In this document: in pieces, positions 1 through 64,000 of the stretch
Numbering within the stretch: the first letter of the stretch is position 1
Layout: each line of letters starts with the position of its first letter
Assembly: GCA_031290155.1 (NCBI GenBank)
Contig: JAITOB010000004.1
Location: 1 to 64,000 of the forward strand
Direction: 5' to 3'
Source of the DNA: Endomicrobium sp.
GTDB lineage: Bacteria; Elusimicrobiota; Endomicrobiia; Endomicrobiales; Endomicrobiaceae
DNA length: 64,000 nt
Position numbers and translations under genes: made by a program
The notes under the pieces: model-generated
Database searches by the model: none
The model's input: only the letters and a program-made list of their open reading frames with translations
Told to the model about the DNA's origin: nothing

Positions 1-141
1 GGAAGCGAAGCGGAAGCCAGCTCAGGCAAGGAAGAACAGACCAAAAGCTCGCACGGAAGTAAAGAAATAGCTCTTGGGGTATCCTGGAAAAAAAGGGACG
101 TCACAGGAGCGACGTCGAGCGAGAGTTAAAAAACAGGAACT
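1..141 (+). other. Leader of a foreign rRNA operon
   Basis: This stretch precedes the plus-strand 16S fragment and is much richer in G and C than anything else up to position 60000. It reads like a pre-16S leader, running straight into the 16S 5' end at about 142. It has no relation to the resident rRNA leader at 677-1230. I infer that it belongs to the same betaproteobacterial molecule as 142-440 and is not part of this chromosome. Confidence 0.6.
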
Positions 142-440
142 AAACTGAAGAGTTTGATCCTGGCTCAGATTGAACGCTGGCGGCATGCCTTACACATGCA
201 AGTCGAACGGCAGCGCGGGAGCAATCCTGGCGGCGAGTGGCGAACGGGTGAGTAAAACATCGGAACGTACCCAGAAGTGGGGGATAACGTAGCGAAAGTT
301 ACGCTAATACCGCATACCCTGTAAGCAGGAAAGCCGGGGACCGCAAGGCCTGGCGCTTATGGAGCGGCCGATGTCGGATTAGCTAGTTGGCGGGGTAAAA
401 GCCCACCAAGGCGACGATCCGTAGCGGGTCTGAGAGGACG
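142..440 (+). rRNA. 16S rRNA 5' fragment, betaproteobacterial type
   Basis: The fragment begins with the universal bacterial 16S start (AGAGTTTGATCCTGGCTCAG at 150-169) and runs through variable regions V1 and V2. The signature after the start (ATTGAACGCTGGCGGCATGC) and the V1-V2 text are of the Burkholderiales type as I know them. It stops abruptly at about 440, far short of the roughly 1500-base gene, where it meets the inverted resident 16S. Its base composition and phylogenetic flavour disagree with the rest of the window, so contamination or an amplification/assembly chimera is the likely explanation. A genuine horizontally acquired fragment is much less likely. Confidence 0.8.
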
Positions 441-676
<236 letters not shown>

Positions 677-791
677 AATTTATAGAGATTTGTTAATAAG
701 CTCTTAATTACAAAAAATATTACTCTTTAAATAAAAAATTAAAGACTTTTATTTAAATTGATTTTACAAATGACCCTTAGATTATATGATT

Positions 792-840
792 GCCTCTTTT
801 GCGAGGCGCTTGTCTGCGTGTTATTTAGTTTTCAAAGAAC
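792..840 (-). promoter_or_regulatory. rRNA leader: hairpin and boxA-like element
   Basis: On the minus strand, upstream of the resident 16S, there is a boxA-like antitermination sequence (GTTCTTTGAAAACTAAATA, 821-839). It is of the kind found before many Gram-positive and related rRNA genes. It is followed by a perfect 5-bp GC-rich hairpin (GCCTC/GAGGC, 792-807). Position between promoter and 16S supports a role in rRNA transcription antitermination and processing. The assignment is by motif only. Confidence 0.55.
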
Positions 841-1027
841 TTTTAAGAGAGAGAGAGAAACACTCTTCTTTGCTTTTTTTAATTTAATTCCAGCAAAGTT
901 TTATTATTTATATAAATATTAACTACAACAGTAACTTTTTAGAGTTTTATAACTCTTTGACTTTTAAACTTCTAAATATAAAATAATGCTACAACATACT
1001 TTTATATCTAGAAATTGTAGACCCGTA

Positions 1028-1056
1028 ATTAGACAAATTTATTTTAAAATTGTCAA
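1028..1056 (-). promoter_or_regulatory. rrn promoter P2
   Basis: The minus strand carries TTGACA (1051-1056), a 17-base spacer and TCTAAT (1028-1033). This is a near-consensus sigma-70 promoter directed at the 16S gene. Confidence 0.7.
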
Positions 1057-1198
1057 GTTTTTTATCTTTTCAAACTTGTTATTTAATCTTACTAGTTTAC
1101 AAAATTTATATTTTTTGTCAATAACTAGACTGCTTAATGTTTATTAAAACGTCTTTTTTATTTACACCGCAATCACAATATAATTTACAACTTTCTGC

Positions 1199-1227
1199 AT
1201 TGTATCACAATTTATAAAACTTGTCAA
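1199..1227 (-). promoter_or_regulatory. rrn promoter P1
   Basis: The minus strand carries a perfect TTGACA (1222-1227), a 17-base spacer and TACAAT (1199-1204). With P2 it forms a tandem pair about 170 bases apart, the usual arrangement for rRNA operons. Confidence 0.75.
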
Positions 1228-1702
1228 CAATTTGTAGTATTTCTCAACATATCAAATTTTAAAGTATGCTATTTAAAATATAATGGCAACATTTTTATCA
1301 AATTATCGTATTGTAAAAATAATTGGTTTTTGTTTTTTACCTGATATCGTTATCAGAAAAAGGCGAATAAATTACATAATCGATAACGGATTATTTATAA
1401 TCAGCTCTTTTACTTCATAAGGAGCTATTACAGTTATTTTTATTTTCAATACGTGTTTTAAAGATACATTGTTATATGTATACATTTAAAAACAATTAAC
1501 AAGTATCTTTATTATATTTGTATAGAACGTTTTTAACCGCGACAGGAAATTGATAAACCATTTTATATTATAATACAATTTTTATATTGCAGACAAGACA
1601 TATGATTACTCAAAATATATGCTATCGTAGCACAGCAGTATTTTACATAATTTTAATTCAAGCGCAATAAGCACAATATTTATAATTATAGTTCTTGGAA
1701 TT
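1228..1702. other. Long AT-rich gap without a gene
   Basis: About 475 bases between the rrn promoters and the flippase-like gene. It is strongly AT-rich with stops in all frames. I see no RNA gene, no clear repeat and no recognisable remnant of a coding sequence. Confidence 0.5.
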
Positions 1703-3022
1703 TTATGTTTTACTATTTAAAATTTTATATGTTTTCAACGGCAGCACCCAGATAGATACAAGTATAATTGATAATATTAAACCTATAACAATGCCTTCAA
1801 TTCCATATTTTTTTGAAAGAAAATACTGCATAAATATGTTTATAAATGCTTGAAAAGGCATATATATCCAAAATATTTTTAATGTGCTTATACTCTGTAG
1901 AAATATCATAAAAGTATCCTGCCATGCTTTTATAGTTATATATATACCAAACAATAAAATTAAAGATCCTACCGGTATAATATCTAATCCCGGAGCTAAA
2001 ATTGTTATTATAAATTTTGAAAAAATCATAACTGCCGCTGTCCCTGCAATCATAAATAATGTCACATAAATGAGATTTCTCTTTATTGTTTTCTTTATAT
2101 ATTCAAACTTTTGTTGAATATACATTTCCGTACTTACCGGCCAAAAAGCTCCTAGCATTGACGTATATAAAAATAAATAAAACATAAATACTCTTATAAA
2201 AATATTATATGTTACTATTTCATTAGGACTCAAAGTTTGTGACATTACTAAATAATCTGTTTGTATATATGCCATATAAATCACTGACATTCCATGAAAT
2301 TTTACCGATCTCGTAAATAAAGATTTAATAATTACAAAATCAAATTTAAATATCTTTGCAAAAAAACTTTTAAATATCTTTAGAAAATGAATTAAAGTAA
2401 TAATTAATTGCGGCAATGTGAAAATAAGTAAAGCACATAAAAGGCTATTATGTATAAATGAAAAGCGGTTAAAAATAACAATGGATATCATAGATATAAC
2501 TGAAGATACCGCAAACATCATGTTAGGAATATACCCCTTATGCAAGGCATAGTATATCTTATATACTATGCCTAAAAGAGCATTGATAAGAGACACAATA
2601 CCTACCATAAATATTATACTGACTTTTTCCTCAAATGATATGTGTGTAAACTTTCTAAAAATAATATCCTGTACAGGATTCGTAATAATAAGCATCAAAA
2701 ATATTGAAACTATAAATAAAACAGTTATTATTTGTAATGACGCAATAAGATATTTTTCATAATTTTCTTTTTTAGCTCGGGATTCAGAAATAAAATTTTG
2801 CAATGACGAACCTACGCTAAATTCAAATAAACTGAACCAGCCTGTCAGTGAAAAAACTACAAGATAAACTGCATAGCTATTCTCCCCAAAAGAAGCCAAT
2901 AGTACTCTTATGCTTACAATCTGCACTAAAGAAGTAATAATTTTGCTGCACCAGGCACTTGCAGCAACTATCCAATGTCTCGGGAATTTTTTAAGGAAAG
3001 TTTTAATATGTTGTTTTAACAT
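1703..3022 (-). CDS. Polysaccharide flippase-like membrane protein (MATE/Wzx type)
   Basis: A 439-residue protein made almost entirely of hydrophobic segments, roughly twelve by eye, separated by short lysine-rich loops. The N-terminal pattern (basic start, a first helix near residue 20, then a conserved-looking glycine-rich stretch near 80-95) resembles the Wzx/RfbX branch of the MOP exporter superfamily. Those proteins flip lipid-linked sugar units across the inner membrane. No glycosyltransferase or sugar-nucleotide gene lies next to it, so the substrate is unknown. No good ribosome-binding site precedes the ATG. It is one of few intact genes in the first 7 kb. Family placement is by fold-level resemblance only. 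Confidence 0.65.
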   Translation of the reverse strand: MLKQHIKTFLKKFPRHWIVAASAWCSKIITSLVQIVSIRVLLASFGENSYAVYLVVFSLTGWFSLFEFSVGSSLQNFISESRAKKENYEKYLIASLQIITVLFIVSIFLMLIITNPVQDIIFRKFTHISFEEKVSIIFMVGIVSLINALLGIVYKIYYALHKGYIPNMMFAVSSVISMISIVIFNRFSFIHNSLLCALLIFTLPQLIITLIHFLKIFKSFFAKIFKFDFVIIKSLFTRSVKFHGMSVIYMAYIQTDYLVMSQTLSPNEIVTYNIFIRVFMFYLFLYTSMLGAFWPVSTEMYIQQKFEYIKKTIKRNLIYVTLFMIAGTAAVMIFSKFIITILAPGLDIIPVGSLILLFGIYITIKAWQDTFMIFLQSISTLKIFWIYMPFQAFINIFMQYFLSKKYGIEGIVIGLILSIILVSIWVLPLKTYKILNSKT

Positions 3023-3325
3023 TATTTTTGAGATCTAGTTTTCATACTTATACACTTGTCTTTTATAACTAAATAAATAGCCTTGCCGCTTAAATAAAAT
3101 ACACTGTTGCAATTATACAGATTAGTGTTTTATTTAGCAACTTACTAATGAAAAGAATAAATAGGCATTGATAAGATTTAGGAAAATAATTTATTATATT
3201 TTTATTAAAAATTTAATTCCCTATTATCTACTTATACATTAAATATTAAAATTATAAGTGTTGATTTTTCACTTGATTTATAGCTGCAAATCTCCTATAA
3301 TTTATTTATAAAATAAGGACTTATT
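3023..3325. other. AT-rich gap upstream of the transposase remnant
   Basis: About 300 bases that probably hold the promoter of the minus-strand flippase-like gene. I see no gene and cannot identify terminal inverted repeats of the neighbouring insertion sequence with confidence. Confidence 0.4.
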
Positions 3326-4180
3326 ATGAGTAATTTGGATACAGCGAAAGCAATTTTTTATAGTTTAAGCATATGAAGATAGAAATGAATTGGTAAAATG
3401 TTTAACAAACGATGATTCTAATTCTAACAAGAAAATAGATTTTTCAGAAATCTCTAAAAATAGCATGATTTTTCCTCATTGTGGTAAAAATCATATTGTT
3501 AAGAATGGCAAGAAAAGTGATTTACAAAGATTTATTTGTAATGATTGTCATAAAACATTTACAACTACTACTAATAACTTTTTATCATTCAAGAAAACCA
3601 ATAGAATTATGACAGCAATATATTGATTTAATGTTTTTATGGTTTAACTTCAAACCAATTATCGCAAAAACTTGATATCGATATTAAAACCGCTAAATTA
3701 CGGGGTGTTATTGAGGTTGATGAAACTATTTTAGATGGTCTTGCAAAGGCAGCCGCAAACTTGCCAAAGGTGAAGCAAGATTGCGGGATGGTCGTGCGAC
3801 GCCACTGAAAATCATTTAAGGGGTTTAAGTAAAGAGCAGATTTGTGTTTTAACTGTTATTGATAGAAGTAAGATAATTTTTAATAAACCTGTATCATTCG
3901 GTAAAATGAATGGCGGAATTGCAAAAGAAGTATTGAAAAAAAACAGGTTGCTAAAAAATCTATCTTGATAACCGACGGTGAAAAAGCATACATCATTAAA
4001 GGTACAATCAAATTAAAACAAATCAAAGGCGGTTTGACTAATGATAAAGTTTTTATCGTTAGCAAAATATCAATAATTATCATTCGGCATTAAAGAAGTG
4101 GATGGGCGATTCAATAGTGTTAGCACTAAATATCTTGACCATTATGTGAATTTCTTCAAAGCAGTAAAATCAAAAATCTG
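3326..4180 (+). pseudogene. IS1595-family transposase remnant
   Basis: Fragments in several frames line up as one ISXO2-like transposase. At 3450-3570 there is an N-terminal zinc ribbon (HCGKNHIVKNGK, then CNDCHKTF). At about 3708-3730 there is the first catalytic acidic residue in VIEVDETILD. The central DDE region includes ILITDGEKAY near 3962-3990. Near 4080-4160 the C-terminal text FNSVSTKYLDHYVNFF is typical of the family. The reading frame is broken at least four times, starting 17 codons after the ATG, so the gene is dead. Terminal inverted repeats were not found. The element lies next to a decayed RM locus. Confidence 0.75.
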
Positions 4181-4261
4181 TATTTGATGACATTATAGTC
4201 AATAGCAACAGGTGTCGTAGATTGTATATTAGTAATAAGAAATATTGCTTTCAGATCGAAT

Positions 4262-5238
4262 CACCATATTGAAGATTTTTAATATAATTTTCCATAAACT
4301 TCCAATCTGGTTTTCCATTTTTATCTAATGGTAATAATAATTATGTAGCACGGATTCGCGGTTGATTAAATTTTCTACCATAAACATATTTATAATTACC
4401 TTTCATAAATATTGTTTGTAAAAATAAACTAATACACTTATTCAATGTGAATTTCGGTTTTAGTAATTCTACATGGTCTGATGCAGTATAATCTATAATC
4501 CTCTTCTTGATACGATACAAATCCTAAAATACAACACTATCAGCAACTAAAACATTACCGATTTTCAGTTTTATGATTATAAAAACCAGCGACACCATTA
4601 TTTGTGGCACGAATTGTCACTTATGGATAATCACCATATCCATAAGTTGTTTCTAAATCAATTAATTGTGCGGTAGTTATGCCAGATACATCAAAAATAT
4701 CACCAACCAACACTCCCCCCCCCCAGTTGCTATATTAAAATTATTTGTTGATTTGCTATTTGTTTTAACTGCACTGAATGTTATGTTTTTTTCAATTATA
4801 ATTTTTCATGTAGTCCCTAATCAGGAATTTTTACATTTTCTGATTTAGTCGGTAATATAATCTCTGTATTTTCTATATTTTCTTTTGTTATAGGTCTCCC
4901 ATAACTATATTTACAAGAATTTTCTCCATATAGTTTTTATAAATAAAGCTCGTTCTTTATTTAAAATGAAATCTCGTGGGATTAAAATCAACATATGGTC
5001 GCCCGTAGAAAATTCATAATCATGATAAAGTAGTTTCTATGTTAAAACATTCGCCGGTGCCATTTTTAAACCATAAAACCAGTTACTCCATATTTTTTCA
5101 GTGCGAGTAACATACGGGTAATTTCCGGATTCATACTCTCTATTTAAAACTTCAATAGAAATACTACCAACCCTTTTTTTATTATAAAGAGTTGATTCAT
5201 TTTGAATGATTGCCACAAAGAAGTATTTATATAACTAT
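4262..5238 (-). pseudogene. DNA specificity (HsdS-like) subunit remnant
   Basis: On the minus strand, directly downstream of the methylase remnant, frame-shifted pieces read as a target-recognition protein. They include a start-like segment with GDIFDVSG-type text near 4690, a body with YGDYP and IRATNNGVAGFYNHKT near 4560-4640, and a tail with LPLDKNGKPDWKFMENYI near 4280-4330. That tail is characteristic of S-like subunits associated with N6-adenine methylases. Multiple stops and shifts occur, and a run of ten cytosines (4715-4724) sits inside. It would have directed the adjacent methylase to its target site. It is now non-functional. Confidence 0.65.
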
Positions 5239-6936
5239 TCATTTTCTATAATAATCTCCGAGTATTTCTAATAATTCGGATTCAGATAAATTATCATTTA
5301 TGATACCTAAGTCTTTTTTTGCTTGAAATATCATATAGTTAGAAATAGTCCATTTATCTTTTGATTGAATTTTTGTTTTAACAAAAGTTATTTCATCTGG
5401 TATTTTGTGTTTAGCAACATCCAAAGAATCTAATAATTCAGTTTGAATTTTACCCCACTTACCATAAATACCTGTTCTACCTTTTTGTTTAGATAATACA
5501 AAACCATCTTCTCTTAAATCATAAAACAAAACATCATCTTTTCCATAATCAAATTGACGATTAGTCTCAAATACAGCAACCGCTGTATGGGTTGTGGCAT
5601 TTGGAGCAAATAAATCTTTTGGCATATTTATAACATATTTTAATGTATGTTTTTTAATATTGCTTCGCGTCTATTATCATCTTTAAAGCATGTTGAAAGT
5701 GGTGCAATGATTACCGCATACCTTTCACAATTATCTAATAACTTTTCTAAAATGCTATTTCTTTCGGTGTTAGGTCTTCTTTATTTTCCTTGCCGCTATA
5801 CGATTAATGAACCCTATTGTAGGTTTGAATTTATTTAATTCAACCTGTGTTTGATAGTCATTTATTGAATCATAATTAAATATTGAACTTTTCCATCACC
5901 TCTAAACAACATATTTGATACTGCGCAAATATACATAGTCGGATTAACTTCGAATCCTAATAATTGTTTTTCTTTAACTATTTTCTTTGCTTCTTCTTTA
6001 TCTGGTCTACTGCCATTGTCTATTTGTGATAGCAAAGCATTCATACCGGCAATTAAAAATGCCCCTGTTCCACAACATAAATCAATAATTCTGTCATTGT
6101 CCGTTTAATGAAACCATTTTGTAAATAAAGTTGCAATACGTCTTGGTGTTAATACAATACCCTTTTTAACATTAGATACGCCAGCATATTTTAGAAATTC
6201 TTCATAAAATTTCCCTAAAATATCATATAGTTAGATGTTTTAGCAAAATTTCTATTAAACAATGGTATGACAGAATTTTCCAATTCCATCAAAATATCTC
6301 TTAAAATTGTATTTTCGATTATTATTTAATAATCGATCTGTTTTTAAAACGCTATTCTGTACCCAATACCAACAATTTTGTTGCTGGAATACCTTCTGAT
6401 ATTAGAACATCACTCACAGTTGAAAACAAATTAGTAATAATTTGTTGTGAAGAATGTGTTTTATAATGCTGTGGAAAATTATTTAGAAATTTTGTTGAAT
6501 TATGCAATCAAATCATCAATGCCGATAACAACACTGGTCTTTTTTTTGTGAATCTATTGAACAAGTAGATTATTTATTTTATAACTTGATTTAGATACGG
6601 AACTTATTGCTTGCTCTTCACCAATAAAATTAAATTAGTTAGTATTTAAAAATCATTCCGAATACCAATTAATTCCACCGATAGCACCTTTTGTATCAAG
6701 ATTGTCATGGTCTTTAACATCAGGTTTTTCCTCTACAAGAATTAATAATTTTTGTTTATAAAAATTCTATCTGGAAACCTAGGATTGCCGTTTTGTTTTT
6801 TAGATGATTTTGCCAAAACATTTTGAATTTCTAATATTAACTTAGAACCAGAATCATCCCAGTCAGCAGTCTGATACCCAAGATTTTGTAATCTTTGAGT
6901 TACGCTTGGGGTGATATTTTTATCTTTTCTTGACAT
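5239..6936 (-). pseudogene. N6-adenine DNA methylase (HsdM-like) remnant
   Basis: The N-terminus (MSRKDKNITPSVTQRLQNLG) begins at 6936. Methylase motif I is clear at 6040-6110 (IIDLCCGTGAFLIAGMNAL). The NPPY catalytic region near 5795-5835 is damaged: it reads as INRIAARK where NPPYSGKE would be expected. The C-terminal 128 codons (5239-5625) remain open, with TTHTAVAVFET and a final helix. At least six frame breaks or stops separate these pieces, so it cannot make an active enzyme. Just upstream, 6900-7082 holds a short open stretch of unknown nature that overlaps the methylase start in another frame. The nuclease of this system is not visible in the window. Confidence 0.75.
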
Positions 6937-7139
6937 TTTTCATACTCTCTATTATTTATCATTTTAAGAGTACCAGTTTTCATCATTTTTGGCAGTAACA
7001 TTTTCAGGAGTGCGACATTATTAATGTTAAAAATCGACACTTGTGGGAAAAATCGTCTAAAATTATTTGCTGTAATCTTCATTTACTGTATGAAAAACAC
7101 TTTTCCGCAGCTTTTACTTTTAGATTACAAACCATATAA

Positions 7140-7592
7140 TTGAATCAACCTAAATAAATAAGTAATGGAACTTCCCCGCAGTCCGGAAATAGATAGTAAT
7201 TAACACATTCAGTCCATATTTTATGCGACCGAGTTTCTTTAGGAATTACTTTGTATCCAGCTTGATAAAAAATTCAGGTTTAAAACTCAATGAAAAAACT
7301 CTGCTTACTCCTAAATTTCTATCTTGCAGTGTTTCAACCACTTTTTTTTCCAAATCCTTGTTTTTTATACTTCTCAGATACGGCTAAAGATTTTACTTCC
7401 GCCAAATCTTCCTATGCCACATGCAGTGCGCCGCAAGTAACTATTTCGTCTTTATTTTCAAGGACAACAAATTCTTATTTTCATATATTGAACTTAGAGA
7501 TCTGTACAGCATTTCTTTAGTGTTCGCATAATATTCAACAAGATTATGCTTTCTCTTACATCTGTAATTTTTGCTGGTCTAATTATCATCAT
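7140..7592 (-). pseudogene. GNAT N-acetyltransferase remnant (short ArgA-like)
   Basis: The minus strand begins with [12 protein letters not shown], overlapping the stop codon of the upstream ferredoxin oxidoreductase gene. In shifted frames it then continues with YANTKEMLYRSL, an AAHCMW/EDLAEVKSLAVS-like acetyl-CoA region, KKQGFGKKVVETL and a tail resembling HKIWTECVN followed by FPDCGEVPLL. That tail is typical of short N-acetylglutamate-synthase-like GNAT proteins. Several frame shifts and stops break it. The overlap with the upstream gene shows the two were once translated as an operon. The arginine-pathway role is inferred from family resemblance. Confidence 0.65.
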
Positions 7593-8194
7593 CTGACCCC
7601 CCTTAAATTTTTATATTCTCTAAAATTATATCCTGCCCTTAGGGCTTTTTTATTAACTTCAATAAGCTGCGGCTTTAAAGCAAATACCTCTTCGCATGCT
7701 GACAAAACACTATCTAAAGTAAGAGATTTTTCACTATAGTTTTGTTGTTTACCATTAATATAGCCGCTACCTGTTTCAAGTGCTTTTATCAACGCGCCTA
7801 ATGCAACCATATTTGCGGTTTTTAAATTATTAATTTCTTTATCTGCAATATAGCTGACGGGTATAAAATAGGGAGAGATTTTATATTCTTTTCTCTGCGG
7901 TATAATTGAAGAGTTTGCAATTATTACGGCTTCGTCAGACATTTTATAAATAAATTTATCCAGTGAAAGTTCATTTAACACTATAAGAGCGTTCGGCTTA
8001 AACGCAAGAGGGGAACCTATTTCATCATCTGAGATCACAACCGTAGAGTTTGCCGTTCCCCCGCGCATTTCAGCCCCGTAAGACGGAAACCACGTTGTAT
8101 TCAACCCCAGTTCCATTGCTGCTTGTGCAATTAAAACTCCGGACAAAAGAACTCCCTGTCCACCAAAACCAGCAATTATTATTTCATTGTACAT
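7589..8194 (-). CDS. korC: 2-oxoacid:ferredoxin oxidoreductase, gamma subunit
   Basis: The N-terminus [22 protein letters not shown] is the hallmark of the gamma (POR) domain of 2-oxoglutarate- or 2-ketoisovalerate-type ferredoxin oxidoreductases, as is the following [18 protein letters not shown]. These enzymes oxidatively decarboxylate 2-oxoacids and pass electrons to ferredoxin. I place the start at 8194, where GCAGGAATAAG precedes the ATG. An upstream in-frame ATG at 8260 has no ribosome-binding site and would add a non-conserved 22-residue extension. The alpha, beta and ferredoxin-like subunits normally adjacent are absent here, so partners must lie elsewhere or be lost. The substrate is unresolved, hence moderate confidence in the symbol. 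Confidence 0.8.
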
Positions 8195-8258
8195 CTTATT
8201 CCTGCTTGTTTTAATTTCCATAAAAACATTCCTAAATATTATTTTTATGTGACGCAGC

Positions 8259-8287
8259 ATGATATATTATTTTATTTTTTTTGTCAA
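8259..8287 (-). promoter_or_regulatory. Promoter for the korC-like gene
   Basis: Minus-strand TTGACA (8282-8287), 17-base A-rich spacer and TATCAT (8259-8264), placed 65 bases before the chosen start. It shows that this gamma-subunit gene is transcribed on its own. Confidence 0.55.
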
Positions 8288-8435
8288 TGCGATTTGGATT
8301 TTATATATAAGCATAAAAAGATAATTTATAAATTGTTTATCTTAAACTTCAGCATAACTTAAGTATACTGTTCTATGGGGATTATAAAAGGACTGTTGTA
8401 TCACTTTTCGGATATTGTTATTAATAAAAAAACAC

Positions 8436-8464
8436 TTGACATCAATAAATGTTAGTGTTACAAT
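8436..8464 (+). promoter_or_regulatory. Promoter of the heat-shock operon
   Basis: TTGACA (8436-8441), 17-base spacer and TACAAT (8459-8464). This is a consensus-quality sigma-70 promoter that ends one base before the CIRCE element. Confidence 0.8.
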
Positions 8465-8465
8465 A

Positions 8466-8492
8466 TTAGCACTGTAATATTGTGAGTGCCAG
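8466..8492 (+). promoter_or_regulatory. CIRCE operator (HrcA binding site)
   Basis: TTAGCACTG, nine bases, GAGTGCCAG. Seventeen of the eighteen bases in the two arms fit or nearly fit the known CIRCE consensus TTAGCACTC-N9-GAGTGCTAA; differences lie in the last base of the left arm and the last three of the right. It overlaps the expected transcription start, so bound HrcA would block the operon. This is autoregulation, since hrcA is the first gene. Confidence 0.85.
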
Positions 8493-8528
8493 AATAAGTT
8501 GAATGCTAATATAGTTTACGAGGATAAA

Positions 8529-9578
8529 ATGCGGCATATAGCATTAGAAGTTTTAAAAGAAAGAAAAACTAGAATATTAAGCGCAATTATACATCATCAT
8601 ATCAAGACAGGAAAACCTGTAGGGTCTGATGTTTTGATAGAAAAGTACAATATTTCTTTATCTCCGGCTGCCGTCAGAAATTTAATGGCAGAGCTTGAAG
8701 AAGACGGATATTTAACGCATCCTCATACTTCTGCAGGACGAATTCCTACTGATAAAGGCTACAGATCTTATGTGAATAATCTTGCCAAACTTCAAAGTTT
8801 TGCCATAAAAGAAGAAGAGAAGTTAAGAAAAGAGTATGAACAAAAACATAATGAAATAGAAACATTTCTTTCAGAAACTTCTCGTATTTTATCAGGCTTA
8901 TCCAAATATACAGGTTTTGTTACGGCGCCTAAGTCACAATATGATGAAATAAAAAATATTGAACTTATACAGATTTCAAACGCAGAACTTTTAGTTGTAT
9001 TGGTTACTCAAAGCGGTATGATAAAACATAAACAGATAGAAGCTTCTCTTTCTACAAGACAATTAAAAAAATTGAAATATTTTTTAAATGAAAAATTACG
9101 AGGAGTGTCGGTTGCGCAGGCAAACACTAGAATTAATACAGAAATAATAGATTTTAGACAAAATGAAGATGAGATTTTAAAAACTGCAGAAAAAATAAGT
9201 TATGTTTTTTATAATATACAGGACGATATTTATATAGACGGTACGTCAAATGTAGTGACCTTTCCGGATTTTAACGATTTTGAGCCGGTAAAGTCAATTA
9301 TAAAATTTAATGAAGATAAAGATGCATTTATAGAAATGATAAATAAAGATTTTAACAGCAGCGGAATAAATGTAAAAATAGGTTCAGAAAATACGCTTGA
9401 TGAATTTAAGGATTTAAGTATTATAACAACAGTTTATAAAAACGGCGAATGTGCGGTAGGCGTTTTGGGTATTATCGGACCCAAACGAATGGAATATGAA
9501 AGAATGATGTCTCTTGTAAATCACAGCGCAGAAATGTTAAACAGATTTTTTAAAGATAAAGACAGGCTAGGAGGTTAA
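8529..9578 (+). CDS. hrcA: Heat-inducible transcription repressor HrcA
   Basis: A winged-helix N-terminus (ILSAIIHHHIKTGKPVGSD, then SPAAVRNLMAELEEDGYL and HTSAGRIPTDKGYR) is diagnostic of HrcA. A GAF-like core and a dimerisation region follow. HrcA binds CIRCE operators and represses chaperone genes until stress titrates its own folding helpers. I choose the ATG at 8529, which has GAGGA four bases upstream. An earlier ATG at 8499 lies only seven bases after the CIRCE element and has no ribosome-binding site. The protein is 349 residues, normal for the family. It is first in hrcA-grpE-dnaK-dnaJ. Confidence 0.92.
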   Translation: MRHIALEVLKERKTRILSAIIHHHIKTGKPVGSDVLIEKYNISLSPAAVRNLMAELEEDGYLTHPHTSAGRIPTDKGYRSYVNNLAKLQSFAIKEEEKLRKEYEQKHNEIETFLSETSRILSGLSKYTGFVTAPKSQYDEIKNIELIQISNAELLVVLVTQSGMIKHKQIEASLSTRQLKKLKYFLNEKLRGVSVAQANTRINTEIIDFRQNEDEILKTAEKISYVFYNIQDDIYIDGTSNVVTFPDFNDFEPVKSIIKFNEDKDAFIEMINKDFNSSGINVKIGSENTLDEFKDLSIITTVYKNGECAVGVLGIIGPKRMEYERMMSLVNHSAEMLNRFFKDKDRLGG

Positions 9579-9579
9579 T

Positions 9580-10137
9580 TTGGAAAACAAAAAACATGAA
9601 ATTTTAGAGGAAGAGAAATATGAAAAACAAGGCTGCAATTGTAATGATGCCAGAGACGATAAAATCGCGGAACTTGAAATTTTAAAACAATCAGTTGAAG
9701 ACAAAAGTAAACAGGCGCAAGACTTTTATGACCAGCTTTTAAGACTTAAAGCTGATTTCGAAAATTACAGAAAACGTTCTGAAAAAGAAAAAAAAGATTA
9801 TTTAGAGTGGGGGAAAGAAAAAATTCTTCTTAAACAGCTTAGCATAGATGATATTTTACAGCAGGCTTTAAAAAGCGCAAAAGAAGGCAACAACATGGAA
9901 AGTATAATAATAGGCCTTGAATTGATAAACAAAGAGTTTTCAAAGATGTTAAAAGAGGAAGGGGTTGAAGAAATACAGTGTGAAAAGTTTGACCCGAATA
10001 TATGCGAAGCATTAGAACAAGTTGAGAGTGAAGCTGAAGATGAAACAATTTTGGAAGTTTACCAAAAAGGCTACAAAATAAACGGTAAACTTATAAGAAC
10101 CACTAAAGTTAAAGTAGCAAAAAATATAAAAAAATAA
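9580..10137 (+). CDS. grpE: Nucleotide exchange factor GrpE
   Basis: A 185-residue protein with an acidic, coiled-coil N-terminal half and the family core. The text LRLKADFENYRKRSEKEKKD leads the long helix, and the C-terminal beta-wing ends with YKINGKLIRTTKVKVAK. GrpE releases ADP from DnaK. Translation starts at TTG (9580), preceded by AGGAGGT, one base after the hrcA stop, so the two genes are coupled. No other start fits. Confidence 0.92.
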   Translation: MENKKHEILEEEKYEKQGCNCNDARDDKIAELEILKQSVEDKSKQAQDFYDQLLRLKADFENYRKRSEKEKKDYLEWGKEKILLKQLSIDDILQQALKSAKEGNNMESIIIGLELINKEFSKMLKEEGVEEIQCEKFDPNICEALEQVESEAEDETILEVYQKGYKINGKLIRTTKVKVAKNIKK

Positions 10138-10307
10138 AATACAGTTGTTACAATTTTTGGATAATTTTTACATAAAACGAAAATAATTTAGACAACTTTA
10201 GCAGCAAAGCAAATATAAACAGCAATAAAATAAGTAAAGTTTAAAAATTTAGTTTATATTATACAGTTTTGATAGTAGTATTATCGGTATAAATAAAAAA
10301 ATACATA

Positions 10308-10319
10308 GGGGGGGGAGTT
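10308..10319 (+). promoter_or_regulatory. Homopolymeric G ribosome-binding site of dnaK
   Basis: Eight consecutive guanines (10308-10315) plus AGTT sit immediately before the dnaK ATG, where a GGAGG-type site is expected. G runs can pair with the CCUCC of 16S rRNA through G-U wobble. A tract of this length is rare in such AT-rich DNA and prone to length change. Confidence 0.6.
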
Positions 10320-12194
10320 ATGGCAAAAATTATCGGTATAGATTTAGGAACATCAAATTCTGCGGCGGCTATTATGGAGGGTGGAAAAACCACTCTTGTT
10401 CCTTCAGCTGAAGGAACAACGTTGGGAGGCAAAGCATTCCCATCTTACGTTGCATTTACAAAGGACGGACAGCTTTTAGTAGGCGAGCCTGCAAGAAGAC
10501 AAGCAGTTACAAATCCGGAAGGAACAATAAGCGCTTTTAAAAGGAAAATGGGAACAGATTACAAATACACGCTAAGCGGTAAAGAATTTACTCCTCAGCA
10601 GCTTTCAGGGTTTATTTTACAAAAGATTAAAAAAGATGCAGAAGCTTATTTAGGCGAAACAATAACAAAAGCCGTTGTTACTGTTCCGGCGTATTTTAAC
10701 GACAACCAAAGACAGGCAACAAAAGATGCAGGCGCAATTGCCGGGCTTGAAGTTGTAAGGCTTGTCAACGAGCCTACGGCAGCGTCGCTTGCTTACGGCA
10801 TAGACAAAGTAGGAAAAGAACAGAGGATACTGGTTTTTGATCTTGGTGGCGGAACTTTAGATGTAACAATTATGGAAATGGGCGCAGAAGGAACATTTGA
10901 AGTTCTTTCAACTTCAGGCGATACGCAGCTTGGCGGAACCGATATGGATAACGTTTTAATTGATTATACAGCTGAAGATTTTAAAAAAGCAAACGGAATA
11001 GATTTAAGAAAAGATAAAATGGCAGTTCAGCGTTTAAAAGAAGCAGCTGAAAAAGCAAAAATAGAACTTTCAAATGTTTTAGAAACTGACATTAATCTTC
11101 CGTTTATCACAGCCGACGCCTCAGGTCCTAAGCATTTAACGATGAAGTTTACCAGGGCAACGCTTGAAAACCTTGTAAGGCCTATAGTTGAAAGATGTAA
11201 AACATCAATTGACCAGGTAATAAAAGATGCAAAGCTTACAGCTGAAACAATTACAAAAATAATTTTAGTTGGCGGACCTACCAGAATGCCTATAGTGCAA
11301 AAATTTGTTGAAGAACATGTAAGCAAAAAAGTAGAGCGCGGAATAGATCCTATGGAATGTGTATGTTTCGGAGCGGCTGTACAAGCGGCAGTATTGACAG
11401 GAGACGTAAAAGATATTCTTCTTTTAGACGTTACTCCTCTTACGCTAGGACTTGAAACTATGGGCGGCGTAAGAACTATTTTAATAGATAGAAATACAAC
11501 GGTTCCTGTAAAACGCTCTCAAATATTTTCAACTGCGGCAGATAATCAGCCAAGCGTTGAAATTAACGTTCTTCAAGGCGAGAGGCCGATGGCAAAAGAC
11601 AATTTGTCGCTTGGCAGATTTATGCTTGACGGGATACCGCCAGCCCCAAGAGGCATCCCTCAGATAGAAGTTACTTTTGATATAGACGCAAATGGTATTT
11701 TACATGTTTCAGCAAAAGATAAAGGAACCGGAAAAGAACAGTCTATTAAAATATCGTCAACAACAAAACTTTCAAAAGATGATATAGACAAATATGTAAA
11801 AGAAGCAGAGCGGTACGCTTCAGAAGACACAAAACACAAAGAAGAAATTGAAGCAAGAAACGAAGCAGATAATCTTGTTTATTCAGTTGAAAAAAGCTTA
11901 AAAGACCACGGCGATAAAATTTCAGCTGACGACAGACTTGCTATAGAACAAGCATTAACTTCTGCAAAAGAAGCATTAAAAGGAAACGATATTGCAGCAA
12001 TTAAATCAACAAAAGAAGCATTAACGACGGCATCCCATAAACTTGCTGAAGCCGTATATAAATCTTCCCAGACGCAAGTGGACCATGGAGCGGCGCAAGG
12101 AACGCAAGGTCAGCCTCAAGGAGATACGCATCAAAATAATAATGCCAGTGAAAAAGTAATTGACGCAGAAATTGTAGATGGAGATAAAAAATAA
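10320..12194 (+). CDS. dnaK: Chaperone DnaK (Hsp70)
   Basis: Full-length 624-residue Hsp70. The ATPase domain holds [13 protein letters not shown] (residues 6-18), [17 protein letters not shown] and [15 protein letters not shown]. The interdomain linker region [14 protein letters not shown] follows, then a substrate-binding beta domain with [13 protein letters not shown] helical lid ends in a Q/G/H-rich spacer and the conserved acidic tail [12 protein letters not shown]. It works in the cytoplasm with DnaJ and GrpE. It is separated from grpE by 182 bases, in which I see no second CIRCE. Its translation depends on the G8 ribosome-binding site. Confidence 0.97.
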
Positions 12195-12233
12195 TTAAAT
12201 ACTTATACTATTTCTTGTACTTATAATTATTTT

Positions 12234-12272
12234 TGTGTCGGCAAAATTTATTATTCAGGTTTTGCCGACACA
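12234..12272 (+). terminator. Perfect 13-bp stem-loop between dnaK and dnaJ
   Basis: TGTGTCGGCAAAA (12234-12246) and its exact complement TTTTGCCGACACA (12260-12272) flank a 13-base loop. There is no long uridine tract after it, so it is more likely a partial terminator or an mRNA-stabilising/processing hairpin that lowers dnaJ relative to dnaK than a full stop. Confidence 0.55.
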
Positions 12273-12353
12273 ATATTTATCCGGCTGTAAAATATTTTTA
12301 TAGGAAATTTGCGGTATACCCGTTATAAGATTATTAATAAGGAACAAAACAAA

Positions 12354-13487
12354 ATGAAACGCGATTACTATGAAGTGCTCGGAGTTAGTAAAACCGCTGC
12401 TGCAGATGAAATCAAGTCAACTTATAGAAAGCTTGCTTTAAAATATCATCCGGATAAAAACCCGGACAACAAAGAAGCTGAAGAAAAATTCAAAGAGATA
12501 AACGAAGCCTATGAAGTGCTTTCCGACACACAGAAAAAACAACAATATGATACTTTTGGGCATAACAACATTAACGGAGGAAACCCTTTCGCCGGTCAAG
12601 GCAGCTATACACAACAATACAGCGGTGATTTTTCAAATATGGGAGATATCTTCGGCGATATTTTTGATGGCATTTTCAGCGGCACTTCTAACGGACGCGG
12701 AAGAGCTTCGCAAAGAAATGGCGAAGATTTACGTTATGATATAGAAGTTTCTTATCTTGACGCAATGAAAGGCAAGGAGATATCCATCGATATACCTAAA
12801 AAGGAAACTTGTTCTGTTTGCCATGGTACCGGCAGTAAAGACGGGGTGGTTCCTAAGCAGTGCGCAGCATGTAAAGGGAAAGGGCAAGTAAGATATTCTC
12901 AAGGTTTTTTCTCTTTCAGCCAAGAGTGTCCTCACTGTAAAGGCAAGGGAACTGTCATAAGCAGGCATTGTTATGAATGTAAAGGCGAGGGAACTGTAAA
13001 TAAAAGAAAAAATATTAAAGTTAAAATTCCTGCAGGAGTTGATGAAGGAACATCTTTAAAAGTTTCGGCTTCCGGCAATGCTGGCTCTAACGGCGCGCCG
13101 CCAGGAGATTTATATGTCGTAATACATATGAAACAAACCGAGGGATTTCAAAGAAACGGCGATGACTTGTATACGGAAATTGCTATTTCCTTTCCGCAGA
13201 CGGCAATGGGAATTGATTACAGCGTGCCTGTCTTAGAAGGGCAAGTAAAAGTAAAAATTCCGCCGTCAACACAACCCGGTACTATTTTAAGAATACGTGA
13301 GCAAGGATTTCCAAAACTTGGCAGAAAAAGCAGAGGAGATCTTTATATTAAAATAAATCTTTCTATGCCAAAACATATGACTGACGCGCAAAAAAGGGCG
13401 CTTTTTGAATATGCAAAATCTATGGGAGAAATTCCAAGAGCCGAACAATACCAAGGTGATAGTTTTTTTAAGAAAATTTTCAGGTAA
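12354..13487 (+). CDS. dnaJ: Co-chaperone DnaJ
   Basis: Full DnaJ architecture in 377 residues: J domain with the catalytic HPD tripeptide near residues 33-35, a glycine/phenylalanine-rich region, four zinc-binding CxxCxGxG repeats ([36 protein letters not shown]), and the C-terminal substrate-binding barrels. It delivers clients to DnaK and stimulates its ATPase. The ATG at 12354 preceded by AAGGA is chosen. An in-frame upstream start at 12309 would add 15 residues not seen in the family. It ends 20 bases from the convergent jag gene. Confidence 0.95.
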
Positions 13488-13506
13488 AATAATCTGACAT
13501 ACTGTA

Positions 13507-13977
13507 TTAAACTTTCTCTGTAATTTCACAATCCAAATTTACTTTAATTATACTGTCAAATTCTTTATTCACAATAATTTGGGCGATGTATTCTAAAGCT
13601 TTAAGAGTTTGTTCGCTTTTATCAATAATATAAGAATTTTTCGTTACTGTTATATTTAAGTTTACTGCATTATTTTTAAAAGAAGATTCTATTTTTGAAA
13701 AGCCCATATTCATTTCAGAGAAGATTTTTGTCAAAATTAACTCCGTTCTTTTACAAATTTTTTTATGCGGAATTTTAAGAAGAATTTTATCATTATATTT
13801 ATACTCCTCTACAGATATCAAAACAACTGCAGGTTTCGCACCCATAAGGCCAAAAAGCCCTTTTAAACCTTCGCTTGCAATTTTTATTTCTACATCTTCT
13901 TTGTTGCAACCCAGTTGCAACAAACCATTGTTTATCGCTTCTGACACAGTTTTTCCTTTAAATTCTATTTCCTGCAT
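13507..13977 (-). CDS. jag: Jag/KhpB-like protein lacking R3H domain
   Basis: The first 50 residues form a clear Jag-N domain (IEFKGKTVSEAINNGLLQLG, then EGLKGLFGLMGAKPAVV). Residues about 75-156 correspond to the KH domain, but the RNA-contacting GxxG loop is replaced by IIDKSEQT. The protein stops at 156 residues without the C-terminal R3H domain that most homologues carry. The stop lies only 20 bases from the end of dnaJ, so no R3H coding remains in any frame. The gene follows yidC, the standard neighbourhood. RNA binding is probably weakened; the Jag-N part may still act with YidC. Confidence 0.8.
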   Translation of the reverse strand: MQEIEFKGKTVSEAINNGLLQLGCNKEDVEIKIASEGLKGLFGLMGAKPAVVLISVEEYKYNDKILLKIPHKKICKRTELILTKIFSEMNMGFSKIESSFKNNAVNLNITVTKNSYIIDKSEQTLKALEYIAQIIVNKEFDSIIKVNLDCEITEKV

Positions 13978-13998
13978 ATTTTATCCCCGCCAGCACAA

Positions 13999-15549
13999 TT
14001 AAACGTGCTTTATATAAGTTGCATTCTTTTTTATTGTAAAATATTGTTCTATCATTGAAATAATGCTATTAGTAAGCCAATAGAGCACAAGTCCGGACGG
14101 AAATGACCAAAACATAAATGTAAACACTACAGGCATTATATACATTATTCTTTTTTGCATAGGATCCGATGTTACGGCAGTCATTCTCTGCTGTAAAAAC
14201 ATTCCTATACCCATTATTAATGGCAGAAGATTCAAATTAAAAAAACCTAAATGCATAAACTGATCCGAGGTAGATAAATCTTTTATCCATAAAATCCAAC
14301 CTTCGTTTCTAAGTTCATAGGCATTTCTTAACATTGTAAAAAAAGCCCAGAAAATAGGAAGTTGTAAAAGCATCGGCAAGCAACCGGATAAAGGATTAGC
14401 TTTTTGAGTTCTGTAAACATTTAACATTTCAGCTTGAAGTCTCTGCGGATTATCTTTATATTTGGTTTGAATATCTTTTATTATAGGTTGTATGCGTTTC
14501 ATAGCAGCTGTGGATTTAAAACTTTTTAAGGTTAATGGAAAAACTAAAATTTGTATTGCCACTGCAAGTATCATAATAGCCCAGCCATAATTGCGCGTTA
14601 TTTTATGAAAAAATGCCAAAACTGCAAAAGCAGTTTTTCCCAAAATGCCAAAGAATCCAAAGTCTACAGTTTTTTCAAGTCCTAAATTGTAAGTTTTTAA
14701 ATAAGTATATCCTTTAGGTCCTATATAAAAGTCAATAGAATAACTTTTTTTATTAATATCTTGAGGAACTTTTGCCGTAAGAGTAACGGAGTAAGGATGG
14801 TTTTTATCAAGTCTTAACGGAGTAATCTTATCAAAATCCACGGGTTTTTCAGGTATAAATGCCACAAGGAAATATCTATTATCTATAGCCGTCCATTTAT
14901 GTATAGAAGCGATTTCAGAAGAAGTTTTAAGTTTTTTGAGTTTATTTGGTTTTGCTTCAGTGTAGGCCAAAACTCTTGTCAATGAAATATTTTCTTTTAG
15001 TTCCTTGTTATCAGTGCCAAGCCCGGGACCCCATTCAAGCTCTATATGAGGCAATACTGTTCTTTTGGCTTTTTCAATAGAAATATTTAAATTATGCATA
15101 TAAAAATCTGAAAAATTATATGTTTTTGTAATTTTCCAGCCTTCTATAGAACTATATTCAAAGACTATTTTTTTATTGGATTTTGCGGTAATTTTATAAA
15201 TTGATCCAGGAAAATTTGCCATAGCAGGCGCTGATTCCGGAAAGACTAAGTCCACCCATTTACCGTCTTTTTCTTTAATAGACCAGTTTAAGACTGCTGC
15301 GCCTCTATTTGTTAAAATAACTTTATATTGTTCTGTTTTAACCGTTATCTGTTCTTCTTTACTTATATCATCTATAACATTTTTATTTAAATCCGTATTT
15401 TTAACTTCATAAGAATTTAAATCAGCAGATACATTCCGGGGTTGTTCAAATTGCTGATAAGGTTGTTTTTTCTGCGGAGTAAGAAAAAAATACCAGATAA
15501 AAATCGTAAAAGCCGACACAACAACAAATAAAATAGAGTTTTTTTGCAT
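13999..15549 (-). CDS. yidC: Membrane protein insertase YidC
   Basis: A 516-residue YidC of Gram-negative layout. It has an N-terminal signal-anchor (ILFVVVSAFTIFIWYFFLTP), a large periplasmic domain to about residue 300, then five conserved helices with AIMILAVAIQILVFPLTLKS, NPLSGCLPMLLQLPIFWAFF and FPSGLVLYWLTNSIIS. It inserts proteins into the inner membrane with or without SecYEG. It lies in the conserved order rpmH-rnpA-yidD-yidC-jag, and its start codon shares a base with the yidD stop. Confidence 0.96.
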   Translation of the reverse strand: MQKNSILFVVVSAFTIFIWYFFLTPQKKQPYQQFEQPRNVSADLNSYEVKNTDLNKNVIDDISKEEQITVKTEQYKVILTNRGAAVLNWSIKEKDGKWVDLVFPESAPAMANFPGSIYKITAKSNKKIVFEYSSIEGWKITKTYNFSDFYMHNLNISIEKAKRTVLPHIELEWGPGLGTDNKELKENISLTRVLAYTEAKPNKLKKLKTSSEIASIHKWTAIDNRYFLVAFIPEKPVDFDKITPLRLDKNHPYSVTLTAKVPQDINKKSYSIDFYIGPKGYTYLKTYNLGLEKTVDFGFFGILGKTAFAVLAFFHKITRNYGWAIMILAVAIQILVFPLTLKSFKSTAAMKRIQPIIKDIQTKYKDNPQRLQAEMLNVYRTQKANPLSGCLPMLLQLPIFWAFFTMLRNAYELRNEGWILWIKDLSTSDQFMHLGFFNLNLLPLIMGIGMFLQQRMTAVTSDPMQKRIMYIMPVVFTFMFWSFPSGLVLYWLTNSIISMIEQYFTIKKNATYIKHV

Positions 15550-15791
15550 TATGACTTCCTTTTGACATTAAATTTCTGTTCGTATAAGGGCACAGGATCA
15601 AACCCTCCTGCGCAAAAAGGATGACAACGAATAATTCTTTTAAGAGCTAAAAAAGAACCTTTCAATAAACCGTACACTTCTATTGCCTGATAAGCATAAG
15701 TGGAACAAGTAGGCTGGAAACGACATCTGGACGGAAAAATTTGAGAAACAAATTTATAACATTTAATTAATAGAAGCGCGATTCGCTTCAT
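15549..15791 (-). CDS. yidD: Membrane protein insertion efficiency factor YidD
   Basis: A complete 80-residue YidD. The signature [20 protein letters not shown] is followed by [24 protein letters not shown], shared with almost every family member. An amphipathic N-terminal helix should hold it at the inner membrane, where it aids YidC. It is four bases downstream of rnpA and overlaps yidC by one base. Confidence 0.95.
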
Positions 15792-15794
15792 ATA

Positions 15795-16169
15795 TCACTC
15801 CATATTCAAGAATAATTTCGCGCTTTTTAGTAAACCTAAAATATTTTTCTTTAAACTGTTATAACCCACTGATGCAGTTTCTGGTTTGGAAACAAAAATT
15901 AAATCTAATCCCGACTTTAATAAATATTTATTAGTTCTAAAAATTTCTCTTAATTTTCTTTTTGTTTTGTTTCTTATAACAGCCTTTCCTACTTTTTTAG
16001 GAGTAATAAGTCCTAACCTTCTTATACTGCACTTATCATTTCTTTTATAAACTAAAATTTTTATATATTTATTTTCAAGTCTTAACCCATTTTTAAATAC
16101 TTGATTGAAATCTCCTTGGGTATGGAGTCGTTCAAAATAAGTAAAAGAAAACTTTTTTTTTGACAGCAT
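15795..16169 (-). CDS. rnpA: Ribonuclease P protein component
   Basis: The family signature is visible: a central RRLGLITPKKVGKAVIRNKTKRKLRE stretch containing the RNR-like basic motif (RNKTKRKLRE) that contacts the P RNA. RNase P trims tRNA 5' ends. I place the start at the ATG at 16169, which has GGAAG just upstream and gives 124 residues. A GTG at 16235 overlapping rpmH would add 22 residues without similarity. It sits between rpmH and yidD as in most bacteria. Confidence 0.9.
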   Translation of the reverse strand: MLSKKKFSFTYFERLHTQGDFNQVFKNGLRLENKYIKILVYKRNDKCSIRRLGLITPKKVGKAVIRNKTKRKLREIFRTNKYLLKSGLDLIFVSKPETASVGYNSLKKNILGLLKSAKLFLNME

Positions 16170-16227
16170 CTTCCAATAACACACCGCTTGACAGATTTTT
16201 CTTATTTTGTCATACGCATAAACTATT

Positions 16228-16362
16228 TTATGCACTAAGCGTCTTACGGCCTTTTCTCCTACGGGCGCTCAAAACTTTTCTTCCACCAGGCGTCGACATT
16301 CTTGCTATAAAACCTAATTTTTTTTTTCTTCTGTCTTTGTTCGGCTGAAACGTTCTTTTCAT
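16228..16362 (-). CDS. rpmH: Ribosomal protein bL34
   Basis: A 44-residue, strongly basic protein beginning [18 protein letters not shown] and continuing [20 protein letters not shown], which is unmistakable bL34. It is a small component of the large ribosomal subunit near the exit tunnel. It heads the rpmH-rnpA-yidD-yidC-jag operon and has its own promoter directly upstream. dnaA, often found divergent from rpmH, is absent here. Confidence 0.96.
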
Positions 16363-16398
16363 ATTTTAAATCCTTTTTGCCGCTGCTATAATTATCGT

Positions 16399-16428
16399 AT
16401 TATACCTAAAATTCAGATTTAGTGTCAA
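16399..16428 (-). promoter_or_regulatory. Promoter of the rpmH operon
   Basis: Minus-strand TTGACA (16423-16428), 18-base spacer and a perfect TATAAT (16399-16404), 37 bases before the rpmH ATG. Strong match to sigma-70 consensus. Confidence 0.8.
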
Positions 16429-16790
16429 CAACGCATTATATATAAACTAAATATTTTAATGCTGTATAGAAATATAGTTCTATACAAGACAAGGATTTTA
16501 CTATACGTTGGTATTTTGTATGTTTCTAATTCTAATTTTTTTAATGGACTGTTTTCAATTCCGATTTATAAGTTTTTTTATAATTTTAAAGCATACGCCT
16601 GCCACTTCAATATTGTTTTACGTCAATATACCAATGAATTTTTACGCATATAATCGCTATGGCTGTAATCAACGCATTCCATATAATATATAATTGAAAA
16701 AAATAGGACGCAAACTTTATTTAAAACCCTGAACAATGTATAGGTAAAGCTTTTTATTTTAATATTTTATGTGTTACAATACTAATAAGT
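16429..16790. other. Divergent intergenic region with an inverted repeat
   Basis: About 360 AT-rich bases between the rpmH promoter and the tRNA nucleotidyltransferase gene. A perfect 9-bp inverted repeat, TGTATAGAA-ATATAG-TTCTATACA, lies at 16463-16486. A TACAAT box at 16772-16777 may be the -10 of the downstream gene. Short open stretches here look random. I found no convincing DnaA boxes, so an origin of replication is not supported. Confidence 0.45.
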
Positions 16791-18176
16791 ATGAAAAATA
16801 TAGTTATTCCTCAAAGGTATGAATCAATAATTAATAAAATTTCTACTACTGCAAAAGAAACCGGTTTTGACGCATATATAGTAGGAGGATTTGTAAGAGA
16901 TTTATTAATAAAAAGAGAGCCTGAAGATTTAGATATCATGGTTTCTAACAAATTAAACGACAAAGACGGGCGATCAGCCGGAATAAATTTTTCTAAACTC
17001 CTGACAACCAAATATAAACTGCATAATCCTGTAACTTTCACCAAATTCGGGACATCGAAACTATTTATAGATAATGAGGAAGTAGAGTTTGTAATGCCTA
17101 GAAAAGAGTATTATTCTAAATATTCAAGAAATCCGCATACGCAGCTTGCTTCTTTAGAACAAGATGCTTTAAGACGGGATTTTACTATAAACGCTTTGTT
17201 TTTAAGACTTACCGATATGAAAATCTTGGATCTTACTTTTCATGGCATAGACGATATCAAAAACAAGATTATAAGAGTGGCTGATACTCAAAATGCCGAA
17301 ATAATATTTAAACAAGATCCTTTAAGAATTTTCCGCGCCGTACGGCAAAGCTTGCAGCTTGGATTTACGATTGAACCTAAAACTTATGCTGCTATGAAAA
17401 TCTCAGTACCGCGGATAAATATTGTTTCTAATGAACGCATAAGGAATGAAATAAATAAAATTTTAATTGAAAAAAAACCATCAAAAGCATTTAAGATGAT
17501 GGATGAAATTAATATATTAATTAAAATTTTGCCCGAACTTGCAAGATTAAACACTTTAAAACAATATGAAAAACATCATATTGAAAACTTATTTATAGAC
17601 ACTATGGAAGTTTTAGACAAAGTAAGAGACGATCTTATTTTAAGAATGTCAGCTTTACTGCATAATATAGGAAATGCATATAAAAATGAAGACGATAAAA
17701 TCCACTTCTATAGTAATAATTCTACAGGAGTTAAAGAGGCCGTAATTATTTTAAAGAGACTTATATACTCAAAAGAATTTATACAGAAAACCATATCAGT
17801 TATACAAAACAATATTTCTGCAATACGTTCGTCTGACTGGACAGACGGCAGCGTGCGTAAATTTGTTAAAAGATGCGGCAGCGAATTAGATTTAATAATG
17901 GAATTTTCAAAAGTCTATTTCAATAACAATAAAAACTACGCTAAGTTTATTAAACTCAAAAGAAGAATTAAAGATTTAAAATCAAAAAATACGCTGTATA
18001 TTAAACCTGAACCGCTGACGGGAAGAGAAATGATGAATATATTTAATATGCCTGCCGGTAAATGGATAAAAAAAGCTAAGAATAAAATAGAAGAAATGCA
18101 GATTGAAAATCCAAACCTTACAAAAGCAGAAGCAATTGAAGCAGTAAAAGAAATATTGACAACGTCTATGATATAA
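16791..18176 (+). CDS. cca: tRNA nucleotidyltransferase / poly(A) polymerase family
   Basis: The class II nucleotidyltransferase head has GGFVRDLL (residues 31-38) and the catalytic DLDIMV carboxylates. It is followed by the RRDFTINAL and RIFRAVRQSLQL motifs of CCA-adding or poly(A)-polymerase enzymes, then an HD-like domain. In that domain the usual HD pair reads HN (LLHNIGNAY), so metal-dependent phosphohydrolase activity is probably absent. At 461 residues it is full length. It most likely adds CCA to tRNA 3' ends: the only tRNA in this window, tRNA-Pro, has no encoded CCA, which makes such an enzyme essential. Poly(A) polymerase cannot be excluded from sequence alone. Confidence 0.88.
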   Translation: MKNIVIPQRYESIINKISTTAKETGFDAYIVGGFVRDLLIKREPEDLDIMVSNKLNDKDGRSAGINFSKLLTTKYKLHNPVTFTKFGTSKLFIDNEEVEFVMPRKEYYSKYSRNPHTQLASLEQDALRRDFTINALFLRLTDMKILDLTFHGIDDIKNKIIRVADTQNAEIIFKQDPLRIFRAVRQSLQLGFTIEPKTYAAMKISVPRINIVSNERIRNEINKILIEKKPSKAFKMMDEINILIKILPELARLNTLKQYEKHHIENLFIDTMEVLDKVRDDLILRMSALLHNIGNAYKNEDDKIHFYSNNSTGVKEAVIILKRLIYSKEFIQKTISVIQNNISAIRSSDWTDGSVRKFVKRCGSELDLIMEFSKVYFNNNKNYAKFIKLKRRIKDLKSKNTLYIKPEPLTGREMMNIFNMPAGKWIKKAKNKIEEMQIENPNLTKAEAIEAVKEILTTSMI

Positions 18177-18201
18177 TAGATAAAAAGAAAAAGAGACTCG
18201 A

Positions 18202-18420
18202 ATGTCTGAAGAAAAAATCCGAAACGGAAACCGAAAACGCTAATCTTGACAAATTGAACGTACCTATGATATTGAGGGACTCCTCGCAGGAGGGGCGGCA
18301 AGTGTTATTATTGGAATTATAATTTCTTTTGATTTTATTTTTGCAATGGAAATAGGCATGTTTTTAGGTCTTATTGTTGAAACAAGATTTAAAAAGAAAA
18401 AAGACAAAACTATTAAATAG
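18202..18420 (+). pseudogene. Small membrane protein, frameshifted
   Basis: An ATG-led frame of 13 codons (MSEEKIRNGNRKR) stops early. A second frame continues with EGLLAGGAASVIIGIIIS, a second hydrophobic stretch (MEIGMFLGLIVE) and a lysine-rich tail. Together they would make a protein of about 70 residues with two membrane segments, broken by a single shift near 18240. I do not recognise the family. It follows cca by 25 bases. Confidence 0.4.
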
Positions 18421-18429
18421 GAGTTCCAT

Positions 18430-20043
18430 ATGCCGGCAGTTACTTAGAAGATTTGAAAAAATATATTATCAAGTTTTCTGAACTTCTTGAATTATATAGT
18501 AAAGAATCTAATGGATACGGAAAATAATTTAAAGGAAGAAATTGAGAATTTAAATGAACAAATTCTTGATTTAAAAAAAGAAAATAATAAAATAAAAGAA
18601 AAATTAAACGAATTTTTTCTACAGAAAACAGATTATCCGCTTTGAATAAAGAAAAAACAGAGATTAAAGATTATTCACAAACTGCTGAATCTATCGAAAA
18701 AATTAACGATAAGAATATAAACCATTATGAAAGTTATGTAAAAAATATGACGACTCAACATTGACAGCTCCTACAAATTCTGAAAAAAATGAATTGTTAA
18801 GCAATCTTAGAGTAAAACTTGACAATCTTGATGCTGTATTGAAAAAAGTAAAACAAAATTCAGAAAATCCGTCAATACTAGATAATTTTGACATGGTTAA
18901 AACAATTATTAAAAATTCAAATAATGAAAAAATTCTTCTTCGTTATATAATGGCGCAACTGAAAATACAGAAAAAGGAATATAGGCTTACCCTCTAAACA
19001 AAATATTGAAACACTGCAGCATAAAGTGCGTACAGCCGAAACTTTAAATTCAGAAGAAGACTTTTTTAAAATATTAATAAGGCAATTGAAATTAATCCTC
19101 AAAATGCCAAAAATACGTAATTAGGCAGAATTTAATTGTCCAAAACGCATTTCAAGAAGCGCTTGAAGACATAAACAAGGTTGTAGCATTATGTCCGGAT
19201 AACGCAAGCGCTCAATATTTTAGAGGTATAGTCTATTAACCTGCAAAAGTATCCAGAGTGTTTTAACGATATGGAAAAAGCTATTGCGCTTAAAACTGAA
19301 GAAAAAGAAGTTTACAAATACCTAGGCATATGCAGTTTTAAATTAAATAATTTTACTGATGGCGATTAAATATTTAACAAAAACTTTAGAATTCGGCATT
19401 CAAGACACTGACGCATAATTATTACAAGGCCCCGGCAGAGTTTAAAATTGACGATTTTAATAGTGCTGTAAATGACATAACAAAAGCTATAGATAAAAAT
19501 CCAAAGTATTACGAGTATTATCTGTTAAGAGCAAGAGCATATGATAGGAAAAATATTTTTAAGAACGTAAATAAAGATTATTTCAGAGCAGTAGTCTTAG
19601 ATAATATGAATGCTGAGTTTTACAGGAAACGAGGATTTATATACCAAAACTAAATAAACCCGAGCATGCTAAAATTGATTTTGAAAAAGCATATAAATTA
19701 AATCCCGAGATAAATGTTCCAATAGAAAAATCAACTGTTTCATTGACGCAAAACGAAAAATCATTTGAAATTATTAAACCTTTTAAGCGTTGAATTCAAC
19801 TTTAACAGGGCAAATATCAATTACAAAAATAAAAAATATGATAAGGTTTTAGAAGATGTTTCCAAAATAATTTCTCGAGATCCAAATTATACTCATGCAT
19901 ACATACTAAGAGCAAACATATATAGCGAAGCAGGAGATAAAGAAAAGGCTGTTGAAAATTACAAATTTGCAAAACAATATGATATAAAGTACGGTAAATT
20001 TGCTGATTCTGAAATAAAGATACTTTCTAAAAATAAACAGTAA
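18430..20043 (+). pseudogene. Coiled-coil / TPR-repeat protein remnant
   Basis: Pieces in all three forward frames read as one protein. The first part is a lysine/glutamate/asparagine-rich coiled coil (for example EEIENLNEQILDLKKE near 18540, and 18761-18997). Then come tetratricopeptide-like units, with phrases such as NKAIEINPQNAK (near 19075), CFNDMEKAIAL (near 19260) and NRANINYKNKKYDKVLEDVS plus AYILRANIYSEAGDKEKAVE in the last open segment (19765-20043). At least eight frame breaks occur. TPR proteins mediate protein-protein contacts; the partner is unknown. The 3' end lies 16 bases before a run of nine guanines. Confidence 0.65.
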
Positions 20044-20405
20044 ATTTTTATAGAATTGCGGGGGGGGGAATATTTTTATTATTAATCATTTGGAACTTTA
20101 TTAAAAACGTATCATAACCAAGAAAAACAAATTATGCAAAAATAACTTCATTAAATTTATAAACGGTTATTTATTCTTAAAATATATATTTGCCAGTTTC
20201 ACAGAAACAATTTCATAGTTAACATCTTTTAGCTTAAATATATTCAATTAAACAATTGCTTAGAAAAAAACATTAGAAAAGTTTAATTAAAACAAATGAT
20301 CGCCAATACTTAAACACAATAAAAAATAACTTTGCTATATTTATAAATAAATACCGGCATAAATGATTGCTATTTAATATTATCGATGATTATATATCTT
20401 TTTAT
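20044..20405. other. Intergenic region with a G9 tract
   Basis: Convergent gap between the TPR remnant and pckG. It starts with nine consecutive guanines (20060-20068) that no longer precede an open gene, then continues as plain AT-rich sequence. I see no hairpin with a T tract that would qualify as a terminator, and no RNA gene. Confidence 0.5.
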
Positions 20406-22175
20406 CTACAGTCCAAATTTAATTTTAAGCTCTGCAAGATGATTTCTTAAATCTTCGGGTATTTTATCGCCGAATTTTGCATAGAATTCTTCTATCATTT
20501 TTATTTCTTGTTTCCACTCTTCCTTATCAACCTTAAACAGTTTTACCATTGTTTCTTTTGTTATGTTTAATCCGTTTAAATCTATGGCATTATCCTGCGG
20601 GAACAGACCTATTTCAGATTCTTTAGTTCCGGTTTTACCTTCAATTCTTTCTATCATCCACTTTATAATTCTAGAATTATCTCTAAATCCGGGCCACATA
20701 AATTTCCCGACTTCATCTTTTCTAAACCAGTTGACCATAAATATTTTAGGGGGCTTTTTTAACTTTTTGCCTATATTAATCCAATGTTGGAAATATTCGC
20801 CCATATTGTATCCGCAAAAAGGAAGCATGGCCATTGGATCGCGTCTTACATTTCCTGTCTCGCCGCTTGCGGCAGCTGTAGTTTCTGACCCTATTATTGA
20901 GGCGGTAAACACACCGCTATTCCAATCTTTTGCTTCGCAAACAAGAGGGACTGTATCTTTTCTGCGTCCTCCAAAAATTATTCCTGAAATAGGAACGCCT
21001 TTGGGATTGTCGCACTCCGGAGAAAGCGTAGGACAGTTATAAATTGAAACCGTAAACCTTGAATTTGGATGAGCTGCAGGTTTCCCAGAATTTTTATCGT
21101 ATTTTTGTCCCTGCCAATCGGTTAAATCTGACGGAACTTCGTCAGAAACACCTTCCCACCAAGGAGTATTATTACTATTGTTAACAGCAGTATTTGTAAA
21201 TAATGTAGGATAAAATTTATTGTTTTTGAGCGTTTTCATCATTACAGGATTTGTTTTTAACCCTGTTCCAGGAGCAACTCCAAAAAATCCGGCTTCAGGA
21301 TTAATTGCATAGAGCTGTCCATCTTCGCCTATATTAATCCAAGCGATATCATCTCCCAAAGTCCAGACTTTATACCCTTTAAGCACAGGCTCTAAAAGAG
21401 CGAGATTTGTTTTACCGCATGCTGAAGGAAAAGCACCAAGAAAATACGTTGCTTTACCGTCAGGAGACTGCACGCCCATAATAATCATATGCTCAGCAAG
21501 CCAGCCTTCCTTATAACCTAAATAAGAAGCAATCCTTAAAGAATAACATTTCTTGCCAAGCAAAGCGTTGCCGCCATAACCTGAACCAAAGCTCATAACG
21601 AGATTTTCCTGCGGGAAATGCATAATATATCTTCTATCAGGATTTACGTCGCCGATTGAATGAATACCTTTAAAAAAATCAGAAGAACTTCCTATTCTTT
21701 TTATAACCTGCTTTCCAACTCTAGCCATAACTCTCATGCTCAATGCGACATAAATTGAATCTGTTATCTGAACGCAGTTTTTTGAATACTTTGACTCAAA
21801 GGTACCCATAACAAAAGGTATCACATACATAGTTCTCCTTTTCATTGCGCCTTTGAAAAATTCCGTCATTTTTTCTTTAGCTTCTCCGGGTTCTATCCAA
21901 TTATTATTCGGGCCTGCTTGTCCTTTTGAAGGAGTACATACAAAAGTTAAATGTTCGGTGCGCGCAACATCATTTGTATTGGAACAATGATAATATGAAT
22001 TAGGGTACTCTTTATCATTCAATTTTGTTAAAACTACTTTACCGTCAACTTTAGATTTTTGGGCAATACCTATCAATCTGTCCGCTTCTTCCTGCGAACC
22101 GTTCATTATATAAACTTCATCAGGTTGAAAAAGCTCCTGCATTTCCTTTACAAATAACTCCATTGGCGTTAACAT
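20406..22175 (-). CDS. pckG: Phosphoenolpyruvate carboxykinase (GTP)
   Basis: A 589-residue enzyme of the GTP-dependent class. The P-loop FPSACGKTNLALL lies near the middle, with the metal-binding GDDIAWI following. NWFRKDEVGKFMWPGFRDNSR is typical of GTP-type enzymes. It interconverts oxaloacetate and phosphoenolpyruvate; in a fermentative symbiont it may run toward oxaloacetate to gain GTP or supply C4 acids. GGGAGGTAAAATAAA precedes the ATG. A palindrome TTAACATTGTTAA (22207-22219) lies just upstream and may be regulatory. Confidence 0.96.
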   Translation of the reverse strand: MLTPMELFVKEMQELFQPDEVYIMNGSQEEADRLIGIAQKSKVDGKVVLTKLNDKEYPNSYYHCSNTNDVARTEHLTFVCTPSKGQAGPNNNWIEPGEAKEKMTEFFKGAMKRRTMYVIPFVMGTFESKYSKNCVQITDSIYVALSMRVMARVGKQVIKRIGSSSDFFKGIHSIGDVNPDRRYIMHFPQENLVMSFGSGYGGNALLGKKCYSLRIASYLGYKEGWLAEHMIIMGVQSPDGKATYFLGAFPSACGKTNLALLEPVLKGYKVWTLGDDIAWINIGEDGQLYAINPEAGFFGVAPGTGLKTNPVMMKTLKNNKFYPTLFTNTAVNNSNNTPWWEGVSDEVPSDLTDWQGQKYDKNSGKPAAHPNSRFTVSIYNCPTLSPECDNPKGVPISGIIFGGRRKDTVPLVCEAKDWNSGVFTASIIGSETTAAASGETGNVRRDPMAMLPFCGYNMGEYFQHWINIGKKLKKPPKIFMVNWFRKDEVGKFMWPGFRDNSRIIKWMIERIEGKTGTKESEIGLFPQDNAIDLNGLNITKETMVKLFKVDKEEWKQEIKMIEEFYAKFGDKIPEDLRNHLAELKIKFGL

Positions 22176-22206
22176 TTTATTTTACCTCCCAAAATATAAG
22201 CCTGGA

Positions 22207-22219
22207 TTAACATTGTTAA
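22207..22219. promoter_or_regulatory. Palindrome upstream of pckG
   Basis: TTAACATTGTTAA is a perfect 6-1-6 palindrome 31 bases before the pckG start codon. It could be an operator, but short AT-rich palindromes occur by chance in such DNA. Confidence 0.25.
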
Positions 22220-22331
22220 CTTAATTCAGCAGGTAATTTCAAAATATCTTTGTTTTAAAGCACATTAAAGTTTACCCCCAAATTATTTTTTCTTCTTTTT
22301 CAACTGTAATTTTTTTGTAGGATATATTTTT

Positions 22332-22781
22332 TTAACAATTTCCTTCAGATCTAAACCATAGTTTAATTTCTCTTGCAGCTTCCAGAGCGTCAGAAGAGCA
22401 GTGTACAACATTTTCATATAAACCTTTTGTCGTTATTCTTCCATATGCTCCCCTAATTGATATCGGGTCTGCTTTTTCCGGATTTGTTGCGCCTGCAATT
22501 TTTCTCATTCTTGAAATAGCATCTTCTCCTTGGTATACAAACGCTAATATTCTATCCTAAAGATCTCCGTATATTTTACCTTGAATATAATCCACAAGTT
22601 CATTAAAAAAGGTTTGTCTTTAAGATGATTAAAACGCTTGTGCAAGTTCTTTGCTGACCTTAACCACTTTTGAACCTATAATAACCATTCTGACTTCAGA
22701 AAGTTTAGTTAAAATACTTCCGGTTAAAGATTTTTTAAGCCCGTCAGGTTTAACTAAAATTAAAAGCTGCTCAATTTCCAT
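22332..22781 (-). pseudogene. ndk: Nucleoside diphosphate kinase remnant
   Basis: The N-terminus MEIEQLLILVKPDGLKKS is classic Ndk, and GATNPEKADPISIRGAYG and the active-site histidine in ENVVHCSSD are both recognisable. The frame is lost after KELAQAF (near 22635). It resumes one base out with DKPFFNELVDYIQGKIYGDL, then meets an in-frame TAG (near 22558) before the rest. One shift plus one stop kill the gene. Ndk normally equilibrates nucleoside triphosphates, so another kinase must do this. The start overlaps the pssA 3' end by 11 bases, showing a former psd-pssA-ndk operon. Confidence 0.85.
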
Positions 22782-23565
22782 ATTTTCTCCATTTTTTTTT
22801 CATTAAAATTCTCCAATATTTTGCTACATAAGCAAACCCGCCTAAAAGAATATATATACTAAACAATATAAAAATAATATTTTGTGGAAATGTAATAACA
22901 AGAGATAAAATCAATACTATCAATATTAAAAGCCTGAATGCTTTAGGTTTTGAAAGTTTAAGGTTTTTAAAAGAAATATAAGGAATATTTGAAACCATAA
23001 GTAAAGATAAAATTACCATTACAACGGGCATTATTTTAAAAAATAAAGGCATATTTTTCATCAAAATAGGTATTGTTTTATAAGTTAAAGACTGACCCGG
23101 GTCTGAAATAAATAATTCATAGCTTAATATAAAAGATATTAACAAGCCTGCTGAAGCCGGAGCCGGTAATCCCATAAAAGAATTGTGAATTACATTGTCA
23201 TTAATTTTAATATTAAATTTTGCAAGTCTCAAAGCGCTGCATAAAACAAACAAAACGGCAACCGCCATTCCGGTTTTTCCCATTGTGTTTAAAACAAGCT
23301 GATACATCATAACTGAAGGCGCAATCCCAAATGACACTAAATCGCTTAAAGAATCTATTTGGACGCCAAATTCGCTTGTGGTTTTTGTTATTCTGGCAAT
23401 TCTTCCATCCATCATATCAAAAGATATGGCAAGTATAAGAAGCCATGCCGCTTTTGTAAAATTACCGTCTATTGATGATATTATAGACAAATATCCGCAG
23501 ACCATATTTCCGCACGTAAAAAGACTGGGTATTATATAAATACCTTTTTTCAATTTTCCGCTCAT
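22771..23565 (-). CDS. pssA: CDP-diacylglycerol-serine O-phosphatidyltransferase
   Basis: A multi-helix membrane protein with the CDP-alcohol phosphotransferase motif DGRIARITKTTSEFGVQIDS (D-G-x2-A-R-x8-G-x3-D pattern) near residue 50. It makes phosphatidylserine from CDP-diacylglycerol and serine, the substrate of the adjacent Psd. I prefer the ATG at 23565, which has AGGGAAAA upstream, giving 264 residues. An in-frame ATG at 23586 lacks a ribosome-binding site. Either start leaves the catalytic part unchanged. The C-terminus contains several further helices typical of the subclass II enzymes. Confidence 0.92.
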   Translation of the reverse strand: MSGKLKKGIYIIPSLFTCGNMVCGYLSIISSIDGNFTKAAWLLILAISFDMMDGRIARITKTTSEFGVQIDSLSDLVSFGIAPSVMMYQLVLNTMGKTGMAVAVLFVLCSALRLAKFNIKINDNVIHNSFMGLPAPASAGLLISFILSYELFISDPGQSLTYKTIPILMKNMPLFFKIMPVVMVILSLLMVSNIPYISFKNLKLSKPKAFRLLILIVLILSLVITFPQNIIFILFSIYILLGGFAYVAKYWRILMKKKWRKYGN

Positions 23566-23589
23566 TAAATTTTCCCTGTTCAACATCTG

Positions 23590-24210
23590 TTATATCTGCA
23601 AAGCCGCGACAATCGTTACACCGGACACAACTTTATCTCCTTGCTTTATTTTAATATAAATATTTTTAGGCATATGTAAATCAACTTGCGAACTGAATTT
23701 TATTACGCCTATTTTATCACCGGACTGTAAAAAATCTCCAGGTTTTACCCAGGAGACGCACCTTCTTGCAAGTATGCCCGCAATTTGTTTAACAACATAT
23801 TTTCCGTTTTCATTTTCTATAGTTATAATATTCTGCTCGTTAACTATATGCGCCTGCGGTTCCATAGCTTTTAAAAACTTGCCGGGTCTGTACTCAACAC
23901 TTACAACTTTTCCAATTATCGGCGAACGTTGCAAATGAACGTCTAACACAGATAGAAATACCCTTATAATTTTTTCGCTTTCATTCTCGCTTACTTCTAA
24001 AACTGTTCCATTGCAAGGCGAAAGAATTAAACCGTCTCCTTTTGTTATTTCTATTGCAGGATCCCTGAAAAAATAAACGCAAAATAAAGAAACAAGAACA
24101 CATAAAATTCCGCTTACAATTGAACCCGCACCCCGCCCTGCAATAAACAGTATTAAACCTAAAATAAGCGGAACTATAACAAATGTATGTCCTTCTTTTA
24201 CAATTTGCAT
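23590..24210 (-). CDS. psd: Phosphatidylserine decarboxylase (short form)
   Basis: A 206-residue Psd of the short, archaeal/Bacteroides-like type. It has two N-terminal hydrophobic segments, then CNGTVLEVSENES, DVHLQRSPIIGKV and the C-terminal RRCVSWVKPGDFLQSGDKIG. It converts phosphatidylserine to phosphatidylethanolamine using a pyruvoyl group formed by self-cleavage. The cleavage site, usually FGS in this type, reads FSS here (IKFSSQVDLHMP), so the residue before the pyruvoyl-forming serine is altered. Whether processing still works is uncertain. It shares an operon with pssA behind a strong promoter. Confidence 0.9.
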   Translation of the reverse strand: MQIVKEGHTFVIVPLILGLILFIAGRGAGSIVSGILCVLVSLFCVYFFRDPAIEITKGDGLILSPCNGTVLEVSENESEKIIRVFLSVLDVHLQRSPIIGKVVSVEYRPGKFLKAMEPQAHIVNEQNIITIENENGKYVVKQIAGILARRCVSWVKPGDFLQSGDKIGVIKFSSQVDLHMPKNIYIKIKQGDKVVSGVTIVAALQI

Positions 24211-24294
24211 AATATAATTTTCCTATCCAAATAAAACATAGAAAGTACTGCTATCAAGCAGCACACAAATTACACACGATTAAATATAGTGTAG

Positions 24295-24323
24295 ATTTTA
24301 CAAGAAATGTAGTTTAATGTCAA
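24295..24323 (-). promoter_or_regulatory. Promoter of psd-pssA-(ndk)
   Basis: Minus-strand TTGACA (24318-24323), 17-base spacer and TAAAAT (24295-24300), about 85 bases before the psd start. Confidence 0.7.
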
Positions 24324-24446
24324 GACATCCGTAAGTATGGTTATTATTAAGTAAATTAATTATTATTTAATAGCCAGTTAATAAAGTCCGTGGCTGAAAA
24401 TTATTTTTATCCTTTATTTTTGGAGCGATTAATGATATGATTGATT

Positions 24447-25736
24447 TTAATTTTCTATTTTCATACTAAACGGCACAGATTTGACTATAGATTTTGTAGC
24501 ATTTATATATTTTAAAGCTTTTTCAAGATTTTGACGATACGTTTCTTGCGTAATTATGATAACTCTGCCATAATCTTTATTATATATATCAGGCAGCGCA
24601 ACAAGATTTGCTATAGATACTTTAAAGTCCCCTAAAATTTTAAAAATTTTTGATAAAATACCGGGTTTATCCAGTATGGTAAATCTTAAATAATAAGAAG
24701 CCCTGCTTTTGCCTGTCGGTAAAATTTTAATTTTTTTTCTGTTGTCGTAAACTACGTCTGGAATAATACCCGCGGTATTTGTAACAATAAATTTTGAAAG
24801 ATTTATAATGTCAGACACAACTGCGCTGGCTGCGGGTTGTTGTCCCGCACCTTTACCATAAAATAAGACATCGCCTGAATTTTTGCCTTTAATCATAACT
24901 GCATTATATTCATTTTCAACAGTCACAAAAATATTTTCGTGATTTACAAGGCAGGGCTGTACAGATAAATCTACTCCATCTCTTGTTTTTTGAGCTGAGC
25001 CTATAAGTTTTATATTATATCCAAAATCCTGCGTTATTAAAACATCTTCTATATTTAAATCAGAGATACCTCTAACAGATATATTTTTAACTTTTATCCA
25101 GCCTCCCCATGCAAGGGAAGCAAGTATTGCAAGTTTATTTGCCGTATCAATACCATTAACGTCAAAAGACGGATCGGCTTCAGCAAAACCGGCTTGTTGA
25201 GCATTTTTTAAAGCTTGTTCATAAGATACTTTATTTTTTGTCATTTCGCTTAAAATAAAGTTCGTAGTACCATTTAATATGCCTTTAATTTCCAGTATTT
25301 CTTCAGAAGCAAGTCCTTCGCTTAAGCCTTGAACCACTGGTATTACACCGCCAACAGAAGCTTCGTAATATATAGATCTTTGATAAATTTGTGCGGTTGT
25401 AAAAATCTGATCCCAATATCTTGCAAGCACAGCCTTGTTTGCAGTAACAACATTTTTCCCTTCTTTTAAAGATTCTACTATTATTGTTCTTGCGGGTTCA
25501 TATCCGCCTACAAGAACAACTATCAAGTCTATTTCAGGGTCTTTTATTATATTATGAAAGTTTTTGACATAAAGTTCAGATTTATCTATAGGCACCAAAT
25601 CACAGATAGACTTTACATGTATGGGGGTACCAATTTTTCTTATAACTATCTTTTTATTTTCTTCTAAAATTTTTACTACACCCTTGCCTACCGTTCCGTA
25701 TCCTATAATGCCCACATTAATGTATCTTTTTTTCAT
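24447..25736 (-). CDS. hom: Homoserine dehydrogenase
   Basis: The Rossmann start VGIIGYGTVGKGVVKILEE, the central ANKAVLARYW, and the catalytic GGVIPVVQGLSEGLAS plus GILNGTTNFILSEM identify homoserine dehydrogenase. A C-terminal ACT domain (YYLRFTILDKPGILSKIF) suggests feedback control by an end product such as threonine. It reduces aspartate semialdehyde to homoserine for threonine and methionine synthesis. I start it at 25736, preceded by AGGGGCAGAT, giving 429 residues. An in-frame start at 25820 would add a non-conserved 28-residue extension. It is monofunctional, with no aspartokinase fusion. Confidence 0.94.
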   Translation of the reverse strand: MKKRYINVGIIGYGTVGKGVVKILEENKKIVIRKIGTPIHVKSICDLVPIDKSELYVKNFHNIIKDPEIDLIVVLVGGYEPARTIIVESLKEGKNVVTANKAVLARYWDQIFTTAQIYQRSIYYEASVGGVIPVVQGLSEGLASEEILEIKGILNGTTNFILSEMTKNKVSYEQALKNAQQAGFAEADPSFDVNGIDTANKLAILASLAWGGWIKVKNISVRGISDLNIEDVLITQDFGYNIKLIGSAQKTRDGVDLSVQPCLVNHENIFVTVENEYNAVMIKGKNSGDVLFYGKGAGQQPAASAVVSDIINLSKFIVTNTAGIIPDVVYDNRKKIKILPTGKSRASYYLRFTILDKPGILSKIFKILGDFKVSIANLVALPDIYNKDYGRVIIITQETYRQNLEKALKYINATKSIVKSVPFSMKIEN

Positions 25737-25904
25737 ATCTGCCCCTATTAACAATACTGCAATAATTTCCAGCAGACAAATAAATCTTTTATAATGCCAA
25801 GTTTTTACAACAAATTTCATTTCTGCGTTTATTAATTTCTATAAATGGATATTTCTGGAATTTACCTGCTTTTTAGATATATCCATGGTTTATAACATAT
25901 ATTT

Positions 25905-26174
25905 TTATATCATCTTTCTAAGAGTTGCAGTAGGTTTAAATGAAACTTTTTTGCCAGGCGGGATATTAATAACTTCTCCGGTTTTAGGATTTCTGCCCCG
26001 TCTGGCTTTGCGTGATTTAGACCTGAAAGAACCAAGTCCTGAAAGAGAGATCACTCCGCCGTTCTTTAAAGTATCTTGAATTACTTTTATCAAACCCTTT
26101 ATTGCTTTGTTTGAATTGCATTGAGTTAATCCTGAAACCTCAGCAACCTGCTTAACAACATCAGGCTTTTTCAT
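25905..26174 (-). CDS. hup: HU family DNA-binding protein
   Basis: An 89-residue HU/IHF-type protein with the family signature GRNPKTGEVINIPPGKKVSF near residues 58-77 and the arm and helices expected for the HU dimer. It compacts and bends DNA. The ribosome-binding region is GGAA followed by eight guanines (26181-26188 on the plus strand as cytosines), six bases before the ATG, much like dnaK. A second HU-like gene lies at 57112-57372. Confidence 0.93.
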   Translation of the reverse strand: MKKPDVVKQVAEVSGLTQCNSNKAIKGLIKVIQDTLKNGGVISLSGLGSFRSKSRKARRGRNPKTGEVINIPPGKKVSFKPTATLRKMI

Positions 26175-26180
26175 CGATTA

Positions 26181-26188
26181 CCCCCCCC
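26181..26188 (-). promoter_or_regulatory. Homopolymeric G ribosome-binding site of the HU gene
   Basis: Eight guanines on the minus strand occupy the Shine-Dalgarno position of the HU gene, six bases before its ATG. This parallels the G8 tract before dnaK. Confidence 0.6.
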
Positions 26189-26227
26189 TTCCAGACATCT
26201 TATAATATTGCAAAAAAACACTTTTAT

Positions 26228-26256
26228 TTTATAATAAATTTCAATAAAAATGTCAA
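26228..26256 (-). promoter_or_regulatory. Promoter of the HU gene
   Basis: Minus-strand TTGACA (26251-26256), 17-base spacer and TATAAA (26228-26233), about 55 bases upstream of the HU start. Confidence 0.75.
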
Positions 26257-26574
26257 TCGTATCACATTATTAATATGAAGCCAAAGTTAAAGAAAATTCA
26301 AAAAGACATAATAAATAATAATATAAAAACTTCTATTGACTGAAAGTTAAAGGATGCATTTGTTTTTAAATTTAGAAACTTACTGTTTTAAAACTCTAAA
26401 ATCCCGATGCTGTATATAATCAATGAAGCATTGCAAAAAATTTATTTATTTTATATCATATACATGTAGTAGTGTTTATACATAAAATTATAAACTTTGC
26501 TTTACATACAGTTGAGTAAGGCTAAACCCTAAAGAGAGCATTCTTAAGGGAATTCCAAAAAGGAGGTGTTAATA
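26257..26574. other. Divergent control region before rpsF
   Basis: AT-rich sequence between the HU promoter and rpsF. A TATAAT hexamer at 26415-26420 could be the -10 of the rpsF operon, but no good -35 is spaced from it. I looked for the S6:S18 leader motif known in some ribosomal operons and could not make a convincing case. Confidence 0.35.
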
Positions 26575-26955
26575 ATGAATTACGAAAGTACTTTTATCGT
26601 TTCTCCCGAATTAGCGGCAGAAAAAATTGAAGAAATCACTGCAAAAGCAATAAAAACTGTTGAAACTTCAAAAGGAACTATAAAAACAGTACAGCAGCTT
26701 GGGAAAAAAAGACTGTCTTATTTTATAAACAAATTTCGTGAAGGAAGTTATGTTTATATGGAATTTAGCGGCAACGGTGAAGCGATCAATGCTCTTGAGA
26801 ATTTTTTTAAATTTAACGATTCCGTTATAAGATTTCTGACAATTAAAATTGAAAAGAAGAAAGTTGTCAAAGAACAACCTGTTTCTACAGAAGAATCACA
26901 AATTACGGAGGCGAAACAGAATGAACCAACAACAGAGCAATCTCCGCTTGCCTGA
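26575..26955 (+). CDS. rpsF: Ribosomal protein bS6
   Basis: Begins MNYESTFIVSPEL and contains GKKRLSYFINKFREGSYVYM, with an acidic, glutamine-rich C-terminal tail; about 126 residues. bS6 pairs with bS18 on the small subunit platform. The ATG at 26575 follows AAAGGAGGTGTTAATA; a GTG nine bases earlier lies inside that site and is not used. The 3' end overlaps ssb by 35 bases. It is first in rpsF-ssb-rpsR-rplI, the common bacterial order. Confidence 0.95.
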   Translation: MNYESTFIVSPELAAEKIEEITAKAIKTVETSKGTIKTVQQLGKKRLSYFINKFREGSYVYMEFSGNGEAINALENFFKFNDSVIRFLTIKIEKKKVVKEQPVSTEESQITEAKQNEPTTEQSPLA

Positions 26956-27376
26956 GCAAAACAGCGTTATTATGGTAGGCAGGCTTACAAGAGATCCCGA
27001 ATTAAGACGCACTGGAACTGGAAAGGCAGTTTGTTCGTTTGATATAGCCATCGGCAAAAGAATGAAGGATCCCGCTACAGGCGAATGGAAAGATGCTGAT
27101 CCCACATTTGTTCCCATTATCGTCTGGGGAGATCAGGCCGAAAGGTGCAGCGAACGTTTAAAAAAAGGACACCCCGTACATATAGAAGGAAGACTACAAA
27201 TAAACAAATGGGAAGGAGCTGGCGGTACAAAGAGAAGCCGTTTGGAAGTCGTAGCTTCAAGAGTGCAGTTTCTTTCTATAGTAAAACAAGAATCTGCCGC
27301 GATAGGTTCAAAGCCCGCAGACACTGTAAACGAATCCCAAGACACAAACGATGATGATGAAGATATACCGTTTTAA
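26921..27376 (+). CDS. ssb: Single-stranded DNA-binding protein
   Basis: The OB-fold start NSVIMVGRLTRDPELRRTGT, the GKAVCSFDIAI strand and the acidic C-terminal tip DDDEDIPF, which docks partner proteins, identify SSB. It is 151 residues. The ATG at 26921 has GGAGG upstream. An earlier in-frame ATG at 26849 would place 24 basic residues before the conserved start and lies deep in rpsF. SSB protects single strands in replication and repair. Confidence 0.95.
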   Translation: MNQQQSNLRLPEQNSVIMVGRLTRDPELRRTGTGKAVCSFDIAIGKRMKDPATGEWKDADPTFVPIIVWGDQAERCSERLKKGHPVHIEGRLQINKWEGAGGTKRSRLEVVASRVQFLSIVKQESAAIGSKPADTVNESQDTNDDDEDIPF

Positions 27377-27394
27377 ATATTTGGAGGATATAAT

Positions 27395-27697
27395 ATGGCA
27401 TTTATAAAAAAACCTGCGGGACGTGAAAAACCGCAAGGCGGTTCCGCTGAAGGACAGGGGCGTCCTGGCGGAAAATTCAGAAAAGGTAGACCAATAAGAA
27501 AAAAAGTCTGCCGTTTCTGCGCTGATAAAATTGTAATAGATTATAAAAACGTTAGTTTACTTCGCACATTTATAACTGAAAAAGGGAAAATTCTTTCAGG
27601 CCGTATGACAGGTACGTGCGCAAAACACCAAAGAGAGCTTGATACAGCAATTAAAAGGGCAAGAATGCTTGCGCTTTTGCCTTTTACAGCAAATTAA
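27395..27697 (+). CDS. rpsR: Ribosomal protein bS18
   Basis: A 100-residue basic protein with the bS18 core [39 protein letters not shown] and [20 protein letters not shown]. The CxxC plus later cysteine and histidine indicate a zinc-type bS18. The glycine- and lysine-rich N-terminal arm is longer than in most family members. GGAGG lies before the ATG. It sits between ssb and rplI. Confidence 0.96.
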
Positions 27698-27748
27698 TAT
27701 CTTAAAATAAATTAGTTCTGTAATAATATATTTTTGTCGGAGGAAAAA

Positions 27749-28198
27749 ATGAAAGTTATATTGAAGTCCGATATTATTAATGTCGGACGGCAAGGCGAGA
27801 TAAAAGAAGTTTCGCCGGGATTTGCCAGGAATTATCTTGTTCCTCAGAATCTAGTTATGAAAGCCGGTACTCAAAATATGAAAATTTGGGAAAGAGAAAG
27901 AGTAAGATTTGAAAAACAGAGAGAAGAGGTAATAAGTTTAGCAAGAGAAGTTGCTCTTAAAATGGAAGCATTTAAATTTACTGCAAAAGTGAAAATTGGT
28001 GAAAATGGTAAAATTTTTGGTTCTATAAATACTGTAAATATTGCAAAAATTTGCAGGGATAACGGTTTTAAAGTAAATAAACGCGATATTCTCCTTTCTA
28101 ATAATATAAAAGAAACAGGCAGTTATGAACTAAATATAAGACTTCATCCTGAGGTTGTTGCAAAAATAAAGTTTTCTGTTATAAGCGAGAAAGAATAA
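27749..28198 (+). CDS. rplI: Ribosomal protein bL9
   Basis: Starts MKVILKSDIINVGRQGEIKE and then VSPGFARNYLVPQNLVMKAG, the invariant bL9 N-terminal domain. A long linking helix and a C-terminal RNA-binding domain (GKIFGSINTVNIAKICRDNG) follow. 149 residues is standard. The ATG at 27749 is preceded by GGAGGAAAAA; an upstream in-frame start at 27734 falls before this site. It closes the rpsF-ssb-rpsR-rplI operon. Confidence 0.96.
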   Translation: MKVILKSDIINVGRQGEIKEVSPGFARNYLVPQNLVMKAGTQNMKIWERERVRFEKQREEVISLAREVALKMEAFKFTAKVKIGENGKIFGSINTVNIAKICRDNGFKVNKRDILLSNNIKETGSYELNIRLHPEVVAKIKFSVISEKE

Positions 28199-28360
28199 TG
28201 TTTGCTTTTACTTTTTCAAATAATCATAAATTTTAATTCTATTTGGGAAAGGTATTTGTTATTTTATAATTTTTATTGAAATGTTTTATTTCAAGTTTAG
28301 TGCCGCAGCAAGTTTGCAAGTATAGATAGAGAGAATATAAGCAAAACAAGTTGGTTATAT

Positions 28361-29728
28361 ATGGCAAATATTATTGAAAAAGTTCCGCCTCAGGCTGTAG
28401 ATGTGGAAATGGCTGTGCTTGGCACAATGTTTATAGAAAAAGAAGCAATTTTGAAAGTTGTAGACATAATAAATGAAAATGACTTTTATAAAGAAATACA
28501 TAAACAAATTTTTTTAACGATTCGTGAACTTTTTATTGAAAATCAACCGGTTGATTTATTTACGGTTTCTGAGGGTTTAAAAAGAAACGGCATGTTTGCC
28601 GGGGTTGGAGGTGCATCTTATCTAACAACTTTAATTAACTCCGTACAAACCGCCGCAAACGTAGAATATTATGCATCAATTATACGTGATAAATCAATCT
28701 CAAGACAGCTCATTAATACAGGTTCTACAATAGTAAACGATGCGTTTAACGAAAAAAATCTTCCCGAGGAGATACTAGATAAAGCACAGACGACTTTATT
28801 TAGTATTTCACAGCAAAAAGACAGAAAAGGGTTTGCAAGCGTTTCTAAACTTGTGCTGCCTATGCTTCAAAAGCTTGAAAAACTACACTCTAATCCAAAA
28901 GAAATTTCAGGACTTGCAACAGGGTTTGCTGATTTTGATTCTCAAACTGCGGGACTTCATCCGTCAGATCTTATAATTTTAGCAGCGCGTCCATCTATGG
29001 GCAAGACTGCTTTTGCTCTAAACATTGCAGAACACGTAGCTATTATGGAGAAAAAGCCAGTGGCTATTTTTTCGCTTGAGATGAAACAAGAAGCATTGAT
29101 GTCTAGATTTCTTGCTTCTCTGGCAAGGGTAAATGCAAGTAAGTTAAGAAATGGACAATATAACAGCGCTGATTGGCCCAAACTTACCAGCGCAGCCGGA
29201 AAAATCGCCGAAGCTCCCATTTTTATCGACGACGATTCTAATATAAGCGTTATAGAACTTAGAGCAAGAGTTAGGAAACTTGCAACAGAACTTAATGCAA
29301 AAAGGAATCCTCTTGCTTTGGTAATAGTAGACTATATTCAATTTATACATGGTTCAGGCAGAAGATTTGAATCTCGCCAGCAAGAGGTCTCTGATATTTC
29401 CAGATCGCTTAAAGCTTTAGCAAAAGATTTAGATGTGCCGGTTCTTGTTTTATCGCAGCTGTCAAGAAGAACGGAAGATAGAGGAAGAAAAGATAATAAA
29501 CCGCAGTTATCCGACTTAAGAGATTCCGGAGCAATTGAACAGGATGCCGATGTAGTTGTAATGCTTTACAGAGAAGGTTATTACAATAGAGAAGACGTTG
29601 AATTACAAAAAAAAGCGACACTTATAATAGGTAAACAAAGAAACGGCCCGACTGGCAACATAAACTTAATTTTTGAAGGGGAATACACAAAATTCTCTGA
29701 TGAATTTAAACAGGATGATTACCAATGA
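28361..29728 (+). CDS. dnaB: Replicative DNA helicase DnaB
   Basis: A 455-residue DnaB. The N-terminal primase-interaction domain starts PPQAVDVEMAVLGTMFIEKE. The RecA-like motor has Walker A ARPSMGKTAFALNIAEH, Walker B LVIVDYIQFIHG and the SLKALAKDLDVPVLVLSQLS and SDLRDSGAIEQDADVV motifs. It unwinds DNA at the replication fork as a hexamer. It follows rplI, a common arrangement, and its last four bases overlap the alr start. Confidence 0.96.
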   Translation: MANIIEKVPPQAVDVEMAVLGTMFIEKEAILKVVDIINENDFYKEIHKQIFLTIRELFIENQPVDLFTVSEGLKRNGMFAGVGGASYLTTLINSVQTAANVEYYASIIRDKSISRQLINTGSTIVNDAFNEKNLPEEILDKAQTTLFSISQQKDRKGFASVSKLVLPMLQKLEKLHSNPKEISGLATGFADFDSQTAGLHPSDLIILAARPSMGKTAFALNIAEHVAIMEKKPVAIFSLEMKQEALMSRFLASLARVNASKLRNGQYNSADWPKLTSAAGKIAEAPIFIDDDSNISVIELRARVRKLATELNAKRNPLALVIVDYIQFIHGSGRRFESRQQEVSDISRSLKALAKDLDVPVLVLSQLSRRTEDRGRKDNKPQLSDLRDSGAIEQDADVVVMLYREGYYNREDVELQKKATLIIGKQRNGPTGNINLIFEGEYTKFSDEFKQDDYQ

Positions 29729-30900
29729 AAAAGCAGCTTCCAAATGCAAAAGTTATAACTGAGCCCAATAAAATAAAACAAACGGGTTTTTTTACGCAAA
29801 ACTGGGTTGAGATTGACAAAAGCGATTTTCATTTTAACATTAAAAAAATCAAAGAGCATATTGCAGAAGACACTAAAATTATGATTGTTATGAAAGCTAA
29901 CGCTTACGGTCATGACGGAATCACGCTCGCAAAAGAAGCGCAAAAAGCCGGCATACACCGGATTGCTGTTTCTTCTATTGAAGAAGGGATACAGCTCAGA
30001 GAAGCCGATATAAGGAGTAATATTTTGGTTTTAGGAAATATTTATCCATTTGAAAATTTTAATGTCGCGCTGGTACATTCTTTAACTCCGACAATTTCTA
30101 CAATGTCAGAAATTTCAGTTTTGGAATATTTATCAAGAAGATTAAATAAAAAGATTAATTTCCATTTACAAATAGACACCGGGATGGGAAGAATAGGCAC
30201 AATGCCTGAAAATTCATATTCCATATTACAAAAGATTGCGAAGACGTCCAAAATAAATATGGAAGGAATGTACACTCATTTTCCAGTTGCAGACACAGAT
30301 CCCGTTTTCACGCAATCGCAGCTCGATATCTTTACAAAGATTATTAAATTTGCACGCATAAATCTTAAATTAAAATTTATAGCGCATTCTGCTAATTCAG
30401 CGGCTCTTTTTAGAAATAAACGCTCTCACCTTGATATGGTGCGCCCCGGTTTAAGTATTTACGGGCTTATGCCTTTTAAACACGCTGATAGATTTTTAAA
30501 ACTTAAACCTGTCCTCTCGTGGAAAACAAAAATAACATTTTTAAACAGAGTTCCCTCCGGGTTCTGCGTAAGTTACGGGAGAACTTTTGTCACAAACAGA
30601 GCTTCCGTTATCGCTACAATTCCTGTTGGTTATGCCGACGGTTATAACAGACTATTATCTAATAGAAGCGATGTTTTAGTGCATGGAAAACGCTGTCCGG
30701 TTATCGGAAGAATCACAATGAATATGACAATGATAGACGTAACTAATGTAAAAGGCGTTATTACCGGGGATGAAGTGGTTTTGATAGGTTCTCAAGGGAA
30801 AGAGCAGATAAAAGCTGATGAACTTGCAAAAATACAAAATACAATAAATTATGAAGTTACGAGCACTGTATCTGCGCGCGTGCCAAGAATAATTGTATAA
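29725..30900 (+). CDS. alr: Alanine racemase
   Basis: A 391-residue PLP enzyme. The cofactor lysine lies in MIVMKANAYGHDGI (near residue 60), and the C-terminal catalytic tyrosine region contains SYGRTFVTNRASVIATIPVGYADGY. It interconverts L- and D-alanine for peptidoglycan. Its presence argues that the organism still builds a cell wall. The ATG overlaps the dnaB stop (ATGA), so the two are translationally coupled. Confidence 0.95.
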   Translation: MKKQLPNAKVITEPNKIKQTGFFTQNWVEIDKSDFHFNIKKIKEHIAEDTKIMIVMKANAYGHDGITLAKEAQKAGIHRIAVSSIEEGIQLREADIRSNILVLGNIYPFENFNVALVHSLTPTISTMSEISVLEYLSRRLNKKINFHLQIDTGMGRIGTMPENSYSILQKIAKTSKINMEGMYTHFPVADTDPVFTQSQLDIFTKIIKFARINLKLKFIAHSANSAALFRNKRSHLDMVRPGLSIYGLMPFKHADRFLKLKPVLSWKTKITFLNRVPSGFCVSYGRTFVTNRASVIATIPVGYADGYNRLLSNRSDVLVHGKRCPVIGRITMNMTMIDVTNVKGVITGDEVVLIGSQGKEQIKADELAKIQNTINYEVTSTVSARVPRIIV

Positions 30901-30960
30901 CTAGCTATTTATGATGTTATTAAAATATAACTATAGAGTTCATTGTATGCTATAAATAAT

Positions 30961-31785
30961 ATGTTAAAAGAAAATACAATAAAATCAAAACTATTTGCAG
31001 TAAAATTTGGCAGGATGTCGTTTAATGTTATTATTTCGTCATTGGAAGGTTTGGGGAAAGCCGCTGTAATGACAGCAGGGACAATCATTTGATACTTAAG
31101 GGAAAATATCAATAAAGAGAACTGTTGTCCAAATGGTTGAAATCGGCTGGAGATCCGCCCCCATAATATTTCTCACTTCTTTATTTACAGGTATGGTTTT
31201 AGCACTTCAAATAGGTTCTGTAACTACAAATCTTTTTAATGAGCCCGCTTGTAGGCACTATAACAGGGTTTTCTTTGATTATGGAATTAGCTCCCGTTCT
31301 TACGGCAATAGTTGTGACCGGGAGAATAGAGGCTGCTATTACGGCAGGCTCGGTACAATGAAAGTAAAACAGAACAGCTTGACCTTTTATACATACACAC
31401 TTGCTGCGGATCCTGTAAAATCCCTCGCCGTTTCAAGATTTTTAGCCTGCTTATTTATGCTCCCCATACTTACAATAATCGCAAATATAATAGGAATACA
31501 CGGAGGAATGTTTATTACAACAAATTTATAGGAAGTTTCTTCAAGTTCATATTGGGCAGAAGTTTTTAACTTTATGACAATTCGAACTTTTCTTCATGGA
31601 TTTATAAAATCATCTTTCTTTGCGTTAATTATTGTAATAGTGGCGTGTCATAAAGAATTTAATACAAAAGGCGGAGCAGAAGGGGTCGGAAAAGCAACTA
31701 CAAGTTCTGTTATGTCTTCAATGGTTTTGATTTTGATTTCTGATTATTCTCTAACATCGCTGTTAGTGGCGCTGAAGATAAAATG
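30961..31785 (+). pseudogene. mlaE: MlaE-like ABC transporter permease remnant
   Basis: Broken pieces line up as an MlaE permease: SFNVIISSLEGLGKAAVMTAG at the start, VEIGWRSAPIIFLTSLFTGMVL near 31135, then EPACR..RVFFDYGI in a shifted frame where the family has a conserved glycine-rich stretch. DPVKSLAVSRFLACLFMLPI lies near 31410, and KSSFFALIIVIVACHKEF plus GGAEGVGKATTSSVM close it. At least three shifts and two stops. MlaE-type systems move phospholipids between outer and inner membrane. It is first of three decayed genes in order mlaE-mlaF-mlaD. Confidence 0.85.
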
Positions 31786-31833
31786 ACGCCATAGAGATTT
31801 TGTTCTATATAAGTTATATAACAATAAAAAATA

Positions 31834-32473
31834 ATGATAAAAATAGAAAATGTCCATAAGCGATTTGGTTTGAAACATGTGCTTTGCGGATAATTTTGAA
31901 GTCTGCGACGCGAAACTTTGGTTATTATAGGCTCTTCCGGAACCGGCAAAAGCATCTTATTAAAAACTATAATCGGTTTGATTAAACCAAATACCAGTTC
32001 GGTTAAAATTGATGATGTAGACATAACAAATTGTTTATTTTCGGACTTACATAAAACGCAGAAAAAATGGGGTATGTTTTTCAAGAAGCCGCGCTTTTTG
32101 ATTCATTTACTATTTTTGAAAATGTAATATTTGGTTTAAGAACTCTTACTTCTCTTAATGAAAATGAAATAAAACAAAGGGTTGATCACTTGCAATGGTA
32201 GGCTTAGAAAATATTGAGAACTTAAAGCCCGCTGAACTTTCAGGCGGAATGAAAAAAAAGAGCTGTGGCGTATACAACAACCGCAATACATTTTATATGA
32301 TGAGCCTACTACAGGCCTTGATCCTATAATGGCTGATGTAATAAATGATTTGATAATAAATTTAAGAGAACATCTTCAGGCTAGTTCAAATGAATATGTA
32401 CGGCGATTTACAGAAGGTTCTACTTGCGGACTGATAATTACCAGACAGAACTTTTGAAACGGGAAGAATATGA
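31834..32473 (+). pseudogene. mlaF: MlaF-like ABC transporter ATPase remnant
   Basis: Starts MIKIENVHKRFGLKHVL and then hits a stop. The Walker A region IIGSSGTGKSILLKTIIGL (near 31925-31980) and the ABC signature LSGGMKKR (near 32240) are in different frames. A TEP-like YDEPTTGLDP remnant lies near 32300. Multiple shifts and stops inactivate it. Its stop codon overlaps the mlaD start (ATGA), a relic of an operon. It would have powered the MlaE permease. Confidence 0.85.
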
Positions 32474-33655
32474 GCAATCAACTTAAACTTGGAATTTTCA
32501 CTGTTACAGGGCTTTTTGCGTTAGTTATCTTAATTATTGCAATTGAAACCTTCTCATTAGAAAAAACTTATAGTATTTACGTAAAATTTGATAATATTTC
32601 AGATATTACTCGCAAAGCAAAAGTTGAAATAGCCGGCATTGACATAGGAGTTTTAAAAAGAGCTTCTTTAAAAGATTCAAAACAAAAGTAAAACTTTTAA
32701 TATCCAGGAAGGGCGTTTTATACCAAAATGCTTCTGTACGTATTGTGTCTACAGACATTATTGGAACAAAGCATATTGACATTAGTCCTGGCGATGCCGG
32801 TTTCCCGGAACTGAGGGACGGTGATTGTATTTCTTCACAAGAAAACTCGGATATGATGTCTACTCTGACAAATATTGCAGACAAAATTAATAAAGCATTA
32901 GACAATGAAAAAACGGCGACATGATGGAAAATCTTGCCGAGTTTATATGCTGCCTTAATGAAGTTTTACATAATCTCGCAGTACATAACGACCGGATTAC
33001 ATCAATAATTGACAACTTTAATAAGTTTTCAGCTGATATTGCAAGTATTTCAGAACAGAATAAACAAAGCTTGGCAGAAACTATACTTTCTTTAAAGATA
33101 TTTCTTTAATGACGCGTGCATTGGTTAACCGAATGTATAACGGAGACGGACCGATATCAACGCTTATAAATGACGAACAGATGGGCAAAGACTTAAAGGA
33201 AACAGTAACATCTGCAAAAGAAACTGTTAATATTCTAAATAAAACAATAAAAAGCTGAGACACTGCAGTTAAATTGGAAATATCTCGAAAAATATAATAT
33301 TAAAGATAAAAAATATATAAATGATGTCGGTATCATAATAATGCCAAATAACAGCAAATTTTATTACATAGGAATCTCAAATCTTGCTGATACGCATAAT
33401 AATATAACAGATGAAAATGAAAAAAAGATAAATACTCTAGACGCTTATTAGGATTTAGATCAACAAAAGCAGAAGTTTACGATTGAAATTAACAATAAAG
33501 GCTTGGCTTCATTGCTTGGAATCTTAAGTTTGCCATTTGCTGTTTCTCGATAGTAATCACAATACTATAACTGTTTAATAAAACAGAGCAATATTATTCT
33601 AGCTTCGCGTTTGGAGTTTCAGCTGTATTTATACTGAAATTTAATAAATTAAAAT
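32470..33655 (+). pseudogene. mlaD: MlaD-like (MCE domain) protein remnant
   Basis: The first 73 codons are open and show an N-terminal membrane anchor (LGIFTVTGLFALVILIIAIE) followed by the MCE domain start (YSIYVKFDNISDITRKAKVE, then IAGIDIGVLK). After a shift, VKLLISRKGVLYQNASVRIV and GTKHIDISPG continue the MCE domain. A long helical tail follows to about 33560, with several stops. MlaD-type proteins form periplasmic lipid-binding rings. It is the last gene of the wrecked mla set. Confidence 0.8.
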
Positions 33656-33684
33656 AAAAATATTTATGGATTTTTATATAAATT

Positions 33685-35055
33685 ATGAAAATTAAAACAA
33701 AAACTAAGTTTTTATGCCAACAGTGCGGTTATGAGTCTGCCCAATGGCTTGGCAGGTGTCCTGGCTGTAAATCATGGAACAGTTTTACGCAGGAGAAGTT
33801 CTCAGAGCTTCCAAAAACAAGTTTTCTTTCAAAACAGCTGGCGGGGTTTTCTTCTGAGGTTTTAAAATTAAAAGACATCTCAGTTAAAGATTTTTACAGA
33901 TACCAAACCGGAATAAAAGAATTTGACAATATGATAGGCGGCGGAGTTGTTCCCGGTTCTCTGATACTTTTGGGAGGCGCACCGGGAATTGGCAAATCTA
34001 CCCTGATGCTGCATATATCAAACGCTTTAAGCGACAAAGGCACAGTTCTTTACATATCCGGCGAAGAATCCCTTTCGCAGGTTAAATTCCGCGCTGAACG
34101 CCTTAAAGTAAAAAAAGATAATATTTTTTTAGCTTCAGAAACAAATCTTAAAAACATTATAGACGCAGTAAATAAAATAAATCCTAAATTCTTAATTATA
34201 GATTCGATTCAGACAACTTATCATCCGGAACTATCAAGCGCCCCGGGCACGGTTGGACAGGTAAGAGAAACAGCCGCAGAACTTTTAAGAATTGCAAAAT
34301 CAAAAAATATTGCAGTTTTTCTTCTAGGGCACGTTACAAAAGACGGGGATTTGGCAGGTCCCAGAGTTTTAGAACATATTGTAGATACGGTTTTATATTT
34401 TGAAAATGAACGTCAGCGCACATATAGAATATTAAGAGCATATAAAAACAGGTTTGGCCCTACAAGTGAAATAGGTATTTTTGAGATGAATTCTTCAGGA
34501 CTCTCAGAAGTTTCAAATCCATCGCTTATTTTTTTGGGAGAACGCACAGTCAATGCTGCAGGAAATACTGTTACCGTATCTATGGAAGGAACCAGACCTA
34601 TTCTTTTGGAAGTGCAGGCTTTAGCTGCACGAACCGCTTTCGGCATATCGCGTAGAATGGTTTCAGGATATGACGCAAACCGCATTACTATTCTTATAGC
34701 GGTTTTAGAAAAAATATTAGATCTACCCCTCGAAATGCAGGATATTTTTGTGAATATAGCAGGCGGCGTAAAAATTAAAGAAACTTCTGCAGACTTAGCC
34801 GCCGCTTGCGCTATAGTGTCTGCAAATTCCGGATTTATATGTCCTAAAAATATAATAGTTTTCGGCGAAGTCGGTCTTGCCGGCGAAATTCGTTCAGTAT
34901 CGTTTGCTGCGGAAAGACTTTCTGAAGCAGAAAAATTGGGTTTTAACAAAGCAATAATACCAAAAGGTAATTTTAAAAATTTGTCATATAAAGGAAAAAT
35001 TGATGTATTTGGTTCAGAAATATTAGAAACCGCAATTAAGTTCTTAAGATGCTGA
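33685..35055 (+). CDS. radA: DNA repair protein RadA
   Basis: A 456-residue RadA (Sms). The N-terminal four-cysteine zinc finger CQQCGYESAQWLGRCPGCKS, the Walker A GGAPGIGKSTLMLHIS (near residue 100), the KNRFG motif in YKNRFGPTSEIGIFEM and a C-terminal Lon-like domain give the complete family order. It processes branched recombination intermediates. It is intact although the genes on both sides are decayed, which argues for continued selection on recombination. Confidence 0.96.
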   Translation: MKIKTKTKFLCQQCGYESAQWLGRCPGCKSWNSFTQEKFSELPKTSFLSKQLAGFSSEVLKLKDISVKDFYRYQTGIKEFDNMIGGGVVPGSLILLGGAPGIGKSTLMLHISNALSDKGTVLYISGEESLSQVKFRAERLKVKKDNIFLASETNLKNIIDAVNKINPKFLIIDSIQTTYHPELSSAPGTVGQVRETAAELLRIAKSKNIAVFLLGHVTKDGDLAGPRVLEHIVDTVLYFENERQRTYRILRAYKNRFGPTSEIGIFEMNSSGLSEVSNPSLIFLGERTVNAAGNTVTVSMEGTRPILLEVQALAARTAFGISRRMVSGYDANRITILIAVLEKILDLPLEMQDIFVNIAGGVKIKETSADLAAACAIVSANSGFICPKNIIVFGEVGLAGEIRSVSFAAERLSEAEKLGFNKAIIPKGNFKNLSYKGKIDVFGSEILETAIKFLRC

Positions 35056-35081
35056 AAAGCAAAAACCCATAAGGAAAAGAA

Positions 35082-36139
35082 ATGCTCGTAAAAAATATTA
35101 TCGCTCTTTTTATTTTCTGTTATTTATTCTCTTACGCTTTTAATCTTCAAGCTGCCGGCAACTTTTACGCCGTTGAACGCTTTAACGTACCTGCACAGCT
35201 AAAGATAGGATAAATTCCTTCTAATTATAATGATAACAGCAATTGGCTTACACTACCGCAAAAAAGATTTGAAAAAAATTGACATGTTTTTTTTGTTTGT
35301 CTTACATCTTAGCGCGCAAACGGCAAGTGTCCGCTGTCCGATATCAATAATCAAGAAACGAGATACTGGACTGGATATTACTTAAAATCCCGCGCTTCAG
35401 CTTTTGAAACTGCTGGCAACATTTTTGCGGCATATTACAAGACAATTGGATGCTCTTTTCACTTTTCAAACAGGTTCTGTAAAAAAAGCTTGCTTGTATT
35501 TTCAAGGCGTCCCAAAAACAGATATTACCACCGCTTTTGATTTCTACATTAAAATTTTTAATAACGGCAGACCCTTTATTTTAGCAGGACATTCGCAAGG
35601 CGCGGCTATGATAGCAGAGGTTTTTATCTAATTATATGAATAAACCCTGATATTTATAAAAGAATGATTGCAGCTTACGCTATAGGGGTTCCTCTGACAA
35701 AAACATATTATTCGCGAAATCCACATCTTAAACCTGCTCAATGCGGTTTAGATACAGGCGTTGTGATTTCCTATAATACAGAAGCTGTTTTTGTTGACGG
35801 ACAAAACCCTATGTCCAGTCCGAATGCCGTAACAATCAATCCTATTTCTTGGAAAACAACAGAAGAATACGCCTCAAAATAAAAGTCTTGGATCAATTTA
35901 TGTCTGTAAAGACTGGAAATTAATAAAATTAAAACATGCTGCCGATGCAAAAATTAATTCTGCAAGAGGAACAATAGTTTGTTCATCTGTAGACAGTAAA
36001 AAATGGAGTTCAGAGTCAGGCTCAAGAGTATATTTTCCTCTTAGAGTCCTTCATGAAAGCGATATAATATTACTACTACGATTTGCGCAAAAATGCCGAG
36101 GATAGAGTTAAAGCATATTTTAAAACTATAAAAGCTTAA
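35082..36139 (+). pseudogene. DUF3089 (lipase-like) protein remnant
   Basis: An export signal opens it (MLVKNIIALFIFCYLFSYAF), then YAVERFNVPAQLKIG. A nucleophile-elbow-like segment RPFILAGHSQGAAMIAEVF (35570-35630) and a later open block RMIAAYAIGVPLTKTYY plus NPISWKTTEEY (35664-35882) match the alpha/beta-hydrolase-like DUF3089 family. Stops and shifts at more than five points break it. It was probably an exported esterase-like enzyme. It begins 26 bases after radA. Confidence 0.6.
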
Positions 36140-36202
36140 AGGAATTTCTATTTTTATTATAGTTTTTAGATGGACAATCCATATTCTCCGTCTGAAAAAT
36201 AA

Positions 36203-36952
36203 TTACTTGCGTTTTTTTGAGATTTCATACAAAATCACCGCTGACGCGCAAGACGCATTTAACGAAGAGATTGCGCTGCTTTGTGGAATCGATATTAAAA
36301 AATCGCAATTTTTCTTTGTTAAATCGTGAAGTCCAAAACCTTCGCTTCCTATTATTACCGCAAGAGGGAAAGGCAAATCTGAGTTTTCAAGTATTTGTCC
36401 GTCGTTTTCAGCGCCTGCTATCCAAAAACCGTACTTTTTCAATAAATTTATTGTTTGATTGGTATTTGCAACTCTTGATACAGAGATATGCTCAACTGCG
36501 CCTGCAGAAGATTTTGATACAGTTCCATTTATTCCCGCAGCTCTCCATTTAGGAATTATTACCCCGTTCGCATTAAATGCCACACAGTTTCTTATAATTG
36601 CTCCCAAATTATTAGGATCTTCGATACCGTCTAAAATTACAAGAAGCGGTTTTAGAGAGTTTTTTGATTTTTTAATCAAATCTCCCAGTTCTATATATTC
36701 CATAGGAGAAACTTCTGCGGCTATACCTTGCGAATATTGAGAAAATTTATCAAGTCTTTCCGGAGGAACATTATAAACAGCTATTTTTTTTTGCTTTGCA
36801 AGACTAATAATCTCTGAAATTATTATTCCTCTTGCGGTTTGAGAAATCATTATTTTATTTATAGTGCTCTTACCGGCTTTAATAAGTTCAAAAACCGGAT
36901 TGCGTCCATAAATTATATTATCTAAAGGTTTAATTTTGTTTTTGTTATACAT
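36203..36952 (-). CDS. rlmB: 23S rRNA 2'-O-methyltransferase, SpoU/TrmH family (RlmB-like)
   Basis: A 249-residue SPOUT enzyme with IYGRNPVFELIKAGKSTINK at the N-terminal substrate-binding domain. The knot motifs ILDGIEDPNNLGAIIRNCVA, VIIGSEGFGLHDLTKKNCD and ISIPQSSAISSLNASCASAV match the RlmB/TrmH group that binds S-adenosylmethionine. The family methylates a 23S rRNA guanosine. The last motif normally reads GxVxSLNVSxAAG; here several residues differ but the SLN core remains. It lies downstream of cysS, a common pairing, yet has its own promoter. Confidence 0.88.
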   Translation of the reverse strand: MYNKNKIKPLDNIIYGRNPVFELIKAGKSTINKIMISQTARGIIISEIISLAKQKKIAVYNVPPERLDKFSQYSQGIAAEVSPMEYIELGDLIKKSKNSLKPLLVILDGIEDPNNLGAIIRNCVAFNANGVIIPKWRAAGINGTVSKSSAGAVEHISVSRVANTNQTINLLKKYGFWIAGAENDGQILENSDLPFPLAVIIGSEGFGLHDLTKKNCDFLISIPQSSAISSLNASCASAVILYEISKKRK

Positions 36953-37013
36953 TATAAGTTTTTATTTTCTGTTATAATTAAAATAACCATACAATTCCAT
37001 ATTACAGGCAAAT

Positions 37014-37042
37014 TATTAATTTATAAATTTTTTTATTGTCAA
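37014..37042 (-). promoter_or_regulatory. Promoter of rlmB
   Basis: Minus-strand TTGACA (37037-37042), 17-base spacer and TTAATA (37014-37019), between the cysS stop and rlmB. The -35 is perfect and the -10 is fair. Confidence 0.5.
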
Positions 37043-37055
37043 AAGTACAGATATT

Positions 37056-38471
37056 TTATTTATACGAGCCGGTTTCATTATATTTTTTTATCAATACGGC
37101 GCTGCCATCTTTGTTATCTACTATTTTATAGCCTTTTTCATCTACAAGTTTTCTAATTTTGTCCGCCTCCGCCCAATCTTTACTTTTTCTTGCTTTATCT
37201 CTTAACTTTATTAAACTCTGCAAATAATCATCTACATTGCGCTCTTGGGGCAAAACGATGCCTAAAGACGCATCGGCAAAATCTTCAAACAATTTTTTGA
37301 ACTGAGTAAGTCTATTTTTATCTGCAGTAAAAAGTTCCCGCAATATAAGATTTTTCAATTTATGAAGATAAGTCAACGCTTTTTCAAAATTAAAGTTATC
37401 GTCAAGAACATTTAAAAAATTTTCCCGCAGAGTTAATAAATCTTTATCAATAATTTTTTCCGCGCGCTGCGTTACGAACGAAATAAGTCTTAAATAAGCG
37501 TTGTCTATTCCATTTAAAGTATTTTTTGCCGTTTCAAAACCTGAGTAAGAAAAATCTAACGGACTTGAATATTGTTGCGTTAAAAGATAATAACGCACAA
37601 CACGCGGCTTATATTTTTCAAAAATTGTTTTTAACGTAAAAAAATTATCTAATGATTTTGACATTTTTTCTTTGTTTACGGTAACAAATCCGTTATGCAC
37701 CCAGTATTTAACAAACTGCTTGCCAGTTCTGGTTTCGCTTTGGGCAATTTCATTTTCATGATGCGGAAATATTAAATCTTGTCCACCTCCGTGTATATCT
37801 ATTGTATCGCCGAGCAATTCAGAAGACATTACTGAACACTCAATATGCCAGCCGGGCCGTCCTTTCCCCCAGGGGCTTTCCCAAGCGACTTCCCGCGGCT
37901 CGTTACTCTTTGTTTTTTTCCACAAAGCGAAATCAGACGGAGATTTTTTTTCATCGCACACATTTACTCTTGCCCCGACTTTTAAATCTTTAATATGCCT
38001 TTTTGACAGTTTTCCGTAATCTTTAAATTTTTCAACAGAAAAATAAATGTCTCCAACAGCTTCGTAAGCAAAGCCTTTATCAACAAGTTCTTTAATAAAA
38101 TTAATTATTTCGGGCATCATCTGAGTAACGCGCGGGTAATTATCAGCTTTTAGAACATTCAATTTTGAAATCTGTTCAAAATAATTATCTATATATATTT
38201 GAGCGAGTTTAGAAGGCTCTATATTGTCTTCCTGCGCTCTTTTAATAATTTTATCGTCAACATCAGTAAAATTTTGTATATGTTTTACCTCATATCCTCT
38301 TTTTATGAGATGTCTTTTTATAATATCAAAAATTACATAGGCTCTAGCATGTCCCAAATGCACTTCATCATAAGGAGTTATCCCGCACACATACATAGAA
38401 ACAAAGCTTTCTTTTTGCGGACGGAATTCCTCTTTTTTATTTGAAAGAGTATTATATATTTTCATTGCCAT
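37056..38471 (-). CDS. cysS: Cysteinyl-tRNA synthetase
   Basis: A 471-residue class I synthetase. The HIGH-type motif is YDEVHLGHARAYVIFDII, zinc ligands include the early CGITPY cysteine and GWHIECSVMSSELLG, and the KMSKS loop is KEKMSKSLDNFFTL. It charges tRNA-Cys. Its ATG shares a base with the ispF stop, so cysS, ispF and ispD are probably one transcript. Confidence 0.96.
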   Translation of the reverse strand: MAMKIYNTLSNKKEEFRPQKESFVSMYVCGITPYDEVHLGHARAYVIFDIIKRHLIKRGYEVKHIQNFTDVDDKIIKRAQEDNIEPSKLAQIYIDNYFEQISKLNVLKADNYPRVTQMMPEIINFIKELVDKGFAYEAVGDIYFSVEKFKDYGKLSKRHIKDLKVGARVNVCDEKKSPSDFALWKKTKSNEPREVAWESPWGKGRPGWHIECSVMSSELLGDTIDIHGGGQDLIFPHHENEIAQSETRTGKQFVKYWVHNGFVTVNKEKMSKSLDNFFTLKTIFEKYKPRVVRYYLLTQQYSSPLDFSYSGFETAKNTLNGIDNAYLRLISFVTQRAEKIIDKDLLTLRENFLNVLDDNFNFEKALTYLHKLKNLILRELFTADKNRLTQFKKLFEDFADASLGIVLPQERNVDDYLQSLIKLRDKARKSKDWAEADKIRKLVDEKGYKIVDNKDGSAVLIKKYNETGSYK

Positions 38472-38950
38472 TATTTTATCCTTTTACATATTGAAGCAAC
38501 CGACATTGCCACTATTCCTTCATTCCGTCCGAGAAAACCCATTTTTTCATTTGTAGTTGCTTTAATTCCTATTCTTTCTTTCTTTAATTTAATTACTCTG
38601 GAAATATTTTCTTTCATAGCATCAATAAAAGGATATATCTTAGGCATTTCGGCTATCACTACGGCGTCAACGTTATTTATAGAAAATTTTTTTTTCTTTA
38701 ACTCTTTATAAACAAACTCTAAAAGAGAAATACTAGAAATATTTTTATATTGAATATCTGTATTTGGAAAAAAATGCCCTATATCATTTAAACCCGCAGC
38801 GCCAAGCAACGCATCCATTAAAGCATGTACCAGCACATCGGCATCGCTGTGCCCGTCAAGACCCTGAGGATTCGCTATTTTAACTCCTCCCAAAATAAGA
38901 GCCCTGCCTTTTTTAAATCTGTGGACGTCATATCCAAGCCCTATATACAT
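38471..38950 (-). CDS. ispF: 2-C-methyl-D-erythritol 2,4-cyclodiphosphate synthase
   Basis: A 159-residue Isp[21 protein letters not shown] with the metal-binding Dx[23 protein letters not shown], and the C-terminal [20 protein letters not shown]. It forms the cyclic diphosphate in the non-mevalonate isoprenoid pathway. It is monofunctional and lies just downstream of ispD, the enzyme two steps earlier. Confidence 0.96.
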
Positions 38951-39007
38951 ATATTTATCCTGTTATTATTTCTCATATGCCTCTACAGCCGGCAAAAACA
39001 CTTAAAA

Positions 39008-39682
39008 TTATCTGACGGAAACAACAGCAGCCGCTAATTTAAAATCTTGCTTTGTCGTTATTTTAAAGTTCGGAAATTTTGTTTCAACGCCGTACACTTT
39101 AACTTTTAAATTTTCTACAAGCTGAGAATCGTCAGTTATATTTTTAGGCGCTCTTTTAGAATAAGCTTTTTTAATTAATTTTGTTTCAAAAATTTGAGGC
39201 GTCTGTGCGTTTCTTAAGACAGACCTGTTTAGAGTTTTCAATATACGCTCGTCTCCGGATACTAATTTAACAGTGTCTTTTACTTTCTCAACTGCAACAG
39301 CCGCCTTAGTTTTTACCGCTTTTTTTAAAATAGACAAAATATCTTCTTTAGATACGAGAGGTCTTACTGCATCGTGCACAGCAGTAAAATCAATATTATC
39401 ATTAACAAGGGCAAGCCCATTTTTTACAGAATCAAATCTTTCATTGCCGCCTGCAACGCAGATAAAATCCGTCTTATATTTTAAAGACAAAGATTTTACC
39501 ATATCATTGGGCACAACTACGATTATTTGTTTAAAACTTTTTATTGAAGCAAAAGTTTCAACACTCCATAAAAATACAGGTTTGCCGTTGAGATCTAAAA
39601 ATTGCTTAGGAACAGAACTCCCAATATTAATGCCGAACCTTTTACCAGACCCCGCCGCTACTATTATTATTGCATTTTTCAT
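39008..39682 (-). CDS. ispD: 2-C-methyl-D-erythritol 4-phosphate cytidylyltransferase
   Basis: A 224-residue IspD. The nucleotide-binding start IIVAAGSGKRFG and PKQFLDLNGKPVFLWSVETF, the VHDAVRPLVSKEDI motif and the C-terminal NFKITTKQDFKLA are all present. It couples CTP to methylerythritol phosphate. The start lies five bases after the stop of the broken PIN-TRAM gene, keeping the yacL-ispD-ispF order known from many bacteria. Confidence 0.95.
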   Translation of the reverse strand: MKNAIIIVAAGSGKRFGINIGSSVPKQFLDLNGKPVFLWSVETFASIKSFKQIIVVVPNDMVKSLSLKYKTDFICVAGGNERFDSVKNGLALVNDNIDFTAVHDAVRPLVSKEDILSILKKAVKTKAAVAVEKVKDTVKLVSGDERILKTLNRSVLRNAQTPQIFETKLIKKAYSKRAPKNITDDSQLVENLKVKVYGVETKFPNFKITTKQDFKLAAAVVSVR

Positions 39683-39687
39683 TTGAT

Positions 39688-40290
39688 TTAGCCCTGAACT
39701 TTTCCGAATATTACTTTCCCGGATGAAGTAAATATGCAGACGTAATTGTTAAAACAACTTCTTTTCCTAAAAAATTAATGCCGTTTTCCGCCACAACCAT
39801 CGTTTTATCATCAAAATAACCTACAGCCTACTGATGCTGCATTCCTTCTTTAATTAAATGTACATTCGCTGTTCTCCAGGCAGTAACACAGGATAAAGAG
39901 CAGCTTCTAAATCATTGATATTCAATACTGACACGCCGTTTAAAGATGCTTCTTTATACAAACTTTAATACAGGATCGCTTATTTTATTAAAATCTTTTT
40001 CACTATCTCAATATCTACAGAGGCTATTTTCTTAAGCTTTTCAATTGTTGAGAATCCTCTTTTTGAACGGCAGCGTTAATTTGATCGGAAGATTTAGCAA
40101 AAGCTTTTAATTCGTCTACTACAAATGACGGTATAATTAAATCCAAAAGCAGAAATTTTGTCTTTATTATATAATAAATTCTTCCGTCTACCATATATGC
40201 TGGAATCAATAACAGCTTTTTTACGTCCAGATTTTCTGTTTTTTATTAATAAAATGATTAAAAAACAGTATAGTTAGAATTTCAAAAAAA
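39688..40290 (-). pseudogene. PIN-TRAM domain (YacL-like) protein remnant
   Basis: Frame-shifted pieces give RKKAVIDSS and MVDGRIYYIIKTKFLLLDLI and PSFVVDELKAFAKSSDQI, the PIN-domain nuclease start of YacL-type proteins. LNGVSVLNINDLEAALYPVL follows, and a TRAM-like tail ends with VVAENGINFLGKEVVLTITS and GKVIFGKVQG. There are about five shifts or stops, and the N-terminal membrane helices are mostly gone. The intact protein would be a membrane-tethered putative ribonuclease. It ends five bases before ispD, so ispD once followed it in an operon. Confidence 0.75.
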
Positions 40291-40478
40291 ATAAATTAAC
40301 ATAGACATTCTACCTCGTATAATAAAATTTTTAAACAATTTTTAAACCGATTTATTTTACTGTCAATGTAAAAAAATACAAACATTATAACATTTCAGCA
40401 TATTTTAAAATTTCTTTACAGTTTATATTTTAACACAGCAGCATTTTTTTAAAATTCGCAATTACAATTTTATTTTAA

Positions 40479-42779
40479 TTAATTGCCATACAAACTTATA
40501 ATCGCTTTCCAGCGTTTTGTCCAATCAGTCAAGTAATTAGGTCGCAGAATCTATCAAATTTGCATTTTTAAATATTTTATAATTTGTCGCTATATTTTTG
40601 GATATCCAGCTGTCCGCTCTTTGCGCATCAGAATTAATTTTGTTTTTAGAAGCGTCGATACTACTGCCTGTAACATAACCTCCGTTTACAACGCCTGTTT
40701 TCATTTAACATCATTGCCATTTTACCGTCAATGCCGTTTGAAATAACACCGGATATCATAACATCCTCACTTTGCAAAATATATTGTTTAAAATCTTTAA
40801 ATATTTGCAAATCTTTACTATTGAGACTATCAGATTCTGAAACCGGAACTTTTAAATATACCTCTTCTCCGTCTTTAGGAGAAATAAATCCGCTACCATC
40901 AAACATATTTATATTTTTAAGAACTACTCTGACATAAACGACTTTTCCTTGCGTCAGCATATCCTCTGCATTTACATTTACGTGTTGCCGTTCTCATCAA
41001 AAAAATCGGTCATTTTTCTTCTATAACAGCATTGTATTCATAGTATTTGTCGGTACTGGTTTTACTGTCTTTCATATTTCCAATACGATTGTTTTTAAAG
41101 TAAGTACACGGTTGTTTTTTACAAAATTAATACTAAATGACAAAGTACTATAAGTATTCTGAGTTTTGGTAGCTGTTGTTACCAGAGCGCCTGTAGTGTC
41201 GTCGTTATGAGTATCATAGTTCGGTACGCTGTTATTTTTACTATACTCCCCTGGTAATTGTTACCGAAGAATATCCTCCTTTTGCTTTAAGAGAATCGAA
41301 AAGTTTCTTGATAGATATATATATTTGAGATCCTGCAGACAATCTTTTTTCCTGGTCCGCAAGATTTTTTAAAGCTGTCTCAATAGATTTGCCCTTTAAC
41401 TCATCTTGAAATTTTTTCCATTCATTGCTATTTTTGTACTTTCATCAGTAAAAAGAAGAATTTTCATTAAAGCTTTAGCACTGATTTGTAAATTTGTAAC
41501 GCTGCTATTAGCAATAAGATTTTCGCAGCGATTTATTTACTTCATCCTCAGTTGCTGCCGCCTGCGAATTACGAATTGCTTTTGAAATATCAGCAATTTC
41601 TTCGCGTACGCTGTTCTCAGAGCTGTCTGTAGGAGACTCAATCCCAATAAATTCCCATTCTCATCATATAACATATATACTGGTTTGAACTCCATTATTG
41701 TATAATACTGCACTGAAAATTATACCGGCAGACGAGTAATTATATTTTGTTGTAACAAAATGAGTGATATCTCCGGATTTCAAGTCTTCTTTATACTTCA
41801 TAGAGCCGTCTTCATTGTAAGCATACCTTGCAACTTCAGTTATATCCGATATGGTCTGATTATTTGGATCAGTGATGTCAAGGTGCATTTCGTAATCTGA
41901 TGTCGGCAGTCCGTTTTTATTATATTTTTATTGTTTTTGTAAGACCTTCCATACCTTCCCGAAAAACAATATTGCCGTCTTTATCTGTCATATAGACAGG
42001 GAGATGAGTATGCTCGTCATATACCGGCTGGCCGTCATCGTATAATTTAATTAACGGCTCGCCGATTGTGTATACATATTGAATATATTCTTCCACATTC
42101 CCCTTGGCGTCATACTTCCATTCCCCAACCGCGCTGTCCGTCAGCGCAGATTGTTTGCTGCTGTTTACCATTAGATATGTTTGTAAATCTCGCCGTTCCG
42201 TCAGGCGATCCAAAGTCTACAGCTACAATAATATTCACATCGGCTAAATGATTTTTCCCGCTAGTACCCAGCCATTCCGCCGCAGTATCAAGACCTCCAT
42301 TATCAGGATTTCCGCTTGAATCGGTTGTAGACAAACTGGCAATTTGCGAATATGTAAATCCTAATGAAATAATAAATTTAACTAGTCCGCCAGCATCTTC
42401 TATTACTTTAGCGTCAGAACCGTATAATTGAAAACACGAGCAAATATACGGCGGCGCCGTACTATAATCACTGGTATCTTTTGAAGGATCGCTCTATAAC
42501 ATTCATACCATATACATCACAATACTGCCGTCTCTATGTTTTACTGAAACCGGCTGTCCTTGATAATAATTCATAGCTGAAGTTATCTTTCCAATAAGAT
42601 AAATTTTATTAGATTGTTCGAACGAAAGGATATCAATATTTTGAGTATTATTTAGACTTTTTAGATTCCACGCTGAGAATCAGAAAGATTTATAGAATCA
42701 TAAGTATTTACTGAAAAAATATCGTTGGTTAGTATAACGACAATATTAGTGCTAGCATTATACTTATTATTTTTCTCAT
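40479..42779 (-). pseudogene. Large exported protein remnant, family unknown
   Basis: GGAGGATATA precedes an ATG at 42779 and a signal-peptide-like start (MRKIISIMLALILSLY), then a stop. Shifted pieces continue for 2.3 kb. They include a repeated phrase of the form QGQPVSVKHRDGSIVMYM (near 42530), HLPVYMTDKDGNIVFREGM (near 41960), and blocks with WKYDAKGNVEEYIQYVYT and ITEVARYAYNEDGSMKYKE. The last recognisable part is NIATNYKIFKNANLIDSAT and a stop at 40479. At least ten breaks. The repeats and composition suggest a surface or secreted protein; I do not recognise the family and assign no function. Confidence 0.55.
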
Positions 42780-42811
42780 TATATCCTCCATTTTTGCTTT
42801 ACTATATTTTA

Positions 42812-44341
42812 TTATTTTAATATTTTATAAACTTCTTTACTGTACTTCCAGCTTTCAAGTAAAGCCGTATTCTTTTCGTCTGCATTTTTGCAATTTTTAT
42901 TATATTTGTTAAAGTAAATATATTATCATTATTGTATTTTTCCAGCGCTCTTTTGGCTTCCATTTTATCCGGTTTATAGGTTAAAACAGTTCTTAAATAT
43001 TCCTTTGCCTTTACAAAATCTCCCTTACCGTAAAGAGACATTCCAAATTCATAATATTTTTGCGAAAGATCATCGGCAAGTTTTCTGTATTCAAGCGCCG
43101 CCGAAGTATTACCGGAGTTGTATTTGACAGCAGTTTTGTATTCTTTTGCCGCGTCTTCAAATTTATTTTTTACGTAAAATTCAAAACCTTTTTTATAGTG
43201 CATATCGGATAAATCTTCATTTATTTTTGTTATATATTCTTGTGCATTTTTGCATAATCCGAAAATTCATAAGTTCCGTTCTTGTTTTATTCTGCATATC
43301 TTCAATTTTTTTTGTTTTTGCGGATTGTTCTGTTTTAATATTATTTTCTATTAACTTCTTGGCATCTGTTCTCTGCGGAGCCGCTATTACAACAGCTTCA
43401 AAATACACTGTAGCATCTTTAATTTACCCTGTTCAAACAAAGTATGCCCTGCTTGTATATTTCTGCAACTTTATCGGAAGCAATTTTGGCAAGCTGGTTG
43501 TTTATATTTGTAACTTCATCTTTTGCCGTTTTATTTTCAGAATCTATATCCAAAATAAATTCAAGAGATTCTTTTGAATGAATAATATCTCCTTTTTTAT
43601 AAAATTTTTGCGGGCTTTCTCATAAATATTTAATTCTTTCATTATTTTTTCTCTTTTCTTTTCAATAGAAGCTTTACGCACATAATTTTCCGTTTTTTCT
43701 ATTCCGCTCTTTGCCCGCGTTTTATATATTCATTAACTACACTGGCATGATACGCATCTATGTTTGAAGGTTCATTTATGATTTTCCAAATATTTGCGCG
43801 ATGGAATATGTTCAGGATAAACGGAAAAAATTTCATCAAATTTTTGTCTTGCAACCACAAAATCTTTTCTACGGTAAAATTCAACAGCTTCTCTGAAATG
43901 CATCTGCATATAAAAACTTAATCATATGCGGTTTTTTCCGTGCTAAATTTGCCTACAGCGCAGATTAAATTAATATTGTGAGCGTCCCGCCGTCCTTCTC
44001 CCGTCATATAAGAATAATCTAACATCAAACTCTGGAATTCAAAACCGAATCCCGTACGAACGTCCGCATTAAGCGGTTCATTTACCTGTCCTTGAGCCTA
44101 AAAAAGACACGGGAGAAATTGAAATACCGGCAGATAAAATATTATCGGAATAAGCGTATATATTATAATCTAAAGTCATCGTAAATTTATAGAAATCGTT
44201 TTCTTGATAAGCCGCGACGAAAACTAAAGCCTGCGGCAAGTTATAATCCTGCGTGATAAATTTTAATTTTGACCCTAAATTTTTATAAGTTATTCCTATT
44301 AAAAAATTTTGCATTTGCGGCAAGGTCAAAATACAGCCGAT
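42812..44341 (-). pseudogene. PorV-like barrel / TPR protein remnant
   Basis: At the 5' end, IGCILTLPQMQNFLIGITYK and NLGSKLKFITQDYNLPQALV followed by NDILSAGISISPVSFLGSR match the C-terminal part of PorV/PorQ-like outer-membrane proteins. After further shifts come tetratricopeptide-like units, such as FREAVEFYRRKDFVV (near 43880) and YEFGMSLYGKGDFVKAKEYL (near 43000). More than six breaks. The N-terminal half of the barrel is missing because the gene is fused to a broken histidine kinase at about 44342. Confidence 0.6.
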
Positions 44342-45099
44342 ATCAGCCGTTTCTTTTATTGCTTCATTAATATCTATTGGAGTCATATCTTATAGTAAAA
44401 TTACCTGATTTTAATTTTGTTAAATTTAAAATATTATCTATAAAACTTTTAAGCCTTTCTGCAGATTTTTGATAATATTTAATCCTTTAATTTGCTGGCT
44501 GCAGGAGTAATTTTCTTTTATCTTTCGTATCAGCAAATTACAATACCCTTCTATCGCAAATAAAGGAGTTTTAAGTTCATGCGAAATAAACTTGTCTTTC
44601 AAACTGTCGGTTTTCTTTATAAGTTTAATAATCAGTCTTACAATTAAGTCGGCACCCAAAACACTTAAAATATACTTACAACTTATATTGATCTCCAAAG
44701 AATATGGGCGATGAATATTCATAAATGGTTTCTTCTAAAGCTTTATACTCTTTAGTTTTATAGATATATGGATTTTGCAGTCTGGGAATAAAGTTATATC
44801 CTGTTTTAGTATCATCTCTAAATACAAAAACTTTATTGTATTCATTAACGAAAGACGCATATAAAACAATGGGTTTAGAAACAGAAATAATTTCTTCTAC
44901 TACCTGACAATCTTTATTTGTTCTGAGGGATTTGGTATAAGAAACCCAGGAGTGTCTTAAAAGACAATTCTCTCCCTTCTAGAAATTGTTCTTTTAAAAA
45001 ACTTTTATGCAAAAAGTAAATTGCACAGGAAAGAAACAATACTATTGTTAAGGATAATATTAACACCGAAAATGTGAACTTAAATCTTAAGTTCATCAC
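44342..45099 (-). pseudogene. Sensor histidine kinase remnant
   Basis: It opens with a membrane helix (FTFSVLILSLTIVLFLSCAIY) at 45030-45090 and keeps a phospho-acceptor helix DKFISHELKTPLFAIEGY near 44570, with the catalytic histidine in HELKTP. After another shift, ERLKSFIDNILNLTKLKSG and TPIDINEAIKETAD lead to where the ATPase domain should begin. There the sequence turns into the PorV-like protein, so the whole ATP-binding domain has been deleted. Stops and shifts occur throughout. No response regulator is visible nearby. Confidence 0.75.
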
Positions 45100-45174
45100 A
45101 ACCCTTGTTTAGAAATTTGGGTGGAAGTATATAAAACATTAAACGTATTATGTCAAATCGTCTGTAAACAATAT

Positions 45175-45462
45175 TTATTCTTTGGGTTCAATAGAAATAA
45201 CCACACCGCCGGTTAATTTTGAAGCCACAAAGTTATAAGACCAGGCTACAAAAACTATACCGATAACCATAATAACAGTGTATGAAACTACAAAAAGAAA
45301 CCATGATAAGAGTTTTACATCAAAACCGAGACCTGCAACTAACCCGGTTGGCGAAACGAAAAACAGAATAGACCCGAGGACAATACCTAAAATTAAAAAA
45401 ACAACAGGAAAAATTTTAAGGATTGATGAGATTTGGACTCTCTTAATATCATACAGTGACAT
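45175..45462 (-). CDS. Small membrane protein of unknown function
   Basis: A 95-residue protein with a short N-terminal basic helix (DIKRVQISSILKIFPV) and two hydrophobic helices (roughly residues 17-42 and 50-75). It ends in a hydrophilic tail, VVISIEPKE. It vaguely resembles small DUF3566-like proteins, but I cannot confirm this. A strong promoter and an AAGGGAGG ribosome-binding site precede it. It is intact among decayed neighbours, which suggests it is used. Confidence 0.7.
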   Translation of the reverse strand: MSLYDIKRVQISSILKIFPVVFLILGIVLGSILFFVSPTGLVAGLGFDVKLLSWFLFVVSYTVIMVIGIVFVAWSYNFVASKLTGGVVISIEPKE

Positions 45463-45506
45463 TGAGCCTCCCTTTTATAGTTATATCCATATTTCTCCTA
45501 ATTTGA

Positions 45507-45536
45507 ATTGTAAAAAAATATTTCTTTTTTTGTCAA
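45507..45536 (-). promoter_or_regulatory. Promoter of the small membrane protein gene
   Basis: Minus-strand TTGACA (45531-45536), 18-base A/T spacer and TACAAT (45507-45512), about 45 bases upstream of the ATG. Confidence 0.7.
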
Positions 45537-45778
45537 ATGACGTATTCTATTATATTATAAATAATATTTCAATGTTTTAAAGTTAAACAGCATAACTAAT
45601 AAATCGTCGGAAATTACAATATTTTGTAAAATCATTCGGTGTAGAAAAAGTTTAACAGATATATTTTAGTTTATTTAAAGCATATTTTTTTAGGTCAAAC
45701 TTATTTATAATAGAAATAAAAAAATTAAATGGAACAGAAAATAATTGACTTTGAAAAAACATAAAAAAACTGTATTTA

Positions 45779-46567
45779 ATGATGAATAAATGCAGTTTAT
45801 GTCCTAGAAAATGCGGCGTAAATAGAAATACCGGAGAAAAAGGGCTTTGTAAAGCCGCAGATACAATATTTATTTCAACCGGTATGATTCACAGAGGCGA
45901 AGAACCACCTATAAGCGCAAAAAAAAAAAAAACGGATCAGGGGCAATCTTTTTTTCAAACTGCACTTTAAACTGCCTGCATATTCTGCCAAAATTATATG
46001 ATAAGCCAACTCGGCAAAGAAAATAATGATTGATGATTTAGTCTATACTATGCTTAATCTGCAAAAAAACAAGGCGTCCATAATATAAATTTCGTCGCTC
46101 CTACCCACACATTACAGCGGCATATAGTAAAAGCAGTTTTATTGCCCACAAAGAAGGGTTAACATTGCCGGTATTATATAACACCTGCGGCGGATATGAA
46201 AGTATTGAAACCTTAAAGTTTTTAGAAGGGACTGTTGACATATACCTTCCTGATATAAAATATTCTACCAATGAAAAGACAAGTCGGCAATTTAGCAGTT
46301 AATAGCGACGGATTGCTAAAAAGGAATCATTGTAAGACACTTAGTTCTGCCAGGAAACATTGAAAACACTAAAAAGCCTTAGAGTTTATTGCAAAGGAAT
46401 TGTCTGAAAATACTTTTATAAGTTTAATGTCACGGTATTATCCAACATATAAATCAAACAACTTTAGAGAATTATCTCGTTCTTTAACAAAAGAGGAATA
46501 AGAAGAAGCGGTAAATTATCTTGGAATCTTAAATCCAGAAAACGGATGGGTACAAAATTTATGTTAA
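45779..46567 (+). pseudogene. Radical SAM activating-enzyme-like protein remnant
   Basis: It starts with two ATG codons and reads NKCSLCPRKCGVNRNTGEKG then LCKAADT, typical of the cysteine-rich N-terminus of pyruvate-formate-lyase-activase-like radical SAM proteins. The SAM cluster motif survives only in another frame (CTLNC-type then FCQNYMISQLG near 45960-46000). Later phrases YNTCGGYESIETLKFLEG and TVDIYLPDIKYS (46180-46265) and a tail near 46500-46567 continue the family. Six or more breaks. An A12 tract at 45922-45933 is one site of frame loss. Confidence 0.7.
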
Positions 46568-46692
46568 TAAAGTAAAAAACATTGCCCATGTAATTTATAA
46601 AGAACTTATTATTATAGTCTCAAAACTTTTTCTTATCAAGCATTTTTATACGGCTAGGTATAAATTCGTATTAAATAATTATAAAAATAAAA

Positions 46693-48108
46693 CTATAAAT
46701 CTGTTATCGGTCTAAATTTAGGAACAAGAATCTTCATTATACACCATGCTAGTAAATAAGCAGTCGCGCAGAAAACAAACATTATAGTATATCCCGTCTC
46801 TATATGACCCAGCACGCTGTAATAATCAAACAGCCAGCCACCAGTTTTAGAGACAACCACGCCACCCAAACCGCCTGCCATACCGCCGATACCAGTTATT
46901 GAAGCCACAACTTTTTTAGGAAACATATCCGAAACAGTGGTAAAAAGGTTTGCCGACCATGCCTGATGCGCTGAAGTACCTATTCCTATAAACAAAATAG
47001 GCCACCAATAACCTATCTTACTCAACGGCTGCGCTAAGAGTACCGTAAGAGGAAACAAAGCGATAACAATCATAGCTGTCATACGCGCGGGATACATATC
47101 CATACCTTTTTTAAGAAAATAAGCAGGAAACCATCCTCCGACTATGCTGCCTACCATAGTCATGCTATATAATACCGCAAGAGGCAGCATTATCTGCGTG
47201 CCTGCTATGCCGTAGTATGATTTAAGAAAAGACGGAAGCCAAAACAAGAAAAACCACCAAACACCGTCAGTAAGCAGTTTTCCTACTACAAAAGACCATG
47301 TCTGTTTATACCCTAGAAGATGAAACCATTCAATTTTCTTTCCGCTGCCTTTTTCTTTTGAATTATTTTCAATGAGTTGTTCTTGCGTATCGCTGTGAAT
47401 ATAGTTGTACTCGGTTTTATTTATTGTACCCTTTTCTAAAAGCTTTTTTGGACTATCATAACAATATTTCCAAAATATCAACCATAAAAATCCTATCCCT
47501 CCAACTATTATAAATGCACATTCCCAGCCTAAATATTCTGCTATCAAAGGAACGCTAAGAAGTGCTGCAATTGCGCCGATATTAGCGCCCGAATTAAAAA
47601 TGCCTGTTACCAAAGAACGTTCTTTTCTAGGAAACCATTCCGCTGTTGTTTTAATAGCTGAAGGAAAATTTCCAGCCTCCCCGACTCCAAGCACAAAACG
47701 AGAAAACATAAAACCTATTACAGATATGGGCATAAATATACCAACGGCAGCCAACAAAGGTGAAAAAGCGCCACCTATACTATTTGCAAAAGCGTGTATT
47801 ATAGCGCCTATTGACCATATTATTAAAGCCCAGGCATATCCTTTTTTAGTACCAAGCCAGTCTATAAACCTGCCGGCAAAAAGCAATGCTATCGCATAAC
47901 AAAATTGAAAAACCGCAGTAATATTGGCATAATCGCTGTAAGACCAGTGGAATTCCTCCGCTAAATATGGCTGTAATAAGCTTAACACCTGCCTGTCTAC
48001 ATAATTGATAGTAGTAGCAAAAAAAAGCAATGCGCAAATAGTCCACCTGTACTCAGTCATTTTTTGATTTGTTCTATCGAGATTTGTGAAGACTTTGTCT
48101 TGTTCCAT
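46693..48108 (-). CDS. exuT: MFS hexuronate transporter (ExuT-like)
   Basis: A 471-residue major facilitator of the anion:cation symporter family, with about twelve helices. Family text includes ATTINYVDRQVLSLLQPYLA in helix 1, RFVLGVGEAGNFPSAIKTTA in the first half, and AWSANLFTTVSDMFPKKVVA in the second. Members carry hexuronates such as glucuronate with protons. It is the last gene of the eda-kdgK-uxuA-uxuB-uxaC operon, so glucuronate is the best guess for the substrate. The family also includes other sugar-acid carriers. Confidence 0.85.
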   Translation of the reverse strand: MEQDKVFTNLDRTNQKMTEYRWTICALLFFATTINYVDRQVLSLLQPYLAEEFHWSYSDYANITAVFQFCYAIALLFAGRFIDWLGTKKGYAWALIIWSIGAIIHAFANSIGGAFSPLLAAVGIFMPISVIGFMFSRFVLGVGEAGNFPSAIKTTAEWFPRKERSLVTGIFNSGANIGAIAALLSVPLIAEYLGWECAFIIVGGIGFLWLIFWKYCYDSPKKLLEKGTINKTEYNYIHSDTQEQLIENNSKEKGSGKKIEWFHLLGYKQTWSFVVGKLLTDGVWWFFLFWLPSFLKSYYGIAGTQIMLPLAVLYSMTMVGSIVGGWFPAYFLKKGMDMYPARMTAMIVIALFPLTVLLAQPLSKIGYWWPILFIGIGTSAHQAWSANLFTTVSDMFPKKVVASITGIGGMAGGLGGVVVSKTGGWLFDYYSVLGHIETGYTIMFVFCATAYLLAWCIMKILVPKFRPITDL

Positions 48109-48209
48109 TATAATCTCCCCGCCTAAAAATAATACATTACTTAATTTTAGGCGACTTCTTGCTAAAAACTAATCCATATCTGCAATAAAACAATTTATAT
48201 GTAGATAAA

Positions 48210-49616
48210 TCAAAGTTTAAACTTGAAATAACGCACAGCATTATCATAAGAAATATCAGAAACTATTTTTGACAGTATTTGTATATCGTAAGGATATTCG
48301 CCATTTTCAACCCAGCTGCCTATCAAATCACATAAAACACGCCTAAAATACTCATGTCTTATGTAAGATAAAAAGCTGCGTGAATCTGTAAGCATACCGA
48401 CAAAATTACTTAAAATACCCAAATTGGCAAGAGAAGTAAGCTGTTCTATCATTCCGGTTTTATGATCGTTAAACCACCATGCGGCTCCGTGTTGTATCTT
48501 ACTCAATGCCGCGCTATTCTGGAAACAACCAATTATTGACCCTATAACGGCATTATCATTAGGATTAAGACTATATATTATAGTTTGGGGGAGTTCGCCG
48601 GTACATTCAAGGGCGTTCAAAAAATCTGCCATTTGAGCGCTGGGAGCAAAATTATTTATACAATCATGTCCGGTATCCGGACCGGATTTGTCAAATATCG
48701 ATGTGTTATTATTTCGTTTACAACCGTAATGCAGTTCCATAACGAGATCGTTTTTATAATATTCTCTTCCGGCAAAAAGCATAAAAGCGGTTTTATACTT
48801 CAATTCTTCTTCTTTACTAATAACTTTTCCTTTTAGCTTTTTGTCAAATATAGTCTCCACTTCTTTTTCCAAAGCAGGAACATACATAATATATTCAGGA
48901 GTATGGTCTGTTGCACGGCAACCTAAAGAAATAAAAAATTTAAGTCTTTTTTGAAAAGCTTGTTTCAAAGTTTCAAAAGAATTGATATTAATACCGCTTA
49001 CTTTTGAAAGCTTAAAAATATAATCTAAAAAATCCGATTTTTCTATACTCAGCGTTTTATCCGGACGCCAAACCGGAATAACTTGAACGTCAAAAAATTT
49101 ATCCCCTTTAATTTTTTGATGCCATTCAAGAGTATCTACAGGATCATCCGTTGTGCATATTAATGTAACGCCGGACTGCTTTATCATACCGCGAGCGGAC
49201 ATTGACTTATCTTGCAGCTTTTCGTTGCACAATGTCCATACTTTTTCTGCTGTTTTACTATTTAAAACGCCTTCATATCCGAAGTATTTTCTCAGCTCAA
49301 GATGACTCCAGTGATAAAGAGGATTGCCAATTGCTTTTTCAAGAGTTTCCGCCCACTTTTGAAATTTTTCTTTGTCAGACGCATCGCCTGTTATATATTT
49401 TTCTTCTACGCCGTTGGAACGCATCTGTCTCCACTTATAGTGATCCACTCCAAGCCAGACCTGGCTTATATTTTCAAACCTTCTATCTTCCGCGATTTCT
49501 TTGGGATTAATGTGGCAATGGTAATCCAGTATAGGTTTTTTTGCCGCATATTCATGGAAAAGTTTTTTTGATGTTTCTGTAGAAAGTAAAAAATCTTTAT
49601 CAAGAAATTTCTTCAT
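48210..49616 (-). CDS. uxaC: Glucuronate isomerase
   Basis: A 468-residue UxaC: PILDYHCHINPKEIAEDRRF near the N-terminus carries the metal-binding HxH, with LYHWSHLELRKYFGY, VTLICTTDDPVDTLEWHQ and MLTDSRSFLSYIRHEYFRR later. It isomerises D-glucuronate to D-fructuronate (and galacturonate to tagaturonate). It follows the SDR gene closely and precedes the transporter. It is full length with no damage. Confidence 0.95.
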   Translation of the reverse strand: MKKFLDKDFLLSTETSKKLFHEYAAKKPILDYHCHINPKEIAEDRRFENISQVWLGVDHYKWRQMRSNGVEEKYITGDASDKEKFQKWAETLEKAIGNPLYHWSHLELRKYFGYEGVLNSKTAEKVWTLCNEKLQDKSMSARGMIKQSGVTLICTTDDPVDTLEWHQKIKGDKFFDVQVIPVWRPDKTLSIEKSDFLDYIFKLSKVSGININSFETLKQAFQKRLKFFISLGCRATDHTPEYIMYVPALEKEVETIFDKKLKGKVISKEEELKYKTAFMLFAGREYYKNDLVMELHYGCKRNNNTSIFDKSGPDTGHDCINNFAPSAQMADFLNALECTGELPQTIIYSLNPNDNAVIGSIIGCFQNSAALSKIQHGAAWWFNDHKTGMIEQLTSLANLGILSNFVGMLTDSRSFLSYIRHEYFRRVLCDLIGSWVENGEYPYDIQILSKIVSDISYDNAVRYFKFKL

Positions 49617-49638
49617 AATTTTGCTCCCTTTCTATTTT

Positions 49639-50472
49639 TTATACACCTGAATATGCATGAAAACCGCCATCTACCGCAATAACGCTGCCCGTAACAAATC
49701 CGGACGCCTCTTCATCGCAAAGCCACGAAAGAGTGCCAAATAAATCACGTGCTTCGCCAAAACGTTTCATCGGCGTATGACCAATAATTTTATGCGATCT
49801 TGGAGTAAGCGAGCCGTCCGGATTTGTCAAAAGCGTTTTATTCTGATTAGTTACCAAAAATCCAGGGGCAATAGCATTTACACGCACCCCCTGCTCTGCA
49901 AAATATACCGCAAGCCACTTAGTGAAATTATCGATTGCAGCTTTTGCCGCACTGTACCCGGGCACTTTAGTCAGCGGAGTTTGTGCCGACATACTTGAAA
50001 AATTTATAATTGTAGCGCCTTTTACGCCAATTAAACGTTTTGCAAAAATCTGCGTAACAAGAAATGTTCCAAAAAAATTTATTGAGAATACTTTTTCTAA
50101 ATCTTTTAAATTTAGATCAAAAAAAGAACAGATATCAAGATTATCTGCATCTTTAGGATTAAAAATTTCATTTGTGGTATTGGCACTAGGCATATTGCCT
50201 CCGGCGCCGTTTATAATAATATGGTACTGCCCAAAATCTTTATATATCTGTTCTTCTGTTTTGATAAGATTTTCCCTGTCAAGAACATCGCACCCATAAG
50301 GTTTTGCAGTGCCGCCGGCATCTGTAATTGCGCTTGCGATAGACTTAGCTCCTTCAAATCTTCTGCTTAAAACGGCTACTTTCACACCCCTGGAAGCCAA
50401 TTCTTTTGCATAAGCGCCAAGCAGCACGCCTCCAGCACCGGTTATAACAGCTACTTTTTTATTCCATTCCAT
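49639..50472 (-). CDS. uxuB: SDR-type D-mannonate (fructuronate) oxidoreductase
   Basis: A 277-residue short-chain dehydrogenase: the cofactor loop VAVITGAGGVLLGAYAKELA, the catalytic SxnYxxxK in FSSMSAQTPLTKVPGYSAAK, and the C-terminal GSVIAVDGGFHAY. Its place between uxaC and uxuA and its resemblance to SDR mannonate oxidoreductases (the YjmF type rather than the long-chain UxuB of E. coli) indicate reduction of fructuronate to mannonate. The start overlaps the uxuA 3' end by 22 bases and is preceded by AAAAGGGGGGCAATCTTT, another G-run ribosome-binding site. Confidence 0.85.
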   Translation of the reverse strand: MEWNKKVAVITGAGGVLLGAYAKELASRGVKVAVLSRRFEGAKSIASAITDAGGTAKPYGCDVLDRENLIKTEEQIYKDFGQYHIIINGAGGNMPSANTTNEIFNPKDADNLDICSFFDLNLKDLEKVFSINFFGTFLVTQIFAKRLIGVKGATIINFSSMSAQTPLTKVPGYSAAKAAIDNFTKWLAVYFAEQGVRVNAIAPGFLVTNQNKTLLTNPDGSLTPRSHKIIGHTPMKRFGEARDLFGTLSWLCDEEASGFVTGSVIAVDGGFHAYSGV

Positions 50473-51551
50473 AAAGATTGCCCCCCTTTTGTATATTTTT
50501 TAAAAGCATCCCATAATCCCCAGATATACATTATACCGAGTGATCTGTCATATAACCCGTATCCGGGTCGAGGTTTTTCATCCCATATATGCCTGCCATG
50601 ATCCGGACGGACATAATACTTATAACCGACATCAAAATATGCCTTTACAATTTCTGCTATGTCAAGAGAACCGTCAGAGGTTTTATGAGAAGTTTCTGCA
50701 AAATCACCATTTTCAAAACATCTTATATTGCGTATATGCGCAAAATATATTCTGCCACCAAATTCACGGACAATACCTGGGATATTATTTTTTGTACAAG
50801 CTCCCAGAGAACCGCTGCATAATGTAAGCCCGTTAGAAGGATTATCAACAAGGCTTAAAAATTTTTTTATATTATCTCTGCTGGTTATTATGCGCGGCAG
50901 ACCAAATATATTCCAAGGTGGATCATCAGGGTGTATTGCCATTTTTATTCCGCTTTCCTGTGCAACGGGAATAATTTCCTCAAGAAAATACTTAAGATTT
51001 TCCCAAAGTTTGTCTTCTTTAACATTTTCATAAGCTTTGAAAAGTTCTTTTATTTTTGAAAGTCTTTCCGGTTCCCAGCCAGGCATAGTTAAAAGACCTT
51101 CTTGTTTTGACATTTGTTCCAAAAATTCGACTGGATTTATACTATCTGCTTTGGCTTTTTCATAAAAAAGCGTCGTAGAACCGTCAGGCTGAGGTTTATA
51201 TAAATCGGTACGCGTCCAGTCAAAAACAGGCATAAAGTTATAACATACAACTTTTACGCCTGCATTACCAAGATTTTTAAGAGTTGTTTTATAATTCTCT
51301 ATATATATTTTTCGTGAAGGAAGTCCAAGTTTAATATCTTCATGTACGTTAACGCTTTCTACGACGTCAATGTTAAAATTATACTTCTGAGCTTGCGCTT
51401 TAACTTCCTCAATACGCTCAAGCGGCCAACATTCTCCCGCGGGGATATCATGCAATGCCCATACTATTCCGCTTACATCGGGAATCTGCCTTATATGTCT
51501 CAGGGGGATAGGATCAAGGTTTTCGCCATACCATCTAAATGTCATTTTCAT
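50451..51551 (-). CDS. uxuA: Mannonate dehydratase
   Basis: A 366-residue UxuA: MTFRWYGENLDPIPLRHIRQ, PDVSGIVWALHDIPAGECW, then metal-binding text IKMAIHPDDPPWNIFGLPRI and the C-terminal HKTSDGSLDIAEIVKAY and VRPDHGRHIWDEKPRPGYGL. It removes water from D-mannonate to give 2-keto-3-deoxygluconate. It lies three bases downstream of kdgK. Confidence 0.96.
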   Translation of the reverse strand: MKMTFRWYGENLDPIPLRHIRQIPDVSGIVWALHDIPAGECWPLERIEEVKAQAQKYNFNIDVVESVNVHEDIKLGLPSRKIYIENYKTTLKNLGNAGVKVVCYNFMPVFDWTRTDLYKPQPDGSTTLFYEKAKADSINPVEFLEQMSKQEGLLTMPGWEPERLSKIKELFKAYENVKEDKLWENLKYFLEEIIPVAQESGIKMAIHPDDPPWNIFGLPRIITSRDNIKKFLSLVDNPSNGLTLCSGSLGACTKNNIPGIVREFGGRIYFAHIRNIRCFENGDFAETSHKTSDGSLDIAEIVKAYFDVGYKYYVRPDHGRHIWDEKPRPGYGLYDRSLGIMYIWGLWDAFKKYTKGGQSLWNGIKK

Positions 51552-51554
51552 ATA

Positions 51555-52580
51555 CTACCTCTCTACACGACCAGAACCGTCGCCGCCGGCAAGTTTTTTA
51601 ACTTCATCAACTGAAATTTGGTTATAATCTCCTTCAATGGTATGTTTTAAACAACTTGCCGCGGCTGCAAATTCTATCGCTTTCTTGTCTGAATAATTGC
51701 TTATTAAAGAGTATATTAGACCTGCACCAAAAGAATCACCGCCGCCGACGCGGTCAACAATATGTATAAAATATTCTTTGCTAAATAAGAAATCTTTGCC
51801 GTTATAAAGCATAGCTGCCCAGCGATTGTCATTTGCGGAAATAGAACTTCTAAGAGTTATTGCAACTTTTGAAAAATTAAATCTTTTCTTCAGTTCCTCC
51901 GCCACTTCTTTATAACCTTCATGGTTAACTTTTCCAGCAGTAATATCGGTATGTTTTGCTTTTATGCCGAAGACATCTCCTGCATCTTCTTCATTTGCTA
52001 TACATACATCTACATATTTGCAAATTTCACCCATAACTTTACCGGCTTCTTCTTTGGACCAAAGTTTATTTCTATAATTCAAATCGCAGCTTATAGTAAT
52101 CTGTTTTTTCTTTGCAGCTTTACATGCTTCAAGACATATTTCAGCTACATTAGAACCCAAAGCAGGAGTAATACCGGTAAAATGAAACCACTGTACATCT
52201 GTAAAAATTTTATCCCAGTTAAAATCTTCTTTTGATGCCCGCGCTATAGAAGATCCTGCTCTGTCATAAATGACTTTAGAAGGACGCTGGCTTGCGCCCT
52301 TTTCTAAAAAATATACCCCTACGCGTTCTCCTCCGCGCGCTATAAAAGAAGTATCTACGCCGTATTTTTTTAAAGAATTTACACCTGCTTGTCCAATTTC
52401 ATGTTTAGGCATTTTGCTTACAAAAGCCGCATTCAATCCAAAATTTGACAGGGAAACAGCAACATTGGCTTCTCCTCCGCCATAAGTAGCGCCATAACTG
52501 TCTGCCTGAAAAAAACGATAACACCCCTCCGGCGCAAGTCTAAGCATTAGCTCTCCGAACGCTATTACTTTTCTTGACAT
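51555..52580 (-). CDS. kdgK: 2-keto-3-deoxygluconate kinase (PfkB family)
   Basis: A 341-residue PfkB-type kinase. FGELMLRLAPEGCYRF opens it, YGGGEANVAVSLSNFGL follows, and the catalytic GGGDSFGAGLIYSLIS contains the general base aspartate near residue 275. It phosphorylates 2-keto-3-deoxygluconate to KDPG. Context between eda and uxuA makes the substrate assignment firm even though PfkB kinases are diverse. Confidence 0.92.
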   Translation of the reverse strand: MSRKVIAFGELMLRLAPEGCYRFFQADSYGATYGGGEANVAVSLSNFGLNAAFVSKMPKHEIGQAGVNSLKKYGVDTSFIARGGERVGVYFLEKGASQRPSKVIYDRAGSSIARASKEDFNWDKIFTDVQWFHFTGITPALGSNVAEICLEACKAAKKKQITISCDLNYRNKLWSKEEAGKVMGEICKYVDVCIANEEDAGDVFGIKAKHTDITAGKVNHEGYKEVAEELKKRFNFSKVAITLRSSISANDNRWAAMLYNGKDFLFSKEYFIHIVDRVGGGDSFGAGLIYSLISNYSDKKAIEFAAAASCLKHTIEGDYNQISVDEVKKLAGGDGSGRVER

Positions 52581-52623
52581 TTTAGCTCTCCTTGTAGATT
52601 AAAGTTTTTGCAAAGCTTAAAAC

Positions 52624-53592
52624 TCAATTATTTTTTTGAAGGAGATGAACGGCAAAATTACCGATTTCTTCCTTTAAATATACAGAACGCATATTGCCCG
52701 CTTCATCGTATGAAGCAGTTTCTTCACTAAATGCAGCGCAGGCTTTCTTTAAATAATATACTGCTCGCGCCGCATTATTTGTACGCACGGCTATATGTCC
52801 GTTTTTACCCAAAAACTGTTTCTTCATCACTTCTACGCCCAGACCTGCAAAAAAAGATCCAGATCGTTCTTGTTTTATAAAACCAAATAAAGTTTCAAAT
52901 ACACTTGCCGTTTTATCCGCCGCAGACGCATCAGGCATATTAATACCTACATGCTGCACTTCAAAACCAAGCATTGCAGAAACCGCTTCTTTACTTAATT
53001 TTGTAACAGTTTCATAGCTGCCATTTTTAAGCAGCTCTTTATTAACCATCCAGCTACCGCCGCAAGCAACAACTTTATTAAAAGAAAGGTATGTATTTAA
53101 ATTTTTTATATCAATCCCCCCTGTCGGCATAAACTTTATTTTTGTATATGGGGCAGACATTGCTTTAATCATATTAATTCCGCCTGCAGCTTCCGCCGGG
53201 AAAAATTTTACAACATCAAGCCCTAATTCTAAAGCCGCTTCTATATCGCTAGGTGTTGCGCATCCCGGAATTATAGTAATACCCTTATCAACACAATATT
53301 TGACTATTTTAGGATTGAACCCCGGACTTACTATAAATTTAGCGCCTGCGGCAATTGCTCTGTTAACCTGTTCTACGGTTAAAACCGTGCCTGCGCCTAA
53401 AAGCATTTCAGGTATTTGTTTAGATAGGATTTTTATTGATTCTTCGGCAGCTGCAGTTCTAAAAGTTACCTCCGCGCATCCTATGCCGCCGGCATACAGT
53501 GCCTTTGAAAGAGGCAGAGCCTGACCGGGATTATCAAGTACAACAACGGGTACTATGCCAATGTTAGAAATTTCTACTAATAAATTATTCAC
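52624..53592 (-). CDS. eda: KDPG aldolase fused to a C-terminal glyoxalase-like (VOC) domain
   Basis: Residues 1-205 are a class I KDPG aldolase: catalytic glutamate and arginine in AEVTFRT (E41, R45) and the Schiff-base lysine in VVKFFPAEAAGG (K129). It splits KDPG into pyruvate and glyceraldehyde 3-phosphate. Residues about 210-322 form an extra domain beginning GFEVQHVGINMPDAS and ending IGNFAVHLLQK, which looks like one VOC/glyoxalase module. The usual Eda is about 210 residues, so this is a fusion. GTG is the start, with AGGAGG seven bases before. It is the first gene of the hexuronate operon. Confidence 0.9.
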   Translation of the reverse strand: MNNLLVEISNIGIVPVVVLDNPGQALPLSKALYAGGIGCAEVTFRTAAAEESIKILSKQIPEMLLGAGTVLTVEQVNRAIAAGAKFIVSPGFNPKIVKYCVDKGITIIPGCATPSDIEAALELGLDVVKFFPAEAAGGINMIKAMSAPYTKIKFMPTGGIDIKNLNTYLSFNKVVACGGSWMVNKELLKNGSYETVTKLSKEAVSAMLGFEVQHVGINMPDASAADKTASVFETLFGFIKQERSGSFFAGLGVEVMKKQFLGKNGHIAVRTNNAARAVYYLKKACAAFSEETASYDEAGNMRSVYLKEEIGNFAVHLLQKNN

Positions 53593-53632
53593 TGGAAAAC
53601 CTCCTAATTCTGGTTGCGCAGGTAGAGACAGC

Positions 53633-53645
53633 TAACACATACAAC
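53633..53645 (-). promoter_or_regulatory. Operator-like repeat, promoter-distal copy
   Basis: TAACACATACAAC on the plus strand, 41 bases before the eda GTG. It matches the element at 53736-53748 at 11 of 13 positions. See that entry. Confidence 0.4.
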
Positions 53646-53715
53646 CTGTTTGCAGCTTAATTGACAGATTACGACTTCTATCAAAAAAATACAAGGTGTT
53701 TAGTTTAATATTTTA

Positions 53716-53748
53716 ATTATACAATTTTAGAATTTTAACACATGTAAC
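53716..53748 (-). promoter_or_regulatory. Candidate promoter and operator of the hexuronate operon
   Basis: On the minus strand a perfect TATAAT (53716-53721) has no good -35 at the right distance. Instead the 13-base element TAACACATGTAAC (53736-53748, plus-strand reading), which contains the palindromic core ACATGT, covers the -35 position. A near copy lies at 53633-53645 in the leader. The layout fits control by a DNA-binding regulator of hexuronate genes, acting as activator at the -35 or as repressor through looping. No regulator gene is seen nearby. Confidence 0.45.
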
Positions 53749-53793
53749 AGCTTTTAAAAACTGCGTTTAATTAAAAACAAGAAATAAATAATT

Positions 53794-54789
53794 CTACTTT
53801 GAAGCATATAATTTCTTCATATCTTCAAGAGATTTTGGAGTATAATCTTTTGCATGCCCTGCAGTTCCAAAATTTTGCATTTTTGTTATGATAAGATTTG
53901 TAAGAGCCGTCCTTGCTGGCCCAAGATAATCCCTAGGATCGAATTTCTCAGGATTTTCCGCCAAAACTTTTCTTACAGCAGCCGTAATTGCAAGCCTGCC
54001 ATCAGTATCAACGTTAATTTTTGATACTCCAAGTTTAATTGCTTCCTGGAGGCTTGCTATAGGAACGCCGGTTGCTCCCGGCATTTTACCGCCGTATTTA
54101 TTTACTTCGTCAATCAGTTCTTTAGGCACTGAAGATGCGCCGTGCAGCACGATAGGAATATCTATTAAAGCTCTGATTTCTTTCAAAACGTCAAAAGCAA
54201 GATTTGCGGCGCCTTTAAATTTATATGCGCCGTGCGAAGTTCCTATAGCGATAGCCAAAGAATCAACTCCGGTTGCATCTACAAATTTTTTCGCTTCTTT
54301 TGGATCTGTCAAATGTATATTTCCGGAGCCTACGCCGTCTTCCAAACCGCCAAGAGTACCAATTTCCGCTTCTACAGAAACTCCTCTTGCATGAGCGTAT
54401 TCAATAACTGAACGAGTAACTTTTACATTATATTCATAAGTTGAGGCTGTCTTTCCATCTTCCATAAGCGAACCGTCTATCATAACAGACGAAAATCCGA
54501 GATCTACAGCTTTTATTACAGAATCCAAAGAATTTCCATGATCTAAATGCATAACTACGGGAATATTAGGATTTTCTATAACAGCAGCTTTCATCAAATA
54601 TCCTAGATAAGTAAAATTAGAATATTTTAAAGCGCCTCTGCTTGCCTGAATTATTACAGGAGATTGCGTTTCCTTTGCAGCAGACATAATTGCCTGTAAC
54701 TGCTCCATATTATTAACATTGTATGCACCCACTCCATATCCTTTTTTTCTTGCTTCTTCTAAAATTTGTTTGCCTGGTATCAGTGCCAT
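53794..54789 (-). CDS. fbaA: Fructose-bisphosphate aldolase, class II
   Basis: A 331-residue zinc aldolase. [20 protein letters not shown] holds the catalytic aspartate and a zinc histidine, [16 protein letters not shown] follows, and [12 protein letters not shown] and [17 protein letters not shown] supply further ligands. It interconverts fructose 1,6-bisphosphate and triose phosphates, linking the glyceraldehyde 3-phosphate from the Eda step to gluconeogenesis. It overlaps the accA 3' end by ten bases and is probably co-transcribed with it. Confidence 0.93.
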
Positions 54790-55805
54790 TTATTTGCCTC
54801 CTCCTGTTTTTTATCTGCTTTTTTTACTGTCTTTTTAACATTATTTTTCGTATTATCTTTATAAACACCCATATTTCTAAATTTTAAATATCTTTCATTC
54901 GCAATTTCTTCATAATTTTTAGACTGATACTGGTCAAGATATTTTCTTAAAACCGTTTTTATATTTCCAGCCATTTTCGCATGATCATAATGGGCTCCGC
55001 CAAGCGGCTCTTTTATAATTTCATCTATAACTTTTAAATTCAATAAATCTTTGGCAGTTATTTTCATTGCATGCGCGGCTTCCGGCGCCCTTGAACCATC
55101 TCTGAAAAGTATGGCGGCACAGCCTTCCGGAGAAATAACAGAATAATAAGCGTTTTCCAACATTAAAACTTTATTTGAAACTCCTATTCCTAAAGCTCCG
55201 CCGGAACCTCCCTCGCCTATAACAACGCTTATAACAGGGACTTTTAAATCAGACATGTCTCTTAAGTTTCTTGCAATAGCTTCCGCTTGTCCTCTTTCTT
55301 CAGCCGCAATCCCGGGATACGCTCCCGATGTATCTATAAAGGTTATTATCGGCCTGTTGAATTTCTCGGCAAGTTTCATAATTCTCATTGCTTTTCTATA
55401 CCCTTCAGGATGAGCCATACCAAAATTTTTATCCATATTATCTTCAAGAGTTCTGCCTTTTTGATGCCCTATAACAACAACGGGAACGTCATCGATTGTG
55501 GCAATACCGCATAAAATAGCCTGGTCATCGCCAAAAACTCTATCTCCGCGAAGTTCTACAAAATCTTTGAAGATAAATTTAACATAGTCTGTAGAATAAG
55601 GTCTTTGCGGTTGTCTTGCTATTTGAACTCTCTGCCAAGGAGTCAAAGCTTTATAAATTTTTTGTTTCAGCTCATCTCTTGCTTTTTCAAAATCTTCAAT
55701 CTGTTTTGATAAATCTATATTGCCGTCTTGATAAGATTCTTTTAAATCTTTAATCTTCTTATCAATTTCATCAATAGGCTGCTCAAAATCAAAAGGTGTT
55801 CCCAT
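54780..55805 (-). CDS. accA: Acetyl-CoA carboxylase carboxyltransferase subunit alpha
   Basis: A 341-residue AccA: an N-terminal coiled region ([20 protein letters not shown]), then [60 protein letters not shown] and [20 protein letters not shown], the biotin-carboxyl transfer core. With AccD it forms malonyl-CoA for fatty acids. AccD is not in the window. The C-terminus has a lysine-rich extension of about 20 residues. RBS AGAGGATAC precedes the start. Confidence 0.95.
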
Positions 55806-55817
55806 GTATCCTCTCTT

Positions 55818-56525
55818 TTAAAATTTTCCATAATAATTTACTTTAAAAATTCTTTCATTGGAAATTCTTGAATTTTTATCATCTTTACCCCAACAATCTC
55901 TTATAATACAATCTGCATCTATATATTCTGTAAAAGCAAATCTTAAACCTAAATTAAGCCTTGTATCTCTGTAATCACCTATATTATCATATTCAGCCAT
56001 AAAATACACTGCTTCTTTATAAAGCAGAGCCGTTGCATTTACAAAACCATAAAGTTTAGGTTTTAAAAAAGCATTTATATTAATACCGACATTAAACATC
56101 AGCCCTTCAATAAAAAACTCTCTGCCGACAACAAAATACAGCCCTCTGTCTTTCTGCAAATACTTTTTCTCGCCAGGGTCAAAAAAATAACCCTGCCCGT
56201 CATAGCCTATTGCCGCTACCGGCAGTATCATATTCCCTTCGTAAACCCTTAATTTCACCTGTAAAGTCGGAGTCGCAACTTTTACCTGTTTATCTCCGAC
56301 AAACTGATCTAATTCCCAGGATAATCCTATATTTAAAAGTTTAAAAACGCCAAAATTAATTTTAGAAATAATACCTCCGTTTGAAAAAAATCTGAACCCG
56401 GTAGTATAAGAACCATAACTCAATATCCCTGAAGACGGGGTATCTACCACATACGATTTAGCGGCAAATGCTAAAGAAGCAACACTAAAAACTACAAACA
56501 TCAAAGCAAGCATTTTTTTAATCAT
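55818..56525 (-). CDS. Putative outer-membrane beta-barrel protein
   Basis: A 235-residue protein with a clear signal peptide (MIKKMLALMFVVFSVASLAF, cleavage likely after AFA). The rest alternates hydrophobic and polar residues with many aromatic strand ends (GFRFFSNGGIISKINFGVFK, GLYFVVGREFF), ending in NYYGKF with a terminal phenylalanine typical of outer-membrane barrels. It recalls YjbH-like or small barrel proteins, but I assign no function. It lies 12 bases upstream of accA and is intact. Confidence 0.7.
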   Translation of the reverse strand: MIKKMLALMFVVFSVASLAFAAKSYVVDTPSSGILSYGSYTTGFRFFSNGGIISKINFGVFKLLNIGLSWELDQFVGDKQVKVATPTLQVKLRVYEGNMILPVAAIGYDGQGYFFDPGEKKYLQKDRGLYFVVGREFFIEGLMFNVGININAFLKPKLYGFVNATALLYKEAVYFMAEYDNIGDYRDTRLNLGLRFAFTEYIDADCIIRDCWGKDDKNSRISNERIFKVNYYGKF

Positions 56526-56602
56526 ATAGTTTTCCTCTTTTTAAAAGCGCGCCTGCGGCGCCCAAATTGTATAACTTTATACGTTTATTTTCTACTATTA
56601 AA

Positions 56603-56676
56603 TCGGGGCGACTGGATTTGAACCAGCGACCTCTCCCACCCCAAGGGAGTGCGCTAGCCACCTGCGCTACGCCCCG
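56603..56676 (-). tRNA. tRNA-Pro (anticodon GGG)
   Basis: A 74-base cloverleaf on the minus strand: acceptor CGGGGCG paired with CGCCCCG, discriminator A, D-arm GCGCAGGTGGCTAGCGC, anticodon stem CTCCC/GGGAG with loop TTGGGGT (anticodon GGG), and T-arm with GGTTCAAATCC. No CCA is encoded. It stands between the outer-membrane protein gene and the MerR gene. Confidence 0.95.
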
Positions 56677-56721
56677 ATTTCCAATCAAAAACAAAGACTA
56701 ATATAAATTTCAGCGTTATAT

Positions 56722-57096
56722 TTATTTTCTTAAAAGTTTTAGAATATTTTTAAGCTCTTCTTTTATATTTCTTAAGAATTTAGAATCGGGTAAATGTTCT
56801 AAATCTAAATTTAAATCTATCTGCAAATCTGTAAGTTTTTTGCGTTTATTTCCTATTAAATATTTCTTAGCACCTTCAATTGCGTAACGTTTGTTATACA
56901 ATAAATCTTTTATTTTAAAAATCAGCTCAACTTCTTCTTTGCGATATCTTCTTTGTCCCGAAGACTTTCTGACTGGACGTAAAAGTTTAAACTCGCTTTC
57001 CCAGTATCTCAAAGTGTGTTTTTGAATCATTGTTATCTGAGAAATTTCACTTATCGTAAAATATTCTTTATCAGGTATAGGCGGGATCTGCGACAC
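56722..57096 (-). CDS. MerR-family transcriptional regulator
   Basis: A 124-residue regulator. The N-terminal winged helix YFTISEISQITMIQKHTLRY, WESEFKLLRPVRKSSGQRRY and RKEEVELIFKIKDLLY is the MerR DNA-binding domain. The C-terminal 50 residues form a short helical stretch without the cysteines of metal sensors. The order HU/IHF gene, MerR gene, tRNA-Pro resembles the arrangement I know from deltaproteobacteria. The regulated genes are unknown. Confidence 0.85.
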   Translation of the reverse strand: MSQIPPIPDKEYFTISEISQITMIQKHTLRYWESEFKLLRPVRKSSGQRRYRKEEVELIFKIKDLLYNKRYAIEGAKKYLIGNKRKKLTDLQIDLNLDLEHLPDSKFLRNIKEELKNILKLLRK

Positions 57097-57111
57097 TTTC
57101 TGCCTCCAGCA

Positions 57112-57372
57112 TTATTCAAAAAAATCTTTTGATTGTTTAAATCTTATTTTTTTTATAGGAGCTATGAGAAGTTTTTCACCCGTTTTCGGATTTCTTCCTT
57201 TTTTTGTTTTTGTTTCAAACATATTAAAACTCCCAAAACCGGTTATAACAACTTTATCCCCATTTTTTAACGAATTTGATATTTCTTCAAATACTTTATT
57301 TACCGCTGCATAAGCTTCTTTTTTTGAACTTAAAATTTTAGACAATGCCACTGCAATATCATTTTTCGTCAT
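57112..57372 (-). CDS. HU/IHF family DNA-binding protein
   Basis: An 86-residue HU/IHF-type protein: MTKNDIAVALSKILSSKKEA, GDKVVITGFGSFNMFETKTK, and GRNPKTGEKLLIAPIKKIRF. It differs clearly from the HU at 25905-26174, so the cell has two paralogues. By its position before a MerR gene and tRNA-Pro it may be the IHF-alpha-like member. It lies 16 bases upstream of the MerR gene and is probably co-transcribed. Confidence 0.92.
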   Translation of the reverse strand: MTKNDIAVALSKILSSKKEAYAAVNKVFEEISNSLKNGDKVVITGFGSFNMFETKTKKGRNPKTGEKLLIAPIKKIRFKQSKDFFE

Positions 57373-57436
57373 TTATTTCTCCTGCCTGCTTATATTCAAC
57401 AATTAATTTCCTCTCTTAGCTTTTTACTGTACATTT

Positions 57437-58429
57437 TCATTCATTTTTCGGGCATCTTGTCATTAAATCATTTACAGCTCTGAGAGAATCTTTTCCTTTA
57501 AATAAAATCATGTAAACTTCATTTATTATAGGAAGCTCTATCTTAAACTTTTTACCTATTTCATAAGCGCTTATAGTATTTTTTATGCCTTCGGCAATCA
57601 TATCCAGGCTCTTTTCAGTGGACTCCAAAGTTTTACCCTCTCCAATAGCCTGGCCAACGGCGCGATTTCTTGAATGTCTTGAAAAACATGTAACCATTAA
57701 ATCTCCCAGTCCCGAGAGACCGTAAAAAGTCTGCTCTTTCCCGCCTAAAGCAACGCCAATTTTTGCAATTTCCTTGATTCCTCTTGAAACAATCGCGGCT
57801 TTAGTATTATCGCCGTAATTTAATCCGTCCATTATTCCGGAAGCTATTGCAAAAACATTCTTTAACGCAGATCCTGTTTCAACGCCTGTAATATCGGTCT
57901 GATTGTATACTCTAAAATACTCATTCATAAAAAGCATCCTGCATTTTTCTGCAGTTTCAAAATTTACTGACGCTGAAGTAACTGCTGTAGGTATTTTTCT
58001 ACATACTTCTTCAGCATGGCTAGGGCCTGAAAGAACTGCAATATTTTTATAAACCCCGTTAAAAATTTCATTTATTACTTCGGACATTCTTAGAAGAGTT
58101 CTATTTTCTATACCTTTTGTTGCGCTGATTATAAGCTTCCCGTCAAGAGATATCCCGCTATTTTTTAACAGCAAACATGTTGATCTCATATGCTGCGAAG
58201 GAACTGCAAATAAAACAGCATCGCTGTCTTTAATACTTTCAAGACTACTCGTTACAGTTAGACTTGAAGGTAAATCTGCACCTGCAGCGAATGGTTTTAT
58301 TATTCTGCTCTGTAAATTTTTTGCTCTTTCCTTGTCAAATTCCCAAAGATCAACATTATGGCCGTTCATAAACAAAAGGGCGGAAAGCGTTGCTCCCCAT
58401 GAACCCGCTCCTAAAATAGTAACTTTCAT
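57437..58429 (-). CDS. gpsA: Glycerol-3-phosphate dehydrogenase [NAD(P)+]
   Basis: A 330-residue GpsA: the Rossmann start VTILGAGSWGATLSALLFMN, LISATKGIENRTL, AVLSGPSHAEEVCRKIPTAV, catalytic lysine in GSALKNVFAIASGIMDGLNYG, and GLSGLGDLMVTCFSRHSRNR. It reduces dihydroxyacetone phosphate to glycerol 3-phosphate for phospholipids. It lies downstream of plsY, which uses its product. Confidence 0.96.
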   Translation of the reverse strand: MKVTILGAGSWGATLSALLFMNGHNVDLWEFDKERAKNLQSRIIKPFAAGADLPSSLTVTSSLESIKDSDAVLFAVPSQHMRSTCLLLKNSGISLDGKLIISATKGIENRTLLRMSEVINEIFNGVYKNIAVLSGPSHAEEVCRKIPTAVTSASVNFETAEKCRMLFMNEYFRVYNQTDITGVETGSALKNVFAIASGIMDGLNYGDNTKAAIVSRGIKEIAKIGVALGGKEQTFYGLSGLGDLMVTCFSRHSRNRAVGQAIGEGKTLESTEKSLDMIAEGIKNTISAYEIGKKFKIELPIINEVYMILFKGKDSLRAVNDLMTRCPKNE

Positions 58430-58563
58430 ATTATTTCCTTATATTTAAAAACAATTTAAATTTCAATGCAGCAAATTCCTGTTATATTGCAAATTGTTGT
58501 ATATTATTTATCTTAACGGCAAAAAATAAAGATAAAAAGCATCCGCATACAAAACCATACTTA

Positions 58564-59163
58564 CTATTTCCTTCTAAATAGTTTGAATCTGTTTTCAGAG
58601 CCTTCTTTTAACCTTTTTATATTCGCCCTGTGTCTGTAAATAACTAAAAGAGCTGCTCCGAAAGCGAATATTGTAGGCTCTGTTGAATATCCCGAAAAAT
58701 AACACGCTAAAGGAAGAACTACCGCCGCGCATATTGACCCTAAAGCAACATATCCGGAAACCGTAAAAACCAAACAAAAAACAATAAACGCTATCAGCAA
58801 CGGCAAAAGCATCAGCGCCAAAAATGCGCCAAGACCGGTCGCAACACCTTTACCGCCTTTAAATTTTAAAAATATTGTAAACATATGCCCCAGCATTGCA
58901 ATTGCCGCAACAACAATAGAATAAGAAAAAGAATTATCTACAAATATTGCAAAATGTACCGGAATAAAGCCTTTTAACGTATCCGCAATAAAAGTTACAA
59001 CTCCTGCAGTTTTTCCAACTGTTCTAAAAACGTTTGTGGTACCGGGATTACCAGAACCTATACTGCGTATATCAACCTTTTTAACCACTTTTGTAACTAT
59101 ATATGCAAAAGGGATTGCTCCAAAGAAGTATACAGTAATGATATATAAAATTTTTATTAACAT
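58564..59163 (-). CDS. plsY: Acyl-phosphate:glycerol-3-phosphate acyltransferase PlsY
   Basis: A 199-residue membrane enzyme with the three PlsY motifs in order: RSIGSGNPGTTNVFRTVGK, FKGGKGVATGLGAFLALML and the C-terminal RHRANIKRLKEGSENRF. About five helices are visible. It adds the first acyl chain to glycerol 3-phosphate. Order der-plsY-gpsA is common across bacteria. Confidence 0.96.
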   Translation of the reverse strand: MLIKILYIITVYFFGAIPFAYIVTKVVKKVDIRSIGSGNPGTTNVFRTVGKTAGVVTFIADTLKGFIPVHFAIFVDNSFSYSIVVAAIAMLGHMFTIFLKFKGGKGVATGLGAFLALMLLPLLIAFIVFCLVFTVSGYVALGSICAAVVLPLACYFSGYSTEPTIFAFGAALLVIYRHRANIKRLKEGSENRFKLFRRK

Positions 59164-59267
59164 TTTAATCTTTCCGCCGTTTAAAAGTATTATATTTAAG
59201 ATATTCTTGTACTGAAGATATTTTATACCTGCAAACTTTATTCCAGCACCAACCGCAATATTATTCT

Positions 59268-60584
59268 TTATTTCTTCTTGTAATATTCCCTGAATTTTAA
59301 TACTATCGGAGCGCCGTAAAACCCAAACCGTTCCCTCAAACGATTTTCAATAAATCTTTCATAAGAAAAATGTACAAGTTCCATATCGTTCACTGAAAAA
59401 ACAAATACAGGCGGTTTTGAAGACACTTGAGCATACTCTTTAAATTTTAAAGTTTTTCCTTTGCTTGTATAAGGTTTTCTCGTAAGAACATCTCTTATAA
59501 TCTCGTCAAGTTCTTCCGCCGTTAATTCTTTTGAATATTGTTTAAAAACAAGTTCTGCTTCCTGGAATATTGTGTCTAACCGCTGTCCCGTTTTTGCAGA
59601 TATAAAAATAATATCTGCCCAATGCATAAATTTGATTCTTTCTCTTAATTGAGCTGTAAAATATTTTACAGCATGTTCTTTATCTTCTATTAAATCCCAT
59701 TTATTTAAAGCTACTATAACAGGTTTCCTTTTTTCAAGCAGCAGTCTGGCAATTCTAACTTCAGTTTCTCCTATCCCATGTGAAGCGTCTGCAACCAAAA
59801 CAGCAACATCAGCATCTTCAATAGCATAGTTTGTGCTCAGAGCTGAAAGATACTCCATATCATTTGTGATTTTACTGCCCCTGTGAAGCCCGGCAGTATC
59901 TATTAAAATGTATTCTTTACTATTGCTTTGAACATTTACTGTAATAGAATCTCTCGTAGCTCCCGGCATATCGTGGACAATGCTTCTCTCTTCTTTAGCG
60001 GCAGTATTAATAAACGAAGATTTTCCTACATTGGGTCTGCCTACAAGAATAATTTTTAATATTTCTTTATTCTTTTTTGTTTTTCTATCGCGCTTAACGC
60101 TTCCCCATACCTTATCCAGTAAATCATGTATGCTTCTGCCATGGTTTGCAGATACAAAAACAATATCATCAAACCCGAGCTCATAAAATTCATACCCTTT
60201 TATTTCTTGTGCCTGCGTGTCTATTTTATTTACGACAAGAATCGCTCTTTTCCGGCTGAGCCTTATCTGCTGAGCAATATGGAAGTCCATTGGATGAAGT
60301 CCTGTTTTAGCGTCTGCAACAAACAAAACTATATCAGCTCTTTCAACAGCTATATCAAGCTGTCGGGACATATCTTTTGAAAAAACTGAAATATCGCTGC
60401 TCCAACCTGCGGTATCTGTAACAATAAATTTTTTATCTTTCCAAAGAACTTCATAATCATTTCTATCCCTTGTTGTGCCCGGAGCTTCATGAATTAACGC
60501 TTTTTTTCTGCCTATAAGTCTATTGAAGAGAGTAGATTTTCCTACATTGGGTCTGCCTACTATAGCTACCTTTGTCAGCATCAA
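59268..60584 (-). CDS. der: GTPase Der (EngA)
   Basis: A 438-residue protein with two tandem GTPase domains: first KVAIVGRPNVGKSTLFNRLI, VTDTAGWS and VVNKIDTQ; second KIILVGRPNVGKSSFINTA, LIDTAGLHRGS and ALNKWDLIED. A C-terminal KH-like domain (RFGFYGAPIVLKFREYYKKK) completes it. Der helps assemble the 50S subunit. It starts the der-plsY-gpsA group. Confidence 0.97.
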   Translation of the reverse strand: MMLTKVAIVGRPNVGKSTLFNRLIGRKKALIHEAPGTTRDRNDYEVLWKDKKFIVTDTAGWSSDISVFSKDMSRQLDIAVERADIVLFVADAKTGLHPMDFHIAQQIRLSRKRAILVVNKIDTQAQEIKGYEFYELGFDDIVFVSANHGRSIHDLLDKVWGSVKRDRKTKKNKEILKIILVGRPNVGKSSFINTAAKEERSIVHDMPGATRDSITVNVQSNSKEYILIDTAGLHRGSKITNDMEYLSALSTNYAIEDADVAVLVADASHGIGETEVRIARLLLEKRKPVIVALNKWDLIEDKEHAVKYFTAQLRERIKFMHWADIIFISAKTGQRLDTIFQEAELVFKQYSKELTAEELDEIIRDVLTRKPYTSKGKTLKFKEYAQVSSKPPVFVFSVNDMELVHFSYERFIENRLRERFGFYGAPIVLKFREYYKKK

Positions 60585-60992
60585 TCAGTCCTTTTTAACC
60601 TACATACAATAAAAATTTCATAATATCGTTAAGAAAAAAACCAATCCAAAGACCGGCTTTAAAATTTTTAACTTTTTTTCATTTAAGTCAAAAGCAGACA
60701 ACAAAATTTGAACTTATATGCGGACTTTACGCTTTGTGGTTACAATTTATAAACTACCACACTGTTTATTATACTAAAATCTTTTCAAATTTCTTAATAT
60801 TCAAAAGGCATACTTTTCAACAAAATTACGCCTAGAAACTCTGCGGTTTCTAATATTTTACACACGGATTCTTAAAAAGTTTTAAACATATTTATATATA
60901 AATCCTCTAATACAAAATTTTTTATTTTTAAACTATGTTTATAGTTTTAGTTTAAAAGCCGTCTTTAATATGAGCTTAAAAATGTTTAATTT
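60585..60992. other. AT-rich gap upstream of der
   Basis: About 400 bases that should contain the der promoter on the minus strand. I see no strong consensus promoter, no RNA gene and no clear hairpin terminator. Confidence 0.4.
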
Positions 60993-61150
60993 TTACTTAG
61001 TAACAGCATATTTTAACTTCAACCTTCCCGTCAGTCCTTCTCTCACCCCAGTATATCCTTCTAAACTTAAATCTATAGATAAATTATCTTTTCTTAGTAC
61101 TTTTCCATATGAGTGTTGTTTTCAATAATCGACATCTCCATATAATCTTG
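60993..61150 (-). pseudogene. Autotransporter beta-barrel C-terminal remnant
   Basis: The minus strand has about 37 clean codons reading GKVLRKDNLSIDLSLEGYTG then VREGLTGRLKLKYAVTK and a stop at 60993. This is the terminal two strands of an autotransporter-type outer-membrane barrel. Upstream codons (YGDVDY-like) are already in another frame, and the rest of the gene has been replaced by the RM remnant on the other strand. Confidence 0.45.
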
Positions 61151-61167
61151 CTATAATTTTCCAAAAG

Positions 61168-64000
61168 TTGAAAAAAATGATGCGGGAATTCAACCTATCA
61201 AATCATACTATCAAATCATATTTAGATAAGCAGAAAATCAAAATTGTGGAACAATATGATTTTGAAAATAGAAAAGTCGAATATACGGAATCGATCAAAG
61301 GTTGGCAAATCAATAAATTTCATGGCGATGAAGAAATTGTCAGCGCATACATATTGTCAAAACTGGTAAATGAACTTGGATATAAACCAGAAAACATAGG
61401 ACTTGAAAAGGAATATGATGTTGGTAGACCAAAATTCAATAAACCTGGAATTGACATTATCGCCAAGAATAACAAGGAAAATGCTTTTTATACATAGAAC
61501 TAAAATCCCCCGCAAGAATTTAATAAAGACCAGGACGAAGTTATAGAAAAGCATTTATTTAATCTTGCAGGTCAAGAAAAGGACAAGGCAAAAATGTAAG
61601 GTATCTTGCTTTATGTTCGTTTGAAATTGTAAATAATAAGATAGAAGACAAATGTCTGCTGATAGATTATGAAAAATTTACTTATCTTGACGGATGGAAA
61701 GATGTGAGAGATTTTTCCGATTCATTGCCGGCAAATTATGGAAAAGCACAGAAAGAACCTTTTATCAAAGGAGGTTCAAAGGATTTAGAAACCAATTTTC
61801 ACACGAGCAAATAGATTTAATAAGAAAGAATCTTCATAATGTTTTGTAGGGTGGCGGTGGAACAGATGACAATGAAATATTTTCATCTCTTGTGAATATA
61901 ATTCTTGCAAAGATTCAAGATGAGAACGAACGAGATAATGGAGGAAAATACGAGTTTCAAATTTTCTTAATGAAAATGGAAAGAATATAGAATCAAATGA
62001 AGAATTATTTAGGAGAATAAATGCTTTATACAGAAGGGCATTACAAAGACAGTTATATATAAACGATAAAAATCGTACGTGGTTGATGAAAACAAATTTT
62101 CTTTAAGCAAATTAAAATATGCTGTTTTCGGTATTGGAAAAATTTAGTTTTGTTGATGGGAAAAACAACATTTCGGGAAAAGATGTACTGCGCGATTTTT
62201 TTGAAGGAATTATTAGAAATGGATTCAAACAATCAAAAGGACAATTTTTCACTCATATAAACATAGTGAGATTTTTATTGTGGGGGATTGTAACTTGATA
62301 GACTTGCGATAGAACGGGTCAATAGAGATAACGAAATTCCGTATTTGATAGACCTAAGTGCAGGGAGTGGAACATTTCTTATTGAGTATATGAAATTCAT
62401 ACAGAAAATCTTAAAAGAAGATTCAAGGGTAAACTTGGCAATAACAGAGCGGTTGAAAACAAATGTCAAGAATGGCTTATGCCAGAACATAAAGAAAATA
62501 AATGGGCAAAAGTTATATCTATGGAATAGAGCACAATTTCAATCTTGGTACCGCTACGAAAAGCGTTTTTGGCACGACAGAAAACAAATATATTCATCTT
62601 TTTATATACAAGTATTTCAAGGTGAAAGCGGTTGTCAATATTCCGTAGGTTGTTTTTGAACCATATACAAGCACAAAAACAAGTTTGTTATTTGCTCAAA
62701 AAAGACAAAAACGGAAATTGAAAAGTGGAATGACATTTGGAATAAACTTTCAACTAAATGTTCTAATTTGATTGATGTTTATGAAAAAAGAAAAGATAGA
62801 AACAAACTGCCGTCCGTAAAAGATTTGAACGAACCCGAGGAACAAGAAGTTTTATATCGTATGCTAAAATCATATATCGTTAATAATGATAAAAAATTAT
62901 CGGCAAAGCAACTTATTGAAAAATATAAAAATGAATTAGTGAATCTTTACAAATATGACAATGATACGGAAGATATGTTCGGATTCGTAAATGTCTGGTG
63001 GGTGTTCGGCGAAGTTGCAAAGGAATTGAACTATAAAATCCTTATGACGGAAGTGGAAAATGTTGGATACAAGCGTACAAAACGAGGAGAAAAACCGCGA
63101 CCAAACGAATTTTATCGTCAGGATTCAAAAGGAGTTATTTTGCTGAATGACGGAATAAAAGAAACAGCTTTAGATATTTTGCGATACGATGTTGATTGTT
63201 CCTTTAATGATTTATTTGAATTTCCCATTGGTAAGAAAATAGATATAAATTCTCTCGATGATTTTCTGTATGCAGAAATAAGAAATGTGTCAAAAGATGG
63301 CGAAGTTGAATCTATGAAATTGAATTTTGACGATAGAAATTTTGAGGAAGAAGACTACTACAAAAAAATTGAAAAAGGTGATATAATTCAAACAAACGAA
63401 AATAGTATATCGATTTCCAAAGTCCGCTCGAATTTGAAAAAATATGTTTTTATAGATGATGAAAACAAAAATTATTTTATACTTCTGCTTTTATACATAT
63501 CAAACCAAAAGCAATGGATAGGGTGTTGTATTATGCCTTGAGAAGTATTTTATGATAATCTTATTGCCATATCAAGACAGGGAAAAGGTTATCCCGCACT
63601 AAAAGAAAGCGATTTTTGTTCTTTGAAATTTGATAAACAGATAATAGATAAATTTATGAAAAAATCAAGTTTCCATTATTGCTAAAATAGAACAGATAGA
63701 AAGTAAAATCAAAAAACTAAAAAAATCCATAGTCCCATCACACAAAATCATCAATAATGACGTTTTTGCAGAAGAATTTAATTTTTCTCCCGATTTATAT
63801 AATGAATTTGTTAAAGGAATGTGACAGCAGGAACGCAACATTCTAAAAATAAAACATTGCAAATCTGCAAAGCAAATTTCGATGAATTTGAAAAAAGCGA
63901 AACAATGTGATTTTTTACCCGGTACCACAATATTACAACGACTAAAGAAATTAAAGTCTACATTAAATGAAATCAGAACGCCGAAAGTGAAAGATGTTGT
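61168..64000 (+). pseudogene. Single-chain restriction-modification enzyme remnant (type IIG-like), continues past the window
   Basis: Broken pieces form one long protein. The N-terminal nuclease domain has a PD-(D/E)xK-like core (GIDIIAKNNKENAFY, then IELKSP after a one-base shift near 61490). A helical linker follows. The methylase part has GQFFTHINIVRFLL near 62230 and motif I IDLSAGSGTFLIEYM near 62350. A long open middle (62768-63541) leads to a target-recognition region (ISRQGKGYPALKESDF, KIEQIESKIKKLKKS, RYHN-type text at 63910). It starts at TTG 61168 or ATG 61177. More than ten breaks occur. It would have cut and methylated DNA alone. Confidence 0.75.

Follow-up and report, generated by a model that had tools for sequence, protein, structure and literature searches.

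MutS and MutL normally correct slippage in mononucleotide runs, and their loss in bacteria leads to microsatellite (homopolymer) instability. Campylobacter, Helicobacter and Neisseria have poly-G contingency loci, in which the runs are mostly found in genes with surface or modification roles and switch them. Related cases include Bifidobacterium, where pili are reportedly switched by an intragenic G tract (PMC9187656), and espR of Mycobacterium tuberculosis, whose translation is reported to rise, via RNA folding, when a homopolymer in the 5'UTR gains one G (PMC11898584). In Blochmannia, poly-A/T slippage and homopolymer indels in genes are reported (PMC3017870).

The DNA analyzed here is a 64-kb window from the genome of a member of Endomicrobium (Elusimicrobiota), a termite-gut group; the closest named relatives of its DnaK are from Endomicrobium MAGs. 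The assembly (hereafter G000) is a draft of 1.113 Mb in 36 contigs and is 85% complete. Similar to the described cases of MutS/MutL loss, G000 is without intact mutS and mutL and has an excess of long mononucleotide runs in both dead and live DNA; it differs from them in that the runs consist of G in an AT-rich endosymbiont and show peaks at lengths of 8 and 9. The G runs resemble those of Campylobacter, Helicobacter and Neisseria in reaching at least eight bases, with a mode near 8-9, but they are found in dead genes, glycine-coding stretches and housekeeping Shine-Dalgarno sites, and neither the dnaK nor the HU site, the two start sites that we followed through the genus, is conserved as G8. 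With Blochmannia, G000 shares a reduced, insect-associated genome and homopolymer indels in genes; whereas the A/T runs there reportedly follow base composition (PMC3017870), the G runs of G000 exceed it. Finally, the G8 runs at gene starts occupy the same place as a canonical GGAGG Shine-Dalgarno sequence and have the same CCUCC pairing partner, but each is a homopolymer with one G-U pair and several equivalent registers.

In the window, eight consecutive Gs form the Shine-Dalgarno site of dnaK (10308..10315, plus strand), followed by AGTT and the ATG at 10320, which leaves a gap of 4 bases. The gene itself (10320..12194, plus strand) encodes 624 aa and matches TIGR02350 (DnaK) and HSP70. A second G8 (26181..26188, minus strand, thus C8 on the plus strand) is the Shine-Dalgarno site of an HU-family DNA-binding protein gene, 6 bases upstream of the ATG of an 89-aa frame at 25905..26174 (minus strand; open reading frame plus family match). 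A shorter run, G6 (50481..50486, minus strand), lies 8 bases upstream of the ATG of a D-mannonate (fructuronate) oxidoreductase gene of SDR type (49639..50472, minus strand; matches NF006132). The initial annotation had placed G8 in the Shine-Dalgarno position of dnaK and of HU and six Gs at the fructuronate reductase gene, and all three placements hold. Its remark that A9-style tracts are common in this DNA was overstated: A/T runs of at least nine number six in the window (one of A, five of T) and G/C runs of at least nine number two. Four separate G/C runs reach at least eight bases. They yield seven overlapping matches to GGGGGGGG; 100 dinucleotide shuffles of the window averaged 0.24 matches, and none of them reached seven. 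The two longest, a G10 (4715..4724, minus strand; C10 on the plus strand) where every reading frame is broken and a G9 (20060..20068, plus strand) that follows a TPR-repeat ORF fragment and is not at a start, are both without a recognized intact gene, and G runs are therefore not specific to ribosome-binding sites.

The dnaK gene is embedded in a cluster whose other members were assigned from open reading frame and family match: hrcA, encoding the heat-shock repressor (8499..9578), grpE (9580..10137) and dnaJ (12309..13487), all on the plus strand. Just upstream of hrcA is a CIRCE-like inverted repeat (8466..8492, plus strand) with three mismatches to the consensus, where 0.01 such repeats would be expected by chance. 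The repeat and its position suggest that HrcA controls the hrcA-grpE-dnaK-dnaJ cluster.

Across the whole G000 assembly there are 42 runs of G8 or longer, each of which we examined in context. Exact counts are 10 for G7, 20 for G8, 16 for G9 and six for lengths of 10-13, a spectrum that drops to G7, then climbs at G8-G9, and is not the product of base composition. A 503-kb sample of G000 contains 97 G5, 19 G6 and 7 G7 runs; its stretches were partly picked for holding G8, and for G7 and longer only the whole-genome counts should be used. Four of the 42 long runs are at recognized gene starts: dnaK (gap 4), HU (gap 6), ribH (gap 1) and rpmB (gap 10), the last being a 61-aa ORF that, by eye, we take to encode ribosomal protein L28. 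Another four lie in frame within intact genes, namely nspC, ftsA, adhE and mraY, and the remaining 34 are in fragments, spacers or 5' regions. One G12 run is situated 71 bases upstream of an Omp85 ORF. With 32 of the 42 tracts covered by a Pfam scan of ORF pieces, the four intact coding cases are in frame, and we rejected the idea that the tracts act as frame switches in live genes. The ftsA and mraY genes are essential; their in-frame G8 runs are at L121 14629 and L022 1501, respectively, positions at which slippage by a single base would abolish the protein, and the ftsA run encodes glycines of what is presumably a conserved glycine motif. The cases at CpXC, S8 peptidase, N6-methylase, AcrB, IGPS and CinA look like fragments, with short ORFs in several frames, and were not retained. 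We also rejected nrdD (anaerobic ribonucleotide reductase, L139 1394-2409) as a start-site case: the gene has several frame breaks, its G8 is within the coding part, and it is an apparent pseudogene.

By a mechanical criterion (an ATG within 13 bases that opens a frame of at least 40 aa), long G runs show no special enrichment at gene starts: the random baseline is 5.65%, and the 4/42 long runs at starts are not above it (P 0.21). Counting recognized starts only, about 0.24 of the 42 would be expected (≈417 chosen starts, with 14 gap lengths permitted, on both strands of 503,055 bases). The share at starts is the same for short runs, 12/116 for G5-G6, and on the baseline and this equal share we rejected a special enrichment of long runs.

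To place the dnaK and HU sites in an evolutionary context, we compared them across the genus. The search covered 41 genomes, 40 of which have a dnaK match, and start-site loci were examined in 30. A run of G5 or more is present at 16 of these 30 dnaK sites and a GGAGG-like sequence at the other 14; G6 occurs in G023, and G8 in G000 and G013 only. On the dnaK tree, the site changes between a G run and a GGAGG-like sequence at least nine times, with G000 placed far from G013. For HU, 17 of the 19 loci examined are readable (those of G026 and G016 are unplaceable, and that of G024 was found 500 bases off the expected place), with G8 in G000 only, G6 in G021, and GGAGG-like or weaker sequences in the others. 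G8 is thus not kept at the same gene in relatives, being found at 2/30 dnaK loci and 1/17 readable HU loci. The comparison corroborates the reading of the run as the Shine-Dalgarno position, derived from an ordinary GGAGG-type site. Variation in length by slippage-like steps, as the initial annotation envisaged, is seen between species, with GGAGG, G5, G6 and G8 all present among dnaK relatives. What it had listed as counting against a switch was found in part, in that most G runs are not at starts and relatives with GGAGG-type dnaK sites are as frequent as stated above. The most direct comparison comes from the sister pair G005 and G013, whose dnaK genes are 96% identical: the former reads ACTATA-G5-ATTAT-ATG and the latter ACTATA-G8-ATTAT-ATG. 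As read from these two sequences, three Gs have been gained or lost at a constant distance to the ATG.

Both G8 sites have the attributes of a Shine-Dalgarno sequence, being purine-rich and a few bases before the start (gap 4 for dnaK, gap 6 for HU), with predicted pairing to the 16S tail. The predicted duplex energies are −11.2 kcal/mol for the dnaK G8 and −12.9 kcal/mol for the HU G8. In the modeled duplexes, poly-G has one G-U pair with CCUCC and can pair in several registers. Computed for the dnaK site, the energy is −9.3 kcal/mol for G5, −10.4 for G6, −11.0 for G7, −11.2 for both G8 and G9, and −11.3 for G10-G13; the GGAGG dnaK site of G024 has a predicted value of −10.3 kcal/mol, so that G8 is better by 0.9 kcal/mol. 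The predicted fold of the dnaK start region is little altered from G5 to G12, with a paired probability of the ATG of 0.82-0.72, and the site is predicted to be nearly indifferent to run length above G6. With the site made up of the run, slippage would shift the upstream DNA and the distance to the ATG would stay the same. The proposal that a change of length would alter spacing is not supported: the 3' edge of the run is fixed, G005 (G5) and G013 (G8) share the five bases before the ATG, and predicted pairing is flat from G7. These pairing estimates rest on the usual CCUCC tail, as the 3' end of the 16S rRNA of G000 was not found in its assembly. The normal tail, TGGATCACCTCCTTT, is present in 8 of the 41 genus genomes searched and was not found in G000. 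A 16S tail co-evolved to fit poly-G is not supported by this distribution.

We sought the MutS N-terminal domain in the 41 genomes, and 28 of them carry it within an open frame of 548-912 aa. The G000 domain is split over two short frames, and what is left is a frameshifted stub of ≈130 codons. The locus consists of miaB, a lytic-transglycosylase-like gene, the mutS stub (L206 2557-2945) and then directly miaA, where the gene order in relatives is miaB-slt-mutS-mutL-miaA-mviN; the names miaB, slt, miaA and mviN are ones we take from our own reading of the sequences. MutL, matched in 29 of the 41 genomes, has no match in the G000 assembly. Judged by gene order, mutL has been deleted from the spot of the mutS remnant in G000, with the flanking genes still in place. 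Other genomes show related patterns: G011 retains no more than a weak trace of mutS between miaB and miaA and lacks mutL beside miaA, mutL is likewise absent before miaA in G031 (2.7 kb) and G010 (1.6 kb), and G062 has mutL with no mutS within the adjoining 4.4 kb. By its gene content, G000 is mismatch-repair deficient, having lost mutS and mutL, and on the same grounds such losses have occurred several times in Endomicrobium. Nothing in the literature searched describes repeated loss of mutS/mutL together with a G-run excess in this genus, and the main text of a 2024 Endomicrobia genome paper (PMC11257099) has no mention of mutS, mismatch, DNA repair, pseudogen-, homopolymer or Shine-Dalgarno.

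Repair loss is associated with a high density of G8-G9 runs. Among the five genomes with supported loss (G000, G031, G010, G011 and G062), G8 and G9 runs together number 32.3 per Mb in G000 and, in decreasing order, 32.1, 30.0, 23.0 and 21.2 per Mb in the other four. The 28 genomes with intact mutS have a median of 3.65 (Mann-Whitney P 0.0007). Rates outside G000 use rounded genome sizes. When the dnaK tree is taken into account (26 tips, 4 lost), the association has a P of 0.0026 at the ML lambda of 0.28 and of 0.018 at lambda 1. Earlier, looser labels, with 12 mutS-lacking and 28 intact genomes, gave P 0.0024, and a sign test under these labels on five independent pairs found 2.9 the expected way and 0 opposite, a number too small for significance. 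Eight uncertain genomes were left out of the comparison of five with 28: G003 (32.5 per Mb), G015 (20), G006 (17.1), G060 (10.9), G021 (7.5), G063 (4.3), G012 (3.3) and G020 (0). A rate of at least 21 per Mb is reached by 3/28 genomes with intact mutS, and the run-rich genomes of this class are G061 (30), G026 (23.8), G013 (23.0), G001 (20) and G064 (16.4), with G013 also being one of the two genomes with G8 at dnaK. These exceptions, above all G061, G026 and G013, indicate that repair loss is not the sole cause and that another factor also acts. G061 also holds 30 exact G7 runs.

Taken together, we consider it likely that the G8 is a working Shine-Dalgarno site turned homopolymer by mutation, mainly through repair loss and slippage, and that it is length-tolerant and not a switch. 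On the genus comparison, an ancestral GGAGG-type site became GGGGG by an A-to-G change, with CCUCC pairing kept through one G-U pair, and short G runs then lengthened to six and later to eight. The correctors of mononucleotide slippage, mutS and mutL, have been lost from G000. Repair-loss genomes carry many G8-G9 runs, an association that is statistical and from which we infer causation; those of G000 are divided among dead genes, stretches that encode glycine, and Shine-Dalgarno sites. Length changes are predicted to leave the distance to the ATG and the pairing energy almost constant, and the site would thus tolerate slippage.

The initial annotation had proposed a possible phase-variable or tunable switch, in which slippage of G8 alters the spacing of the ribosome-binding site and hence the amounts of DnaK and HU. 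We regard such a switch as highly improbable, given that the 3' edge of the run is fixed relative to the ATG in G005 and G013, that predicted pairing is flat from G7 up and the start-region fold little changed from G5 to G12, and that G8 is conserved at so few dnaK and readable HU loci. The genes concerned are, moreover, housekeeping genes, and dnaK is already within the hrcA cluster with its CIRCE-like site. These points outweigh the facts that runs of 8-9 Gs are slippage-prone and that, with neither mutS nor mutL intact in G000, the G8 is, as in contingency loci, a repeat long enough to slip often. Homopolymers can tune translation in other systems, and because the espR 5'UTR run reportedly affects translation through folding (PMC11898584), some room is left for a tuning role here. 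Less improbable, although still unlikely, is selection for a stronger ribosome-binding site, in which several pairing registers favor highly expressed genes and slippage only supplied the variants. The start-site genes are dnaK, HU, ribH and rpmB, three of which are typically highly expressed, and the G8 advantage over the G024 GGAGG site is predicted to be favorable; further, every one of the eight runs in intact genes has a length of exactly 8, compared with 12 of the 34 others (Fisher P 0.001, with classes set after looking at the data). Such selection is difficult to reconcile with the retention of GGAGG or G5 at dnaK and GGAGG-like sites at HU in most congeners, with long runs being at starts no oftener than short ones, and with the frequency of equal-length runs in dead DNA.

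The least probable reading, to which we give very little credence, is that the homopolymer lengths are assembly or sequencing errors. The assembly is a fragmented draft, and database G-run lengths can reportedly be wrong (PMC9187656), but random length error does not fit with eight intact genes that carry G8, including four in which the run is in frame within the coding sequence, and the excess is seen again in other Endomicrobium genomes, where it tracks mutS status. A further reading concerns consequences: dozens of unselected, hypermutable G8-G9 runs could make cells within one host protist differ in the frame or translation of core genes, as an accidental contingency system adding to gene decay. 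The runs concerned would be those in frame in ftsA and mraY and those at the starts of dnaK, HU, ribH and rpmB; we hold this to be rather doubtful. Under the preferred explanation, that of a length-tolerant site shaped by repair loss and slippage, a poly-G ribosome-binding site would become a readable mark of repair loss. Repeated mutS/mutL loss, with G8-G9 abundance following it, makes Endomicrobium a natural experiment on how regulatory sites are remodeled, and gene decay is accelerated, once mismatch repair is lost. Our results also suggest that a homopolymer Shine-Dalgarno site may tolerate indels, which is a caution against calling every G run near a start a switch.

Several smaller observations accompany these data. 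By deposited strand, 28 of the 42 long runs of G000 read as G and 14 as C. At the end of the contig, 16S rRNA matches are present on both strands (window 189-472 plus, 1-675 minus); window positions 1-675 are probably a chimeric assembly end, and a G6 at 545-550 falls inside this 16S-matching stretch. Elsewhere in G000, a G8 is situated seven bases upstream of the ATG of a small ORF (L001 924-1100; C2:924) that breaks after nine codons at an A run, suggesting that A runs slip as well.
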